Below are positions 1 through 64,000 of a stretch of DNA of 64,000 bases, one piece after another. The notes beneath the pieces were generated by a model, which saw nothing but the letters and a program-made list of their open reading frames with translations, had not been told where the DNA came from and did no database searches. How positions within the stretch are numbered: position 1 is the stretch's first letter; the number at the start of each line of letters is the position of its first letter. The stretch lies in contig VWVY01000001.1 of NCBI GenBank assembly GCA_009846685.1, forward strand, positions 558,001-622,000. The letters are read 5' to 3'. Origin of the DNA: Rhizobiales bacterium SYSU XM002. GTDB taxonomy: Bacteria; Pseudomonadota; Alphaproteobacteria; Rhizobiales; Beijerinckiaceae. The position numbers and the translations under genes were made by a program.

Positions 1-1129
1 CCTTGCCGTCGAAACGCACGAACTCGAGGTGGCAGGTGACCTCCTCGCCGAAGCGGGCATGAATTTTCTCGACAAGATCGAGCTGGTTTGGGAACGGATA
101 GAGCACCTGAAGATAGGTGATGCCGGGATCGACCCTGAGCGCCCGCAGCGTCGTGTGGTTCCAGGCAAGTTCGAAAGCCGGCGGCAGGCCCTTCTTGTCT
201 TCGGCAGACAGCGCGTCGGAGCGGTAGAGCACTTCGGCGCTCTTCCAGCGCGCGGTGAAGGCGAGCAGGGGCTGCAACGCGAAATCCGCGACCATGACGA
301 TGACGACATGCTTCGCGCGCGGCAGGAACTTCCTGTGCCGTGTGAAGACATCGTGCGGCACCGGGGCCGCCACCACGGCGAGTTCCTTCAGCAGCAGCCC
401 GTCCTGCTCGCCGAGCGCATTGGCGTATTCGCTGGCGCGGCGGAGATCGTCAAACCCCACCAGCACATCGACCCAAGGGTGCGCCGTGGCCAGCGGCACC
501 TCGCATTCGGTGATGATGCCGTTGGTGCCATAGGCATGCGCGACCTTGAGCAGATCGTCGCCCGAGAGGTCGAGCACGCGCGGGCTCGCCTCCATCGTCA
601 TCACCTTCATGCGGATGATGTTGCCGTAGTCGCGCAGACCTCCCCAGCGGATCGACCCCACGCCGCCCGAACCGCCGGCGATGAAACCGCCCAGCGTCGC
701 GGTGTGATAGGTCGAGGGGAACAGGCGGAGTTCCTGCCCGGATTTCTCGCGTGTTTCCTTGTCGATATCCGCCAGCACCGCGCCCGGCCCCGTCACCACC
801 CGGCCCGGCGCGATGGATTTGACCGCGTTCATCGCCGAGAGATCGAGCACAACCCCACCGGAAAGCGGCATCGCCTGCCCGTAGTTCCCGGTGCCGGTGC
901 CGCGCGGTGTCACCGGAATGCCGAGCCGGTGGCATTCGCCGAGCACGGTCGCCAGCTGCGCATCATCTGCGGGCGTGACGATCAGGTCGCCGGTGACGGC
1001 ATCGAGCTGGCGCTTCAGCGGTGGCGAGTACCAGTAGAAATCCCGGCTCTTCTGCTTGAGGATCGCCGGATTATCGTCGGTCTTGATGGAACCGAGGCGG
1101 GATTTCAGCGTCGCGATATCGAACGGCAT
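1..1129 (-). CDS. FAD-binding oxidoreductase (GlcD/PCMH type), C-terminus cut by window edge
   Basis: About 376 residues are visible, beginning at an ATG at 1129 and running open to base 1, so the stop lies outside the window. The N-terminal half has the look of a PCMH-type FAD-binding domain: 'VTPRGTGTGNYGQ' (FAD pyrophosphate loop) and 'TLGGFIAGGSGGVGSIRWGG' are typical of the glycolate oxidase subunit D / FAD-linked oxidase family, which oxidises 2-hydroxy acids or related alcohols. The substrate cannot be read from the sequence. It lies 15 nt downstream of the amidohydrolase gene on the same strand, so the two are probably one operon with linked catabolic roles. Family assignment is firm; specific function is unknown. 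Confidence 0.85.
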   Translation of the reverse strand, partial: MPFDIATLKSRLGSIKTDDNPAILKQKSRDFYWYSPPLKRQLDAVTGDLIVTPADDAQLATVLGECHRLGIPVTPRGTGTGNYGQAMPLSGGVVLDLSAMNAVKSIAPGRVVTGPGAVLADIDKETREKSGQELRLFPSTYHTATLGGFIAGGSGGVGSIRWGGLRDYGNIIRMKVMTMEASPRVLDLSGDDLLKVAHAYGTNGIITECEVPLATAHPWVDVLVGFDDLRRASEYANALGEQDGLLLKELAVVAAPVPHDVFTRHRKFLPRAKHVVIVMVADFALQPLLAFTARWKSAEVLYRSDALSAEDKKGLPPAFELAWNHTTLRALRVDPGITYLQVLYPFPNQLDLVEKIHARFGEEVTCHLEFVRFDGK

Positions 1130-1144
1130 GGCGGGTTCCGAGAA

Positions 1145-2458
1145 TCAGAGAACATCGAGTTCGGCATAATCGGGAAGCGGCACGGCAATCGCCTTGCCCC
1201 CGATCAAAACCGTACGACCGACCTGCGGTCGGGAAAGAAATTCATTCATTGTCCGCGCCGGGAGAATGACGAGATCGGCAGCAAGGCCGGGCGCAAGCCG
1301 TCCCCTGTCGTCAAGGCCCATCTGGTCAGCCGGGCGAGCAAAGACCGTTTCGAGCCAAGGACGCGAAGAATGATCGAAGTGGAGAATGCGGGTCGCTTCG
1401 CGGTAGACTTCCACCGCGTCGAGATCGCCGTAGGCGTAGAAGGCATCGCGGGTATTGTCCGATGAGACCATCGTCGAGACGCCGGCCGCATCGAGTTCGT
1501 GCAGCGGCGCGACCCCGCGCCAGCGCGGCGTCCGGCCGGAAACGCGATCCTGAAGATACATGTTGCACATCGGCAGCGAAACGACGTTGAGCCGCGCCGC
1601 GACCAGTTTGTCGATGACGCGCCGACGGTCCGCGTCGTCCATCAACGCGAGTGAGCAGCAATGTCCCGCCAGCGCCCGGCCCGCGAACCGGTGGCGGACC
1701 AACGCATCGGCGATGACTTCCAGCGACCGCGCATCCGGACTGTCGCTCTCGTCAACATGGAAGTCGAGATCGATCCCCTCTGCCTTCGCCGTGCCGATCA
1801 TGATGTCGAGCGCGGCATCGAGCTTGCCGTCGAGCGGCTCACCGAGGAAGGTCACTGCGCCGAGCACGCCGCCGTAGCGCCGGACATGCGCGAGGACGTT
1901 CGCGAACTCCTCAGGCTCGTCGATCACCTTGACGACGGGGAACAGGCACACGGCCTGAAGCGCGATTCGGTCCTTCCACGCCGCGCGCATCTCGTCGAAC
2001 ACGCCCCAGGAAATCGCGGTCTGCTTGCCGATACTGTCGAGATGGGTGCGGATCGCGCCGGTGCCGTGATGCAACGCGCAGCGCAGCGCGAAGTCCATGC
2101 GAGTCCGCACATCCTCCGCGCTCCAGTTCGCCTCGCGGTCGGCCATCACGGCCTCGCGGGCACCGAGAAAGGTGCCATTGGGGTTCGGTGCACGATGATG
2201 AACCTGCCCCTTGTCGAGATGGGTGTGGACCTCGACGAAGCGCGGCAGCAGCATCCGGCTCCTGCCCTCGACGTGCGGCACGCCGTCGTCCGGCGCGGCC
2301 CCTGCGATGATGCGCGTGATACGCCCGTTCTCGACGAGCACCGATGCGGTCGCCAGCCCATCCGCCCGCACCGTCACCGGTCCCTCGATCCGCGTCAACG
2401 CGGGCGAAACCGAAAACCCGTCGAGCCAACACCGGCCCTGAGGAAGAACCACCTGCAC
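1145..2458 (-). CDS. Cytosine deaminase-like metal-dependent amidohydrolase
   Basis: The protein has 437 aa. It shows the amidohydrolase metal motif 'HTHLDKG' near residue 80, a central 'HVDESDSPDARS' (matching the His and catalytic Glu region of CodA-type cytosine deaminases), then 'AGHCCSL' and 'SSDNTRDAF', whose Asp should be the last metal or catalytic ligand. An N-terminal and C-terminal beta-sandwich flank the barrel, as usual for the family. The expected reaction is hydrolytic deamination or ring opening of a heterocycle, but CodA-like proteins include many with other substrates. It is divergent from ridA and followed by the FAD oxidase. A nucleobase role would fit the BMP-type ABC transporter a few kb away; this is inference. 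Confidence 0.85.
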   Translation of the reverse strand: MQVVLPQGRCWLDGFSVSPALTRIEGPVTVRADGLATASVLVENGRITRIIAGAAPDDGVPHVEGRSRMLLPRFVEVHTHLDKGQVHHRAPNPNGTFLGAREAVMADREANWSAEDVRTRMDFALRCALHHGTGAIRTHLDSIGKQTAISWGVFDEMRAAWKDRIALQAVCLFPVVKVIDEPEEFANVLAHVRRYGGVLGAVTFLGEPLDGKLDAALDIMIGTAKAEGIDLDFHVDESDSPDARSLEVIADALVRHRFAGRALAGHCCSLALMDDADRRRVIDKLVAARLNVVSLPMCNMYLQDRVSGRTPRWRGVAPLHELDAAGVSTMVSSDNTRDAFYAYGDLDAVEVYREATRILHFDHSSRPWLETVFARPADQMGLDDRGRLAPGLAADLVILPARTMNEFLSRPQVGRTVLIGGKAIAVPLPDYAELDVL

Positions 2459-2548
2459 GAAATACCCCTATCGGAATGACGTTTTCAGCTTGCTGACATG
2501 CAAGGCCGATTCCATTCTTGCAGCGTAACGCGTCACTCCGGAACAACA

Positions 2549-2935
2549 ATGCCTCATCGGAAACTCAACCCAGCCTCGATTCGCCCGCCCTTCGCTGCCT
2601 ACAGCCACGGGCTCGTCGTCGAGGCGCCGAAACGTATCCTCTTCGCCTCGGGTCAACTCGGCGTCGGGCCGGATGACGTCATTCCCGACGATGTGGAGGC
2701 GCAGGCCGTGCTCTGCTTCGAGAATATCCGCGCGATCCTCGCCGAGGGCGGTATGGATTTTTCCCATGTCGCGCGTTTTTCCGCCTTCGTCACGGATCGG
2801 GCGTATTTTCCGGTTTATGGCCGCGTGCGATCCCGCTATGTGAGCGGCGACGCTTATGCCTCGACCCTCGTCGTCGTCTCCGGCTTCACTCGCCCCGAGT
2901 TCAAGGTGGAGGTGGAGGTGACGGCCGTCGCGTAA
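2549..2935 (+). CDS. RidA family protein (enamine/imine deaminase type)
   Basis: With the ATG at 2549 the protein has 128 aa, the normal RidA/YjgF length; an in-frame start at 2498 would add 17 unlikely residues. 'FAAYSHGLVV' and 'ILFASGQLGV' match the N-terminal strand of the family, and 'FENIRAILAEGGMDFSHVARFSAFVTD' the central helix and strand. The C-terminal 'VEVEVTAVA' aligns with the usual 'xxEIexiA' end. I do not see the canonical catalytic Arg context (family 'RxxV'), so it may belong to a RidA subfamily without imine deaminase activity. It is divergently transcribed from the amidohydrolase (about 90 nt between starts), and 12 nt separate it from rimO, suggesting co-transcription. Confidence 0.85.
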   Translation: MPHRKLNPASIRPPFAAYSHGLVVEAPKRILFASGQLGVGPDDVIPDDVEAQAVLCFENIRAILAEGGMDFSHVARFSAFVTDRAYFPVYGRVRSRYVSGDAYASTLVVVSGFTRPEFKVEVEVTAVA

Positions 2936-2947
2936 CAACGGACCTCC

Positions 2948-4285
2948 ATGACCGATCAGGCCGCCCCCAAGATTTCCTTCGTCTCGCTCGGCTGCCCCAA
3001 GGCGCTGGTGGACAGCGAACGCATCATCACCAAGCTTCGCGCCGAAGGCTACGAACTGACCAAAACCCACGCCGGTGCCGATCTCGTGATCGTCAATACC
3101 TGCGGCTTCCTCGACAGCGCCAAGGCGGAATCGCTGGAAGCCATTGGCAAAGGGCTGAGCGAGAACGGAAAGGTCATCGTCACAGGTTGCATGGGCGCCG
3201 AGCCGGAGCAGATCCGTGAGGCTTACCCCGCCGTCTCGGCGATCACCGGTCCGCAGGCCTACGAGAGCGTGATGCAGGCAGTGCATGAGGTTGCGCCGCC
3301 GCTCCACAACCCGTTCCTCGATCTCGTGCCGGAACAGGGCGTGAAGCTCACGCCACGTCACTACGCCTACCTCAAGATTTCCGAAGGCTGCAACAACCGC
3401 TGCACCTTCTGCATCATCCCGAAACTGCGCGGCGATCTCGTCTCGCGCCCGCTCGCCGAGGTGATGCGCGAGGCCGAGAAGCTGGTGAAGGCGGGCGTGA
3501 AAGAACTGCTGGTCATCAGCCAGGACACCTCGGCGTATGGCGTGGATCTCAAGTATTCGCCCTCGCTCTGGCAGGATGTCGAATACCGCACGCGCTTCCT
3601 TGATCTCGCGAAGGCGCTCTCGACGCTCGGCGTCTGGGTGCGGCTCCATTACGTCTACCCCTACCCGCATGTCGACGAGGTGATCCCGCTCATGGGCGAG
3701 ATGACCGAAAGCGGCGGCGTCATCGTCCCCTATCTCGATATCCCCTTCCAGCACGCGGCGCCGAATGTGCTCAAGGCAATGAAACGCCCCGCTCATGCCG
3801 AGAAGATCCTCCAGCGTGTGGAGAAATGGCGTGAAATCCGGCCCGATCTCGCCATCCGCTCGACCTTCATCGTCGGCTTTCCGGGCGAGACGGAGGAAGA
3901 TTTCGAGGAATTGCTCGGCTTCCTCTCGGCGGCGAAACTCGAACGCGTCGGCGCGTTCAAATACGAGCCGGTGCGCGGTGCACCCGCCAACGATCTCGGC
4001 CTTGCGGTGGTCCCGCCCGAGGAGCAGCAGCGTCGCTATGATCGCTTCATGGCGCATCAGCAGGCGATCTCGGCGCGGCTGCAGCAGCGCCGGGTGGGGC
4101 AGCGGATCAAGGTAATCGTGGATGCGCCCGGCCCGACCGTGAGCAAGGGACGATCCATGTGGGATGCGCCGGAGATCGACGGTTCCGTCTATGTCGCTTC
4201 TCGCAGGCCGTTGCGCGCGGGTGACGTCGTTTCTGTCAAGATCGAGCGGGCGGACGCCTACGACCTTCACGGCACTGCGGTATGA
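2948..4285 (+). CDS. rimO: Ribosomal protein S12 methylthiotransferase RimO
   Basis: RimO is a 445-aa radical-SAM enzyme that adds a methylthio group to the conserved Asp of ribosomal protein S12. The N-terminal UPF0004 domain supplies the auxiliary 4Fe-4S cysteines C16, C52 and C81. The radical SAM motif is CNNRCTFC at residues 148-155, and a C-terminal TRAM-like domain (about 375-445) should bind the substrate. '[15 protein letters not shown]' at the N terminus is diagnostic for RimO rather than MiaB. The length is normal. It follows ridA closely and converges on the PepSY gene with 3 nt between stops. Confidence 0.97.
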
Positions 4286-4288
4286 GTC

Positions 4289-5227
4289 TCACTCCGCTGG
4301 GCTTTGAGCGGGTGCCGGACGGCTTCGATCGCGGTTGCGTTTCCTGAGGAACGTGCGGCGGAACCAGATCGTCAGCCCCGTCGCCATCAGGCCGATGAAA
4401 GCGAGCGAGGTCACCAGCACCATGATGCCGGTCCACATTCCGGCGATGTTGCCTTCGTGCAGCCCGCGCGACCAGTTGGTGTTGGTCAGGACCACGCCCT
4501 GCCGTGACACCTGATAGACCCGGAAAACGCCATCCTCGTTTACCCGCGCCAGCAGACGCCCACCGCGGTTGCGCAGCCAGATCAGTCCACCCAGATCGCG
4601 ATCTTTGCCGAGCATCTCCACCGCCTCTTTCAGTTTCGGTAGCGCCGCCTTGTCCTGCGGCGGCAGTGCACCGCCGATGTTGATACGGAACGCAAGCATG
4701 AGCCCCGTGACCGGCGAGAGGACCAGCAGCGGCAACAGCACCCAGGCAATGCCCTGATGCCAACCGGAGATCGTATTGCGGATGCGCGGCCATCCCATGA
4801 AGACGCCGATCAGCATCAGCACGATCATGGCGATAGTCGAGGCGGTGACGACCCATTCGAGATCGAACACGAAATGCTCGTGTAGGCGGCGCATGTCGCC
4901 GAAGATGTCGGACAGCATGGTCGCTTCGCTGTCGTCGACCGGCGTCTTGGTCGCAAGATCGAAATCCGTCGAACCGTCCTCGCCGATCCCCTGAACGTTG
5001 AGCCGGTTCTCGTAAGCCCGCACCGAAAGCGCCCGCGCCTTGCCCTCCGGGTCATGCTTGTCGAGCAGGGCGACGATCTCGCTCGCGGGGAGCTTCAGGG
5101 ACCGTGAGCCCTTGTCCTGAAGGATCGGCTCCAGTGACAGCACGAGCCCGGTCACGATCAGCACCGCGAGCGGCACGGCGAACACCAGCGTCGTCCAGCG
5201 ATGCAGGCGAAGGAGCAGCGGTTTCAT
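4289..5227 (-). CDS. PepSY domain-containing inner-membrane protein
   Basis: I place the start at the ATG at 5227 (312 aa, 'MKPLLLRLHRW') because an AGGA sits about 8 nt upstream; an ATG at 5236 is also in frame. The N-terminal helix 'LVFAVPLAVLIVTGLVLSL' is followed by a periplasmic segment with PepSY-like strands, then helices near residues 140-165, 180-205 and 275-300. This is the layout of PepSY-associated TM proteins such as PiuB-like or sulfite-reductase-associated proteins, often tied to siderophore iron release or flavin/haem electron transfer. No cofactor-binding motif is conclusive. The 5' region has two palindromes that could be operators. Confidence 0.75.
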   Translation of the reverse strand: MKPLLLRLHRWTTLVFAVPLAVLIVTGLVLSLEPILQDKGSRSLKLPASEIVALLDKHDPEGKARALSVRAYENRLNVQGIGEDGSTDFDLATKTPVDDSEATMLSDIFGDMRRLHEHFVFDLEWVVTASTIAMIVLMLIGVFMGWPRIRNTISGWHQGIAWVLLPLLVLSPVTGLMLAFRINIGGALPPQDKAALPKLKEAVEMLGKDRDLGGLIWLRNRGGRLLARVNEDGVFRVYQVSRQGVVLTNTNWSRGLHEGNIAGMWTGIMVLVTSLAFIGLMATGLTIWFRRTFLRKRNRDRSRPAPAQSPAE

Positions 5228-5242
5228 CTCGGTCATCCTGTT

Positions 5243-5255
5243 TGGAATGATTCCA
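5243..5255. promoter_or_regulatory. 13-bp palindrome in the leader of the PepSY gene
   Basis: TGGAATGATTCCA is a perfect 6+1+6 inverted repeat lying 16-28 nt before the preferred PepSY start. It resembles a repressor operator by position only; I do not recognise the regulator. Confidence 0.35.
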
Positions 5256-5282
5256 GAAACATCATGACGCGCCCGGCATCGT

Positions 5283-5296
5283 CAAATGACCATTTG
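5283..5296. promoter_or_regulatory. 14-bp palindrome upstream of the PepSY gene
   Basis: CAAATG-AC-CATTTG is a perfect 6+2+6 inverted repeat about 56 nt upstream of the preferred PepSY start codon. Together with the palindrome at 5243-5255 it could form a two-site operator. It does not match the iron-responsive Irr or RirA consensus that I know. Confidence 0.35.
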
Positions 5297-5309
5297 GTAA
5301 TTCTCCGAC

Positions 5310-5337
5310 AAAAAACGGCGGACCACAGGGCCCGCCG
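5310..5337 (-). terminator. Intrinsic terminator of the BMP transporter operon
   Basis: Read on the minus strand, a 9-bp stem (CGGCGGGCC paired to GGTCCGCCG, one G-U wobble) with a CTGT loop is followed by six T residues. It begins about 30 nt after the solute-binding protein stop. Confidence 0.85.
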
Positions 5338-5366
5338 CAGAAATGTCAGATCCGAACGCCGATTCC

Positions 5367-6434
5367 TTATTTCGGAATCGTGCCTTCGATGCCCTGCACA
5401 TAGTAGTTCATACCGGCGATCTGGCCGTCGTTGAGCTTGCCGTCCTTGCACTCCACCGTCTTGCCGTCCTGCGCGACGATTGGGCAGGTGAACGGATCGA
5501 TCTTGCCAGTCCTGATGCCTTCCTCGGTCTCCATCGCCAGCTTCTTCACGTCGTCCGGCATGTTGACATAGGGACCCATCTTGACCTTGCCCTTGGCGAG
5601 ACCGTCGAACACATCCTTGCTCTCCCAGGTGCCTTCGAGCACGGCGCGGGTGCGCTCGACGTAATAGGGTGCCCAATCGTCGATGATCGAGGTCAGGATG
5701 TTCTTCTCGGCGAAGCGCGACATGTCGGACGCCTGCCCGAAGGCGAGCTTGCCGCGCGCGGCCGCCTGCTGGAGCGGCGCCGGACTGTCGGTGTGCTGGG
5801 TGATGATATCTGCGCCCTGATCGAGCAGCGCCTTGGCGGCATCGCCCTCCTTGCCGGGGTTGAACCAGTCAAACACCCAGGCGACCTTGATCTTGACGTC
5901 CGGGTTCACGCTCTTCGCGCCGAGATAGAAGGCGTTGATGCCGGCGATCACTTCCGGGATCGGCACCGCGCCGACATAGCCGATGGTGTTGGTCTTGGTC
6001 ATCTTCCCGGCAATCTTGCCGATGATGTAGCGCCCTTCATGGAACTTCGCCGAATAGGTGGAGACGTTCTTGTCGCGCTTGAAGCCGGTCGCGTGCTCGA
6101 ACTTCACGCCCGGATATTTCTTCGCGACCTTCAACGTCGGCTCCATGTAGCCGAACGAGGTGGTGAAGATCAGCTTGTGGCCAGTGCGCGCGAGCTGTTC
6201 GATCGCGCGTTCGGAGTCGGCCTCCGGCACGCTCTCAATGAAGGTCGTCTCGACCTTGCCCGGAAATGCCGCCTCGATCGCCTTGCGGCCGACATCGTGC
6301 TGGTAGGACCAGCCGAAGTCGCCCACAGGGCCGACGTAAATGAAGCCAACCTTGAGCTTCTCCTGCGCGAGCGCCGGTGCAGCAAGGCCGGCAGCGAGCG
6401 CGAGCGCCCCCAGTTTCAGAAAATGACGCATCAT
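5367..6434 (-). CDS. BMP family ABC transporter substrate-binding protein
   Basis: The start at 6434 gives 355 aa with a textbook signal peptide ('MMRHFLKLGALALAAGLA', cleavage after 'APALA') and a GGGGAAG ribosome-binding site. The mature part begins 'EKLKVGFIYVGPVGDFGWSY', the family hallmark of Bmp/PnrA (PF02608) periplasmic or lipid-anchored nucleoside-type receptors; there is no lipobox, so it is probably soluble. 'GADIITQHTDSPAPLQQAA' is the usual ligand-pocket region. It is the last gene of an ATPase-permease-permease-receptor operon (85 nt from the preceding permease) and is followed by a strong terminator. Family members bind purine nucleosides or related heterocycles; the ligand here is not determined. 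Confidence 0.93.
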   Translation of the reverse strand: MMRHFLKLGALALAAGLAAPALAQEKLKVGFIYVGPVGDFGWSYQHDVGRKAIEAAFPGKVETTFIESVPEADSERAIEQLARTGHKLIFTTSFGYMEPTLKVAKKYPGVKFEHATGFKRDKNVSTYSAKFHEGRYIIGKIAGKMTKTNTIGYVGAVPIPEVIAGINAFYLGAKSVNPDVKIKVAWVFDWFNPGKEGDAAKALLDQGADIITQHTDSPAPLQQAAARGKLAFGQASDMSRFAEKNILTSIIDDWAPYYVERTRAVLEGTWESKDVFDGLAKGKVKMGPYVNMPDDVKKLAMETEEGIRTGKIDPFTCPIVAQDGKTVECKDGKLNDGQIAGMNYYVQGIEGTIPK

Positions 6435-6519
6435 GACTTCCCCAAGTAACGGCGCGGTTCGATCCGGCCCCCGCGCGCCGCGCCGTGCGGCGGTGACCCT
6501 GTTATTGTCGGAAGCGCGG

Positions 6520-7440
6520 CTAACGCTCCGGCACGAAAGGTTGCCCCAGCGATCCGGCCGCCCCGCTGCCCCGCCGCCCGGAAATCGACAGCAGGAGCAG
6601 GACGGCAATCGTCATCAGGTAAGGTAGCGCTGAAAGAAGCTGCGAGGGAAGCCCGATCGCGCCGGCTTGGGCATGGAGCTGCGCGACCGTAATGCCACCG
6701 AAGAGATAGGCGCCGAGCACCAGCCGCCAGACATGCCCGGCAGCAAAGACTACCAGCGCCAGCGCGATCCAGCCACGCCCCGCACTCATGCCCGGCGACC
6801 AGAACCGCGTATAGATCAGCGAGAGATAGGCGCCAGCGAGCCCGGCCAGCAGCCCGCCGAACAGCACGGCGATAAAGCGGATGCGGCGCACCGGCAGACC
6901 GAGTGCATGGGCCGATGTGTGATTCTCGCCCACCGCCCGCAGCAGAAGCCCGAAGCGCGTCGAGTTCAGGCCATAGCCCACAAGCCCGATCAGGATGAGC
7001 GAAAGGTAGAAAACCGGATCGCCGGTGAAAAGTGCCTTGCCGAGGACCGGGATCTCCTTGAGCAACGGAAATTCGATCGGCGGAATCGGTGCGCGCGGTT
7101 GGCCGACGAAGTTCTGGCCGATCAGCCCGGAAAGACCAAGGCCGAGAATGGTCATCGCAAGGCCTGTCGCGACCTGATTGGCGGCAAGATAGACGACCAG
7201 AACACCGAAAACCGCTGAAACCGCGAGCCCCGCCAGCGCCCCGGCGGCAATGCCCAACACGCTCGAATCCGTCAGAACCGCAACCGCGAACGCACTCGCC
7301 GCGCCAACGATCATCATGCCCTCGACCCCGAGGTTGAGAACCCCGGCCCGCTCGGTGACGTGCTCGCCGAGCGCCGCGATCAGCAGCGGCGTCGCCGCCG
7401 TCAGGATGGTCCCCAGAATAAGCGGAAGGGTGTCGATCAT
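6520..7440 (-). CDS. BMP-type (nucleoside-like) ABC transporter permease 2
   Basis: This is a 306-aa hydrophobic protein with about 8-9 membrane helices and the family block 'LGEHVTERAGVLNLGVEGMM', which marks the YufQ/NupC branch of branched-chain/BMP permeases (PF02653). Its ATG overlaps the stop of permease 1 in an ATGA arrangement, so the two are translationally coupled. The pair of permeases should form the heterodimeric inner-membrane channel. Confidence 0.92.
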   Translation of the reverse strand: MIDTLPLILGTILTAATPLLIAALGEHVTERAGVLNLGVEGMMIVGAASAFAVAVLTDSSVLGIAAGALAGLAVSAVFGVLVVYLAANQVATGLAMTILGLGLSGLIGQNFVGQPRAPIPPIEFPLLKEIPVLGKALFTGDPVFYLSLILIGLVGYGLNSTRFGLLLRAVGENHTSAHALGLPVRRIRFIAVLFGGLLAGLAGAYLSLIYTRFWSPGMSAGRGWIALALVVFAAGHVWRLVLGAYLFGGITVAQLHAQAGAIGLPSQLLSALPYLMTIAVLLLLSISGRRGSGAAGSLGQPFVPER

Positions 7441-8504
7441 GTCCGCTCCCGCTGGATCTCAAGGCTGTAACGATCAAGGCTCTCGCCGACGAGCACACAG
7501 GTCAGTAGCAGCCCCATGAAAAACCGCGTCAGGTCGTAGGGCAGCTTCAGGGAAACCTGCGCGCTTTCCGCCCCGATCAGCAGCACGGCAATTACGACGG
7601 AAGACAGCGTCGCGCCAACCGGCGTCAGACGACCGAGAAACGCGACGATGATCGCGGTGAACCCGAGGCCCTGCCCGAAACCGGGTCGCAACTGCTGCAC
7701 CTGGCCGGCCACCTCGACGACACCGGCGAGCCCCGCCAAGGCCCCCGAAATGAGGAAAACCAGCACCGTGATCCGGGCTTCATTGAAGCCGGCGAAGTTC
7801 GCCGCGCGCGGTGCATCCCCACTCGCGGCCACAGCATAGCCGAACAGAGTGCGCCGGAAGAGCACGAACGCGATTGCCGCGACCACCAGCGCCAGTACAA
7901 GCCCGAGATGCAGGCGCCCCCCCTCGAACAGCGGATGCAGGACCGCCGCATCCGAGAAGCTAACGCTTTGCGGAAAGTTGAACCCCTTCGGATCACGCCA
8001 CGGCCCGCGCACGAGATAATCGAGCAGCAAGTCCGCAACATAAACCAGCATCAGACTCGTCAGGATTTCGGAAATACCGAAGCGTGTCCGGAGCACGGCC
8101 GGAATCGCAGCATAGGCAAGCCCGCCGAGCATCCCGGCGATCATCATCAGCGGCATGATCCAGAACCCGCTCATGCCATGCGTGAGAATAGCGATACCGC
8201 CGCCGCAGATACCGCCGAGCAGGAATTGCCCCTCCGCGCCGATGTTCCAGCGGCTCGCCCGGAAGCAGAACAGCAAGCCGATCGAGATCAGCATCAGCGG
8301 TGTCGCCTTGAGCAGCACCTCCTGCAACGCCCACGGGTCGGTCAGCGGTTCGATGACGAAAACCTGCAACGCGCGCCAGGGAGAACGCCCCATGAGCCAG
8401 ACGATTAGGCCACCGATCGCGAGGGCAACCAAGAGTGCCACCACCGGTGTCGCAAACTGACGCTGGCGGGAGATGCGACGTCGAGAAACGAGCACAAGAC
8501 GCAT
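7437..8504 (-). CDS. BMP-type (nucleoside-like) ABC transporter permease 1
   Basis: The start at 8504 (355 aa, 'MRLVLVSRRR') overlaps the ATPase stop by one base (TAATG). Longer in-frame upstream sequence is not protein-like. It has about 8-9 helices and the family blocks 'FCFRASRWNIGAEGQFLLGG' and 'RTRFGISEILTSLMLVYVA', typical of YufP-like permeases with an extra N-terminal helix. It is the middle gene of the transporter operon. Confidence 0.92.
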   Translation of the reverse strand: MRLVLVSRRRISRQRQFATPVVALLVALAIGGLIVWLMGRSPWRALQVFVIEPLTDPWALQEVLLKATPLMLISIGLLFCFRASRWNIGAEGQFLLGGICGGGIAILTHGMSGFWIMPLMMIAGMLGGLAYAAIPAVLRTRFGISEILTSLMLVYVADLLLDYLVRGPWRDPKGFNFPQSVSFSDAAVLHPLFEGGRLHLGLVLALVVAAIAFVLFRRTLFGYAVAASGDAPRAANFAGFNEARITVLVFLISGALAGLAGVVEVAGQVQQLRPGFGQGLGFTAIIVAFLGRLTPVGATLSSVVIAVLLIGAESAQVSLKLPYDLTRFFMGLLLTCVLVGESLDRYSLEIQRERT

Positions 8505-10036
8505 TACGAGGCCCCCTCGGTCGCGCGCGCCCCGCCGGTCATCATCAACCCGATCTCCCCGCGCGTGACCGTTCGTGTCGGTCGTGCTGCACTGAGACGT
8601 CCCTTGCGCATGACAACGATCGAATCCGCGAGCGAGAGCGCCTCGTCGAGGTCCTGCGTGATGACGAGTACCGCCGTGCCCTGCGCCGCAAGGTCCATCA
8701 GCGTCTGGCGGATATGGCGGGCCGCACGCGCATCGACGCCCCAACTCGGTTGGTCGATGACGATGAGGCCCGGCATCCGTTTCACCTCGCGCCCCACGAT
8801 GTACTTCTGGAGGTTGCCGCCGGAAAGATGCGCCGCGACCGGATCACTCCGGGGAATGCGGACGTCGAAGTCCCGCACGATCCCCTGTGCGACCGTTTCA
8901 AGCCGCTCGCGATTGATGAAGGGCGATCCGATCGTTTCGGTAGCGTGCCAGGAGAGAACGATATTGTCGGAGAGGGGTGACTGCGGCAGCGTCGCCTGTC
9001 CAAGCCGGGCCTCCGGCACGAAGGCGGCGCCGGCCTTGCGCCGATCATTGATGCTGGCGCGGTTCATCGCCCGGTCGGCAATGGAGATCGTGCCGCCGGT
9101 AATCCGCCCGCCCTCGCCTGAAATGGCATTGTAAAGTTCACTCTGGCCGTTACCGGCAACCCCCGCCACCGCGACGATCTCGCCGGATCGCACGACGAGG
9201 TCGATCCCGTCGAGCGTGATCCCATGCACGGTTTCAGGCGCGACGCTCAACCCGTCGAGCACCAGCATCGGCGCGCCGGGCTCGCCACCGGCACCGGGGT
9301 TCAGGTCAGCGATCCCCTCGCCGACCATCAGGGTCGCAAGCTCCTTCGCCGTCGCCCGGCGCGGATCGGTCGCCCCGACAACGCGCCCGCCGCGCAAAAC
9401 GGTTGCCCGGTCACACAACCGCCGGACCTCCTCAAGCTTGTGGCTGATGAACAGGATCGACGCCCCCTCCGCCTTGAGCTTGTCGAGCGTGACGAAAAGG
9501 CTCTCGCTCTCGCTCGGGGTCAGCACCGAGGTCGGCTCGTCGAGGATGATGACCTTCGGTTCCTGGATCAGCGCGCGCAGGATCTCGATTCGCTGCCGCT
9601 CGCCGGCCGAAAGGGTGTGAACCGGGCGGTCGAGTTCGATCTCCAGCCCGAACTGCGCCGCCTTTTCGGAAACCTTCCTACGCAGCGCATTGTTGGCAAT
9701 CGCGCCGTCGAGAGGAATGGCGATGTTCTCGATCACGCTCATCTCGTCGAAGAGCGAGAAATGCTGGAACACCATGCCGATGCCGTGCGCACGTGCCGCG
9801 CGGGGGGATTCGAGCGTCACCGGCACGCCGCCGATGACGATTTCGCCGGAATCGGGCGCGAGCAGGCCATAGAGAATCTTGACCAGCGTCGACTTGCCCG
9901 CACCGTTCTCGCCGAGCAGGGCGTGGATTTCGCCCGAACGCAACGTGAGATCCACCGCCGCATTGGCTAGCAATGCGCCGAAATACTTGGTGATCCCTTT
10001 GAGTTCGACGACGACGCCCACGCCTGCCCCGTTCAC
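8504..10036 (-). CDS. BMP-type ABC transporter ATP-binding protein (two fused ATPase domains)
   Basis: This 510-aa tandem ATPase powers the adjacent permeases. Domain 1 has Walker A GENGAGKST (42-50), signature LSAGERQ and Walker B 'VIILDEPTSVL'. Domain 2 has a degenerate Walker A ('AGVAGNGQSE'), signature LSGGNLQK and 'LIVIDQPSWGVD', with Gln in place of the catalytic Glu. This asymmetric pairing is normal for the RbsA/YufO family, where only one site hydrolyses ATP. It begins the transporter operon, 3 nt after the quinone oxidoreductase stop. Confidence 0.93.
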   Translation of the reverse strand: MNGAGVGVVVELKGITKYFGALLANAAVDLTLRSGEIHALLGENGAGKSTLVKILYGLLAPDSGEIVIGGVPVTLESPRAARAHGIGMVFQHFSLFDEMSVIENIAIPLDGAIANNALRRKVSEKAAQFGLEIELDRPVHTLSAGERQRIEILRALIQEPKVIILDEPTSVLTPSESESLFVTLDKLKAEGASILFISHKLEEVRRLCDRATVLRGGRVVGATDPRRATAKELATLMVGEGIADLNPGAGGEPGAPMLVLDGLSVAPETVHGITLDGIDLVVRSGEIVAVAGVAGNGQSELYNAISGEGGRITGGTISIADRAMNRASINDRRKAGAAFVPEARLGQATLPQSPLSDNIVLSWHATETIGSPFINRERLETVAQGIVRDFDVRIPRSDPVAAHLSGGNLQKYIVGREVKRMPGLIVIDQPSWGVDARAARHIRQTLMDLAAQGTAVLVITQDLDEALSLADSIVVMRKGRLSAARPTRTVTRGEIGLMMTGGARATEGAS

Positions 10037-10039
10037 CGG

Positions 10040-11014
10040 TTATGGAATGAAAACCGTCGAGCCGGTCGTTTGCCGGCCTTGCAGCGCCACATGCGCCTCA
10101 GCGACCTTCGCAAGCGGCATTTTCGTCGGTGCGGCGATCTTTAGCGTTCCATCCGCCACAGCCCCGAACAGCCGCTTCGCCATCGCGGCGAAGGTCTTCG
10201 GGTTGGCGACATGCGTCACCAGTGTCGGCCGGGTCGTGTAGAGGCTGCCCTTCTTTGACAGGAGCCCGAGATCGAAGGCCTCGACCGCGCCTGAAGCATT
10301 GCCGAAGCTTACGAACATGCCGAACGGCTTGATGCAGTCGAGCGAGGCCGGGAAGGTCGACTTGCCGACCCCGTCATAGACGACATCGCAGAGCGCGCCC
10401 TTGGTGATTTCCTTCACACGGGCCGGGAAATCCTCCTTCGAGTAGTCGATCACGTGATGGCAGCCGTGCTTCTTGGCGAGCTTCACTTTCTCCGGCGAAC
10501 CCGCCGTGCCGATGACGGTCGCCCCGAGCGATCGCGCCCACTGGACGAGCAGCGAGCCGGTGCCGCCCGCCGCGGCATGGATCAGCACCACATGCCCTTT
10601 CTTGACCTTGAAGGTGCGGAACAGGAGATATTCCGCCGTCAGGCCCTTGAGCATGATGGCGGCGGCGGTCTCGAACTTCACCGTCTTCGGAAGCTTCATC
10701 AGCACCGCGGCCGGCACGTTCCGTTCCTCAGCATAGGCGCCGAGCGAGCCGACATAGCCGACGTGATCGCCGACCTTGACGCCTTTCACCGCCGAGCCGA
10801 CGGCCGTGACGACGCCCGCCGCCTCCTGTCCCGGCGTGAACGGCATCACCGGCGCCGGATAGAGCCCGGAGCGGAAATAGGTATCGATGTAATTGAGGCC
10901 GATGGCCTTGTGCTGCACGCGGACCTCGTTGGGTCCGGGCGGCGCAAGCACGACATCCTCGAATTTCAGAACTTCAGGACCGCCATAGGCGGCAACACGA
11001 ACGACCTTGACCAT
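10040..11014 (-). CDS. NAD(P)H:quinone oxidoreductase, zinc-free MDR family (QorA-like)
   Basis: This 324-aa medium-chain dehydrogenase/reductase starts 'MVKVVRVAAYGGPEVLKF', typical of quinone oxidoreductase 1 (QOR). The N-terminal GroES-like domain carries 'GLNYIDTYFRSGLYP', and the Rossmann part shows 'VLIHAAAGGTGSLLVQWARS' (AAxGGxG nucleotide loop). There are no structural zinc cysteines, so it is an NADPH-dependent one-electron quinone or enone reductase rather than an alcohol dehydrogenase. It is immediately upstream of the transporter ATPase and may be co-transcribed, though a functional link is not obvious. Confidence 0.9.
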   Translation of the reverse strand: MVKVVRVAAYGGPEVLKFEDVVLAPPGPNEVRVQHKAIGLNYIDTYFRSGLYPAPVMPFTPGQEAAGVVTAVGSAVKGVKVGDHVGYVGSLGAYAEERNVPAAVLMKLPKTVKFETAAAIMLKGLTAEYLLFRTFKVKKGHVVLIHAAAGGTGSLLVQWARSLGATVIGTAGSPEKVKLAKKHGCHHVIDYSKEDFPARVKEITKGALCDVVYDGVGKSTFPASLDCIKPFGMFVSFGNASGAVEAFDLGLLSKKGSLYTTRPTLVTHVANPKTFAAMAKRLFGAVADGTLKIAAPTKMPLAKVAEAHVALQGRQTTGSTVFIP

Positions 11015-11224
11015 TTCTCATCATCCTGTTTGTGGCCTAGCGCCGCGCTCCCGACGGCCATTGATAGCAACCAGTGGTGCATCTTTCTTCGGGCAATTCA
11101 AGACGGCGCGCATGTATTCCCGAACCCTGTCCCGAAGCCGGCTTTGATCTTGCTCCTTGCCAAAGCGCGCCCGGTGCCTTTGATGGTGTCGCGTTGGCAA
11201 GCGAACAGGCCGGAGGACCGGGCG

Positions 11225-12412
11225 ATGGGCACCCATTTCGACTGCATCGTCGTCGGTGGCGGCGCGGCAGGTCTAGCGACCGCTATCGGGCTCGCGCGGG
11301 GCGGCCTTTCCGTGAAGGCGCTCGGCGTACCGGATGCGCCGCATGACGATGGCCGGTCGGCTGCATTGTTCGAATCGAGTCTCGAATTTCTCGCAACCCT
11401 CGGTGTCGTCGAAGAACTGAAGGCGCATGGGGCGCCTTTGCGCGCGATCCGTCTCATCGACATAACCGGCGCGCTGGTGCGCGCGCCGACAACGACCTTC
11501 AAGGCGTCCGAAATCGGGCAAGACGCGTTCGGCTGGAACATTCCGAACGCGAAGATCGTCGAGGTCATGAGTGCCGCCGCGCGGACAACACCCGGCCTCT
11601 CGGTATCCGCAACTTTCCTCGACCGCTTCACGCAGGACGAGAACGGTATCACCCTGATGACGAAAGGCGGCGAAACTCTCACCGCCGACATCCTGATCGG
11701 CGCGGATGGACAGAAATCCCGTGTCCGCGAGGGCGCCGGCATCGGCCATCGCGTCAAGCCCTATCCCCAGGCCGCGATCACCTGCCGCCTGCACCATCCC
11801 AAGGATCACGAGGATATCAGTCTCGAATTCCACACCCGCGAGGGGCCGTTCACTTTTGTCCCGGTCGCGGATGGTCTCTCGGCGCTGGTCTGGATCATGC
11901 GGCCGGAAAAAGCAGAGGCGATGGTGAAGCTGCCGCGCGCAGCTTTGGAAGACGAGATCAACCGCCGCGCGACCAACGCACTCGGACCGGTGAAGATCGA
12001 CGGCCCGGTCGCGTCGGTGCCGCTCCAGAAGCTCGTCGCGAATGCGCTGATCGCCGGGCGCGTCGCGCTGGTCGGAGAAGCGGCCCATGCCTTCCCGCCG
12101 ATCGGCGCGCAGGGGCTGAATCTGGGGCTGAAGGATGTCGAGGCCATCGTGAAACGCCTCATCGCGGCGAAAAAGGCCGGCGAACCTCTTGCCACCGCCC
12201 TGCCCCATTATGCCCGCGATCGGCGGATTGACGTGGAAGCGCGTTCCGCGGGCGTCGATGTGCTCAATTCCGCGCTGATCGCGAATTCCCTGCCTTTCGA
12301 TATCGCTCGCGCGGCGGGTCTCGCAGTGCTGCGCGATGTGGCACCGATCCGCCGTCTCGCGATGCGGATCGGCGGCTGGCGCTCGCCGTTCGGGATCAAA
12401 AAACCGGCTTGA
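11225..12412 (+). CDS. UbiH/UbiF-family FAD-dependent hydroxylase
   Basis: The ATG at 11225 is chosen because GGAGG sits 8 nt upstream; the open frame reaches far further left but is not protein-like there. The 395-aa product has the FAD dinucleotide motif 'VVGGGAAGLATAIGLARGG', the DG motif 'ILIGADGQKSRVRE' and the third motif 'VALVGEAAHAFPPIGAQGLN' (Glu for the usual Asp in GD). This is the pattern of class A flavin monooxygenases of ubiquinone synthesis (UbiH/F/I/L). In alphaproteobacteria UbiL-type enzymes can hydroxylate more than one ring position, so I do not give a specific symbol. It is divergent from the qor-like gene and abuts the AEC transporter stop. Confidence 0.87.
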   Translation: MGTHFDCIVVGGGAAGLATAIGLARGGLSVKALGVPDAPHDDGRSAALFESSLEFLATLGVVEELKAHGAPLRAIRLIDITGALVRAPTTTFKASEIGQDAFGWNIPNAKIVEVMSAAARTTPGLSVSATFLDRFTQDENGITLMTKGGETLTADILIGADGQKSRVREGAGIGHRVKPYPQAAITCRLHHPKDHEDISLEFHTREGPFTFVPVADGLSALVWIMRPEKAEAMVKLPRAALEDEINRRATNALGPVKIDGPVASVPLQKLVANALIAGRVALVGEAAHAFPPIGAQGLNLGLKDVEAIVKRLIAAKKAGEPLATALPHYARDRRIDVEARSAGVDVLNSALIANSLPFDIARAAGLAVLRDVAPIRRLAMRIGGWRSPFGIKKPA

Positions 12413-13366
12413 CTACCAGACTGGCAGTCGGTTCTCGGCGATGAGCCACAGCAGGCCCGTGACGGTGAGGATCGAGACCAGTGTCCCCACCAGAACGCCC
12501 GAGGACGCGCGCTCGACATAGGTTTCGTACTGGCGGGCCATCACGTAGACGTTGAGCGCCGGTGGCAACGCCGCCATCAGTGTCGCGGTCAGGATCCAGA
12601 CGCGGTCGAACCCGCCCATCAAGCTCAGTACGGTGAACACCAGCATGGGGTGCAGGATGAGTTTGACGAGGAGATGCAGCGGCATTTCCTTCGGTGTGCG
12701 CGTCAAGGGTCGCAACGCCACGGTCACCCCGAGCGCGAACAGCGCGACCGGCGCCGCCGATCCCTTGAGCAGGACGAGCATGGTGTCGATCGCCTGCGGT
12801 GGCTGCCACTTGAAATAGGCCGCGACCACACCCGCGAAAGTCGCGACATTGAACGGATGCGTGAAGATCCGGGTCAGGACGAGCTTGGTGGTCGCCCAGA
12901 GTTTGATCTTCTCGTTGCCGCCAAGCGCCATCAGGAACGGCAGCAGCGTGAAGAGCAGCATCGAATCGAAAACGAAGATCAGCGCCGTCGGCACCGATGA
13001 GCCCGGCCCCAGCGCGGCGAGCGTCAGGCCCGGTCCCATGTAGCCGACGTTGGAATAGGCGCCGAAAATGCCTTGAATGGTCGATTCGCGGATGTTTCCG
13101 CCGGAAATCCACAGCCCGATCCCGAAGGAGATGAAGAAGGCGATGTAGGTGCAGAGCGTGGTCGTGGCGATAAAGCGCCAGTTCGTCAGTTGCTCGAACG
13201 GCGTCGCACCGATCAGCTTGAAGAACAGCGGTGGCAGCGCGACATAGACGATGAAGAAGTTCATCCATGCAAGGCCGCCCTCGGGGATCTTCATGAAGCG
13301 TCCGCAGGCGAACCCGAGAAGGATGAGGCCGAAAAACGGGAAGGCGAGCGAAACGACTGGGCTCAT
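12413..13366 (-). CDS. AEC family transporter (auxin efflux carrier-like)
   Basis: The start at 13366 (317 aa, 'MSPVVSLAFPFFGLILLG') fits family N-termini; a further in-frame ATG at 13414 exists. The protein has about ten short hydrophobic segments in two repeats with the Asn-containing crossover regions typical of PF03547 ('YSNVGYMGPG', 'LPPALNVYVMARQY'). Members export or import organic acids such as malonate or malate; the substrate cannot be predicted. Its stop codon abuts that of the convergent UbiH-like gene with no spacer. Confidence 0.88.
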   Translation of the reverse strand: MSPVVSLAFPFFGLILLGFACGRFMKIPEGGLAWMNFFIVYVALPPLFFKLIGATPFEQLTNWRFIATTTLCTYIAFFISFGIGLWISGGNIRESTIQGIFGAYSNVGYMGPGLTLAALGPGSSVPTALIFVFDSMLLFTLLPFLMALGGNEKIKLWATTKLVLTRIFTHPFNVATFAGVVAAYFKWQPPQAIDTMLVLLKGSAAPVALFALGVTVALRPLTRTPKEMPLHLLVKLILHPMLVFTVLSLMGGFDRVWILTATLMAALPPALNVYVMARQYETYVERASSGVLVGTLVSILTVTGLLWLIAENRLPVW

Positions 13367-13551
13367 TTGAAGGGGCTCTTGCGACGGCAACCCGGAAAAC
13401 CGCCACAGCGGCATTCCCGTTGCCGCAAGACCGGACAGCGCTTGACGAAGCCGGACAGGATCGGGAAGAAGCAATTCGTTAGCATCTTCGTGCCGGCGAT
13501 CAAACCAAATCCGCAACAAGACGCCGCCCGGCCCGGCTTTCGGAATTCCCT

Positions 13552-14442
13552 TTGTCGAACGCATTGCGCTCTTTTTTCCGCGATATCCGGTTCCGCGCCG
13601 AAGCGCTCGGCTTCGCGGCGCTAGCCGGAATTGCGCGCGCGCTCGGTGTCGATCGGGCAAGCTCGGTCTCGGGCTGGTGCTGGCGCCGGCTCGCACCGCT
13701 CAACAAGCGCCACGTCCGCGCAGCCAACCAGATGCGCGAGGCGTTGCCGCATCTTTCAGAACCGGAGATCGCCAGGAACCTCGATGCGATGTGGGACAAC
13801 CTGGGCCGGACAACCGCCGAGGCCTTCCTGATCGGCGATCTGGTTGCCGACGCCTCGCGGTTCGAGATCGGCGAGGATACGCGCGAGGCCTTGCGGACCG
13901 CCAAGGAGCGGGGTGCGGTTTTCGTCTCGCTCCATCAGGGAAACTGGGAACTCGCCTCCCCCCTGCTCGACCACCTCGGTCTGCCGGTGGCAGGCGTCTA
14001 TCAACGGCTGCAAAACCCGCATGTCGAGGCGAGCGCCTCGGCCTACCGGAGACCGTTTTACAAGCTCGGGCTTTTCTCGAAGGGCCATGATACCGCCAGG
14101 CAACTGCTGCGGATTGTCGGCCAGCGCGGCACCGTGACAATCATGGCCGACCTGCGCGATCTGACGGGCCTCTATGTACCATTCTTCGGCCGTCCTGCAC
14201 CCTCAACGGCCTTCCCGGCCCTGCTGGCGCGCGGTCGCGGCGTGCCGCTCTTCGCCGGTGTCGTTCTGCGTACCGAGGGCGCACGCTTCCGTATCCGGAC
14301 CGTTGAGGTTCCGGTGCCTGTGACCGAGGATCGCGAAGCGGATATCCTTGCCGCCACGACGGCGATCCAGAAGACCTTCGAGGATTTCGTGCGCGACAAT
14401 CCCGGCCAGTGGATGTGGGGTCACCGCCGCTACGAGAAATAG
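13552..14442 (+). CDS. LpxL/HtrB-like lipid acyltransferase
   Basis: The product has 296 aa if translated from the TTG at 13552; no ATG or GTG start with a ribosome-binding site was found nearby in frame. The acyltransferase HX4E motif is 'HQGNWE' (H128, E133), followed by 'IMADLRDLTGLYVPFFGRPA' and 'WMWGHRRYEK', all typical of the lipid A lauroyl/myristoyl acyltransferase family (PF03279). It should add a secondary acyl chain to lipid A or a related lipid at the inner membrane. It lies away from the lpx cluster, so the acceptor is unproved. The start codon is the weakest part of this call. Confidence 0.87.
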   Translation: MSNALRSFFRDIRFRAEALGFAALAGIARALGVDRASSVSGWCWRRLAPLNKRHVRAANQMREALPHLSEPEIARNLDAMWDNLGRTTAEAFLIGDLVADASRFEIGEDTREALRTAKERGAVFVSLHQGNWELASPLLDHLGLPVAGVYQRLQNPHVEASASAYRRPFYKLGLFSKGHDTARQLLRIVGQRGTVTIMADLRDLTGLYVPFFGRPAPSTAFPALLARGRGVPLFAGVVLRTEGARFRIRTVEVPVPVTEDREADILAATTAIQKTFEDFVRDNPGQWMWGHRRYEK

Positions 14443-14508
14443 TACGTAGCCCCGCCCCTTGAGACCGGCCTGAAAATGACTATCTTCAGGCCCCTGAGGT
14501 AGCGTTTC

Positions 14509-14841
14509 ATGAAGTCCAGCGAAGCCAAGTTCACTATCGGCCAGGTGGTCCGTCACCGGATATATCCATTCCGGGGCGTGATCTTCGATGTCGATCCCGA
14601 GTTCGCCAATACCGAGGAGTGGTGGCTTTCCATTCCCGAGGACATGCGGCCGCGCAAGGATCAGCCCTTCTACCACCTCCTCGCGGAGAACGAGGAGAAC
14701 GAGTACATCGCGTATGTCTCCGAGCAGAACCTGCTGCCGGACGATACCGGCAAGCCGTTGCGCCACCCGCAGATCGCCGAGATGTTCGAGCCGGGCAGCG
14801 TGGGGCAGTTCGCGGTGAAGCGAAACAGCTTCGTCAACTGA
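14509..14841 (+). CDS. hspQ: Heat shock protein HspQ
   Basis: This 110-aa protein shows the YccV/HspQ fold: 'FTIGQVVRHRIYPFRGVIFDVDPEF', 'WWLSIPEDMRPRKDQPFYHL', then 'YVSEQNLLPDD' and 'HPQIAEMF'. HspQ binds hemimethylated DNA in vitro and acts as a specificity enhancer of the Lon protease in enterobacteria. A GAGG lies 9 nt before the ATG. It is alone and ends at a bidirectional terminator shared with the IalB gene. Confidence 0.93.
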   Translation: MKSSEAKFTIGQVVRHRIYPFRGVIFDVDPEFANTEEWWLSIPEDMRPRKDQPFYHLLAENEENEYIAYVSEQNLLPDDTGKPLRHPQIAEMFEPGSVGQFAVKRNSFVN

Positions 14842-14863
14842 ACCGACAGTTCCACCAACGAAA

Positions 14864-14885
14864 AAGCCCGGCTTTCGCCGGGCTT
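14864..14885. terminator. Bidirectional intrinsic terminator
   Basis: A perfect 9-bp stem (AAGCCCGGC / GCCGGGCTT) with a TTTC loop lies between the convergent hspQ and ialB-like genes. A-rich sequence precedes it and T-rich sequence follows, so it can work on both strands. Confidence 0.85.
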
Positions 14886-14910
14886 CGTATTTGGAACGAT
14901 AACGCAAGCC

Positions 14911-15627
14911 TTAAGGCTTCGGCGCGTTCTGGCGCTGCTTCAGCATTTCCTCGGCACGCTTCTTAAGGTCATCCGAACCCGGCGCCGGTGCCGCCGCGCC
15001 GCCACCTTGCGCGCCCTGCTGCTGGAGCTTCTGCAGCGTTGCCTCGTCGATACCGGCACTGTCATAGGCCTTGCCAAACCCTTCGAGCGGCACCTCGAAA
15101 TTCACTTCCTGGCCGATCTGGTTTTGCATATCGATGCGAAGCGTCTTTGCCTTCTTCAGCGCGGTGATCGCGGCATCGTTGAGTTCGCCCTCAACGAAGC
15201 AGCCCTGCTGCAGGCAGACTTGGAACTTGGCATTCACCGGCTGCTGGCCATCGGCCGAGAAGCGGATGCCTGGCTGGATCAGGAAGGTGAGCGGAACGAG
15301 GAAGCGCACGAAGCGGCGCGTATCTTCCTTGACCGAGTAGATCGCAACCGCCATCACCGGCTGGTTGTTCTCGGCCACGAAATCACGAGTGGTGTAGCAG
15401 ATTGTCTTCTTGACCGAGGGATCCTCACCGCAGACCTTGAGCCAGTCGTTCTGCTCCGGCGCGGCCTTGAGCGGAACCTTGATGCCGGCATTGGCGGGCG
15501 CTGCAGCCGGCGCCGCCGGCGCGGGCTTTCCGCCCTGCTGCGCCGAGGCCGGAAGCCCCGCAAGACCGCTCAGCGCAAGCCCGGCTGCCATCGCGACGCC
15601 CGCGCTCTTCGTGATCAGCGATTTCAT
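14911..15627 (-). CDS. Invasion-associated locus B (IalB) family periplasmic protein
   Basis: This 238-aa protein has a signal peptide cleaved after 'LPASA' (about residue 28), a Pro/Ala-rich linker, then the IalB domain with 'DWLKVCGED', 'KKTICYTT', 'FQVCLQQGCFVEGEL', four Cys that probably form disulfides. The C-terminus is a Gln/Ala-rich tail with 'KKRAEEMLKQRQ', likely helical. IalB was named from Bartonella erythrocyte invasion, but homologues are widespread in free-living Hyphomicrobiales, so no virulence role should be inferred. It is divergent from the solute-binding protein gene. Confidence 0.92.
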   Translation of the reverse strand: MKSLITKSAGVAMAAGLALSGLAGLPASAQQGGKPAPAAPAAAPANAGIKVPLKAAPEQNDWLKVCGEDPSVKKTICYTTRDFVAENNQPVMAVAIYSVKEDTRRFVRFLVPLTFLIQPGIRFSADGQQPVNAKFQVCLQQGCFVEGELNDAAITALKKAKTLRIDMQNQIGQEVNFEVPLEGFGKAYDSAGIDEATLQKLQQQGAQGGGAAAPAPGSDDLKKRAEEMLKQRQNAPKP

Positions 15628-15877
15628 CGTTCATACCTCTTTCCGGCACCGAAGCCGCACGGGCTCCCTCTAAGCGTGTTTCTCGCCATTTCGCAAGTGA
15701 TAGCACGCATTGCATTGGTACGCCTTGATCCAGACCCATCGGCCTCGGATCGGAGCGCCAAGGACGCTCGTTCGCGCCGGATTGCGGCCTAACGGTGACC
15801 AAACCGGCAAATTCCGGTATCGGAAACGACGCGCGGAGCCGGAAACAGGAATTTGAAGCCTCCCGAGGCCGCATCGG
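15628..15877. other. Divergent intergenic region, ialB-like / solute-binding protein
   Basis: These 250 nt hold the divergent promoters of the two flanking genes. I could not place -35/-10 boxes with confidence, and I see no ORF or RNA gene. Confidence 0.4.
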
Positions 15878-17749
15878 ATGGTGCGGGCGGGCGTCCTTGC
15901 ATATTCTGCCTCAATGACAGAATGGCGAATCACAGGACGAATTTTCGGGTTGGCAGCGGCGCTTGTCGCGCTTGTCCTGCCGCTTGCCTGTGGTCTGCCG
16001 GGCGCACGCGCGGAAGATGCACCGCACCGTCACGCCATTGCCATGCATGGCGAACCGGCCCTGACGCCGGATTTCCCGCATATGCCCTACGCGAACCCGA
16101 ATGCGCCCAAGGGCGGCCAGTTGCGCATGGGCATCGCCGGTTCGTTCGATGCGATCAACACCATGGCGATCAAGGGCAACGCACCGCGCGCGCTGGTGCC
16201 CTACATCGTCCAGCCACTGATGATGCGCTCGGACGACGAACCGTTCACACTTTACGGCCTCCTCGCCCAGACGATCGCGACGCCTGCCGATCGCTCCTAC
16301 GTTGAGTTCCGGATGGACCCTCGCGCTCGCTTTTCAGATGGCACGCCGGTAGGCGCAAAAGATGTCCTGTTCTCGTGGAGTCTCTTCACGGCCCGTGGGC
16401 GCCCGAACTACCGGCGCAATGCGGAGAAGGTCGCGAAGGTCGAGTTGCGCGATCCCATGACGATCCGCTTCACGTTCAAATCCGCCGGCGATCAGGAACT
16501 GCCGCTCATCCTCGCAATGATGCCGGTGCTGCCCGAACATGCGACCGATCCCGAAAAGTTCGAGCGCATGGGCTTCACGCCCTTCCTCGGCTCCGGCCCC
16601 TATCTCGTCGAGAATATCGAGCCGGGCGCGCGTATCGTCCTCAAGCGCCGCGACGATTACTGGGCGAAGGATCTTCCCGTCCATCGTGGTCTTTATAACT
16701 TCGATACGATCAGCCTCGACTTCTTCCGCGACTCCAACACCCTGTTCGAGGCGTTCAAGACCGGCCTCCTCGACGTCCGCACCGAAATCGACCCGACGAA
16801 GTGGCGCGAGGGTTACGATATTCCCGCCGTCCACGAGGGCCGGATCGTTCGCGAATCCATTCCCGTACGCGTGCCGAAGGGCATGTCCGGCTTCATTTTC
16901 AATTCGCGCCGCAAGCCGCTCGACGATATCAGGGTACGCGAGGCGATGTTCTATCTGTTCGATTTCGAGTGGTTGAACCGCAACCTCTTTGCCAACGTCT
17001 ATCGCCGTACATCGAGCTTTTTCGACGAGAGCGACCTCTCCTTCCACGCAGGACCGGTCGATGAACGCGAGAAGAGCATTCTCGGCGATGCGCTCGAAAA
17101 GCTGCCGCCCGCGATCCGCGACGGTTCATGGAAGCCCCCGGTGACGGACGGGTCGGGCCGCGACCGCAACGTGATTCGCCATGCACTGCGCCTCCTTGAC
17201 GAAGCCGGTTACGCAATCCGCGACGGTGTCATGACCCACCGCACCAGCGGGCAGCCGCTCACATTCGAAATCATGGTCACAACCCGCGAGAAAGAGCGTA
17301 TCGCGCTCGCCTTTGCGGACGGGCTTGCCCAACTTGGCATTCAGCCGCGCGTCCGGCTCGTGGATTCCAGCCAGTACTGGGCGCGCGTACGCAACTTCGA
17401 ATTCGACACAATCGTCGAAGGCTATGTCGTCGGCGCCTCTCCTGGGCAGGAGCAGGCCAACCGCTGGTCGAGCGCGGCGGCGGGCAATCCGGGCACGCTC
17501 AACTGGGCTGGCGTGAGAGTTCCTGCCGTGGACCGCGCGATCGAGGCGATGCTGGCCGCGCGCAGCCGCGAGGAGTTCGTGGCGGCGGTAAGGGCGCTCG
17601 ATCGCCTCCTTGTCGCGGGCCACTATGTGCTCCCGCTCTACCACCTGCCGGACAAATGGGTGGCCCGTTGGCGCCATATCGCGCGACCTGCCCACAGCGC
17701 AGCCTATGATTTTCAGTATGATAGCTTCTGGTTTCAGCCGAATCATTAG
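15878..17749 (+). CDS. Extracellular solute-binding protein, peptide ABC family 5 (YejA-like), orphan
   Basis: The ATG at 15878 has a GAGG 9 nt upstream and gives 623 aa; an ATG at 15914 is in frame without an obvious ribosome-binding site. The signal peptide ends near 'GLPGARA'. Family 5 features include 'YPNA'-like 'YANPNAPKGG', 'VEFRMDPRARFSDGTPVGAKDVLFSW' split over two lines of the fold, 'LGSGPYLVENI' and a C-terminal 'VLPLYHLPDKWVARW'. YejA-type receptors bind oligopeptides or peptide-like antibiotics. No permease or ATPase gene is adjacent, so it must work with a transporter encoded elsewhere. It may be co-transcribed with the following gene (59 nt gap). Confidence 0.9.
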   Translation: MVRAGVLAYSASMTEWRITGRIFGLAAALVALVLPLACGLPGARAEDAPHRHAIAMHGEPALTPDFPHMPYANPNAPKGGQLRMGIAGSFDAINTMAIKGNAPRALVPYIVQPLMMRSDDEPFTLYGLLAQTIATPADRSYVEFRMDPRARFSDGTPVGAKDVLFSWSLFTARGRPNYRRNAEKVAKVELRDPMTIRFTFKSAGDQELPLILAMMPVLPEHATDPEKFERMGFTPFLGSGPYLVENIEPGARIVLKRRDDYWAKDLPVHRGLYNFDTISLDFFRDSNTLFEAFKTGLLDVRTEIDPTKWREGYDIPAVHEGRIVRESIPVRVPKGMSGFIFNSRRKPLDDIRVREAMFYLFDFEWLNRNLFANVYRRTSSFFDESDLSFHAGPVDEREKSILGDALEKLPPAIRDGSWKPPVTDGSGRDRNVIRHALRLLDEAGYAIRDGVMTHRTSGQPLTFEIMVTTREKERIALAFADGLAQLGIQPRVRLVDSSQYWARVRNFEFDTIVEGYVVGASPGQEQANRWSSAAAGNPGTLNWAGVRVPAVDRAIEAMLAARSREEFVAAVRALDRLLVAGHYVLPLYHLPDKWVARWRHIARPAHSAAYDFQYDSFWFQPNH

Positions 17750-17808
17750 AAACTCCGGCTGCTTGAACGCGGAGCGGCGGCACGAATAACAAGGAGGAGC
17801 GCGCACGG

Positions 17809-18984
17809 ATGACGACCGACACCCCCCGGTTTCTCAATGCGCCCTGGGACAAGATCACCGTCGCAAGCCTTGTGGAGGCGGCAGCCGCGCGAGTGCCGAA
17901 GCAGGTTTTCCTCCGCGATTGCCCGCATCGCCTCGCGTGGAACGGCGTCGAGCCGCGCGAACTGACCTTCGAGACTTTCCACCGTTCCACGCTTTTCCTG
18001 GCTGCTCAGTTACGCACGCTCGGCGTCCAGCCCGGCGACTGCGTGCTGTTGATGTTGCCGAACAGCGTGGAGACGCCGCTCGCATTGGTAGGAACGCTGA
18101 TGGCGGGTGCCGTTCCCGCCATCGCACCAGCTGACGAGAAGGTCGATACCCTGCGCGCGATGGCGGAGCGTTGCGAGGCGAGCGCCATCCTGACAGTGAA
18201 CCGGATTGGCGACATCAAGCTGGGCGAGAAGGCGCGACAGGTTGCAGCGCGGCTCATCAACATCCGTTGTGTAGCCGGCTTCGGGTTTGATTTGCCGGAT
18301 GGCATCGTCAGCCTTGAGGGTTGGTCCGAGGAGGACGTGATGCCCCTCACCCCCCAAACCGCGCGGCAAGACGCGCCTGCCCTCATCACCTTCGCCCGGA
18401 AGGACGGCGCCATCTGCGCGTTCCGGCGCACCGAGGCGCAGGTCGTCGCCGACATGCTGCTAGCGACAACGCTCGCGACGCCGACCGAAGAGAGCGGTAT
18501 CGTTTCCCTGATGCAGCCGGGATGCTCGGCGAGCGTCGCAGCCGGGTTCCTGCTCGCGCTTCAGGCCAAGGTTACTCTTGCGCTTGTCGGGCCCTACGAG
18601 GCTCCGGCGCTCGCCAAAGCGCTGGAGCGGCAGCCTGGTGCGCTCCTGCTGGCGCCCGACCATTTCATGGCCCAGCTCCCGAAAGACGCATCCGCTTCCG
18701 GGTTGGCCATCGGTCACGCCTCCAGTCCCAAGGCCACAATCATGAAACCAGGGCCGATTTCAACGCCGCTTCTGATCGATTTTGAGGAACATGGCCTCGC
18801 CGGCCTCAGGATCTGGCCTCCCGACGGGAAGCTCGGGATCGCGGAACAGGTTTCCCACCCACTCGACGGATTGATCTCCGCCGGTCAGCCTTTTCTCAGC
18901 TTCGAAAGCGACGCGGTCACGGGCTTCGGCGCGGCGGAAGTGCTCAGTCGTCCCGGCGGATCGTCGGCCGGTAAGGCCGCCTGA
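17809..18984 (+). CDS. Degenerate adenylate-forming (AMP-binding) domain protein
   Basis: This 391-aa protein follows the N-terminal subdomain of acyl-CoA synthetases ('LTFETFHRSTLFLAAQLRTL', 'GVQPGDCVLLMLPNSVETPL', 'AGAVPAIAPA'), but where the ATP-gripping P-loop (Ser/Thr/Gly-rich TSGTTG-PK) should be it reads 'ALITFARKDGAICAFRRTE'. The YGxTE motif and the C-terminal lid domain with its catalytic Lys are missing as well. It is therefore probably not an active ligase; a binding or regulatory role is possible. A GGAGGAG ribosome-binding site and clean coding suggest it is expressed, not decaying. Confidence 0.7.
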   Translation: MTTDTPRFLNAPWDKITVASLVEAAAARVPKQVFLRDCPHRLAWNGVEPRELTFETFHRSTLFLAAQLRTLGVQPGDCVLLMLPNSVETPLALVGTLMAGAVPAIAPADEKVDTLRAMAERCEASAILTVNRIGDIKLGEKARQVAARLINIRCVAGFGFDLPDGIVSLEGWSEEDVMPLTPQTARQDAPALITFARKDGAICAFRRTEAQVVADMLLATTLATPTEESGIVSLMQPGCSASVAAGFLLALQAKVTLALVGPYEAPALAKALERQPGALLLAPDHFMAQLPKDASASGLAIGHASSPKATIMKPGPISTPLLIDFEEHGLAGLRIWPPDGKLGIAEQVSHPLDGLISAGQPFLSFESDAVTGFGAAEVLSRPGGSSAGKAA

Positions 18985-21900
18985 TCACCCCCGCCGCTCG
19001 GCGATCCGTGCGATATCCGTCATTAGCTTGCGCGTCGCCTCAAGGCGGATGGCCGGGTCCTCGTAAGAACCGACAAAGACGATCTTCATATCTGGCCGGA
19101 CCTTGGCCCCCGGACCCTTTTCCGTGACATACTTCACAAGACCGTTCGGGTTGGCGAAGGAATTGTTCCGGAAACCGATGATGATGCCCTTCGGCCCGGC
19201 ATCGACCTTCTCGACATGCGCGCGCCGGCAGAGAAGCTTGATCGCGACGATCTTCATCAGCTGGCCGATTTCAGACGGCAACGGACCGAAGCGGTCGATC
19301 ATTTCGGCGGCGAATCCCTCGATCTCGGCCTCAGTCTCGAACTGGCTCAGCCGCCGGTACAGGCCCATGCGGATATCGAGATCGGCGATATAGCTCTCGG
19401 GGATAAGGACGGGCGTGCCGATAGCAATCGTGGGTGACCATGCCTCTTCGTCCGGCAATTCAATGCCGGCCTTGAGGGCGGCGATCGCCTCTTCCAGCAT
19501 TTGCTGGTAAAGTTCGTAGCCGACTTCCTTGATATGGCCGGACTGCTCGTCGCCAAGGAGGTTTCCGGCTCCACGGATATCGAGATCGTGGCTCGCGAGC
19601 TGAAAACCGGCGCCAAGGCTGTCCAGCGACTGCAAAACCTTGAGCCGGCGCTCGGCGTTGACCGTCAACGATTTGTTAACCGGCAAAGTGAAGAGCGCAT
19701 AAGCCCGCGTCTTCGAGCGCCCGACGCGCCCCCTCAACTGGTAAAGCTGCGCCAGTCCGAACATGTCGGCGCGGTGGATGATCAGCGTATTGGCCGATGG
19801 AATGTCGAGTCCGCTCTCGACGATCGTGGTCGAGAGAAGCACGTCGAACTTGCCGTCATAGAAGTCGCTCATCACCTGCTCGAGGTCGGTCGCTGACATC
19901 TGCCCGTGGCCAACGCCAACGCGCACTTCCGGCACATTGGCATCAAGGAAGGCCTTCACCTCGGCGAGATCGTCGATACGCGGCACGACATAGAACGATT
20001 GCCCGCCGCGATAGCGTTCGCGCAGCAGCGCCTCGCGCACCACGAGCGGATCGAACGGAGCGACGAAAGAGCGTACCGCAAGCCGATCCACCGGCGGCGT
20101 TGCGATGATCGAGAGTTCCCGTACACCCGTCATTGCCAGTTGCAAAGTGCGCGGGATCGGCGTCGCCGAAAGCGTCAGCACATGCACCTCGGCGCGCAGC
20201 TCTTTCAGCCGTTCCTTGTGGGCGACGCCAAAATGCTGCTCCTCGTCGATAATCAGCAGCCCAAGATCCTTGAAGTGGATATTCTTGGCGAGGAGCGCAT
20301 GCGTGCCGACGACGATATCGACCTTGCCCTCCTGCATCTCGACGCGGGTCTGCTTGAGTTCGGCCGCAGGGACGAGCCGTGAGGCCTGCGCGATGCGCAA
20401 TGGCAAGCCGGCGAAACGGCTCTGGAAGGTTCTGAAATGCTGGCGGGCGAGCAATGTCGTCGGCACCACGACGGCGACCTGCTTGCCGGACATCGCCGCC
20501 ACAAAGGCGGCACGGAGAGCAACCTCGGTCTTGCCGAAGCCGACATCGCCACACACGAGTCGGTCCATCGGCCGCCCGGAAGCGAGATCGTCGAACACGG
20601 CATCGATCGCGCCCTGCTGGTCCTCGGTTTCATCGAAGGGAAAACGCGCGACAAACTCCTCATAGGCCCCCTCGGGCGGTACGAGCCGCGGCGCGTCCCG
20701 CGTCATGCGCTGCGCCGCGACCTTGATGAGTGCTCGCGCCATGTCGCGGATGCGCGCCTTGAGCTTGGCCTTGCGCGCCTGCCAGGCGCCACCGCCAAGG
20801 CGATCGAGCGTCGCCTCAGCCTCCTCCGAGCCATAGCGGGTCAGGAGTTCGATATTTTCGACCGGCAGAAACAGCTTGTCCCCACCCGCGTAGTGAATTT
20901 CGAGACAATCATGCGGCGCTCCGGCAACTGTGATCGTGTTGAGCGCCACAAACCGGCCGATGCCGTGATCGACATGCACGACAATATCACCAGCCTTGAG
21001 GCTGGTGAGTTCTGAGATGAAATCCTTGGCACGCTTCTTGGCCTTCTTCGGCCGCGTCAGGCGCTCACCAAGGATGTCCTCTTCAGAAAGAAGGGCGAGA
21101 TCGGCGGTCTCGAAGCCTTCCTGCACTGCAACGGTGAGCAGGCCCACCTCGCCGGCCTTGAGTTCGGCCTGCGCCTTGAGGCTCGCGAGCATCCGTTGTG
21201 TTTTCAGCCCGTGATCGGCGAGCACATGTCCAAGCCGGTCGCGCGCGCCCTCGCTCGCCGCGCCGAAGACAATCGCCTTGCCCTGTTTCTGGAGTGCGCG
21301 CGCATGCAGCACAGCGGCCTCGAACACATTGGCGTTCGGATCGTTGCGCTCTGCCGCGAAGTTGTGCCCCCGGCGGGTGTTCGCGGAGAGGATGGTCCGC
21401 CCTCCCCCCGGCGCCATACCGAACGGTGAGAGTTCGATCGCGCCCTTGCGCATGCCTTGCCATTCCGCACGCGCGAGATAGAGCGCTTCGGTCGGCAACG
21501 CCCGGTACGGAACGCCAGGCGCACCTGTTTCAAGGGCATCGCGCCGCGCTTCGTAATAATCCACGATCTGGGTGAAACGCTCCTCTGCCGCGCCATCGGC
21601 CTGAGCGTCGAGCACATAGACCGTGCCGGGAAGATAGGCGTCGAGCGCGTCGAGCCCGGCGTGGAACAACGGCAACCAGTGCTCCATGCCGACATGTCGC
21701 CGGCCCTCGCTCACGTGCTCATAGAGCGTGTCACCGCGCAGATTGGCCCCGAATGCCGCGAGGTAACCCTGCCGAAACCGCTTGATCGTCTCGGTGGTGA
21801 GCTGGAATTCGCTCATCGGCACGAGATGCAGCGCCTTCAGCTGCGCCGAGGAGCGCTGCGTCTCAGGATCGAAGGCGCGGATCGATTCGAGCGTATCGCC

Positions 21901-22503
21901 GAAGAAATCCAGCCGGACCGGCTCGGCGAATCCTGGCGGGAAGAGATCGACGATACCACCACGGACAGCATATTCGCCGATATCGCGCACTGTCGAACCG
22001 CGCTGGAAGCCGTTCGCTTCGAGCCAGCGGGCGATATCGTCGAGGTCGAGCGCATTGCCTGGCGCGGCGGAGAAGCTCTGCCGCGCAACAAAGGCCGCCG
22101 GCGGCAGTTTCTGGAGCGCGGCATTGACGGTGGTGACCAGCACGCGAGGGCGCGCGCCGCCGCGCGAGCGCACGAGCCGCGCAAGACATTCCATACGTCG
22201 CGCGAGCACGCTGGGGTTGGGCGAGGCGCGGTCGTAGGGCAGGCAATCCCACGCCGGCAGCGACAGAACCTCGATCTCGGGCGCGAAAGCCGCGAGCGCC
22301 CCCTGCACTTCCGCCTGCCGCAGTCCGTCCCGTGCGACAAAGGTCACGAGCGCGGGAACATCGTCCCCCCTTCCGAAGCGGAGGCCCGCCAGTTCCGCCA
22401 GCACGAGCGCGATCGCCCCGTCGGCGACATCGCCGATGACGAGCGGTGACGCGGTGTCGAGCGCGTGCCGGATTCCGGAGAGAGCGAGTGGGGGGAACAG
22501 CAT
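18985..22503 (-). CDS. mfd: Transcription-repair coupling factor Mfd
   Basis: Mfd (1172 aa, normal length) displaces RNA polymerase stalled at DNA lesions and recruits UvrA. The UvrB-homology module occupies about residues 1-350; the RNA-polymerase interacting domain includes 'HVDHGIGRFVALNTI' and 'KLFLPVENIELLTRYG'. The RecG-like motor carries Walker A 'DVGFGKTEVALRAAF', the DEEQ box 'LLIIDEEQHFGV', 'LSATPIPRTLQLA' and 'QLRGRVGRSKTRAYALF', followed by the TRCF C-terminal domain. It follows sdhE by 3 nt on the same strand and is divergent from recG, a common alphaproteobacterial arrangement. Confidence 0.98.
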   Translation of the reverse strand: MLFPPLALSGIRHALDTASPLVIGDVADGAIALVLAELAGLRFGRGDDVPALVTFVARDGLRQAEVQGALAAFAPEIEVLSLPAWDCLPYDRASPNPSVLARRMECLARLVRSRGGARPRVLVTTVNAALQKLPPAAFVARQSFSAAPGNALDLDDIARWLEANGFQRGSTVRDIGEYAVRGGIVDLFPPGFAEPVRLDFFGDTLESIRAFDPETQRSSAQLKALHLVPMSEFQLTTETIKRFRQGYLAAFGANLRGDTLYEHVSEGRRHVGMEHWLPLFHAGLDALDAYLPGTVYVLDAQADGAAEERFTQIVDYYEARRDALETGAPGVPYRALPTEALYLARAEWQGMRKGAIELSPFGMAPGGGRTILSANTRRGHNFAAERNDPNANVFEAAVLHARALQKQGKAIVFGAASEGARDRLGHVLADHGLKTQRMLASLKAQAELKAGEVGLLTVAVQEGFETADLALLSEEDILGERLTRPKKAKKRAKDFISELTSLKAGDIVVHVDHGIGRFVALNTITVAGAPHDCLEIHYAGGDKLFLPVENIELLTRYGSEEAEATLDRLGGGAWQARKAKLKARIRDMARALIKVAAQRMTRDAPRLVPPEGAYEEFVARFPFDETEDQQGAIDAVFDDLASGRPMDRLVCGDVGFGKTEVALRAAFVAAMSGKQVAVVVPTTLLARQHFRTFQSRFAGLPLRIAQASRLVPAAELKQTRVEMQEGKVDIVVGTHALLAKNIHFKDLGLLIIDEEQHFGVAHKERLKELRAEVHVLTLSATPIPRTLQLAMTGVRELSIIATPPVDRLAVRSFVAPFDPLVVREALLRERYRGGQSFYVVPRIDDLAEVKAFLDANVPEVRVGVGHGQMSATDLEQVMSDFYDGKFDVLLSTTIVESGLDIPSANTLIIHRADMFGLAQLYQLRGRVGRSKTRAYALFTLPVNKSLTVNAERRLKVLQSLDSLGAGFQLASHDLDIRGAGNLLGDEQSGHIKEVGYELYQQMLEEAIAALKAGIELPDEEAWSPTIAIGTPVLIPESYIADLDIRMGLYRRLSQFETEAEIEGFAAEMIDRFGPLPSEIGQLMKIVAIKLLCRRAHVEKVDAGPKGIIIGFRNNSFANPNGLVKYVTEKGPGAKVRPDMKIVFVGSYEDPAIRLEATRKLMTDIARIAERRG

Positions 22504-22506
22504 GGG

Positions 22507-22803
22507 TCAGAGATCGAGTGGCTTGTCGTGCGTGTGAAAGGCCTGCATCGCCCGAAAAATCGTCGTGTCGTGCGCCTCCGGAACCTGCCGATCACCGTTG
22601 ATCCAAGCAAAAAGGTCGTGATCGTCGATCTCGATCAACGTTTCGAGAGTGGCGAGGTCACCTTCGCCGAGCTCCGCGATTACGCTCTCGACATAACGGC
22701 CCATGATGAGATCCATCTCGCGGATGCCGCGATGCCAGGCGCGGAACAGGATGCGCTTGCGCCGCGGATCGAGGTCCGCGCTCGTGCGGGTCAGGCCAGT
22801 CAT
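22507..22803 (-). CDS. sdhE: FAD assembly factor SdhE (succinate dehydrogenase assembly factor 2)
   Basis: This 98-aa protein is of the SdhE/YgfY/Sdh5 family, which helps attach FAD covalently to the succinate dehydrogenase flavoprotein. The conserved 'RGIREMDLIMGRY' (the RGxxE patch that contacts SdhA) and the C-terminal 'DLFAWINGDRQVP' are present. The length matches the family. It is upstream of mfd, with which it forms an operon. Confidence 0.95.
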   Translation of the reverse strand: MTGLTRTSADLDPRRKRILFRAWHRGIREMDLIMGRYVESVIAELGEGDLATLETLIEIDDHDLFAWINGDRQVPEAHDTTIFRAMQAFHTHDKPLDL

Positions 22804-22950
22804 AGGGGCTCCGGATTATCGGTGGCGCGGCAAGGTTGAAAAATGAACTGCCATCCAAGCGAGAAAAGGCGGCGCGCGCGAGATGTCAAGGCGAAAGCCC
22901 GTCGGCCGGACTGTCGCGAGGCCGCGCATCGGTGCTAGAATGAAGGCGAT
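22804..22950. other. Divergent promoter region sdhE-mfd / recG
   Basis: This 147-nt divergent spacer must hold both promoters. I saw no LexA-type GTTC-N7-GTTC repeat in it. recG has an AAGGCGAT just before its ATG. Confidence 0.4.
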
Positions 22951-25053
22951 ATGCGGCCCACTCTTCTCGATCCCTATTTCATGAGCGTTGGCCGGCTTGC
23001 CGGCATCGGCCCGAAGCTCGCCCAATTGTTCGATGTGGTGACAGGGCGCGCACCGGAATCTGCGCGAGTGGTCGATCTTCTCTTTCACCTCCCGGTCGAC
23101 CTTGTCGATCGCTCGCTCTCTCCATCCCTCGCCGAGGCGCCGCGAGAGGGCATCGCAACGGTCAAGGTCGTCGTCGAGGAACATCGTCCACCCCCGCCCG
23201 GCCGCGCCAAGGCGCCGTTCCGCGTGATCGTCGGCGACGAAACCGGCGACGTAACGCTGGTGTTCTTCCGCCTGCCGAAACCGCAGATCGAATCGATGCT
23301 GCCGGTGGGCGCGCGGCGGGTCATCTCCGGGCGCATGGAGCTGTTCGACGGCCAACGCCAGATGGTCCACCCGGATCGCATTCTCCCGCTCACCAAATTC
23401 TCCGAGGAGCGGGCGCTCGAACCCGTCTATCCGCTCACCGAGGGGCTCTCCGCCCGCCGCGTCCAGAACGCCGCGCTCTCCGCACTCGAAAGCATCCGCC
23501 CCTTGCCGGAATGGCAGGACGAGACGATCCTCCAGCGCGAAAGCTGGCCCGGCTTTGTCGAGGCGCTGCAATCGCAGCACGATCCGGTGAAATCCGTTCC
23601 ATTCGGGCCGGAATCGCCGGGTTATCGCCGCCTCGCCTATGACGAGTTCCTCGCCGGCCAGATGGCGCTGCAACTCGTCCGCGCGAGGGAACGCGGACCG
23701 ACCGGCCAATCCTGGCGCGGGAATGGATCGATCAGGCAGAAGATCATCGCTGCCCTGCCCTACCATCTCACCGGCGCACAGGAACGGGCGCTTTCGGAAA
23801 TTGAAACCGATCTCGCCAAGCCGGAGCGGATGTTGCGCCTCGTTCAAGGCGACGTCGGCGCCGGCAAGACCATTGTTGCGCTGCTCGCGATGGCGACGGT
23901 TGTAGAGGCCGGCGCGCAAGCAGCGATGATGGCGCCGACCGAAATCCTCGCCCGCCAGCATTACGAGCGCCTCGCGCCACTCGCCGAAGCCGCCGGGCTC
24001 AGGATCGCCCTGCTCACGGGGCGAGCCGGCGGTGCCGAACGCAAGGCGCTGCTCGACAAGCTCACGAACCACAAGATCGACATCGCCTTCGGCACGCACG
24101 CGTTGTTTCAGGAGGATGTGCATTTCGCGAACCTGGGGCTTGCCGTGGTCGACGAGCAGCACCGCTTCGGCGTCAACCAGCGCCTCGCACTGGCCCGGAA
24201 GGGCGAAGCGGTGGATCTTCTCATCATGACCGCGACGCCGATCCCGCGCACGCTGGTCCTCGGTTATTTCGGCGATCTCGACGTCTCGGTGCTCGACGAG
24301 AAGCCGCCCGGCCGCAAACCGATCGATACCCGCGTCGTCAGTCACGAGCGTCTCGACGAGATGGTCGAGGGCATCGGCCGGGCAATTGCCGGCGGCGCGC
24401 GCGTCTACTGGGTCTGCCCGCTGGTCGGCGAAAGCGAAAAGCTCGATCTCGCCGCCGCCGAGGAGCGTCATGCCGATCTCAACGCCAGGTTTCCTGGCAA
24501 GGTCGGGCTCGTTCACGGCAAGATGCCGGGCGTGCTCAAGGATGAGGTCGTCGGCCGTTTCGCACGCGGCGAGATTTCGGTTCTCGTCGCGACGACGGTA
24601 ATCGAGGTCGGCGTCGATGTGCCGCAGGCAACAATCATGGTGATCGAGGAGGCACAACGCTTCGGCCTCGCGCAACTCCACCAGTTGCGGGGTCGCGTCG
24701 GGCGCGGCGGCGAGCGCTCGACGGCGATCCTGCTCTATCGCGGGCCGCTGTCCGAAACGGCGCGCGCGCGGCTCGACATCATCCGCCAGACAGAGGACGG
24801 GTTCCGCATCGCCGAGGAGGACTTGCGCCTGCGTGGCGAAGGTGACGTTCTCGGCACGCGCCAGTCCGGCATGCCGGGGTTCCGCATCGCCCGGCTCGAT
24901 CTGCATCAGGATCTGTTGAAAATGGCGCATGACGACGCGCGCCTGTTCTTCAGCCGCGATCCGACCCTCGCCTCGCCGCGCGGTGAAGCGCTGCGCCTGC
25001 TGCTCTATCTATTCGAGCGAGACGAAGCGATCCGGATGATCCGCGCCGGTTGA
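22951..25053 (+). CDS. recG: ATP-dependent DNA helicase RecG
   Basis: RecG (700 aa) reverses stalled replication forks and processes branched DNA. The N-terminal wedge/OB domain includes 'FRVIVGDETGDVTLVFFRLP'. The motor has Walker A 'GDVGAGKTIVALLAM' (about residue 300), 'MAPTEILARQHYE', DEQH box 'VVDEQHRFGVNQR', 'MTATPIPRTL' and 'QLRGRVGRGGERSTAILLY', and the TRG-like C-terminal end. The length is normal. Its stop abuts the stop of the convergent DUF502 gene. Confidence 0.98.
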   Translation: MRPTLLDPYFMSVGRLAGIGPKLAQLFDVVTGRAPESARVVDLLFHLPVDLVDRSLSPSLAEAPREGIATVKVVVEEHRPPPPGRAKAPFRVIVGDETGDVTLVFFRLPKPQIESMLPVGARRVISGRMELFDGQRQMVHPDRILPLTKFSEERALEPVYPLTEGLSARRVQNAALSALESIRPLPEWQDETILQRESWPGFVEALQSQHDPVKSVPFGPESPGYRRLAYDEFLAGQMALQLVRARERGPTGQSWRGNGSIRQKIIAALPYHLTGAQERALSEIETDLAKPERMLRLVQGDVGAGKTIVALLAMATVVEAGAQAAMMAPTEILARQHYERLAPLAEAAGLRIALLTGRAGGAERKALLDKLTNHKIDIAFGTHALFQEDVHFANLGLAVVDEQHRFGVNQRLALARKGEAVDLLIMTATPIPRTLVLGYFGDLDVSVLDEKPPGRKPIDTRVVSHERLDEMVEGIGRAIAGGARVYWVCPLVGESEKLDLAAAEERHADLNARFPGKVGLVHGKMPGVLKDEVVGRFARGEISVLVATTVIEVGVDVPQATIMVIEEAQRFGLAQLHQLRGRVGRGGERSTAILLYRGPLSETARARLDIIRQTEDGFRIAEEDLRLRGEGDVLGTRQSGMPGFRIARLDLHQDLLKMAHDDARLFFSRDPTLASPRGEALRLLLYLFERDEAIRMIRAG

Positions 25054-25803
25054 TCAGCGCCCGAGGGGCGGCAGCGGCCCCGCGCTCCGGATTTTCTCCG
25101 CCGCGAGGATCGCAGCCTTGCGTGGGTCGACCTCTTCCGGGCGCAGGAGGCCGAGCGACATCACGATCTTGGCCGCGTCATCGACCGAAACCGGCACTTC
25201 GATCACCTTGTTGCGCGGGATGTAGAAGAAGAAACCAGTCGTCGGGTTCGGCGCACAGGGAAGGAAAACGGAAATGAAATCCTCGCCCTTCGGCAACCCG
25301 GTCGAGACCTCGGCGCTCGGCGGGGTCGAAAGAAAGACGATAGACCAGCACCCCGGCGACGGATATTCAACAATCCCCACGGTTCGGAAGGAGGTGCCGG
25401 ACTGCGAAAACACCGTCTCGAAGATCTGTTTCGTCGAGCGATAAAGCCCGCGCACCACCGGCATCCGCGCGAGCAATGTCTCGCCGAAATCGAGCAGCGT
25501 GCGCCCGACGAGATTGGCGGTGAGAAAACCGAGGATCGTCAGCCCGAACACCAGCACCAGAATGCCGAAGCCGGGAATCGCGAAAGGAAGATAGGTTTCC
25601 GGCAAATAGATCGAGGGAATGACCGGCTTGATCCAGCCGTCGACCCAATTGATGATCCAGAGCGACAGGTAGATCGTGATGACGACCGGCCCGGAAACCA
25701 CGATGCCCGTGAGGAAATAGTTGCGGAGCCGCTGGCCCGCCGTCAAACCGCGCGCATGCGGAATGACCTCTTCCCCATCGAGTTCATGTTCGGGCTTGCT
25801 CAT
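25054..25803 (-). CDS. DUF502 family inner-membrane protein
   Basis: I choose the ATG at 25803 (249 aa) because GAGGG lies about 8 nt upstream; it overlaps the 3' end of lpxB by 20 nt. Two helices near the N-terminus ('NYFLTGIVVSGPVVITIYLS' and 'IPGFGILVLVFGLTILGFLT') are followed by a cytoplasmic or periplasmic domain with 'MPVVRGLYRSTKQIFETV' and 'VFLPCAPNPTTGFFFYIPR', the hallmark of DUF502 (PF04367). The function is unknown; the gene is commonly near recG in alphaproteobacteria. It is last in the lpx operon and translationally coupled to lpxB. Confidence 0.9.
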   Translation of the reverse strand: MSKPEHELDGEEVIPHARGLTAGQRLRNYFLTGIVVSGPVVITIYLSLWIINWVDGWIKPVIPSIYLPETYLPFAIPGFGILVLVFGLTILGFLTANLVGRTLLDFGETLLARMPVVRGLYRSTKQIFETVFSQSGTSFRTVGIVEYPSPGCWSIVFLSTPPSAEVSTGLPKGEDFISVFLPCAPNPTTGFFFYIPRNKVIEVPVSVDDAAKIVMSLGLLRPEEVDPRKAAILAAEKIRSAGPLPPLGR

Positions 25804-26992
25804 CCTCGGGTCCCTCGTGCCCTCTTCCTTCGCGGGCTTTTGCCGCAAGGTCAAGCACGAGCCTCGCCGCCTGCTCGCTGGGGGCTTTCCCGGTCGCCCG
25901 CATCACGGTTTCAAGGTGGGCGAAGGCCGATCTCTGCGCCTCGAATTCGGGACCTCCGGTCAGCAATGGCGCGAGCGCTTCGGTGAGCTTTTCCGCGGTC
26001 GCATCCTCCTGGATGAACTCCGGTACGACATTCTCGCCGAGAACGATGTTTGGCAGGATGGCAGACGTCACGGTGATCATCCGCCGGGCGATGAACGCCT
26101 CCCAGTTCGCGAGCCGATACGCCGCGACCATCGGAATACCGGCAAGCGCAAGCTCGAGCGTCACCGTGCCCGAGGCGGCAAGCGCGGCGCGAGCCGAGCG
26201 CATCGCCGCCCGCTTCGCCTCATGGGTCGTCACCACTTCGATCCGCCCGCGCCATGCGCCAAGGTTGCCCTCGATGGTGGAGGCGAGATGCGGCAGGGTC
26301 GGAATCACGGGCTTCACACCGGGATGCTGCGCTGCAATCCGCTCCAGCACGTCCAGGAACAGCGGCAGTAAACGACGGATTTCGGACATCCGCGACCCCG
26401 GCAACACGAGAAGGCGTGGTGTTTCCACATCCGCACGCGCTCTCGTTTCCTCCGTTTCGCGCGGGCGCATCTCCGGGATCTGCTCGACCAATGGATGTCC
26501 GATATAGGTTCCGGGCGGCCCCTTCAAACGTTCGAGCGCCGCCGGTTCGAACGGTAGCAGGCACAGGACGTGATCGATGTAGCCGCGCATGGCCGGCGCA
26601 CGCCCCGGCCGCCACGCCCAGACGCTCGGGCACACCCAGTGAACGATCGGGAGTTCCGGCACGGCACGATGCACACGCTTCGCGACGCGCTTCGAGAAAT
26701 CCGGCGCATCGATCGTGACCAGAATATCCGCTTGTGCGTTGACGATATGTGCCGCGGTCTCGCGGATACGGCGGAGGATCAGCGGCAGGCGGCGGATCAC
26801 CGGGCCGAGCCCCATCACAGCGATCTCGCTCTGCGGAAACAGCGAGACAAACCCCTCCGAAGCCATCGCCGGCCCCCCGACGCCGAGCGCCTCGACGGCA
26901 ATGCCCTTGTCCTTCAAGGCCCTGAGAAGGCTAGCGCCCAGCTGGTCACCCGACGCCTCGCCGGAAACGACGGCGATGCGCAGGGGCCGCAT
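25784..26992 (-). CDS. lpxB: Lipid-A-disaccharide synthase LpxB
   Basis: LpxB (402 aa from the ATG at 26992) joins UDP-2,3-diacylglucosamine and lipid X to form the lipid A disaccharide at the inner face of the membrane. GT19 features: 'VVSGEASGDQLGASLLRAL' at the N-terminus, 'VGGPAMASEGF', 'IDAPDFSKRVAKRVH', 'YWVCPSVWAWRPGRAPAM' region, 'LLVLPGSRMSEIRRLLP' and 'VTLELALAGIPMVAAYR'. It follows lpxA by a single base. No lpxI (UDP-2,3-diacylglucosamine pyrophosphatase) lies between them, unlike in many relatives. Confidence 0.97.
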   Translation of the reverse strand: MRPLRIAVVSGEASGDQLGASLLRALKDKGIAVEALGVGGPAMASEGFVSLFPQSEIAVMGLGPVIRRLPLILRRIRETAAHIVNAQADILVTIDAPDFSKRVAKRVHRAVPELPIVHWVCPSVWAWRPGRAPAMRGYIDHVLCLLPFEPAALERLKGPPGTYIGHPLVEQIPEMRPRETEETRARADVETPRLLVLPGSRMSEIRRLLPLFLDVLERIAAQHPGVKPVIPTLPHLASTIEGNLGAWRGRIEVVTTHEAKRAAMRSARAALAASGTVTLELALAGIPMVAAYRLANWEAFIARRMITVTSAILPNIVLGENVVPEFIQEDATAEKLTEALAPLLTGGPEFEAQRSAFAHLETVMRATGKAPSEQAARLVLDLAAKAREGRGHEGPEDEQART

Positions 26993-26993
26993 C

Positions 26994-27815
26994 TCAGCCC
27001 GCCTGTTCGCCGGTTCGCACCTCGCGCGGGGTGCATATCGACCGATCCCCCCCCTCGCGGATGAAGTCGAGGACTTCATGGATCAGCGGATGGGCGTCAA
27101 ACTCTGCCGCGACATCCTCGACACGCTCCTTCAGGGTGCCTTCCGGCGCGAACAGCAGCCGATAGGCGCGGCGCAAGTCGTGCACCTGATCCAGATTAAA
27201 GCCACGGCGTTTGAGACCGATGATGTTGAGCCCGGAAAGTTGCGCCTGCCGGCTCTCACCCACAGCCATGCCGTAGGGGATCACATCGTTGGCGATGCCA
27301 GACATGGCGCCGACGAAGGCATGGTGACCGATGCGCACAAACTGATGCACGCCGGCACCACCGCCGATGATGACGAAATCGCCAACCCGGCAATGCCCCG
27401 CCAGCATGACATTGTTCGAGAACACCACGTGATTGCCGACGATGCAGTCATGCGCGACATGGCTGTAGGCAAGGAAGGTGCAATGATCGCCGACCTTGGT
27501 CAGCAGCCCGCCGCCCTCCGTGCCGGGGTTCATCGTCACACCCTCGCGGATCGTGCAATGGGCGCCGATCTCGAGCCGCGACGCCTCGCCCTTGAACTTC
27601 AGGTCCTGCGGCTCGTGGCCGAGCGAGGCAAACGGAAAGATGCGCGTGCCGGCGCCGACCGTCGTGCGCCCCGCGATCGCGACGTGGCTCTTGAGCTCGA
27701 CGCCATCGCCGAGGACGACGTCGGGACCGACCGAACAGAACGGGCCGATCCGGACATCCCTGCCGAGCCGCGCGGCCGGATCAACCACGGAACCCGGATG
27801 AATCGTCGTTGTCAT
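26994..27815 (-). CDS. lpxA: UDP-N-acetylglucosamine acyltransferase LpxA
   Basis: LpxA makes the first step of lipid A synthesis, moving a 3-hydroxyacyl chain from ACP to UDP-GlcNAc. The 273-aa protein has hexapeptide left-handed beta-helix repeats, the catalytic His in 'LAYSHVAHDC' (H122) and the C-terminal helical domain beginning 'GLNIIGLKRRGF'. An alternative ATG at 27827 overlaps the fabZ stop (ATGA) and would add four residues; I prefer 27815 because 'MTTTIHPG' matches the family start. Confidence 0.97.
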   Translation of the reverse strand: MTTTIHPGSVVDPAARLGRDVRIGPFCSVGPDVVLGDGVELKSHVAIAGRTTVGAGTRIFPFASLGHEPQDLKFKGEASRLEIGAHCTIREGVTMNPGTEGGGLLTKVGDHCTFLAYSHVAHDCIVGNHVVFSNNVMLAGHCRVGDFVIIGGGAGVHQFVRIGHHAFVGAMSGIANDVIPYGMAVGESRQAQLSGLNIIGLKRRGFNLDQVHDLRRAYRLLFAPEGTLKERVEDVAAEFDAHPLIHEVLDFIREGGDRSICTPREVRTGEQAG

Positions 27816-27823
27816 GTTCTCTC

Positions 27824-28306
27824 TCATTCCGTGACGACCATGGCGCCGAGTTCGGCCTCGGCAACCAGCTGGCCATCGACGATCGCCTCCGCCTTGAACC
27901 ACCACATGTTGCGGCGGCGGTTGATCCGGCGCATGTGATATTCGAGCCGGTCACCCGGCCCCACCGGCTTGCGGAACTTGCATTTGTCGATCGTCATGAA
28001 ATAGACGAGTTTCGCCTTGCCGCCTGCCTCGCCCGAGGCGACACAAGCCGCGCCGGCCGTCTGCGCCATGCCCTCGACAATCAGAACGCCCGGCATCACC
28101 GGCTGGCCCGGAAAATGGCCCATGAACTGCGGTTCGTTGAAGGTGACGTTCTTGATGCCGATGATGTAATCGGTCCCCTCCATCCGCACGATCCTGTCGA
28201 CGAGGAGAAAGGGATAGCGGTGCGGCAGGCTTTCCATCAGCCGGGAAATGTCGAGCGTCTGGACCCTCGGGTTGTCGTTGCCGCCTTCCACAATCTTGTC
28301 CGCCAT
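27824..28306 (-). CDS. fabZ: 3-hydroxyacyl-ACP dehydratase FabZ
   Basis: FabZ (160 aa) dehydrates 3-hydroxyacyl-ACP in fatty acid synthesis and competes with LpxA for the same substrate pool. The hot-dog motif '[11 protein letters not shown]', then the catalytic His in '[20 protein letters not shown]' with its Glu partner, are intact. The start at 28306 has an AAGGAAG ribosome-binding site. It sits between lpxD and lpxA as in most proteobacteria. Confidence 0.97.
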
Positions 28307-28388
28307 GTTCTTTCTTCCTTGCCCGGATTGGCCTCGCGCCCTCGCCTCATTCCCGGCGGGGCCCGAACGACCGTTCAAGGCGTCCGCC

Positions 28389-29447
28389 TCACGGACGCTC
28401 GTTCTTCCCGCTTTCGTCCTTTTGCAGGAGCTTTGCGACCGCCGCAACCTCCCTGAAGAACTGACGCGCCGGCTTTGCGGGTGCGCCGAGGTATTTCGCT
28501 CCGGCCGGAACATCGGTCATCACGCCGGATTTGGCACCGATCTGCGCCGCCATCCCGAGCCGGAGATGACCGGCAATGCCAGCCTGCCCCGCCAGCACGA
28601 CATAATCTTCGAGCACGCTGGATCCGGAAACGCCCGCCTGCCCGACAATGACACAATGCCGACCGATCACCACGTTGTGTCCGATCTGGACGAGGTTATC
28701 GATCTTGGTTCCCTCACCCACCACGGTATCGCGGTTCGCCCCCCGGTCGATCGTCGTGTTGGCGCCGATGTCCACATCGTCCTGAAGGATGACGCGACCG
28801 ATCTGCGGCACCTTGAGGTGCCCCGCCGGCCCCATCGCGAACCCGAAACCGTCCTGGCCGATCCGGGCGCCCGGATGGATGATGACTCGGTTGCCGATCA
28901 GCGCATGCGTAATCGTCGCATGGGCGCCGATGGCACAATCACGCCCGATCCGCACCTCTGGTCCGATGACGGCGTGCGCGCCGATCAGCGTGCCACGCCC
29001 GATCTCCGCCCCCGGACCGATGACCGCTCCGGGATCAACGACAACGCCGGGTTCGAGTCGCGCCTCGGGATGCACATGGCTTCCCGGCGAAATGCCAGTC
29101 GAACCGAAAACCGATTGCGGGCGCGCAGAGGTCGGAAACAGCAAGGTCGCTGCCTTGGCAAACGCCCGATAGGGGTCGTTTGACACCAGCACTGCGCAAT
29201 GCGCCGGCAATGAGTCCTTGTATTTCGGCGAGACGAAACAGGCCGTCGCACCTGTCGCCGCAGCATGCTTGGCATAGGCCGGATTGTCGAGAAACGCGAG
29301 ATCTCCCTCGCCGGCATTTTCAAGCGGCGCAATCGCGCTGACCGCCCTTTCGCGGAATGACGGATCGGCGAGCGTCGCGCCCGTCGCTCGTGCCAGATCG
29401 GCCAGAGCAACCGGAGCAGGCATCGGGAAGAAGCTGGGATCGCTCAT
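28389..29447 (-). CDS. lpxD: UDP-3-O-(3-hydroxyacyl)glucosamine N-acyltransferase LpxD
   Basis: LpxD (352 aa) adds the second 3-hydroxyacyl chain in lipid A synthesis. It has the N-terminal uridine-binding domain ('[15 protein letters not shown]'), long hexapeptide repeats, and the catalytic His in '[13 protein letters not shown]'. There is no convincing ribosome-binding site before the ATG at 29447; instead a 10-bp GC hairpin ends 8 nt upstream, which may control initiation. Confidence 0.96.
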
Positions 29448-29455
29448 GACCGTTG

Positions 29456-29478
29456 GCGCGGGGCGAACCGCCCCGCGC
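29456..29478. promoter_or_regulatory. GC-rich hairpin between bamA and lpxD
   Basis: A perfect 10-bp inverted repeat (left arm GCGCGGGGCG, 3-nt loop) occupies most of the 38-nt bamA-lpxD spacer. It lacks a T-tract on either strand, so it is not a normal intrinsic terminator. Its position directly before the lpxD start suggests an RNA stability or translation element. Confidence 0.6.
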
Positions 29479-29485
29479 TCCGCGC

Positions 29486-31909
29486 TTAGAAGCGCGCGCC
29501 GCCCGAGAAGCGGAAGGCCTGCGTCTTGTCGCCGCCAGGGCCCTTCACGCGGGTAAGCGCATAGGCGTAGTCGAAGCGAATCGGTCCAAGTGGCGAGGCC
29601 CAGAGCAAGCCAGCACCGATCGACGAACGGATCTTCGATTCATCGCGGACGTCGAGACACTCGGACTGAGCCAAGCCTGCGATACATCCCGCGCCGCCGT
29701 TGATGAGACCGTCACCGTTCACATCAATCTGCTTTTTACCCTTGTAGCCAAACAGCGTACCGGCATCGGCGAATACCGCAGCCCGCAGCCCAAGCTCACG
29801 CGGCAGACCGAAGATCGGGAAGGTCACTTCTGCCGTACCGCCGAAGTAGGTCGTGCCGCCGACAGCGTTGGCCGAGGAGTCCCCTCCCCGATCACGCGGG
29901 CCGATACCCGATGGCGCGAAGCCGCGAACCAGATCCGGGCCGAGATAGAAGTGATCGATCACGCGAAGCTTGTCGCCGCCGTAGCCGAACATATGGCCAC
30001 CCTGTACCTTCAGCATACCGATGAAATCATCGTTGAAGCTGTGGTAGTAACGGGCAGTCGCCACGGCGCGCACAAAGCGGGAGTCGCCGCCCAAACCGGC
30101 AACTTCCGGTTTGAAATCAGCAAAGATACCCGACGTGGGATCCTTGTTGTTGTCGAGCGTGTTGTAGGCGAACGTCAGCCCCGCGAGCGACGTAATCGTC
30201 GTGCCCTGCGCCTGCTTGATCGCAATCGAGGCTTCACCGTCAGCAATACAGGCATGACCGGCAAGCGCACCCGGCGGACAGTTGTTATACGGGTAGGACG
30301 CCGAATTCGGCACACGGATCTTCTGTTGATAGAGCGTGTAGCGGCCACCGACCGAGAACTCCTCGGTGATCGGCACACCCATGCGCAGCGTGAAGCCGGT
30401 GTTGCGCGACTGGTAACGCGAGAAGCTCGTCGTATCCGTGAACTTGGTGAAGAGGTCGAAGCCGGCTGCAAGGCGACGCCCGAGGAAGAACGGCTCGGTG
30501 AACGAGAATTCGCCACCGCGCGATTTCTGGCCGTTCGAGGCCGAGATACGGACGAACTGGCCCTTGCCCTGGAAATTGGTTTCCTGCAGCGAAACCTCGG
30601 CCAGGAAGCCTTCCGACGTCGAATAACCACCCGCGATCGAGAACGAACCCGTCGCCTGATCCTCGACATCGACGTTGATGATCACGCGATCCGGCGAGGA
30701 ACCCGGCTCGTTGGTGATCCGGACCGTCTTGAAGAAGCCAAGGTTGCGCAAGCGGCGCTCAGCACGGTCGACGGCCGCCTTGTTGTAGGCATCGCCCTCG
30801 CCGATATCGAACTCGCGACGCACCACATAGTCACGCGTGCGGGTGTTGCCGCGCACGACGATGCGCTCGACATAGACGCGAGGCCCCTGCTCGACCGAAT
30901 AGACGATCTTCACGGTGCGGTTGACCGGATCGCGATCACCACGCGGACGGACCTGCGCGAAGGCATAACCGCGCTGGGCAACCTCGCGGCTGATCGCATC
31001 GACCGATTTCTCGACATCCTCGGCATTATAGGTCTGGCCCGAGCGGGTGCGGACGGAGCTGCGCAGGCGCGCGGCATCGACGTCGGCGATGTGCGATTCG
31101 ACATCCGTGCCGGCGACGGTGTAACGCGGGCCTTCATCGACAACGATGTCGACAATGTAGCCCTTGCCGGCAGCATCGAGCTCGGCATTCGACGAGACAA
31201 CACGGAAATCGGCATAGCCGTTCTTGAGGTAGAAACGGCGGATCAGCTCGAGATCGGCAGCGATACGCTGCGGATCATAGATATCGCTGCTCTTGAGGAA
31301 GCTGAGGAAGTTCGATTCGGTCGTGGCCATCACGCTCTTCAGCTTCCAGGCCGAGAACGCATTGTTGCCCTGGAACCGAATCGCGGAAATGCCGGTCTTA
31401 TCGCCTTCCTTGATCTGGAAGGTAACATCGACACGCCCGTCACCACGGTTGGCGATCTGGGCGTCGACCTGCGCATTGGAGCGACCAGCACGGGAATAGA
31501 TCTCGCGAATGCGGGCAACGTCCTGGTCAACCATCGTCTGGCTGAAGGGGCCACGCGAGCGCGACTGGATTTCACCGAAAAGGGCTTCGGACTTGACCTT
31601 GGAGTTGCCAACGAAGGTCACGCGGTTGATCAGCGAATTCTCGACGACATGCACCGCGATACCCGAGCCGGCGCGACGGACGCGGACATCCGAGAACAGG
31701 CCCGTGGCAAACAAATCCTTGATCGCGCGATCGATGCGAGCCTGCGTGTAGCTTTCACCCGGTGCAAGCGTGACGAACGAGCGGATCGTCTCCGCTTCGA
31801 CGCGCTTGTTGCCTGAAACGCTGATCGACTGAGCCGCTGCGGGAGAAACAGAAGCAATGGCCAGAAGCAGGGAGAAAGCGACGAGGGTGCCTCGAAACAC
31901 CGACTTCAT
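29486..31909 (-). CDS. bamA: Outer membrane protein assembly factor BamA
   Basis: BamA (807 aa from the ATG at 31909) folds beta-barrel proteins into the outer membrane. The signal peptide '[20 protein letters not shown]' is cleaved after 'SPAAA'. Five POTRA repeats follow (for example '[18 protein letters not shown]', '[18 protein letters not shown]'), and from about residue 430 a barrel ending in an aromatic C-terminal 'FRFSGGARF'. An in-frame ATG at 31936 would add nine residues; neither has a strong ribosome-binding site. The gene lies between rseP and lpxD, the classic envelope-biogenesis order. Confidence 0.97.
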
Positions 31910-32175
31910 GCTGCTGCAAACAGAAAGGACAAACATCCCGCCACTACCCCAATTCAAGTTCCACCCGCGTGCTCCGGTGTTCTCCGATGCGCGCAATAAC
32001 GGCCCTGTATCCAAAGATACATCACCATCCGAGTCTGCTTCTAGCCAATCGGGCGCTCAATGCAACCGCGAAGGCCGAAATGGTTACGAATTCCTCACCG
32101 GCGTGACCCCGCCGCAACGCTCGAAACCGCCCCTTACGGAACGGTCCGAGATCGTTGTTTCCGCGGATGCCCCGC
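31910..32175. other. rseP-bamA spacer with a small hairpin
   Basis: This 266-nt region probably holds a bamA promoter and leader. At 32006-32021 a perfect TGTATC-CAAA-GATACA inverted repeat occurs. I see no ORF with a ribosome-binding site. Confidence 0.35.
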
Positions 32176-33327
32176 TCAAAACGCGAGCCCTGTGAGGTGA
32201 CTGATGTCGTTCCAGGTCGAAAACAGCATCAACATGATGACCAGCGCAAATCCGATTCTGAACGAGATTTCCTGCGCGCGTGGGCTCACCGGGCGCCCGA
32301 ACAGCGCCTCGATCGCATAGAAAACGAGGTGGCCACCATCGAGCATCGGCACCGGTAGGAGGTTAATGAGGCCGATCGAGATCGACAGAATGCCGGCCAG
32401 CATCAGCAGCGGCGCGAGGCCCGATTCGGCAACCTTGCCGGAGATATACGCAATGCGGGTCGGACCGCTGAGTTGGTCCGCCTTCTCCCGCCCCGCAAAC
32501 AGACCTGAAATGTAATGGCCGGTCCGGTCGATCACGAAAACGATCTCACCGATCGCCGTGCTCGACGCTTCGCCGAGGCCGTAATGCTTGGTGAAGAGGT
32601 GGCGTGGCTCGGTGGAGCCGACCAGCCCGATGACAGGGCGGCGATCCGTACCAAGAACGGTCTTGCGCGAGACGATGGTCGGCATCGCGGCGATTTCCAT
32701 CTCGCGATTCGCACGTTCGACACGGAAGGTCAGCGTCTTGCCCTCGCTCACCGAAACCTGCCGGATAATATCGTCGAAGCTCTCGATATTCAGTCCGTCG
32801 ATCGCAACCACACGGTCGCCAGCCTTGAAGCCAGCCGTCTCGGCCGCCGACCCGGGGCTGACGGCGCCGATCACCGGCTCGACGAGCGTCCGGCCCACGA
32901 CCATGTAGCTCACGGCGAAGATCACGAACGCCAGGACAAAATTCGCGATCGGGCCCGCAGCGACGATGGCGGCACGTTGGGCGATCGACTTGTGCGGAAA
33001 CGAGTCGGTGCGATCGGCATCGCTCATCGCATCCGCCGCAGCGTGATCGGGCACGGAAGCCGCGTTGAGATCACCCTTGAACTTGACGTAGCCACCGAGC
33101 GGGATCGCCGAAAGCGCCCATTCCGTGCCCTTGCGGTCGTAGAAGCGGGCGATGCGTGGGCCAAAACCCAGCGAAAAGGTCTCGACCTTCACCCCGCACC
33201 AGCGGCCGACGAGAAAATGGCCCATTTCATGGACGAAAACGACCAGAGCCAAAACAAAAAGAAATGGCAGCAGGTAGCCCAGAAAGGCCGAAAAAAGGTC
33301 AAAACCCTGGGTCAGGAAAGTCGGCAC
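32176..33327 (-). CDS. rseP: Site-2 intramembrane metalloprotease RseP
   Basis: RseP/MmpA cleaves transmembrane segments of anti-sigma factors and remnant signal peptides. I start at the GTG at 33327 (383 aa), because GAGG lies exactly 7 nt before it and the first helix follows soon after; upstream in-frame starts at 33351 (ATG) and 33372 (GTG) exist. The zinc motif HEMGH is at about residues 33-37 in the first helix, a PDZ domain ('PGSAAETAGFKAGDRVVAIDG') occupies the middle, and the second catalytic motif 'VPMLDGGHLV' is in a C-terminal helix. It lies between cdsA and bamA, but the dxr gene usually just upstream is absent. Confidence 0.95.
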   Translation of the reverse strand: MPTFLTQGFDLFSAFLGYLLPFLFVLALVVFVHEMGHFLVGRWCGVKVETFSLGFGPRIARFYDRKGTEWALSAIPLGGYVKFKGDLNAASVPDHAAADAMSDADRTDSFPHKSIAQRAAIVAAGPIANFVLAFVIFAVSYMVVGRTLVEPVIGAVSPGSAAETAGFKAGDRVVAIDGLNIESFDDIIRQVSVSEGKTLTFRVERANREMEIAAMPTIVSRKTVLGTDRRPVIGLVGSTEPRHLFTKHYGLGEASSTAIGEIVFVIDRTGHYISGLFAGREKADQLSGPTRIAYISGKVAESGLAPLLMLAGILSISIGLINLLPVPMLDGGHLVFYAIEALFGRPVSPRAQEISFRIGFALVIMLMLFSTWNDISHLTGLAF

Positions 33328-33455
33328 GCAGGCACCTCGGATCGCTCGCATCACCGTCAATGCGCCGGACACCGGCCATTAACGTTTCGTTAAACATGGG
33401 TGCCATTTCGATGCGGCAAAGACAAGGCGAGCTGCGCCGCATTCTCGCCAGATGG

Positions 33456-34172
33456 TTAAGGCGCAACGCCGCCCAGCAGCAGCAGGCCGCGCGCCGCCTC
33501 GCCGCTCCCGCCGCGCGCGATTCCGATCACCGCCGCCAGCGCCACAGCGAAAATGAAGCCGTCGAGTCGATCCATGAATCCGCCATGCCCGGGGATGAGG
33601 CGCCCGGAATCCTTGACCCCGAAACGCCGCTTGAAGGCCGACTCGAACAGATCGCCAGCGATCGAGGCCAGCGAGAGCGCAAGCGCAAGAGCCACCTGAT
33701 AGAGGCCGGCCTGCCCCGGCAGCGCGACAGCGACCACCGCATAGCCGGCAATCATGCCGCCGGCGATCCCGCCAAGAAATCCTGACCAAGTCTTGTTCGG
33801 CGAAATTCGCGGTGCGAGCTTCGGCCCGCCGAAGGTGCGACCGGCAAAATAAGCAAACACGTCGCTCGCCCAGACGACCGCGAACAGAAACAGAATCGCG
33901 ACCAACCCGAGAAAGGCACTGCCCTCGCCCTGCCCGCCGATGCGTAGGACGAGAACAGAAAAATAGAGTGCTGTGGCATAGAAGACGCCGGCGAGGCCCC
34001 ACCCCGCAAAACCCGCCTTGCCCCGGATGATCGTCATCCATTCCTGCGTAACCAGCAGCGCGATCGCACCCCAGACAACCGCGAAAACCCAGCCGCCGAG
34101 CCAGGTGCTGCCGATGGCAAGCACGGCGAGAACAATGGCCGAGACGATCCGGAGGCGCAGTTCCTGGGACAT
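33456..34172 (-). CDS. cdsA: Phosphatidate cytidylyltransferase CdsA
   Basis: CdsA makes CDP-diacylglycerol from phosphatidic acid and CTP in the inner membrane. The start at 34172 (238 aa) follows a GGGAAGGGCGG ribosome-binding site. The family signature is complete: 'SDVFAYFAGRTFGGPKLAPR', 'SPNKTWSGFLGG' and 'SAFKRRFGVKDSG' through 'GHGGFMDRLDG'. There are about seven membrane helices. It follows uppS by 16 nt. Confidence 0.96.
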   Translation of the reverse strand: MSQELRLRIVSAIVLAVLAIGSTWLGGWVFAVVWGAIALLVTQEWMTIIRGKAGFAGWGLAGVFYATALYFSVLVLRIGGQGEGSAFLGLVAILFLFAVVWASDVFAYFAGRTFGGPKLAPRISPNKTWSGFLGGIAGGMIAGYAVVAVALPGQAGLYQVALALALSLASIAGDLFESAFKRRFGVKDSGRLIPGHGGFMDRLDGFIFAVALAAVIGIARGGSGEAARGLLLLGGVAP

Positions 34173-34188
34173 CGACCCGCCCTTCCCG

Positions 34189-34959
34189 TCAGATGCCGCC
34201 GAAACGCCGGGTCCGGCGCGCGAATTCGCCCAGCGCGGCATCGAGTGCCTTGTCGTCGAAATCCGGCCAAAGCACGGGCGTGAACACGAATTCGGTATAG
34301 GCACATTGCCAAAGAAGGAAGTTCGAGATCCGTTGCTCACCCGAAGTGCGGATCAGCAGGTCAGGGTCGGGAATGCCATGCGTCGAGAGACGTTCGCTGA
34401 TCGCGGCCTCGGTGATGGCCGACGGCACAAGCCGGCCTGCGGCAACCTCCGCTGCCAGCCCCCGCACGGCATCGGCAATCTCGGCGCGCGCGCCGTAATT
34501 GAAAGCGACAACCAGCGTCAGGCCCGTGTTGGCGACGGTCTTTGCCTCGGCTTCGTCGAGGAGTTCGAGGATGTCGGGCTTCAGATTGTCGCGCCGGCCG
34601 ATGATCCGCACGCGGACGTTCTGTCGATGCAGCGCCGCCAAATCCGAGCGGATGAAGAACTTCAACAGCCCCATCAGCTCACCGACTTCCTCAGCCGGGC
34701 GCGACCAGTTCTCGGTCGAGAACGAGAAGATCGTCAGGAATTCGATCCGTCGATCGATCGCCGACCGCACCAGCCGCCGGACGGCTTCGAGCCCCGCGCG
34801 GTGCCCGGCGATACGCGGCAAGCCTTGGCGCGTCGCCCAGCGGCCATTGCCGTCCATGATACAGGCGAGATGGCGCACGCCACGCGCGTCTCCGCCCGTC
34901 ACGGGCAAGTTTCCGTCGTGAACGGCGTCGGGTGTGCGTTGGGGAGCCGAGCCGGACAT
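34189..34959 (-). CDS. uppS: Undecaprenyl (isoprenyl) diphosphate synthase UppS
   Basis: UppS builds the C55 lipid carrier for peptidoglycan and O-antigen. The ATG at 34959 gives 256 aa; a GTG at 34995 would add 12 residues. The cis-prenyltransferase motifs are intact: 'MDGNGRWATRQGLPR' (catalytic Asp about residue 36), 'FSFSTENWSRPAEEV', and C-terminal 'PDLLIRTSGEQRISNFL' with 'TPVLWPDFD'. It sits between frr and cdsA as in most bacteria. Confidence 0.97.
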   Translation of the reverse strand: MSGSAPQRTPDAVHDGNLPVTGGDARGVRHLACIMDGNGRWATRQGLPRIAGHRAGLEAVRRLVRSAIDRRIEFLTIFSFSTENWSRPAEEVGELMGLLKFFIRSDLAALHRQNVRVRIIGRRDNLKPDILELLDEAEAKTVANTGLTLVVAFNYGARAEIADAVRGLAAEVAAGRLVPSAITEAAISERLSTHGIPDPDLLIRTSGEQRISNFLLWQCAYTEFVFTPVLWPDFDDKALDAALGEFARRTRRFGGI

Positions 34960-35123
34960 GCTGGAAACGACGTCTCCCGATTTGGCGGACGCCACCTCTC
35001 TTGGGCGGCTTGCTTGGACAGGTGACCCGAGCCCGGATCATGTTCTGCGCAAAGGATGCGCCGGACGCCCCCCGCGTGCAAGCGGGCGGCGGTGATTCTT
35101 CGCAGGTTTTTCCGGCGGAGTGC

Positions 35124-35681
35124 TCAGACCTGCATGATCTCCTTTTCCTTCTGCACCAGCGCCGCATCGATCTCGGCAATGGTGGAGTCGGTCGCCTTCT
35201 GGACGTCGCCCGAATGACGCGAGGCTTCGTCCTCGCTCATCTTGCCGTCCTTCTCCAGCTTCTTGAGCACGTCGAGCGCATCGCGGCGCACATGGCGGGC
35301 GGCGACGCGCGCGGCCTCGGTATACTTGTGCGCGGCCTTGACCATCTCCTTGCGGCGCTGCTCGTTCAGCTCCGGCATGCGAATGCGGATGGTTTGCCCC
35401 TCGGTCTGCGGATTGAGGCCGAGGGGCGATTCCCGGATCGCCTTCTCCACCGGCTGAACCATCGAGCGATCCCACACCGCAACCGAGAGAAGGCGCGGTT
35501 CCGGTGCCGTAACGGTCGCCACCTGGCTGATCGGCATGCGCGAGCCATAGGCCTCGATCTCGATCGGATCGAGGATCGAGGTCGAGGCGCGGCCGGTGCG
35601 CAGCGTCGAGAAATCATTCTTGAGCGCGCTCACGGCACCGGTCATGCGCCGCTTCACGTCGTTGAGATCATATCCGCTCAT
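35124..35681 (-). CDS. frr: Ribosome recycling factor
   Basis: Frr (185 aa from the ATG at 35681, with a GGAGA upstream) splits post-termination ribosomes together with EF-G. Typical blocks are '[20 protein letters not shown]', '[21 protein letters not shown]' region and '[19 protein letters not shown]'. The length and the position after pyrH are normal. Confidence 0.97.
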
Positions 35682-35856
35682 CGTTGGTCTCCCTGGTTCG
35701 GAAAGCCATCTCTGCTTCCCCACCCGCGCAACTGGCGCTCAAACAGCACCGGATTGCGCAAAACTCCATTGTCCGAGGCCTCTTCCATGTCGGATGCGGG
35801 CCCAATAATCAAGAAGGCGCCTCATCGAGAAGGTGCCTTGTCGAGAAGGTCTCAGC
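35682..35856. other. pyrH-frr spacer
   Basis: This 175-nt spacer includes an imperfect 9-bp inverted repeat at 35814-35839 (AAGGCGCCT / AGGTGCCTT) and a duplicated decamer TCGAGAAGGT. On the minus strand the stem has one mismatch and only a weak T-rich tail, so I do not call it a terminator. Confidence 0.3.
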
Positions 35857-36597
35857 TCACACCGTCACCAGTGTCGAACGCCCCTCACCCTTCAGCACGG
35901 CGGCGATCGAGCCACGCTCCTGAATAGCAAACACCGCGATCGGCAGGCTGGCGTCACGCGCGAGCGCAAAGGCCGCAGTATCCATTACCTTGAGATCGTT
36001 GCGGATCACCTCATCGAACGAGACGGTCTCGTAGCGGGTCGCGTTCTTGTCCTTGCGCGGATCGGCGGTGTAGACGCCGTCGACCTGCGTGGCCTTGAGC
36101 AGCACGTCGCAATCGAGTTCCGCCGCCCGCAGCGCGCCGCCGGTATCGGTAGTGAAAAACGGGTTTCCCGTACCACCCGCGAGCAGCACGATGCGCCCTT
36201 TGGACAGGTGATCAGCGGCCTGCTGCCGCGTATAGGTCTCGACAACACTCGGCATCGCGACCGCCGACATAGCACGCGCGGGCTGACCCAACGAATTAAG
36301 CTGTGCTTCGAGCGCGATGACGTTCATGACAGTGCCCAGCATGCCCATGGAATCCGCCGCCGGGCGCGAAAGACCCATACCGTGCATCTGCGCGCCGCGG
36401 AAGATGTTGCCGCCGCCGACAACGACGGCGATCTCGACACCGAGCTCGACCGCCTCGATCAGATCCTCGGCGATCTGCCGCACGGTCGGTTGATGGATAC
36501 CGAAAGCCTCCGGCCCCATCATCGCTTCGCCGGAGAGCTTGACGAGCGCCCGCTTGAAGATCGGCACGCCGCCGCGCGCCCCGGTTCCGTTGGTCAT
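35857..36597 (-). CDS. pyrH: Uridylate (UMP) kinase PyrH
   Basis: PyrH (246 aa) phosphorylates UMP to UDP; it belongs to the amino acid kinase fold. Motifs 'RALVKLSGEAMMGPEAFG', 'VVVGGGNIFRG' and the C-terminal 'KVMDTAAFALARDASLPIAV' are normal. The start has a GGAGAGGCGAG ribosome-binding site. Because a terminator lies just upstream, it probably has its own promoter separate from rpsB-tsf. Confidence 0.97.
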   Translation of the reverse strand: MTNGTGARGGVPIFKRALVKLSGEAMMGPEAFGIHQPTVRQIAEDLIEAVELGVEIAVVVGGGNIFRGAQMHGMGLSRPAADSMGMLGTVMNVIALEAQLNSLGQPARAMSAVAMPSVVETYTRQQAADHLSKGRIVLLAGGTGNPFFTTDTGGALRAAELDCDVLLKATQVDGVYTADPRKDKNATRYETVSFDEVIRNDLKVMDTAAFALARDASLPIAVFAIQERGSIAAVLKGEGRSTLVTV

Positions 36598-36642
36598 CTC
36601 GCCTCTCCGCCTGTCGTGATCCGGCCTGTCGCGGCCCTCATG

Positions 36643-36665
36643 AAAAAGGCGGCTTGCGCCGCCTT
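36643..36665 (-). terminator. Intrinsic terminator after tsf
   Basis: On the minus strand a perfect 8-bp stem (AAGGCGGC with its complement, 4-nt loop) runs straight into a T-run. It lies 30 nt after the tsf stop and separates the rpsB-tsf unit from pyrH. Confidence 0.9.
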
Positions 36666-36694
36666 GTTTCGTTCGCGATTCGCGCCGGCTAAGC

Positions 36695-37624
36695 TTAGCC
36701 GTTCCCGCCCGCGGCCGCAGCCACTTCGGCCGCGAAATCCGCGGTTTCCTTCTCGATACCCTCGCCGAGCGCGAAGCGCACGAAACCCTTGAGGGCGATC
36801 GCCGCGCCGGCAGCCTTGCCGGCCTCGTTCACGGCCTGGAGGACGGTCTTCGCCGGATCGTGCACGAAGGGCTGATCGACGAGGCTGACTTCCTTGAAGT
36901 AGGTCTTGAGGCCCGAATCGACGATCTTCTCGATCACGTTGTCCGGCTTGCCCGAAGCCTTGGCCTTCTCGGTGAGAACGCCACGCTCGCGCGCGATCAG
37001 CGCCGGGTCGATCGAGGCCGAATCCAGCGCCGCCGGGTTGGTCGCTGCGATATGCATCGCGACCTGACGGCCGATCGCCATCAGCGCATCGCTGCCGGCG
37101 GTCGATTCGAGCGCGACGAGCACGCCGATCTTGCCGAGGCCGTCGCCGACCGCGTTATGCAGATACGAGGCAACGACACCCGCATTCACCGAGAGCGAGG
37201 CCGCGCGGCGCAGCGACATATTCTCGCCGATGGTGGCAACGAGGTTCGCGATGGCATCCTGCACGGTGCCGCCGCCCGGATAGCCCGCCGCCTTCAGCGC
37301 CTCGACTTCCGTGACGCCGCCGAGCGCGACGCCGGCAACGTTGCGTACCAGCGCCTGGAAATGTTCGTTGCGCGCAACGAAATCGGTCTCCGAGTTCAGC
37401 TCGACGACCACCGCCTTGGTGCCCGAGGCAGCCACACCCACCAGGCCCTCGGCCGCGACGCGACCAGCCTTCTTCGCCGCCTTGGCGAGGCCCTTCTTGC
37501 GCAGCAGATCGACCGCGGCTTCCATGTCGCCGCCCGTCTCGTTAAGCGCGGCCTTGCAATCCATCATGCCTGCGTCGGTCTTCTCGCGCAGTTCCTTCAC
37601 CATGCCTGCGGTAATCGCCGTCAT
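36695..37624 (-). CDS. tsf: Translation elongation factor Ts
   Basis: EF-Ts (309 aa) recycles EF-Tu-GDP. The N-terminal UBA-like domain '[19 protein letters not shown]' and the core '[18 protein letters not shown]' with the TDFV motif that contacts EF-Tu are present. An AGGGG ribosome-binding site lies 7 nt before the ATG. It is downstream of rpsB with a 97-nt spacer containing a strong hairpin. Confidence 0.98.
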
Positions 37625-37664
37625 GATTGAACCCCTTTCCTGAATTGAAAAATCTCAGCACGAA

Positions 37665-37686
37665 GCCGCAACCGTGAGGTTGCGGC
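37665..37686. promoter_or_regulatory. Intercistronic stem-loop rpsB-tsf
   Basis: A perfect 9-bp inverted repeat (GCCGCAACC, 4-nt loop) lies in the rpsB-tsf spacer with only a weak T-tract 20 nt later on the minus strand. It may be a partial terminator or processing site setting the S2 to EF-Ts ratio. Confidence 0.55.
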
Positions 37687-37721
37687 CCGTTTCGTCTTGA
37701 ATTGACGGCCGAAGCCGAAAA

Positions 37722-38711
37722 TCAGGCGGCGAGCGCGCGCGCCGTATCGAGCCAGCCGTCGCGGCCCGCGCGGCCATTGAGCTTCAGCTCGGCGTCGAGC
37801 GCCGCGACATCCGCTTCCGACATGGCAGCGAGCTGCCAGAAGTGGAAGATGCCGTATTCGTTGAGCTTGGTCGCAAGCTGCGGGCCGACGCCGCCGAGCT
37901 TGGAGAGATCGTCCGGCGCGCCCTGCGGCGCGGAAAGACGCTTGAAACCCTCACCCGAAACGACCGGCAGTTCTTCAGAGGTCGGCGTCTCCATCGCACC
38001 GACATCGACACCAAGCGAGGACTGGCCGCGCGAGATACCGTCAATCGCGGCGCGGGCAACGAGTTCGCAATAGAGCGCGAGCGCACGGCCGGCATCGTCG
38101 TTCGCCGGGATCGGATAGGTCACGCCGTCCGGATCGCAGTTGGTATCGACGATCGCAACGACCGGGATGTTGAGGCGGTTCGCCTCCTGGATCGCGAGTG
38201 CTTCCTTATTGGTGTCGATCACGAACAGGAGGTCGGGCGTGCCGCCCATGTCCTTGATGCCGCCGAGCGCGCGCGTGAGCTTCTCCTGCTCGCGCGTGAG
38301 CATCAGGCGCTCTTTCTTGGTGAGGCCGACGGCGCCACCGGCCAGCGTCTCATCGACCTTGCGCAGGCGCTGGATCGAGTTCGAGATCGTCTTCCAGTTG
38401 GTCAGCATGCCGCCGAGCCAGCGCGAGTTCACAAAGTACTGCGCGGAAGACTTCGCGGCCTGTGCGATCGGATCCTGCGCCTGGCGCTTGGTGCCGACGA
38501 GTAGGATGCGGCCGCCGCGGGCCACGGTGTCCGAAATCGCCGCGAGCGCGCGATGCAGCATCGGCACGGTCTGGGCGAGATCGATGATGTGGATATTGTT
38601 GCGGGTGCCAAAGATGAACGGAGCCATCTTCGGGTTCCAGCGGTGGGACTGATGTCCGAAATGCGCACCAGCTTCGAGAAGCTGGCGCATCGAGAAGTCA
38701 GGAAGTGCCAT
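37722..38711 (-). CDS. rpsB: 30S ribosomal protein S2 with C-terminal H3TH-like extension
   Basis: S2 is an essential 30S protein. I start at 38711 (329 aa, '[15 protein letters not shown]') because GGAG is 9 nt upstream; the ATG two codons earlier is poorly spaced. Residues 1-235 are ordinary S2 ('[19 protein letters not shown]', '[14 protein letters not shown]'). Beyond this an acidic linker leads to a domain at about 266-329 with '[20 protein letters not shown]' and '[12 protein letters not shown]', a helix-hairpin-helix/H3TH-like module (the COG3743 type). The same module ends NuoE in this window. Similar S2 extensions are known in other Hyphomicrobiales, so this is lineage-typical rather than a fusion error. 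Confidence 0.97.
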
Positions 38712-38749
38712 CGTCATATTCTCCGGTTAGGCCGCCGCAGGGACAAAGA

Positions 38750-38765
38750 GCCGTCAGACGACGGC
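38750..38765 (-). promoter_or_regulatory. rpsB leader stem-loop
   Basis: In the approximately 100-nt rpsB leader a perfect 6-bp hairpin (GCCGTC-GTCT-GACGGC on the minus strand) lies about 40 nt before the start; a second small stem (ATCGA-TTTT-TCGAT) is at 38775-38788. S2 autoregulates its leader in enterobacteria; whether this leader does so is inference. Confidence 0.4.
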
Positions 38766-38811
38766 ACCGGACCGATCGAAAAATCGATTACCCTGCGTGA
38801 GGAATACCGGG

Positions 38812-38840
38812 CGCCTACTGCATCGCGGAGAAAAAGGCAA
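38812..38840 (-). promoter_or_regulatory. Probable rpsB promoter inside the dnaE-rpsB spacer
   Basis: On the minus strand TTGCCT (38840-38835) and TAGGCG (38817-38812) are separated by 17 nt and followed by a GC-rich discriminator, the pattern of strong stringently controlled ribosomal promoters in alphaproteobacteria. It lies just beyond the dnaE stop. Confidence 0.5.
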
Positions 38841-38859
38841 GCCCTTGCGCCAAAACACC

Positions 38860-41800
38860 TCAATAAGGCTTCACATCGAGGATGCCCTTGACGCCTGCGA
38901 TCGCAGCCATCTGTTCGCTCCCGACATGGAAACGTCCAGGCAGGCGGATATCGACGTGGTGCCCATCCGACAGGGCTATATCGAACGAGACCTCGCCATC
39001 GCCGCCGCGGCGCAGCACCCGCTCCAACCCGCCGATCACCGGAGAAGCAGCATTCCCGACCATGCCCATCGAGGGTTCGGCGAGGAATATCCGGATTCCC
39101 TTCTGCGTTTTCTGCAAGGCGACTTCCAGCGCCTCCATTTCGAGGACGCGGATGCGCAGGTCTTCGCCATCGACCGAGCCCGCCACCACGACATGCAGCG
39201 CCGTACCCGGCTCAAGCAGCGCCCGATGCTTCACCAGCATCTCGGAGAACAGCATGGCCTCGAACTGACCGGTGCGGTCGGAGAGCGAGAGGATCGCGAT
39301 CTTGTTGCCGTTGCGCGTCCGACGGATGTCAACCGCCAACAGGGTCGCCGCGAGGCGCGCATGGCTCGCGCCATTGCGCACGGCCTGCTGAAAAGCCTGA
39401 AAGGTCGAGAGTTTCGCGCGCTCGATCAGTGCCGCGAACTGATCGAGCGGGTGGCCACTGAGGTAGAACCCGGCCGCAGCGTGTTCTCTCCGCAGTCGTT
39501 CCGGCAAGGTAAGCGGCGCAACGTCAGGCAGGACTAACATCCCGCCCGCTTCGCCGCCGAACAAACCACCCTGCCCGCTGGCGACCTCGGCGTCGTAGGC
39601 ATTGGCCTCCGCGATAATGGCATCGAGGCCAGCCACCAGCTTGCCTCGATTTGGTTCCAGGCAGTCGAGTGCGCCTGCGCCGACCAACTGCTCCAGCATC
39701 CGTTTGTTGAGGTGATGCGGATCAATCCGCCGGGCGAAATCGGAAAGCGAAGCGAAAGGTTTACCGCCGCGCGCCCGCACGATCGAGCGGGCCGCTTCCA
39801 TGCCGACGCCCTTTACCGCCGCAAGTGCGTAGAGAATGGCGCCGTTCCGGACATCGAACGTCGAATCGGACCGATTGACATCCGGTGGCTCGACGCGGAT
39901 GCCAAGCCGCTGCGCCTCGCGTCGGAATTCGCCGAGTTTGTCGGTGTTCGACAGTTCGAGGCTCATCGACGCGGCAAGAAACTCAACCGGGCGGTTCGCC
40001 TTGAGATAGGCCGTCTGGTAGGCGACAACAGCATAGGCGGCCGCATGGCTCTTGTTGAAGCCGTAATCGGCAAAGCGCGCCAGCAGGTCGAAGATCGCAT
40101 CGGCATCGGCGCTGGCGACGCCGTTTGCCACCGCGCCATCGACGAAGCGCGCACGCTGCGCATCCATCTCGGCCTTGATCTTCTTGCCCATCGCACGGCG
40201 CAGCATATCCGCCTCGCCCAGCGAATAGCCGGACATGACTTTGGCGATCTGCATCACCTGTTCCTGATAGACAATGACGCCGCAGGTCTCTTCCAGAATC
40301 GGCTTCAATAGCGGGTGGGCGTAATCCGCTTCCTTCCGGCCGTGCTTCACATCGCAATAGACCGGGATATTCGCCATGGGCCCGGGCCGGTAGAGCGCAA
40401 CCAGCGCGATGATATCCTCGATCCGGTCCGGTTTCATATCGACGAGCGCACGTCGCATGCCCCCCGATTCCACCTGGAACACGCCGACCGTCTCGCCGCG
40501 GGAGAGCATCGCATAACTCGCCGGATCGTCGAGCGGGATCTTGAGCAGATCGAGACTCACCCCCTGTCGCGAGAGAAGGTCCACCGCGCCCTGCAAAACC
40601 GTCAGTGTCTTGAGGCCAAGAAAGTCGAACTTCACCAGCCCCGCCGGCTCAACCCACTTCATGTTGAACTGGGTCACCGGCATATCCGACTTCGGATCGC
40701 GGTAGAGCGGCACCAACTGTTCGAGCGACCGGTCGCCGATCACGATACCCGCCGCGTGGGTCGAGGCGTGGCGGTAAAGCCCCTCCAACTTCTGCGCGAT
40801 ATCGAGCAACCGCGCGACCGCCTCGTTTTCCTCGGCGGCAGCCCGCAGTTGCGGTTCCTCCTCGATGGCTTTCGCCAGAGTAATGGGGTTCGCCGGATTC
40901 TGCGGCACGAGCTTGGTCAACCGGTCGACCTCGGAATAGCGCAGGCCAAGCACACGTCCGACATCGCGCAGAACGCCGCGCGCGAGCAGGGTGCCGAAGG
41001 TGATAATCTGCGCAACCCGCCCCTCGCCGTAGCGTCCAACAACGTAGCGGATCACCTCGTCACGCCGGTCCTGACAAAAATCGATATCGAAATCCGGCAT
41101 CGAGACGCGCTCCGGATTAAGAAATCGCTCGAAGAAAAGACCATAACGCAATGGGTCTAGATCAGTAATTGTCAGAGAATATGCTACAAGTGAACCAGCC
41201 CCCGAACCGCGTCCCGGCCCAACCGGAATGTCACGCGCCTTCGCCCACTTGATGAAGTCGGCAACGATGAGGAAGTACCCCGGGTATTGCATCCGCTCGA
41301 TCACCGAGAGCTCGAAGGCAAGCCGCTCCTCGTAATCGCTGACAGCCAGGCCGGGCGCCGGGCCATGCGCCGCCAGCCGCATTGCCAGCCCCTCTTCCGC
41401 TTGCCGTTTCAGTTCGGCCGCCTCGGCGTCATCGGCGGAAGCGGCCGTGAATCGCGGCAGGATCGGTTTGCGGGTCCGCGGCCGATAATGGCAGCGCCGC
41501 GCGATCTCGACTGTACTTGCGAGCGCCTGCGGCAGGTCGGCGAAAAGAGCTATCATCTCCTCACGTGTCTTGAAGCGATGCTCGGGCGTGAGACGCGGGC
41601 GTTGCGCCTCGTCGACCGAATACCCACCGGCGATGCAGAGGAGCGCATCATGCGCCTCGAAATCGCTCGCGGCACCGAAGTGGACGTTGTTCGCCGCGAC
41701 GAGCGGAAGCCCTGCCTCGACCGCGAGGTCGATCAGCATCGGCTCAAGTTTCTGTGCCTCCAGCAGACCGAAGCGTTCGATCTCGACATAAAGGCTACGC

Positions 41801-42318
41801 GGAAACAGGGTTTTCAGGATGTCGAGTCGCGCCCGCGCAAGGTCGATGCCACCCAGAGCAAATGCCTTGTCGATCGGGCCAATGCCACCGCCCGTCATCG
41901 CGATGAGACCGGCACTTCGCTCCCCGAGCACGGACAAGGGTAGATGCACACCTTCGGAAGCGGGCGAATCGAGGAAAGCGCGGCTCGAAAGCGCCATCAG
42001 ATTGGAATATCCCACCTCGCTCGCAGCCAGGAGAACGATGGAGCCGCGCGATTCAAGCGCCGAAGACGGCCGGTTGCGGACGACGGGACGATCCGCGAAA
42101 TCAAGAACCACCTCAATGCCGACAATCGGCTGGATACCGGAACCCGAGAGCTTTTCGGAGAACTCAAGCGCACCGAACAGATTGTTGGTGTCGGTAATCG
42201 CCAGCGCAGGCATCTGATCCTGCGCGGCGAGCTTGGCGAGCTTGGCAATGGGAAGCGCGCCCTGCAGTAGTGAAAAGGACGAATGCACATGCAGATGAAC
42301 GAAGCCCGGCCCCTTCAT
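38860..42318 (-). CDS. dnaE: DNA polymerase III alpha subunit
   Basis: DnaE (1152 aa) is the replicative polymerase. The start at 42318 has a GGGGAGG 7 nt upstream. The PHP domain opens with 'FVHLHVHSSFSLLQGA'; the catalytic aspartates are in 'SMPDFDIDFCQDRRDEV' (about residue 406) and 'LVKFDFLGLKTLT'; a clamp-binding QGGLF lies near residue 913; a C-terminal OB fold follows. Its length and the residues around the fingers fit DnaE1, not the shorter error-prone DnaE2/ImuC. It follows a 33-codon ORF by 26 nt, and a LexA-type operator lies in the shared promoter, so its expression is probably raised in the SOS response. Confidence 0.97.
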   Translation of the reverse strand: MKGPGFVHLHVHSSFSLLQGALPIAKLAKLAAQDQMPALAITDTNNLFGALEFSEKLSGSGIQPIVGIEVVLDFADRPVVRNRPSSALESRGSIVLLAASEVGYSNLMALSSRAFLDSPASEGVHLPLSVLGERSAGLIAMTGGGIGPIDKAFALGGIDLARARLDILKTLFPRSLYVEIERFGLLEAQKLEPMLIDLAVEAGLPLVAANNVHFGAASDFEAHDALLCIAGGYSVDEAQRPRLTPEHRFKTREEMIALFADLPQALASTVEIARRCHYRPRTRKPILPRFTAASADDAEAAELKRQAEEGLAMRLAAHGPAPGLAVSDYEERLAFELSVIERMQYPGYFLIVADFIKWAKARDIPVGPGRGSGAGSLVAYSLTITDLDPLRYGLFFERFLNPERVSMPDFDIDFCQDRRDEVIRYVVGRYGEGRVAQIITFGTLLARGVLRDVGRVLGLRYSEVDRLTKLVPQNPANPITLAKAIEEEPQLRAAAEENEAVARLLDIAQKLEGLYRHASTHAAGIVIGDRSLEQLVPLYRDPKSDMPVTQFNMKWVEPAGLVKFDFLGLKTLTVLQGAVDLLSRQGVSLDLLKIPLDDPASYAMLSRGETVGVFQVESGGMRRALVDMKPDRIEDIIALVALYRPGPMANIPVYCDVKHGRKEADYAHPLLKPILEETCGVIVYQEQVMQIAKVMSGYSLGEADMLRRAMGKKIKAEMDAQRARFVDGAVANGVASADADAIFDLLARFADYGFNKSHAAAYAVVAYQTAYLKANRPVEFLAASMSLELSNTDKLGEFRREAQRLGIRVEPPDVNRSDSTFDVRNGAILYALAAVKGVGMEAARSIVRARGGKPFASLSDFARRIDPHHLNKRMLEQLVGAGALDCLEPNRGKLVAGLDAIIAEANAYDAEVASGQGGLFGGEAGGMLVLPDVAPLTLPERLRREHAAAGFYLSGHPLDQFAALIERAKLSTFQAFQQAVRNGASHARLAATLLAVDIRRTRNGNKIAILSLSDRTGQFEAMLFSEMLVKHRALLEPGTALHVVVAGSVDGEDLRIRVLEMEALEVALQKTQKGIRIFLAEPSMGMVGNAASPVIGGLERVLRRGGDGEVSFDIALSDGHHVDIRLPGRFHVGSEQMAAIAGVKGILDVKPY

Positions 42319-42344
42319 CGGCACGCCTCCCCATTTTCGTTCGG

Positions 42345-42446
42345 TCAGATCAACGGCCAGTTGGTTCCCACACCGGCCCAGAACGTCATCATAGCGAAAA
42401 ACGCCGCAATCGAAGCCAGTTCGATCATGTCTTCCACAGCTCGCAT
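42345..42446 (-). CDS. Small membrane protein (33 aa), probable SOS-induced, upstream of dnaE
   Basis: A 33-codon ORF begins at the ATG at 42446, with GAGGAG at 42460-42455, 8 nt upstream, and ends with TGA at 42345, 26 nt before dnaE. The protein has a short charged start (MRAVEDMIE) and one hydrophobic helix at residues 8-27 including 'IAAFFAMMTFWAGVG', then TNWPLI. A perfect LexA-type repeat overlaps the -10 box of its promoter. I do not recognise the family. SOS-induced single-helix membrane proteins that halt division (such as Caulobacter SidA, 29 aa, acting on FtsW) offer a functional precedent, but no sequence relationship is claimed. Confidence 0.7.
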   Translation of the reverse strand: MRAVEDMIELASIAAFFAMMTFWAGVGTNWPLI

Positions 42447-42476
42447 CGTCGGAACTCCTCACGTTGGAACAATGAT

Positions 42477-42491
42477 GTTCTTGTTTTGTTC
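42477..42491 (-). promoter_or_regulatory. LexA operator (SOS box)
   Basis: Plus strand GTTC-TTGTTTT-GTTC (minus strand GAAC-N7-GAAC) matches exactly the direct-repeat LexA operator described for alphaproteobacteria. It lies 31 nt upstream of the small membrane ORF and overlaps the proposed -10 hexamer, so bound LexA would block RNA polymerase. Confidence 0.8.
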
Positions 42492-42515
42492 TATCATACT
42501 GGAGACCGTCGTCAA
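42488..42515 (-). promoter_or_regulatory. Promoter of the small membrane ORF-dnaE unit
   Basis: On the minus strand TTGACG (42515-42510) and TAGAAC (42493-42488) are separated by 16 nt. The -10 shares its last four bases with the LexA repeat. The expected transcript start is about 35 nt before the 33-codon ORF. Confidence 0.55.
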
Positions 42516-42534
42516 GGGCATATCGAACACGGAA

Positions 42535-42759
42535 TCACGATTTGCAGCGCTCCTGCCAGCGGCGGAACGCGATCCCGGCCCAGATGAATTCGACAATGCC
42601 GAACGGCCAGGCACCCTGCAGAAAACCATAGACGGAGCCGGCGAGACAGGCAGCCGCGAAGCCGAGCACATAGTACGGATGACGGTTTTCGAGCGCGTAG
42701 GTCAGAAGCATGGCCAAGACAGCGGCGAGTCCGAAGAGCGTCAGGCCGTCGAAGGTCAA
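42535..42759 (-). CDS. Small three-helix membrane protein downstream of lolD
   Basis: Translation probably begins at the TTG at 42759, because GAGGGG sits 6 nt upstream (overlapping the lolD stop) and no ATG is in frame. The 74-aa product is hydrophobic with segments 'LFGLAAVLAMLLTYAL', 'YYVLGFAAACLAGSVYGFL' and 'PFGIVEFIWAGIAF', ending in a basic RRWQERCK. The pattern resembles the small CBU_0592-like membrane family, a tentative comparison. It is 10 nt after lolD and so in the lolC-lolD operon. Its function is unknown. Confidence 0.7.
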   Translation of the reverse strand: MTFDGLTLFGLAAVLAMLLTYALENRHPYYVLGFAAACLAGSVYGFLQGAWPFGIVEFIWAGIAFRRWQERCKS

Positions 42760-42769
42760 CGCCCGCCCC

Positions 42770-43453
42770 TCATGGCAGCGGCACCAGCCGCCCCTCGCGC
42801 AACGTGACGCGGCGATCCATGCGCGCGGCGAGTTCGAGATTGTGGGTCGCGACCAGCGCCGCAAGGCCGGATTGCTTGACGAGTGCGAGCAGCGTCGAGA
42901 ACACATGCTCGCCCGTTCCGGGATCGAGATTGCCCGTCGGCTCATCAGCCAGCAACAGGCGCGGCGTATTGGCGACCGCCCGCGCGATCGCGACCCGCTG
43001 CTGCTCGCCACCGGAAAGCTCGCCGGGGCGATGGTCGATACGATGCGAGAGCCCGAGAAACCCGAGGATTTCGGCCGCGCGCATCGAGGCTTCCTCCACA
43101 CCAAGCCCGGCGATCCGCTGCGGCAGCACCACGTTCTCCCGTGCCGAGAACTCCGGCAGGAGATGATGGAACTGATAGACGAAACCAATATCGCTCCGGC
43201 GTAGCCGCGTGCGCGCCACGTCATCGAGCCCGGCGGTCGCCGTCTCGCCGACGAAAACCTCCCCCTGATCCGGGTGCTCCAGCAGGCCGGCGATATGCAG
43301 CAGGGTCGATTTGCCAGCGCCCGAAGGCGCAACCAGCGCGACCATCTCGCCGGGCAGGATAGAAAGATCGACCCCGGCCAAAACGGACACAGCATTCTCG
43401 CCCTGCCGATAGGTGCGGTGGACGTTGGCGATCTGAAGCGCGGGAACGGTCAT
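42770..43453 (-). CDS. lolD: Lipoprotein-releasing system ATP-binding protein LolD
   Basis: LolD powers release of outer-membrane lipoproteins from the inner membrane. The 227-aa protein starts at 43453; a GAGGG lies about 11 nt upstream. It has Walker A 'APSGAGKST' (about 42-50), the MacB/LolD-type '[16 protein letters not shown]', signature '[14 protein letters not shown]' and Walker B '[12 protein letters not shown]'. It follows the LolC permease. Confidence 0.96.
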
Positions 43454-43551
43454 TTTTTTGTGTTTCCCTCGCATAAGCTCGGGCGCGCGGTCGCGCTGGT
43501 GGCGGCAGTGCCGCCGGGATGGGTGGTGGCGCTATGTGCATGGAGCCTCAT
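43450..43551 (-). CDS. Possible 33-codon ORF between lolC and lolD
   Basis: An ATG at 43551 is preceded by GGGGAG (overlapping the lolC stop, 8 nt spacing) and the frame ends in an ATGA overlap with the lolD start. The peptide begins [14 protein letters not shown] and has no recognisable domain. It may serve only to couple lolD translation to lolC. Coding status is doubtful. Confidence 0.25.
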
Positions 43552-43556
43552 ACCAC

Positions 43557-44810
43557 TCACTCCCCGCGCAAGGCTTCGACAGGGTCGAGTTTGGCGGCAC
43601 GCCAAGCCGGATAGATCGTGGCCATGAGCGATAGCGTCAAAGCCATGCTGACGATGGCGACGACCTCGGAGGTCCGCACCTCGGCCGGCAGGCGCGAGAG
43701 GAAATAAAGTTCGGGCGGGAAAATCTGCGCGCCGGAGAGCCACGAGACCGCCTGCCGCAGGCTCTCGACATTCCACGCGATCGTGAGGCCGAGGAAGAGG
43801 CCGAAAAGCGTGCCGCCGACGCCGATGGCTGCACCCGCGATCACGAAAATCGAGAGGATCGAGCGCCGTGTCGCGCCCATTGTCCGCAGGATGGCGATGC
43901 CCTTGGCCTTGTCCTTCACCAGCATGGTGAGCCCTGAGATGATGTTGAGCGCCGCGACCAGCACAATCATGGTCAGGATCAGGAACATCACGTTCCGCTC
44001 GACCTCCAGAGCGCCGAAGAAGGTTCGGTTGCGGAAACGCCAGTCTGTCAGCGCGTGCGGCTGGCCCACGGCCTCGCGGATAACGGGAGCGATGTCATCC
44101 ATTCGGTCGGGATTGTCGACGAAGATCTCGATCAGCGCCACCTGCCCCTCGCTGTCGAAATAGAGCTGGGCTTCAGCGAGCGGCATGAAAACGAAACTCG
44201 CGTCGAACTCGCTCATCCCGACCTCGAAGATCGCCGAGATCTCGTAGGATTTCTGCCGCGGTGCGGAACCGAACGGTGTCGACGGCCCCTTGGGCGAGAT
44301 CAGTCTCACCTTGTCGCCAATGCCGACGTTGAGATATTGCGCAAGCCGACGACCGACGACGATCTTCTCCGAACCATCGAAATTGCTCAGTGTGCCGTCG
44401 ATGATGTTCTTCGCAACCGAGTTGAAGCGCTTGAGATCGCCCTCGCGCACACCGCGAACGAGTGCACCACTGGTTGCGGTTGATGAGGCCGCCAGAACCT
44501 GCCCCTCGACGATCGGCGCGACGAGCTTCACACCCTTGGCCTTGGACACACGGTCGGCGATTGCCTCGTAGTCCTTGAGCGCATCGCCATAGGGCTGGAT
44601 GAACGCATGGCCGTTCACCCCGAGAATCTTGTTCATCAGCTCCTGCCGGAAACCGTTCATCACCGCCATGACGACGATGAGCGTCGCGACCCCGAGCATG
44701 ATGCCGAGAAAGGAAAAGCCGGCGATGACGGAGATGAAACCGTCGCGGCGGCGCGCCCTGAGATAGCGCCACGCGACCTGCCATTCGAACCCGGAGAAAA
44801 GCGATGCCAT
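43557..44810 (-). CDS. lolC: Lipoprotein-releasing system permease (LolC/LolE family)
   Basis: This 417-aa permease starts 'MASLFSGFEWQVAWRYLRAR'. It has one N-terminal helix, a large periplasmic MacB-like domain ('VNGHAFIQPYGDALKDYEAI', 'IVVGRRLAQYLNVGIGDKV') and three C-terminal helices, with 'KDKAKGIAILRTMGATRRSI' typical of FtsX-like permeases. Only one permease is encoded, so the complex is likely a homodimer (LolF type), as in many bacteria that lack a separate LolE. Confidence 0.95.
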   Translation of the reverse strand: MASLFSGFEWQVAWRYLRARRRDGFISVIAGFSFLGIMLGVATLIVVMAVMNGFRQELMNKILGVNGHAFIQPYGDALKDYEAIADRVSKAKGVKLVAPIVEGQVLAASSTATSGALVRGVREGDLKRFNSVAKNIIDGTLSNFDGSEKIVVGRRLAQYLNVGIGDKVRLISPKGPSTPFGSAPRQKSYEISAIFEVGMSEFDASFVFMPLAEAQLYFDSEGQVALIEIFVDNPDRMDDIAPVIREAVGQPHALTDWRFRNRTFFGALEVERNVMFLILTMIVLVAALNIISGLTMLVKDKAKGIAILRTMGATRRSILSIFVIAGAAIGVGGTLFGLFLGLTIAWNVESLRQAVSWLSGAQIFPPELYFLSRLPAEVRTSEVVAIVSMALTLSLMATIYPAWRAAKLDPVEALRGE

Positions 44811-44842
44811 GCGTGGCGACCTGCCTTGTCTTTACGGCGCGC

Positions 44843-46165
44843 TTATGACGCGATCCGCTCGACCGCATCGGCCGGCGATAGCGTCACCCGCTCACCCGTG
44901 GCCCGGCGTTTCAGCTCCACCTTGCCTTCCGCAAGCCCCTTCGGGCCGACGATGATCTGCCACGGCAGGCCGATGAGATCGGCGGTGGCGAACTTGCCGC
45001 CCGGCCGTTCGTCCGTATCGTCGATGAGGCAGGACAGCCCGCGCGCCTCCAGCGCCATCTCAAGCTCTCCGCAAACGCGATCCGTCGCGCTGTCGCCCGG
45101 CTTGAGGTTGAGGATCGCAGCGTCGAACGGCGCGATCGCGTCCGGCCAGATGATGCCGGCCTCGTCGTGGCTTGCCTCGATGATCGCCGGCACGAGCCGC
45201 GTCGGGCCGATGCCGTAGGAACCCATGTGAACGGGCACTTCCTTGCCGTCCGGCCCGGCGACCACCGCCTTCATCGGCGCGGAATACTTGGTGCCGAAAT
45301 AGAAGATATGGCCGACCTCGATACCGCGTGCCGAGACGCGGCTCGCCTCCGGCACGGCGGCAAACGCCTTCTCATCGTGCATTTCCTCGGTCGCGGCGTA
45401 GAGCGAGGTCCACTTGTCGACGATAGTCTTGAGATCGTCGACAGAGTCGAAGTTCGTGTCCGGCCCCGGCACCGGGAAATCGAGATAATCCTTGTGGCAG
45501 AAGACGCCACTCTCACCAGTCGAGGCGAGAATGATGAACTCGTGCGAAAGATCGCCGCCGATCGGGCCGGTGTCGGCGCGCATCGGGATCGACTTCAGCC
45601 CCATGCGTTCGAAGGTGCGCAGATAGGCGACGAACATGCGGTTATAGGCATGGCGCGCACCCGCCTGGTCAAGATCGAAGGAATAGGCGTCTTTCATCAG
45701 GAATTCGCGGCTGCGCATCGTGCCGAAGCGCGGGCGGATCTCGTCGCGGAACTTCCACTGGAGATGGTAGAGGTTGAGCGGCAGGCTCTTGTAGGAGCGG
45801 ACATAGGCCCGGAAGATCTCGGTGATCATCTCCTCGTTGGTCGGCCCGAACAGCATCTCGCGCTCGTGCCGGTCGGAAATACGCAGCATTTCCTTGCCGT
45901 ACGCGTCGTATCGCCCGGATTCGCGCCAGAGATCGGCGGACTGGATCGTCGGCATCAGGAGTTCGACAGCGCCCGAGCGGTTCTGCTCCTCGCGGATGAT
46001 CGCGCAAACCTTGTTGAGAACACGCAGTCCGAGCGGCAGCCAGGCATAGATGCCAGCGCTTTCCTGCCGGATCAACCCCGCGCGCAAAGCGAGACGATGC
46101 GAAACGATTTCGGCTTCCTTCGGCGTTTCACGAAGGATCGGCAGGAAAAATCGGGACAGTCGCAT
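44843..46165 (-). CDS. proS: Prolyl-tRNA synthetase (short alphaproteobacterial type)
   Basis: ProS charges tRNA-Pro. The ATG at 46165 follows a GGAGCG ribosome-binding site and gives 440 aa. Class II motif 2 '[20 protein letters not shown]' and motif 3 '[17 protein letters not shown]' are present, as is '[12 protein letters not shown]'. The usual bacterial insertion (editing) domain of about 180 residues is missing, normal for this alphaproteobacterial subclass. The leader carries a 15-codon ORF and inverted repeats. Confidence 0.97.
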
Positions 46166-46202
46166 GGTCGCTCCAGAGGGCGCGGGAATCACGAGGAAAA
46201 GG

Positions 46203-46263
46203 CTATACAGAGGCAAGCCCGAAACGCCAGTTTCGCGTTGCTTCTGTCATAATTCGCGCCTCT
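46203..46263 (-). promoter_or_regulatory. Structured leader of proS with a 15-codon upstream ORF
   Basis: A small ORF (46250-46203) encodes [15 protein letters not shown] behind an AGAGG ribosome-binding site and stops 37 nt before proS. A perfect hairpin CGAAAC-4-GTTTCG (46220-46235) lies within it, and the complementary hexamers AGAGGC (46263-46258) and GCCTCT (46214-46209) could enclose it. The arrangement resembles leader-peptide control, but the peptide has no proline codon. Confidence 0.4.
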
Positions 46264-46533
46264 TGCAAATGCCGGGTTTGGTACGGGCTCGGGTGACGCC
46301 TCCTCCAAGCAAGAAAGTTCGTTCTGCTGATCAAACCGAATGAGCAAACGCATTCAAATTTCAGAATGTTGCACCGCATGAAGACTCGGTGATTTTCCCG
46401 CACTAGAAACGCCCCGTCAGGCGGGGCGCCGCGCTGCTTTCGGGCAGCCGGACAAGCAAGAAGAACATGCCTCAAGGGTGGCGTCGAAAGGCGTTATTTC
46501 CGGCCGTCCAAGAATGAATAATCAAAAATTTTG
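46264..46533. other. Long spacer between proS leader and the DUF1467 operon
   Basis: This 270-nt stretch has no convincing gene. It contains a 7-bp hairpin at 46410-46428 (CGCCCCG / CGGGGCG, 5-nt loop) followed on the minus strand by TTTCTAG. It could hold the proS promoter or a small RNA ending at that hairpin, but I cannot support either. Confidence 0.3.
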
Positions 46534-46564
46534 AAGCAGGGCCGAGGCCCTGCTTTTCTTTTTT
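46534..46564. terminator. Intrinsic terminator downstream of DUF1467
   Basis: A perfect 9-bp stem (AAGCAGGGC / GCCCTGCTT) with a CGAG loop is followed on the plus strand by TTCTTTTTT and on the minus strand by AAAATTTTTG. It should end the nuo-birA-rnj-mce-DUF1467 transcript, although the better T-tract is on the plus strand. Confidence 0.8.
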
Positions 46565-46597
46565 GTCCCTGAATTGCGTCACGCGCGCCGCAATATC

Positions 46598-46825
46598 TCA
46601 GAAATTCGGCACGATGACGTATTGGAAGATCAGAAACGGAACCAGCGCAACCAGCGTAGTCGCGAGCACGATCCGCCCGACGCGAACATGCGTCGGCGCT
46701 CCGGGATCGGAGCCGGGCGCGATCTCGCCGGTTTCGTGCTGCGATTTCACGCCGAAAGGCAGGACGACGAACAGCGACACCCACCACATGATGAAATAGA
46801 CGGCGAAGCCGCTGCCGATACTCAT
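46598..46825 (-). CDS. DUF1467 family membrane protein
   Basis: This 75-aa protein has two membrane helices ('GFAVYFIMWWVSLFVVLPFG' and 'IVLATTLVALVPFLIFQYVI') joined by a polar loop with 'GAPTHVRVG'. It is typical of DUF1467 (PF07330), found mostly in alphaproteobacteria next to mce and proS. Function unknown. Its ATG overlaps the mce stop in an ATGA arrangement. Confidence 0.92.
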   Translation of the reverse strand: MSIGSGFAVYFIMWWVSLFVVLPFGVKSQHETGEIAPGSDPGAPTHVRVGRIVLATTLVALVPFLIFQYVIVPNF

Positions 46826-47232
46826 GCCGGCACTTCTTCAAGTTCGGTGAGCGTGCCCAGGAAATCCTTGGGATGCAGGAACAGCACGGGATTGCCATGC
46901 GCGCCGATCTTCGGCTCACCATCGCCCAGAACCCGCGCGCCGCCGGCCACAAGACGATCACGCGCGGCGCGGATGTCTGTCACCTCGTAGCAGATGTGGT
47001 GCATCCCGCCGTCCGGATTGCGTTCGAGGAACTTGGCAATCGGCGAGTTGACGCCGAGTGGCTCAAGAAACTCGATCTTGGTGTTCGGCAGTTCGACGAA
47101 AACCACCCGCACGCCGTGCTCCGGCAGGTCCTGCGGCGCCGAGATCTTCGCACCGAGAATGTCGCGATAGGTATCGGATGCCTTGCCCGCGTTCTGCACC
47201 GCGATGGCGACATGGTTCAGCCTTCCGATCAT
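46822..47232 (-). CDS. mce: Methylmalonyl-CoA epimerase
   Basis: This 136-aa VOC-fold enzyme interconverts (2R)- and (2S)-methylmalonyl-CoA in propionate metabolism. It has 'LNHVAIAVQNAGKASDTYRD' (metal His), 'PEHGVRVVFVEL', 'IEFLEPLG' (metal Glu), 'GGMHHICYEV' (metal His) and a final 'GTLTELEEV' (metal Glu). All ligands are present and the length is normal. Confidence 0.94.
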   Translation of the reverse strand: MIGRLNHVAIAVQNAGKASDTYRDILGAKISAPQDLPEHGVRVVFVELPNTKIEFLEPLGVNSPIAKFLERNPDGGMHHICYEVTDIRAARDRLVAGGARVLGDGEPKIGAHGNPVLFLHPKDFLGTLTELEEVPA

Positions 47233-47241
47233 GAGACCCTC

Positions 47242-48906
47242 CTAGACTTGGACAATCATCACTTTCGTGACCGGCTTCTTGCCCCAGAGTTCCGAAATCC
47301 CGGAACGGATGCCACGCTCGATCGCAACGCGCAAGGTATCGACATCGCGCCGCTTGGCCTTCGGCAGGCTGGTATAGACCTCGTCGATGATATCGCGGAT
47401 GTGCTCGATCATCGGTTCGCCCTCGTCATCCACGTCCGGCAGCCCAGCGGTTTCGATCTCAAGATCGGCGGCGATGTGGCCCTTCTCGTCGACCGCGATC
47501 GCGACCGCGACCAGGCCGACATAGGAGAGCTTCCGGCGCTCCGTGATCGAAACACCATTTGCCGGCACGATGAGCAGACCGTCCTTTGCCAGCCGACCCG
47601 CGGCAATCTGGTCGCTGACGAAGGGTTCGGGCGTATCGAGCGTCACAACATCGCCGTTGAACGCACGGATAACCTGCTTCACGCCCATCGCACGCGCGAA
47701 ATCGCGATGCATGGTCAGGTGCAGCGCTTCGCCATGCGCGGGGATCGCGACCTTCGGCCGGACCCATTCGTACATCCGTCGCAGTTCGTCGCGACGCGGA
47801 TGCCCCGAAACATGCACCAGTCCGTCGCGATCGGTGATGATGTTGACTTCCATCCTGGCGAGGCTGTTGACGATCTTGCCAACGGACTTTTCGTTGCCCG
47901 GAATCGTGCGCGAGGAGAAGATAACCGTGTCACCGGATGCAAGCGCGATCTCCGGATGTTCGCCCTCCGCCACGCGCGCCAACGCGGCGCGCTGCTCGCC
48001 CTGGCTACCGGTCAGCAGGATGACGCATTTGTCGCGCGCCAAGGAGCGATAGCGCTCGGCGGTCTTGAGGCCAGCGATACCGTCGAGCATTCCGAGTTCA
48101 CCGGCAACATCGGCAACGCGGTCCATCGCCCGACCGACGATAATGACCTCGCGCCCCGCTTCCTCAGCCGCCTCCGCCACGGCCCGCATCCGCGCGACGT
48201 TGGAGGCGAAGGTCGTCACTGCCACGCGCCCCTTCGCGTTGAGGATGATCTGCCTGAGGCTCTCGCGCACCTCGGTCTCGGAGGGAGAGATACCGTCGCG
48301 CGTCACGTTGGTGGAATCGCAGACAAGCGCCAACACGCCCTCGTCACCGATCTCCTTCAGCCTCGCACCATCGGTCGGCAGGCCGATGATCGGTGTCTCG
48401 TCGATCTTCCAGTCCCCGGTATGGATCACCGTGCCATGCGGCGTGCGGATCGCCAGCGCCATGCTCTCGGGGATAGAATGTGCGACAGGAATGGTCTCGA
48501 TGTCGAAAGGGCCGAGCGTGAAGCGCGTCGTCTGCGCAATGCCGCGCACCGGAATGCGCGGCGCGCCAGGCTCGGAAAGCCGTCGCGCTTCGAGAAGGTT
48601 CGCGGCAAAGGGCGTCATATAGACCGGCGCGCCAAGACGTGGCCAGAGATCGGCCAGCGCGCCGAAATGGTCCTCGTGCGCATGTGTGATGACGATGCCG
48701 AGAAGGTTCTTCTTCTCCGTCTCGATGAAGGCGATGTCCGGGTAGAGCATGTCTACGCCCGGCACATCCTCGCCTGCAAAGGCGACGCCGCAATCGACCA
48801 TCAGCCACTTGCGGTTCTTGCCGGAACCGACGCCGTAGAGCGCCATGTTCATGCCGATTTCGCCAAGGCCGCCAAGGGCCGCAAAAACCAGTTCGCCGCC
48901 CTTCAT
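47242..48906 (-). CDS. rnj: Ribonuclease J
   Basis: RNase J (554 aa) is a 5'-3' exo- and endoribonuclease for rRNA and mRNA maturation. The metallo-beta-lactamase motif is HAHEDH (residues 75-80), followed by 'AHSIPESMALAIRTPHGTVI' and 'HTGDWKID', the beta-CASP motif 'LLTGSQGEQRAALARV' and 'VSGHPRRDELRRMYEWVRPK'. A C-terminal domain completes the usual length. The ATG at 48906 overlaps the birA stop (TGATG); a GTG one codon earlier is possible. Confidence 0.95.
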   Translation of the reverse strand: MKGGELVFAALGGLGEIGMNMALYGVGSGKNRKWLMVDCGVAFAGEDVPGVDMLYPDIAFIETEKKNLLGIVITHAHEDHFGALADLWPRLGAPVYMTPFAANLLEARRLSEPGAPRIPVRGIAQTTRFTLGPFDIETIPVAHSIPESMALAIRTPHGTVIHTGDWKIDETPIIGLPTDGARLKEIGDEGVLALVCDSTNVTRDGISPSETEVRESLRQIILNAKGRVAVTTFASNVARMRAVAEAAEEAGREVIIVGRAMDRVADVAGELGMLDGIAGLKTAERYRSLARDKCVILLTGSQGEQRAALARVAEGEHPEIALASGDTVIFSSRTIPGNEKSVGKIVNSLARMEVNIITDRDGLVHVSGHPRRDELRRMYEWVRPKVAIPAHGEALHLTMHRDFARAMGVKQVIRAFNGDVVTLDTPEPFVSDQIAAGRLAKDGLLIVPANGVSITERRKLSYVGLVAVAIAVDEKGHIAADLEIETAGLPDVDDEGEPMIEHIRDIIDEVYTSLPKAKRRDVDTLRVAIERGIRSGISELWGKKPVTKVMIVQV

Positions 48907-49715
48907 CACCCTGCCCTCGCCGCCTGTTCGAGATCCGCGTCAGCGGCTAGCGGAAAAACATCGCCAACCATCACGGTCTCGGTCCGGCCCTCGCGTGCGA
49001 CGAGCAACTGCCCATCGCCATCGATCCCGGCGAACGCGCCCGTGATTTCTCCCGTCGGAAGCTTGACGCGCACCGGCGAACCGGTGGGTATCGCGTGGTC
49101 CAGCCAACGCTCGCGGATGGCTGCGAAACCCGTTCCTTCAGCAAATAGCGCGAGATTGGACGCGATGCGCGCAGAGAGCCGTTCGAACAATCGCTCTACG
49201 GTGAAGGCCCGGCCGTGCCGGCCGAGCGCAGTCACAGGCTGATCGAGCCCCTCCGGCACCGTGAGCACGTTCACGCCCATCCCGATGACGACGGCGCGCC
49301 GCCCATCCGGCCCATTCGAGCCTTCGAGCAGGATGCCAACGCATTTTTCCCCGGCAATGAGGCAATCGTTCGGCCATTTGAGCCGGACGGCCGGTTTCAG
49401 CGCCGGCGCCAACGAAACGATGGCCTCGGCAAGGCTGAGTCCGGCGACGAACCCGAGCAGAGGTGCCTTCGCCGCCGGGCAAGGATTGGCGAGGCCAAGG
49501 CTGGCGTAGAGATTGCCGCGCGGCGAGGCCCATGTGCGGCCATGTCGTCCACGCCCCATCGTCTGCTCCTCGGCGACCAGCCAGAAGCGATCCGCCCCGG
49601 CGAGCACAGCCTTGAGCGCCGCTTCGTTGGTGGATGCAGCCCGCGTCACCGCGAGCAACTGGAACCCGGCGTCTTCCGCCTCGCAGGAAAGCGCTACCTC
49701 GGCCGGGTCCGCCAT
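48906..49715 (-). CDS. birA: Biotin-[acetyl-CoA-carboxylase] ligase
   Basis: BirA (269 aa) biotinylates carboxylase carrier domains. It has the ATP/biotin loop 'GRGRHGRTWASPRGNLYASL' (residues 54-73), 'LKWPNDCLIAGEKCVGILLE' and a C-terminal SH3-like domain ('GEITGAFAGIDGDGQLLV'). There is no N-terminal winged helix, so it does not act as the biotin repressor. Its ATG overlaps the nuoN stop (TGATG), joining it to the complex I operon, a frequent alphaproteobacterial order. Confidence 0.95.
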   Translation of the reverse strand: MADPAEVALSCEAEDAGFQLLAVTRAASTNEAALKAVLAGADRFWLVAEEQTMGRGRHGRTWASPRGNLYASLGLANPCPAAKAPLLGFVAGLSLAEAIVSLAPALKPAVRLKWPNDCLIAGEKCVGILLEGSNGPDGRRAVVIGMGVNVLTVPEGLDQPVTALGRHGRAFTVERLFERLSARIASNLALFAEGTGFAAIRERWLDHAIPTGSPVRVKLPTGEITGAFAGIDGDGQLLVAREGRTETVMVGDVFPLAADADLEQAARAG

Positions 49716-51154
49716 CAGAACAGCGACTTCGCCGCCGCCGCCGCCATGGTGCGGATCGGGTTGGCAATCACCGCGAAGACGATAACGAAGGCCGCCGCCG
49801 CATACATCACGCCGCGGATTTCAAGCGGCGCCACCTGAAAAGCCGGCGCAGGTGCGTCAAAATACATCACCTTGACGAGACGCAGGTAGTAGAAAGCCGA
49901 GACCACACTCGCGACGATGCCGATGACGGCAAGCACGAAGAGCTTCGCCTCGATCGCCGCCGCGAAGACATAAAACTTGCCGAAGAACCCGGCGAGCGGC
50001 GGAATGCCGATCAGCGAGAACATCAGCGCCGCCATCACGAACGCCAGCGCCGGGCTGGTGCGCGAAGCGCCGGCCAGATCTGCCACGGTCTCCACGCGCT
50101 TGCCGCCAGTCTGCATCGCGAGGATCACCGCGAAAACGCCCAGCGTCATGGCGAGATAGGTCGTCATGAAGATCACGACGCCTTCTACACCCTGCACGGT
50201 GCCGGCTGCGAGGCCGACGAGTGCGTAGCCCATGTTACCGATCGAGGAATACGCCATAAGGCGCTTGATGTTGCTCTGCGCGATGGCCGCGAACGCGCCG
50301 AGCACCATCGAGGCAATGGCCGCGAACGCGATGATCGGCTGCCAGTCCTTCACGATGGGCAGGAAAGCATCGATCAGGATGCGGGTCGTCATCGCGACCG
50401 CCGCCATCTTCGGCGCGGTAGCGAAGAACGCCGCGACCGGGGTCGGCGCGCCTTCGTAGACATCCGGCGTCCACATGTGGAACGGGACCACACTCATCTT
50501 GAACGCGAGGCCCGCGACGATGAACACGAGGCCGATCATCACACCCGAGCCATGCCCACCGGTGACCGCCTTGGCGATGGTCGGGAAGGTCACCGAGCCG
50601 GTGAAGCCGTAAACAAGGCTCATGCCGTAGAGCAGCATGCCCGACGAGAGGGCGCCGAGCACGAAATACTTGAGGCCCGCTTCCGAGGATTTCGCGTCGT
50701 CGCGATGGATCGCGGCAACCACGTAAAGCGCCAGCGACTGCAATTCCACGCCGAGATAGAGCGAGATCAACTCGTTGGCCGAGCACATCATCATCATGCC
50801 GATGGTCGAGAGCAGGATGAGGACGGTGTACTCGAACCGCGCGATCTTCAGCTCGGTGAGGAAGCGCGAGGACATCAGGATCGCAGCAATGGAGCCGATG
50901 ATCGTCAGCGTCTTCATGGCGCGGGCGAAGCCGTCGACAACGAAGGCATCGTTGAAGGTGGAAACGCGCCCCTGCCCTTCAAGCAGGATGAAGCCCGCCA
51001 CGACAAGCGCCAGAATCGCAATCCAGTCGATCAGCCGCTTGGCGCCGTCACCCCGGATCGCGCCAAGCAGCACGAGGCCGAGCGACGCGATGGCCAGCAC
51101 GATCTCCGGCAGGGCCGGGCCGAGAGCCGGAACGGGAGAAATGACCGTGTTCAT
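49715..51154 (-). CDS. nuoN: NADH-quinone oxidoreductase subunit N
   Basis: NuoN (479 aa) is one of three antiporter-like proton-pumping subunits of complex I, with about 14 helices. 'EFYLGVELQSLALYV'-type sequence ('LYLGVELQSLALYVVAA') contains the key Glu of TM5, and 'PFHMWTPDVYEGAPTPVAAF' the conserved half-channel region with TM7 Lys nearby. It is 13 nt after nuoM. Confidence 0.97.
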   Translation of the reverse strand: MNTVISPVPALGPALPEIVLAIASLGLVLLGAIRGDGAKRLIDWIAILALVVAGFILLEGQGRVSTFNDAFVVDGFARAMKTLTIIGSIAAILMSSRFLTELKIARFEYTVLILLSTIGMMMMCSANELISLYLGVELQSLALYVVAAIHRDDAKSSEAGLKYFVLGALSSGMLLYGMSLVYGFTGSVTFPTIAKAVTGGHGSGVMIGLVFIVAGLAFKMSVVPFHMWTPDVYEGAPTPVAAFFATAPKMAAVAMTTRILIDAFLPIVKDWQPIIAFAAIASMVLGAFAAIAQSNIKRLMAYSSIGNMGYALVGLAAGTVQGVEGVVIFMTTYLAMTLGVFAVILAMQTGGKRVETVADLAGASRTSPALAFVMAALMFSLIGIPPLAGFFGKFYVFAAAIEAKLFVLAVIGIVASVVSAFYYLRLVKVMYFDAPAPAFQVAPLEIRGVMYAAAAFVIVFAVIANPIRTMAAAAAKSLF

Positions 51155-51167
51155 GATGTTTCCCCCG

Positions 51168-52667
51168 TCAGTTCATCAGTGCGAGCTTGCCGCCCACACC
51201 TGCTTTGACCGCCGCGATGATGCCATCGACCGAGGCCTGGCTCATCTCGAGAATGCCGCCCGGCTGCACGCCGAACCACACCACCAGGAGCGCCAGCGGC
51301 ACCAGAAGCGCGAGTTCGCGCTTGTCGAGGTCCGGGATGGCCTCCAGCTCGTGCTTCTCAAGCTTGCCATAGACGACACGTGCGAAGAGCCAGAGCGCAT
51401 AGGCTGCCGAGAGGATCACGCCCGTGGTCGCAAAAAACGCGACCCAGGTGTTGGCCTTGTAGGAACCAAGCAGCGTCAGGAACTCGCCGACGAAGCCCGA
51501 CGTGCCCGGCAGTCCGACATTCGCCATCGTGAACAGCAGAAACACCAGCGCATAGAGCGGCATCTTGTTCACGAGGCCGCCATAGGCCGAGATCATGCGC
51601 GTGTGCATGCGGTCATAGACGATGCCGACGCACAGGAAGAGCGCGCCCGAGACGAGGCCATGGCTCACCATCTGGAACACCGCGCCCTGCACGCCCTGTG
51701 CGTTGAGGGTGAAGAGGCCCATGGTCACGAAGCCCATATGCGCAACTGACGAATAGGCGATCAGCTTCTTGATGTCCTCCTGCATCATCGCCACCAGCGA
51801 GGTGTAGACGATGGCGATCACCGAGAGCGCGAACACGAAATTCGCGAAATAGAGGCTCGCCTCGGGGAACATCGGCAACGAGAAGCGGATGAAGCCGTAA
51901 CCACCCATCTTCAGGAGAATACCCGCCAGAATGACCGAGCCGGCCGTCGGCGCCTCGACGTGCGCGTCGGGCAGCCAAGTATGAACCGGCCACATCGGCA
52001 TCTTGACCGCGAACGAGGCGAAGAACGCCAGCCACAGCCAGTACTGCATCCCCGAGGGGAACTTGAACGCCAGGAGCTTGACGATATCGGTCGTGCCCGC
52101 GCTCCAGTACATCGCCATGATGGCGAGCAGCATCAGCACCGAGCCGAGCAGCGTGTAGAGGAAGAACTTGAAGCTCGCGTAGATGCGCCGCGCGCCGCCC
52201 CAGATGCCGATGATCAGGAACATCGGGATCAGGCCGGCCTCGAAGAACACGTAGAACAGCACGAGATCGAGCGAGGCGAAAACGCCGATCATCAGCGTCT
52301 CGAGCAACAGGAACAGCGCGTAGTATTCCTTGGTGCGGTCCTTGATCGAATAGAACGACGCCGCGATGCAGAACGGCATCAGGAAGGTCGTCAGGATGAC
52401 GAAGGGCATCGCGACGCCATCGACGCCAAGCTGGTAGACGATGGTATCGCCAAGCCAGTTCATGCGCTCGACGAGCTGGAAGCCCGCCTTGGCATTGTCG
52501 AACCGCGCCAGCGCCACGAGGCTCAGGAGGAAGGTGACAATCGTCGTCCAGAACGCGGCCCAGCGTGCATTGCGCGCGCCTGCCTCGTCGTTCTTCTGAA
52601 GGAGAACGAACACCGCGCCGATCAGCGGCAGGACCAGAAGTCCCGTCAGAATGCCGAAGCCGAACAT
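51168..52667 (-). CDS. nuoM: NADH-quinone oxidoreductase subunit M
   Basis: NuoM (499 aa) is the central antiporter-like subunit. It shows '[18 protein letters not shown]' (TM5 Glu), '[20 protein letters not shown]' (TM7 Lys) and '[17 protein letters not shown]' (TM8 Lys region). Its ATG overlaps the nuoL stop by one base. Confidence 0.97.
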
Positions 52668-54757
52668 CAGTGCGCTCCCCCCGAGAACAGATACCAGGTG
52701 ACGAAACCGGCGACCCCGAGCAGCATCGCGAAAGCGTAGTGGTAGACATAGCCAGTCTGGAGTTTGGCAACGCGCGAGGTTACGCGCAGCACGGCCGCCG
52801 AGACGCCGTCAGGACCGAATCCGTCGATGACCATCCCGTCGCCCTTCTTCCACAGGAAGTGGCCGAGGCAGCGCGCCGGCCGCACGAAGATGCGGTCATA
52901 CAGCTCGTCGAAATACCACTTGTTGAGGAGGAAGCGGTAGAGCGAGGGGTGCCGCTCGGCGAGCCCCTTCGGCAGTTCCGGCCACTTCAGGTAGAAGAAA
53001 TAGGCCAGCACGAAGCCCGCGACCATCATCACGAACGGCGTCCACGGCACCCACGAGGGGAGCTTGGCGTGGTCGTGCATGTCATGGAGCGTATGGTTGT
53101 TCGCGCCCATGAACAACGCGCCCTTCCAGAAGCTCTCGTAATCGTGGCCGATGAACTTCGCCACGAACGGCGCACCAGCTGCGATCGCACCAACCGCGAG
53201 CACGGCAAGTGGGATCAGCATGACCAGCGGGCTCTCGTGCGCATGGTCATAGGTGTGCTTGTCGGCGCGGGTCTGGCCGGCGAAGGTCAGGAACCACAGG
53301 CGCCACGAGTAGAACGAAGTCATGAACGCGGCCAAGACCACGCAGAGGAACGCATAGACATGCCCCGGCTGGTGCGCGACGTAGGCCGCCTCGATGATCG
53401 CGTCCTTCGAGTAGAAGCCCGCCGTGAACGGGAACCCGGTCAGCGCGATGGTGCCGATCAGCATCATCGTGGCAGTGAACGGGATCTTCTTCATCAACCC
53501 GCCCATCTTGCGGATGTCCTGCTCGTGGTGCATCGCGTGGATCACCGAGCCGGCCCCGAGGAACAGCAGCGCCTTGAAGAAGGCATGCGTGAAGAGGTGA
53601 TAGATGCCCGCGCCATAAACGCCGGTGCCGAGCGCGACGAACATGTAGCCGAGCTGCGAGCAGGTCGAATAGGCGATGACGCGCTTGATGTCGTTCTGCA
53701 CGAGACCGACGGTCGCAGCGAAGAACGCCGTCGTCGCGCCGATCACCAGCACCACAGACTGTGCGAAAGGCGCGTATTCGAAGATCGGCGACAGGCGCGC
53801 GACCATGAAGACACCCGCGGTCACCATGGTCGCGGCGTGGATGAGCGCCGAGACCGGGGTCGGGCCTTCCATCGCGTCCGGGAGCCAGGTGTGGAGCAGG
53901 AACTGCGCCGATTTGCCCATCGCACCCATGAACAGGAGGCAGGCGGCAAGCTCCAGCGCGGGCACCTGATAGCCGAGGAATGAAACGCTCGTCTTCGCCT
54001 GCCCGGCGACGCCGGCGAAAATCGGGTCGAAGGTCACGGCGCCAAACAGCCAGAAGGTGAGGAAGATACCGAGCGCGAAGCCGAAATCGCCGACGCGGTT
54101 GACAATGAATGCCTTCATCGCCGCGTCATTCGCGGACTTCTTCTTGAACCAGAAACCGATCAGCAGATACGAGGCGAGGCCCACGCCTTCCCAGCCGAAG
54201 AACATCTGGACGAGGTTGTCCGAGGTCACCAGCATCAGCATCGCGAAGGTGAAGAGCGAGAGATAGGCCATGAAGCGCGGCCGGGCCGGGTCTTCATGCA
54301 TGTAGCCGATTGAATAGAGGTGGACGAGACACGACACCGTGGTCACGACCACAAGCATCACCGCCGTCAGTGTATCGATGCGAAGTGCCCAATCCGCGAC
54401 GAAACCGCCAACATGGATCCACTCTGCGACCGTAACGCGCACCGGCGCGCCGGAGCCGAGCGCGACCTGCACGAACATCGCCCAGGCGAGGACGCACGAC
54501 ACACCGAGGAAGCCGGTGGTGATGACTTCGGCGAAGCGAGAAACGCCTTCGGCATGCGGCGAGGGTTCCGGCGCGTGGTGATCGTCGTGATGATCGTCAT
54601 GAGCATGCTCGGCGTGGCCATGCCCGGCATGCGCCGAATGATCCGCGTTGCCGAAGGCGAGGACATCCTTCGCCGCGGCCGGCTTATGCGCCAGCAGCGT
54701 CGCGAGGCCCGCGATCAGGAAGCCGAGAAGCGGCAGGAATACGATTGCCGTGGCCAT
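52667..54757 (-). CDS. nuoL: NADH-quinone oxidoreductase subunit L with His-rich loop
   Basis: NuoL (696 aa) is the distal proton-pumping subunit with a long lateral helix. Conserved regions include '[20 protein letters not shown]' (TM5 Glu), '[20 protein letters not shown]' and '[20 protein letters not shown]'. Unusually, residues 40-68, in the loop after the first helix, hold 11 His with several Asp ('[16 protein letters not shown]'), which is absent from Escherichia coli NuoL. The remainder is normal. Confidence 0.97.
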
Positions 54758-54761
54758 GTTC

Positions 54762-55070
54762 TCAGCCCTTCATCACGTTGATGTCTTCAACCGCGATGGT
54801 GCCGCGGTTGCGGAAGTAAACGACGAGGATCGCGAGGCCGATCGCGGCTTCCGCCGCCGCCACCGTCAGTACGAGCAACGCGAAAACCTGTCCGGTCATG
54901 TCCCCCAGATGCGTCGAGAACGCCACGAGGTTGATGTTCACCGAGAGAAGGATCAGTTCGATCGACATCAGGATGACGATCACGTTCTTGCGGTTGATGA
55001 AGATGCCGAAGGCACCCAGTGTGAACAGCATCGCCGCGACGACGAGGTAATGGGAAAGACCGATCACCAT
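54762..55070 (-). CDS. nuoK: NADH-quinone oxidoreductase subunit K
   Basis: NuoK (102 aa from the ATG at 55070) has three helices, with the conserved Glu in '[18 protein letters not shown]' and a second in '[18 protein letters not shown]'. Both belong to the proton path. One base separates it from nuoJ. Confidence 0.97.
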
Positions 55071-55071
55071 C

Positions 55072-55731
55072 TCAAACCTCCTGCCCTGCGGCATCCTTGC
55101 GCTTCACGCCCTGCACCGTGACGCCCTGCCCCGGCTGGACCGTGACGACACTCATCGCGTCGGCCTTGCCGCGCGCGTTCTGGCGCATCACGTCCTGCCG
55201 GCGCACGCCGTGGCGCTCGCGCAGCGTGAGGACGATCGCGCCGATCATCGCGACGAGCAGGATCAGCCCTGCCGCCTGGAAGAAATAGACATATTCGGTG
55301 TAGAGTACCCGGCCGAGCGCGCGGGCGTTCATGGCGTCGACCGGCGCTGCGGCGGCGGCCTTCCGGAGCGCCAGCGCCTCGGGCGCAAGCTGCCAGGTGC
55401 CGACGACGAGCGCCAGCTCGATGAAGAAGATCGCCGAAATCACCGCGCCAATGGGCAGGTATTGCAGGAAGCCCTGCCGCAGTTCCGCGAAATCGACGTC
55501 GAGCATCATCACGACGAACAGGAACAGCACCGCGACCGCGCCGACATAGACAACGATCAGGATCATCGCGAGGAATTCGGCGCCCATCAGCAGGAACAGG
55601 CCCGCCGCATTCACGAACGCGAGGATCAGGAACAGCACCGCGTGCACGGGGTTGCGCGAGGAGACAACCATGACCGCCGAGGCAATCAGCACACCCGAGA
55701 AGAGATAGAAGAAGAGGGTAATCACGTTCAT
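55072..55731 (-). CDS. nuoJ: NADH-quinone oxidoreductase subunit J
   Basis: NuoJ (219 aa from the ATG at 55731) has five helices; '[20 protein letters not shown]' is the pi-bulge TM3 region. The C-terminus continues beyond TM5 with about 40 polar residues ('[20 protein letters not shown]'), somewhat longer than in Escherichia coli but usual in alphaproteobacteria. Confidence 0.96.
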
Positions 55732-55741
55732 GGCTTTTCCC

Positions 55742-56230
55742 TCAGCGATACGGCGCGTCCATCGCGATATTGCGCGCGATTTCCCGCTCCCAGCGTGCCC
55801 CGTTCTCCAGAAGCTTCTCCTTGTTGTAGAAAAGCTCTTCTCGGGTTTCGGTGGCGAATTCGAAATTCGGCCCTTCGACAATGGCATCGACGGGGCAGGC
55901 CTCCTGGCAGAAGCCGCAGTAGATGCACTTCGTCATGTCGATGTCGTAGCGGGTGGTGCGGCGGGTGCCGTCGTTGCGGCGCGGGCCGGCCTCGATCGTG
56001 ATCGCCTGCGCCGGGCAAATCGCCTCGCACAGCTTGCAGGCGATGCAGCGTTCCTCGCCGTTGGGGTAGCGGCGCAGCGCGTGCTCGCCCCGGAAGCGCG
56101 GCGAAATCTGCCCCTTCTCGAACGGATAGTTCAGCGTCGGCTTCGGCTTGAAGAAATAGCGCATGGCGAGAAAGAACGCCGAGACGAATTCCTTGAGCAG
56201 AAGGCCCTTGGCGGCCTGCGCGAGTGACAT
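55742..56230 (-). CDS. nuoI: NADH-quinone oxidoreductase subunit I
   Basis: NuoI (162 aa) carries two 4Fe-4S clusters (N6a, N6b) bound by '[17 protein letters not shown]' and '[17 protein letters not shown]'. The N-terminal '[20 protein letters not shown]' is typical. It passes electrons to the quinone site. Confidence 0.97.
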
Positions 56231-56243
56231 TCCCCCGCCCCCC

Positions 56244-56471
56244 TTAACCGTTTGGCCACATGTAGGCGGCGCCCATATAGCCCGCCATCGAGAAAATCAG
56301 CGGAATGCCGATCAGGTTCGACGTCATCACCTGCCCGATCGCCTCGTAGGCGCGCTCCGCCACATGCGGCTCCTTGTTGCGCGCATAGCGTTTCAGACCC
56401 CAGATCTGGAGCCAGACGAAGAGAAGACCGGTTACGGCACCGACCAGAGCGCCGAGAAGGTGAATCCACAT
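56244..56471 (-). CDS. Small two-helix membrane protein within the nuo operon
   Basis: This 75-aa ORF lies between nuoH and nuoI with a GGGAGGCGGAG ribosome-binding site before the ATG at 56471. It has two hydrophobic helices ('[20 protein letters not shown]' and '[20 protein letters not shown]') separated by a charged segment '[17 protein letters not shown]'. I do not recognise a family. Its position and coding quality suggest an accessory or assembly protein of complex I, which is inference. Confidence 0.8.
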
Positions 56472-56482
56472 CTCCGCCTCCC

Positions 56483-57655
56483 TCAGCGATACCAGCCGGT
56501 GAGCTGCAACACGCCCGCGACAATCACCACAGCCGCGAGGCTCAGCGGCAGAAAAACCTTCCAGCCGAGGCGCATGAGCTGGTCGTAGCGGTAGCGCGGC
56601 ACCATGGCCTTCACCATAGCGAACATGAAGAACACGAAACCGACCTTGCCGACGAACCAAACCACACCGGGAACCCAGGTGAACGGCGGGATCGAGAGCG
56701 GCGGCGTCCAGCCGCCAAGAAACAGGATCGTGGTCAGCGCACACATGGTCATGATCGCCACATATTCGCCGAGCATGAACAGGAGATACGGCGTCGAGCC
56801 ATATTCCGACATGAAGCCCGCGACGAGTTCCGATTCCGCTTCCGGCAGATCGAACGGCGGGCGGTTGGTCTCTGCCAGCGCCGAGATGAAGAAGATCACG
56901 AACATCGGAAACAGCGGGATGAAGAACCAGTTCAACATCGTGAACCAAGGCACCCCGAGCATATGCGCGATACCTGAATTCTTCTGAGCGAGCACGATGT
57001 CGGTGAGGTTGAGCGAGCCGACGACCATCAACACGGTGATGATCACGAAGCCGATCGAGACCTCGTAGGAGACCATCTGCGCCGCCGAACGCAGCGCGCC
57101 GAGGAATGGATACTTCGAGTTCGAGGCCCAGCCGCCGATGATGACGCCGTAAACGCCCAGCGACGAGATCGCGAAGACATAGAGCACGCCGACGTTGATA
57201 TCGGCGATCGCCCAGCCTTCCGCCACCGGCACCACCGCCCAGGCGGCAAGCGCGAGGATACAGGTCAGCAGCGGCGCGAGCAGGAACAGCACCTTGTCCG
57301 ACGTCGCCGGGATCACCGGCTCCTTGAGCACGAACTTGAGGAGGTCCGCGAAGCTCTGGAGCAGGCCGAAGGGGCCAACGACGTTCGGACCACGCCGCAA
57401 CTGCACCGCAGCCCAGATCTTGCGATCTGCCAGCAGGAAGAACGCGATGATCACGAGCAGCGCCACCAGCAGCGCGAGGCTCTTGATGACGACGATCAGC
57501 GCCGGGATGAACCAGGTCGTCTCGACCCAGAGATATTTCAGAACGACAACCGCGACCCAGGCGACGGCAGCAAGCATCACAAGCGCAAGGCCGCCGAGGA
57601 TCATCGGCATCCAGTTGGTTTTCTTCTTCGGCGCGTTCGGCGTGATATCGACCAT
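56483..57655 (-). CDS. nuoH: NADH-quinone oxidoreductase subunit H, with extra N-terminal helix
   Basis: NuoH (390 aa) forms much of the quinone chamber. '[20 protein letters not shown]', '[20 protein letters not shown]' and '[18 protein letters not shown]' are the conserved loops. The first 50 residues ('[20 protein letters not shown]') form an additional helix ahead of the normal TM1, making the protein longer than the Escherichia coli subunit. Confidence 0.96.
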
Positions 57656-57667
57656 GATTCCCGCTCC

Positions 57668-59707
57668 TTATTCCGCCGCGATCTTGGCGTTGCCGGCGGC
57701 GAGCGCCGCACATTCCGCCATGACCTTCGACGCCCGCGCGATGGCATTGGTGAGATGGAAGCTTGAAACCGCGCTCGCGAGCGGCGCCTTCTCGGCCTTC
57801 CCCTTCAGTTTCGCCAGTTTCTCGACATCCTTGGCATCGCCCGCCGCGATTGCATCGAGCGCCGCGAAATGCGGATGCGCGGCGTAGAGCGCCGCGCGAA
57901 GTTGCGCAAGGCTGTCGAACGGCAACTTCTTGCCAAGAACATCCGAGAGAGCGCGGATGATCGCCCAGTCCTCGCGCGCCTCGCCGGGCGGGAAGCTCGC
58001 GCGGCTCGCCATCTGCACGCGGCCTTCGGTGTTCACGTAGGTCGCAGATTTCTCGGTATAGGCCGCGCCTGGCAGGATCACATCTGCCCGATGCGCGCCG
58101 CGATCGCCATGCGTGCCCTGATAGACGACGAAGGCGCCAGCCGGTACGTCGATCTCGTCCGCGCCGAGGTTGAACAGCACGTCCACCCCGCCCTTGAGCA
58201 TCGCGCCCGTATCGAGACCACCCTCACCCGGCACGAACCCGAGATCGAGCGCACCAACGAGGCCGGCTTCAGTGTGGAGGACGTTGAAGCCGTTCCACCC
58301 GTCCTTCACCGCCCCGATATCAAGCGCAAGCTTCGCGGCTGCGGCCAGCACCGCCGCGCCATCCGCGCGGTTGAGCGCGCCCTGCCCGACAATCACCATC
58401 GGCTTCTCGCCCGCTGGCTTGTAGCCTGCAAGGCTCTCGATGCCGGCGCCGAGATAGGTCGTGGGGTAGGAAAGGTTCGCGTTTTCGCCCACGACCGAAA
58501 TCGTGAATTTGCCCTTGAGATACCGCTTACGGATGCGCGAATTGAGCACCGCCGCTTCCTTACGCGGGTTCGAGCCGATGATGAGGAGCGAATCCGCCTC
58601 CTCTATCCCGGCGATGGTCGAGTTGAAGAGGTAGCTCGCGCGCCCGTTCGCCGGGTTCAGCGGGTTGCCGGGATAGCGGCTGTCAGTGCTCGTGGAGCCG
58701 AGCGCTTTCACCAGCGCCTTGAGCGCGAACATCTCCTCGACGCCCGCGAGCTGGCCCGCGATCGCGCCAACCTTGGCGCCCTTCACCTTTGCGGCGATGA
58801 CCGCGAAGGCCTCGTTCCAACCTGCCGGGCGAAGCTTGCCGTTCTCGCGGATGTAAGGCCGATCGAGGCGCTGGGTCTTGAGCCCGTCCCAGATGAAGCG
58901 GGTTTTGTCCGAGATCCACTCCTCGTTCACCGCCTCGTTGAGACGCGGCACGATGCGCATGACCTCACGGCCGCGCGTATCGACGCGGATCGCGGAGCCG
59001 ACAGCATCCATGACATCAATGCTCTCGGTCTTCTGGAGTTCCCAAGGGCGCGCGTTGAAGGCATAGGGCTTCGAGGTCAGCGCACCGACCGGACAGAGGT
59101 CGATCACATTACCCTGCATCTCGGAGGTCATGGCCTTTTCGAGATAGGTGGTGATTTCCGCATCCTCGCCGCGACCGACAAGACCCAGTTCGGTGATACC
59201 GGCGACTTCGGTGGTGAAGCGGACGCAGCGCGTGCAGTGAATGCAGCGGGTCATGACCGTGTTGACCAACGGGCCGATATACTTGTCCTCGACCGCGCGC
59301 TTGTTCTCGGTGTAGCGCGTGGAATCGACGCCATAGGCCATCGCCTGATCCTGAAGATCGCATTCGCCGCCCTGATCGCAGATCGGGCAATCGAGCGGAT
59401 GGTTGATCAGCAGGAATTCCATCACGCCTTCGCGCGCCTTCTTCACCATCGGGCTCTTGGTGAAGAACTGCGGCAGCGAACCATCCGGCCCGCCGCGCAC
59501 GTCGCGAACGTTCATCGCACAACTCGCCTGCGGCTTGGGCGGGCCGCCCTTCACCTCGACGAGGCACATGCGGCAGTTGCCGGCGATCGAGAGCCGTTCG
59601 TGGAAGCAGAAGCGCGGCACTTCCATGCCGGCGGCTTCCGCCGCCTGAAGCAGCGTGTAGTGCGGCGGCACATCGACTTCGACATCATCGACGAGGATCT
59701 TGGTCAT
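57668..59707 (-). CDS. nuoG: NADH-quinone oxidoreductase subunit G
   Basis: NuoG (679 aa) is the largest peripheral subunit. It carries a 2Fe-2S cluster ('[20 protein letters not shown]' with downstream Cys), the His-ligated cluster in '[19 protein letters not shown]' and the 4Fe-4S motif '[16 protein letters not shown]', followed by a molybdopterin-oxidoreductase-like domain without cofactor. The length matches alphaproteobacterial and mitochondrial forms rather than the 900-aa enterobacterial one. Confidence 0.97.
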
Positions 59708-59712
59708 CGCGC

Positions 59713-61014
59713 TTACTCCGCAGCCACACGCACGGGTTCATCGTGCGGATTGGCCGAATATTGGTCGATCTTCTTCTCGATCTCATGCCGGAAATGGCGG
59801 ATCAGGCCCTGGATCGGCCAAGCAGCCGCATCGCCGAGCGCGCAGATCGTGTGCCCCTCGATCCGAGTCGAGACATCGAGCAGCATGTCGATCTCGCGCT
59901 TGTGGGCGCGGCCCTCGGCCATGCGCGCCATGACACGCGCCATCCAGCCGGTGCCCTCACGACACGGGGTGCACTGGCCGCAGCTCTCATGCTTGTAGAA
60001 ATGCGAGATGCGGGCGATGGCGCGAACGATATCGGTGGATTTATCCATCACGATCACCGCCGCCGTGCCGAGGCCGGAGCGAAGGTTGCGCAGCGTGTCG
60101 AAATCCATCGGCGCGTCGATGATCTGCTCGGCCGGCACACACGGCACAGACGAGCCGCCAGGGATCACCGCGAGCAGGTTGTCCCAGCCGCCACGAATGC
60201 CGCCACAATGCTTGTCGATGAGTTCGCGGAACGGGATGCCCATCGCCTCCTCGACGTTGCAGGGCGTGTTCACATGGCCCGAAACGCAGAACAGCTTGGT
60301 GCCGACGTTGTTCGGCCGACCAATCCCTGAGAACCACCCCGCGCCCCGGCGCAGGATCGTGCCCGCAACCGCGATCGATTCGACGTTGTTGACGGTCGTC
60401 GGGCAGCCGTAGAGGCCCATGTTGGCCGGGAACGGCGGCTTGAGGCGCGGCTGGCCCTTCTTGCCTTCGAGGCTTTCGAGCAGCGCGGTTTCCTCGCCGC
60501 AGATATAGGCGCCCGCGCCGTGGTGAACATAGAAATCGAACGGATAGCCGTTCTTGTTGTCCTTGCCGATAAGCTTGGCCTCATAGGCCTCGTCCACCGC
60601 CTTCTGGAGCGCGATCCGCTCGGCGATGAACTCGCCGCGAATGTAGATATAGGCCGCATGCGCACCCATCGCGAACGACGCCAGCATCGCGCCTTCGATG
60701 AGAAGATGCGGATCGTGGCGCAGGATTTCGCGGTCCTTGCAGGTGCCGGGCTCGGATTCGTCGCCGTTGATGACGAGGTAATGGGGGCGCCCGTCGTTCA
60801 CCTTGGGCATGAAGCTCCACTTCATGCCGGTGGGGAAGCCCGCCCCGCCGCGCCCGCGCAGACCGGAGGCCTTCATCTCGTCGATGATCCAGTCGCGCCC
60901 CATCTCGAGGAGCTGCTTGGTCCCGTCCCAGTTGCCGCGCTTGAGCGCCGCCTTGAGGCCAGGGTCATGCTGCCCGTAGAGATTGGTGAAGATGCGGTCT
61001 TTGTCCTGAAGCAT
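59713..61014 (-). CDS. nuoF: NADH-quinone oxidoreductase subunit F
   Basis: NuoF (433 aa) binds NADH and FMN and holds cluster N3. It has '[19 protein letters not shown]' (FMN/NADH loop), '[20 protein letters not shown]', and the 4Fe-4S ligands in '[16 protein letters not shown]' plus the later '[13 protein letters not shown]'. It starts 5 nt after the inserted lipoprotein gene. Confidence 0.97.
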
Positions 61015-61019
61015 CGCCG

Positions 61020-61598
61020 TCAGATCCGGTTCGGGTTGGAGAGGATGGCTTTCGCCTTCTCGCCAGCTTTGGTTTCGACAGTCGTGACCAACGTGGAGTC
61101 GTCATGCTCCGCGCGCCGCTGGTAGCGCGATTCGTAGGCGATCCGCGTCACGAGCAGCCATTTGCCCTGTGGCAGATCGGTAAAGGTGAAACGCCCGGTC
61201 GCATCGCATTGCGTCTTGCGGATGGCCTTGCCATGCGCCTCGTGCAGCGCCTTCGGGTTGGCGATCCGCGCGCCAGAGCGATAGACCTCGATCCATTCCT
61301 GGAAATACGGCGTCGCGGGAACGAGATAGACGACCCCGCCAGAGCATCGCGCCAGCGACGAATCCGGGCGGCGGAGAAACCCCTCGCCCGAAATCTCGGC
61401 ATCACCCTTCGCCATCCAGGTGGCGTGATCGTTGTCGGAGAAGGCGATCTTCTTCTCGATCTCCTCGCGCGGGCCGCAACCGACAAGACCCGCGAGCATC
61501 AGACCATAAGCCGCGAAGCGTCGCGCGAACAGGCGCAGGCCGGAAACGCTCCGGCGTTCGGCTCCCCCTACCCCCGCGATGTCGGCGTAGGCGATCAT
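61020..61598 (-). CDS. Putative lipoprotein encoded between nuoE and nuoF
   Basis: This 192-aa protein begins with a long basic n-region (two RR pairs), a hydrophobic core and a lipobox 'LAGLVGC', so it should be lipidated at about Cys41. The mature part holds '[20 protein letters not shown]', '[17 protein letters not shown]', and a beta-sandwich-like end '[19 protein letters not shown]', reminiscent of carboxypeptidase-regulatory-like or transthyretin-like folds. It starts 3 nt after nuoE and ends 5 nt before nuoF. Whether it takes part in complex I is unknown. Confidence 0.8.
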
Positions 61599-61601
61599 GC
61601 A

Positions 61602-62834
61602 TCAGCCCTTGCTGGTCGGAACCGCGCCCTTGTCGACGCGTTTCGAGAATTCGGTGTCCCCGCCTGCCGCGAGCGTCGCGGCCTGCGCAAGCCAGTCTTC
61701 ACGGTCGATGCGGCCGGGGAACGCGAGATAGGTGCCGACCCAGCGGATTTCCGGGCGCCCCCAAGCCGCGATCTGGTCGAAATGGAAGATGCCGAGCGCG
61801 TTGAGCTTGCCCTCGTTGACCTTGCCGATGCCCTTGATCCGCTTGAGATCGTCCGAAGCACCCTTGCGGGCGGCCTTGAGGCCCTTGGGACGGGCGCCAA
61901 CGGCATCGGCCTTCTGCTCTGCCGAAGCATCCTTCGGCAGTGCCGCGATCTTGGCGGCGATGTCGGCTTCCTCTGCCTTGAGTGCGGCCTCGTCAGGCCT
62001 GGAGGCAGCGGGGGCCGGCTTCTTCGCGGCAGCCTTGGCAGGTGCTTTGGCTGGCTCCTTGGCGGGAGCGGATTTCGCCGGCTCGGCGGCCTTCACCGGA
62101 GCAGGCGCTGCCGGCGCAGCTGCCTTTGCAGCTTCGGCCGCCTTGGCTGCTTCTTCCTTGGCCTTCTTCGCGGCCGCGGCGCGGGTCTCGAAGTCCTTTT
62201 TCCAGCCGCCAACCATCGAACCGTCATAAAGAGACGCATCCTGAAGCGTCTTCGCGCCACCGAGCGGCTCGGAGGTCTTGCGACCATTCTGCGGGCCGAT
62301 CTTCACCGGCTTTCCGGCACCGAGATCATCGATGAGCTTCGCGAGCGTCTCGGTGGTGAGGTCTTCGTAGTAATCGTCGTTGATCTGCACCATCGGGGCG
62401 TTGGTGCAGGCGCCGAGGCATTCGACCTCCAGCCAGGAAAACTTGCCGTCGGCCGTGACATGGCGCTCGGCGCCGATCTTGTCCTTGAGGACCTTCTTAA
62501 GATCCTCGGCGCCCATGCAATGGCAGGGCACCGTGCCGCAAAGCTGGATGAAATGCTGACCTACCGGCTCAAGGTTGAACATCGTGTAGAAGGTCGCAAC
62601 CTCCAGCACGCGGATGTTCGGCATCGAGAGCACATCGGCGACATGCTCGATCGCGGCCTTGGGGAGCCAGCCGCCGTGCTGCTTCTGCGCCTGCCAGAGC
62701 AGCGGGATGACGGCGGAAGCCTGTCGCCCTTCCGGATACTTGGCGACTTGCGTCTTCACCCACGCCTGATTGGTGGCATCGAACGCGAAGGTGGCGGGCT
62801 GAATAGCATCGGGAGCGAGGCGGCGTACGGACAT
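61602..62834 (-). CDS. nuoE: NADH-quinone oxidoreductase subunit E with long C-terminal extension
   Basis: NuoE (410 aa from the ATG at 62834) is much longer than the usual 160-220 aa. Residues 1-175 form the thioredoxin-like 2Fe-2S (N1a) domain with ligands in '[12 protein letters not shown]' and '[13 protein letters not shown]'. A roughly 110-residue Ala/Lys/Pro-rich linker follows, then a helix-hairpin-helix/H3TH-like domain from about 327 ('[20 protein letters not shown]', '[12 protein letters not shown]') to the end. The same domain ends S2 in this window. The extension is seen in other Hyphomicrobiales; its role is unknown. Confidence 0.95.
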
Positions 62835-63081
62835 CTGTCTTCCCTTAGACGCGCGCGCGACGCGTATGACGCGGCGCAACGAATGGACGGGTCTTACCAC
62901 CCCCACCGGAGGGGGCAAGACTGGAAACACTAAAAACTGTGCTCAGCCGGCCACGACATTGGGATGATCCTCCGGACCGCCCCTGCCATTCCGACAGACC
63001 ATCGAATTCCCGTTTCGAAGCCGCCCCCAGCCACGGTTGCGCCCCCGGTTTTCTATACCCGGCTTCTGCCGGTGGTCGGCT
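62835..63081. other. nuoD-nuoE spacer
   Basis: This 247-nt gap interrupts an otherwise tightly packed operon. It contains an imperfect hairpin at 62891-62921 (GTCTTACC / GGCAAGAC arms around a C-run and G-run). A tiny frame MSWPAEHSF with a GGAGG upstream can be read on the minus strand, but I do not call it a gene. An internal promoter or RNA processing site is plausible. Confidence 0.4.
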
Positions 63082-64000
63082 TTACCGGTCCACTTCCCCG
63101 AACACGATGTCGAGCGAACCGAGGATCGCCGAGACGTCCGCGAGCATGTGACCCTTGCACATGAAATCCATCGCCGAGAGGTGCGCGAAACCGGGCGCGC
63201 GGATCTTGGTGCGGTAAGGCTTGTTGGTGCCGTCGGCGACGAGATAGACGCCGAATTCGCCCTTCGGCGCCTCCACGGCGGCATAGACCTCGCCCGCCGG
63301 CACGTGAAACCCTTCGGTGAAGAGTTTGAAGTGGTGGATCAGCGCTTCCATCGAGCGCTTCATCTCACCGCGCTTCGGGGGAACAACCTTGCCGTCGGTC
63401 GTCGAGATCGGCGTCTTGCCATCAGGCCCGCGCAGCTTGGCGATGCACTGCTTCATGATGCGGATCGACTGGCGCATCTCTTCCATGCGGATGCAGTAGC
63501 GATCATAGCAATCGCCGTTCTTGCCGATCGGGATATCGAATTCCAGCTCGGAATAGCACTCGTAGGGCATCGCGCGACGCAGATCCCAAGCCGCGCCGGA
63601 GCCGCGCACCATCACGCCCGAGAAACCCATCTTCCAAGCGTCGTCGAGATTGACGATGCCGATATCGACGTTGCGCTGCTTGAAGATGCGGTTGTCGGTC
63701 AGCAGGCCTTCAAGGTCGTCGCACAGCTTGAGGAACGGATCACAGAACGCCTCGATATCGTCGATCAGGGCCTTCGGCAGGTCCTGATGCACGCCGCCGA
63801 CACGGAAATAGTTGGCGTGCATGCGCGAGCCGCAGGCGCGCTCGTAGAAGATCATCAGCTTCTCGCGCTCCTCGAAGCCCCACAGCGGCGGGGTGAGCGC
63901 GCCGACGTCCATTGCCTGCGTCGTGATGTTGAGGAGGTGCGAGAGCAGCCGCCCGATCTCGGAATAAAGCACGCGGATCACCTGCCCGCGCTTGGGCACC
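63082..64000 (-). CDS. nuoD: NADH-quinone oxidoreductase subunit D, N-terminus cut by window edge
   Basis: About 306 C-terminal residues of NuoD are visible; the start lies beyond 64000. NuoD lines the quinone site and descends from the [NiFe]-hydrogenase large subunit. Typical sequence includes '[20 protein letters not shown]', '[20 protein letters not shown]', '[20 protein letters not shown]' and the C-terminal 'DIVFGEVDR'. Confidence 0.97.

Follow-up and report, generated by a model that had tools for sequence, protein, structure and literature searches.

The window, by which we denote the whole 64,000 nt stretch of DNA analysed, contains on its minus strand dnaE (38860..42318), encoding the alpha subunit of the replicative polymerase, preceded by a small open reading frame at 42345..42446, also on the minus strand, which comprises 33 aa plus a TGA stop (MRAVEDMIELASIAAFFAMMTFWAGVGTNWPLI). 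We assigned the ORF as sidA-like based on its sequence, its relatives, pN/pS values and homology to SidA. Its stop lies 26 nt before the dnaE ATG at 42318, and a Shine-Dalgarno (SD) sequence GAGGAG (42455..42460, minus strand) is situated 8 nt from its own ATG. A LexA operator, GAACAAAACAAGAAC (42477..42491, minus strand), which reads GTTC-N7-GTTC on the other strand, is located 30 nt before the same ATG and overlaps a candidate promoter (42488..42515, minus strand) with the putative elements TTGACG at 42515-42510 and TAGAAC, the likely -10, at 42493-42488. A similarly placed TTGAC was seen by eye in the alignment of four genomes of the same genus, and the aligned upstream regions of the window's family as a whole showed no consistent -35 element. 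AlphaFold2, run on the family alignment, predicted a single helix spanning residues 2-28 of the 33-mer (mean pLDDT 89.9), and searches of NCBIfam, Pfam and PHROGs with the 33-mer returned no match. The features that the preliminary description had read from the letters, namely an unrecognised ORF with a GAGGAG at good spacing, one clear (here predicted) helix and a LexA repeat over the promoter, directly upstream of dnaE, were therefore all recovered. An alternative dnaE model using an upstream GTG start (1200-aa frame) was rejected, given that the small ORF possesses a separate SD and shows a selection signal of its own.

The preliminary description had suggested searching upstream of dnaE in related genomes and comparing codons, with a frame that is not conserved counting against the gene. 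The DnaE N-terminus was searched in 119 genomes of the window's family including its own, of which 114 matched, and the upstream region was read in 110 (G011, G052, G089 and G102 were left out; G011, read afterwards, has the ORF). Using an ORF profile built by iteration on those same dnaE-upstream regions, we detected a related ORF of 25-39 aa (median 32 aa) upstream of dnaE in 71 of the 110 genomes. At a profile E value below 0.01, 68 of the 110 had a match on the dnaE strand versus one on the other strand, the latter being the inverted copy of G099, while G001, G044 and G107, weak by score (E 0.5 to 4.3), were added by position, making 71. SD-like matches of at least 4 bases were found in 69 of the 71 relatives, a count that is not independent because start codons were chosen partly by SD, and the distance between the ORF and dnaE varied from 7 to 381 nt. 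The family helix is characterized by a nearly invariant E near its start and F in its middle, and by a W in most members. On the dnaE strand the ORF is absent at dnaE in 39 of the 110 genomes, and the family profile had no match anywhere at E 0.1 in 36 of the 119, at least four of which (G001, G044, G080, G107) carry the ORF by position. This implies that many lineages do without it. A direct search with the 33-mer in 60 family genomes gave matches at E 1 or better in 13 genomes, of which two were strong, those in its own genome and in one congener; among the 11 weaker best matches, 7 were situated just upstream of dnaE and one (G020) was an unlinked copy with a LexA box.

In 22 hand-picked close pairs of equal length, pN/pS was 0.27 in frame versus 1.30 and 2.71 in the shifted frames, which implies that selection sees the peptide. 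The ratio was 0.35 when pooled over 60 family pairs and 0.48 within the window's genus, where single pairs gave dN/dS values of 0.23-0.61. The frame is thus conserved in 71 family genomes, and together with the features at the locus this confirms a real small gene that is conserved, carries a LexA operator and encodes a single hydrophobic helix.

In Caulobacter, SidA is described as an SOS-induced inner-membrane protein of 29 aa whose interaction partners are FtsW and FtsN and which is believed to keep the assembled divisome inactive (PMC4211646). It has been modelled on FtsW TM7 at low confidence, as have YneA, SosA and ChiZ (PMC13396833). sidA is CCNA_02004 (PMC10769358) and Caulobacter dnaE is CC1926 (PMC1839093). 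In the Caulobacteraceae, the family of Phenylobacterium sp. J426 (L328), 60 genomes were searched, 55 matched DnaE and 30 were read, and in all 30 loci a hydrophobic ORF of 29-31 aa was present upstream of dnaE. Concordantly, we take the numbers CCNA_02004 (sidA) and CC1926 (dnaE) to be those of neighbours. A perfect LexA box lay within 450 nt of dnaE in 20 of these 30 loci and a one-mismatch box within 230 nt in the other 10. All 28 distinct peptides of this set matched the NCBIfam model NF033228 (SidA) at E 1 or better, and 24 passed its 35-bit cut-off, the others reaching 33.0, 30.9, 24.6 and 13.8 bits, so the Caulobacteraceae family itself strays beyond the model. C. crescentus SidA was represented in our comparisons by the NCBIfam model, which has matches in C. 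vibrioides, and by the Phenylobacterium locus, not by its own sequence.

NF033228 gave no match to the window peptide at E 1, matched none of 61 peptides of the window's family and reached its cut-off in none of 240 genomes of the class; the window peptide lies outside the curated SidA equivalog. Profile-profile comparison (hhalign) of 61 family peptides with the 28 SidA peptides yielded a score of 91.3% (E 9e-7) over 31 columns, with a family profile (A2) that left out 8 of the 69 distinct peptides, mostly divergent or long ones. None of 300 column shuffles within the N-flank, helix and C-flank reached this score, the best shuffle giving 58%. With the Caulobacteraceae profile the window peptide scored 9.2 bits, a value attained by none of 200 block shuffles of its own sequence, and 36 of the 69 family peptides failed to beat 95% of their own shuffles. 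When this profile was run against 13,417 fragments (959,017 aa), the window peptide obtained 8.8 bits at an E value of about 1 and was outscored by one unrelated fragment; of the eight best matches after the Phenylobacterium peptide, seven, with the window peptide among them, were dnaE-upstream ORFs of this kind. These sequence comparisons all rest on about 30 residues of helix. Shared ancestry of the window peptide and SidA is well supported, as is the likeness of their regulatory layouts. The likeness to SidA pointed out in the preliminary description goes beyond analogy, since the peptide is by profile comparison a remote SidA homologue at the same genomic position.

Like SidA, the window ORF is LexA-controlled as judged from its operator, lies upstream of dnaE and encodes about 30 residues with one predicted helix, alignable with SidA over those 31 columns. 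It differs from SidA by an identity of 26%, a length of 33 versus 29 aa and being missed by the curated model, and its relatives, unlike SidA, can sit away from dnaE. DidA of Caulobacter is likewise a small membrane inhibitor of the FtsW/I/N complex acting after DNA damage, but it is SOS-independent and activated by DriD (PMC4211646). YneA, SosA and ChiZ, likened here by description, are DNA-damage-induced small membrane division inhibitors as well, but belong to other phyla and have another architecture, with a LysM domain in YneA and ChiZ (PMC13396833). Our literature search, covering the available texts without the original SidA paper, returned no account of SidA beyond Caulobacter. Ribosome profiling of S. 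meliloti detected a translated sORF25 in the dnaE1 5’-UTR, for which the accessible text reports no function and proposes neither a LexA nor a division role (PMC10117765). sORF25 (PMC10117765), whose translation was seen in a bacterium that we take as a relative, occupies the position of the window ORF; compared by position, it is probably the same gene.

Altogether, these comparisons make it likely that the ORF is a divergent SidA orthologue, i.e. a LexA-repressed single-pass inner-membrane peptide that would block septation, a function carried over from SidA. In this model RecA would trigger LexA cleavage and free the operator over the peptide’s own promoter, upon which the peptide would be made in quantity and insert into the inner membrane, presumably with its N-terminus inside. 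There it would keep the machinery of septal wall synthesis (FtsW together with FtsI and FtsN) from working until LexA is restored. We infer induction, membrane location, the FtsW/FtsN target and division arrest for the window peptide by analogy with SidA. The peptide gene is probably the first in a transcript reading on into dnaE, and since dnaE is probably co-transcribed, SOS induction may also raise dnaE, apparently as a secondary effect.

Alternatively, the ORF may encode a member of this SOS-induced membrane peptide family that has drifted from the SidA function to another job, such as lowering the membrane potential in the manner of TisB or targeting a different membrane partner. Both the large divergence from SidA, with the curated model missing the window peptide, and the many genomes without the ORF would fit such a change of function. 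On the other hand, the peptide shares homology and position with SidA, and the nearly invariant E and F and the W present in most relatives are not what a generic hydrophobic helix would show, so that we consider another job rather unlikely, although it is the most serious competitor of the SidA-type division inhibitor.

The LexA box alone is not significant in the window, where 2 matches compare with 1.82 expected from shuffles (126 boxes versus 66 for the reversed control pattern in its own genome), and the claim consequently rests on conservation. In 65 of the 71 family genomes with the ORF at dnaE, a perfect box was located within 125 nt of the ORF start, most often at a distance of 25-40 nt, and the 65 aligned boxes have the common form GAACAAAA-N3-GAACAT. 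The remaining six ORFs lack a perfect box: five have one with a single mismatch no more than 70 nt away, and the contig of the sixth ends 22 nt upstream. As a control, among 195 slots of 70 nt taken from ORF-less family genomes, 2 contained a one-mismatch box. In equal 450-nt windows before dnaE, a box in ORF orientation was present in 62 of the 71 genomes with the ORF versus 1 of the 39 without it (Fisher p 9e-20), and a box in either orientation in 62 of 71 versus 5 of 39 (Fisher p 6e-15), with p values that overstate the association because related genomes are not independent and phylogeny was uncorrected. The five ORF-less genomes include G099, whose boxes serve its inverted copy, and the single one with a box in ORF orientation is G073. 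The control pattern CAAG-N7-CAAG was found before dnaE in none of the 110 family genomes. The occurrence of the LexA box follows that of the peptide rather than that of dnaE.

Perfect LexA boxes before dnaE without a recognised small ORF were observed in G073 and, in the order set described below, in G424 (L439). Either the ORF is too divergent for our filters in these genomes or dnaE alone is controlled there.

The family profile had a match at E 0.1 or better in 83 of the 119 genomes, the weakest of which may be due to chance, and 20 matched regions were read, 18 of them away from dnaE. An ORF with a perfect box unlinked to dnaE was identified in G118, G091, G020, G060, G034 and G072, and unlinked copies with one-mismatch boxes in four g16 genomes (G015, G112, G055, G087) and in G095, while seven further copies (L413-L419) had no box. 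G099 carries the unit in inverted orientation in front of dnaE, and its ORF start is preceded by perfect boxes at distances of 13 and 34 nt. Conservation of the ORF is thus not confined to a cis role at dnaE, and the retention of the LexA box by unlinked and inverted copies without dnaE points to a self-standing SOS gene. This weakens the earlier reading of the locus, in which coupling to dnaE was the point of the arrangement: the box tracks the peptide, and a perfect one has been retained by six unlinked copies and by the inverted one. The peptide gene would in this picture form an independent SOS unit for which linkage to dnaE is dispensable.

The same observations bear on a leader-peptide (uORF) reading, in which dnaE expression would be adjusted through translation of the ORF and its product would be inert. 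That the ORF occupies the dnaE leader and ends 26 nt short of dnaE would suit this role, and the S. meliloti authors suggested that some 5’-UTR sORFs may be uORFs and named sORF25 before dnaE1 as noteworthy (PMC10117765). Selection nevertheless acts at the amino-acid level, the spacing to dnaE varies over the range given above, and no box in ORF orientation is present in 38 of the 39 ORF-less genomes. A cis leader would moreover not relocate or invert together with its LexA box, as the six unlinked copies and the inverted one have done; the leader-peptide reading was rejected on these grounds as very improbable. That the box regulates dnaE and the ORF is merely a chance open frame, as the statistically unremarkable box in the window and the boxes without a recognised ORF in G073 and G424 might suggest, was likewise rejected, its residual likelihood being minimal in view of the frame and helix conserved across 71 genomes, the pN/pS control and the box that accompanies the ORF where it has moved.

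To follow the SidA-type peptide beyond the window's family, 101 genomes of the order were drawn, of which 99 matched and 47 outside this family were read. A perfect box before dnaE was present in 24 of the 47, and in 23 of these 24 a single-helix ORF with an SD was located within 90 nt behind the box, compared with any such ORF within 450 nt in 4 of the 23 genomes without a box. The ORFs of G491, G450 and G512 matched both the family and the Caulobacteraceae profiles (E 6e-4 or better each). A bridge profile was built from 23 order peptides, comprising 20 of the 23 box-bearing ones and those of G434, G479 and G497. It scored the window peptide at 26.4 bits, which none of 200 shuffles reached, and with it 26 of the 28 SidA peptides and 64 of the 69 family peptides beat 95% of their own shuffles. 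NF033228, run on six bridge peptides, gave 13.2 bits for one of them against its cut-off of 35. As judged by these profiles, other families of the order bridge the window's family and SidA.

Among other families of the class, 240 genomes were searched, 218 had a dnaE match and 87 were read. The family profile detected no ORF at E 0.01 in these 87 genomes, while a box before dnaE was found in 13 of them, all 13 with a small helix ORF and an SD, compared with such an ORF in 3 of the 74 boxless genomes. Concordantly, in 80 loci of the GTDB collection, all 16 with a box had such an ORF versus none of the 64 without; L251, counted among these 16, and G122 from the class set are one and the same contig. 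Position combined with the LexA box is thus more sensitive across the class than the family profile. By these filters, the GTDB loci named as Rhodobacterales, Azospirillum and Nitrospirillum had neither box nor ORF.

In L251-L263, metagenome-assembled genomes mostly titled Alphaproteobacteria bacterium, a box and a single-helix ORF of the WxKDAxAG type were observed before dnaE in 13 of 13 loci. Their peptides are barely alignable, with a profile similarity of 7% to SidA and 1% to the family peptides; in the reverse comparison with the family peptides, none of 150 shuffles reached the score.

We tentatively propose, with distinctly less confidence than for the SidA-type role of the window peptide itself, that SidA, rather than being peculiar to Caulobacter, may be one branch of an old, fast-evolving family that accompanies dnaE and is governed by LexA throughout the Alphaproteobacteria, which would be the general SOS division inhibitor of this class, would have been relocated repeatedly with its operator, and from which SidA-like peptides would have entered prophage regulatory regions. 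If the assignment of the window peptide is true, an SOS division inhibitor would be named for the window's family and related families, the LexA box that many of these bacteria have before the gene of their replicative polymerase would be explained, and an orphan sORF known to be translated in a model symbiont would acquire a function. Dozens of natural SidA variants would also become available to map the way in which a peptide of one helix silences FtsW. More generally, position plus operator can reveal peptides that are too short and fast-evolving for sequence search alone.

Boxless second SidA-like copies were noted in L413 (G115), L414 (G090) and L419 (G052), and less clear ones in L415, L417 and L418. 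L413 adjoins a Ner-type HTH_35 repressor, L414 a phage-type deoxynucleotide phosphatase and L419 an S24/CI-like repressor fragment, and the neighbour of L418 has HD domain matches, all below cut-off. Searches of a phage and a plasmid collection, each with one SidA-like peptide, gave no match. It is possible that SidA-type division inhibitors are carried by phages and, if SidA-like peptides do reside in prophage regulatory regions, they could block host division.

Upstream of dnaE in G508 (L444), a possible second, inverted SidA-like ORF was seen on the opposite strand, with an E value of about 0.2 with either profile. In the window itself, a hydrophobic ORF of about 70 aa (42535-42747, minus strand), which has no family match over cut-off, is located between lolD and the sidA-like promoter, and rpsB (37722-38717, minus strand) carries a C-terminal extension that by eye resembles a helix-hairpin-helix domain.
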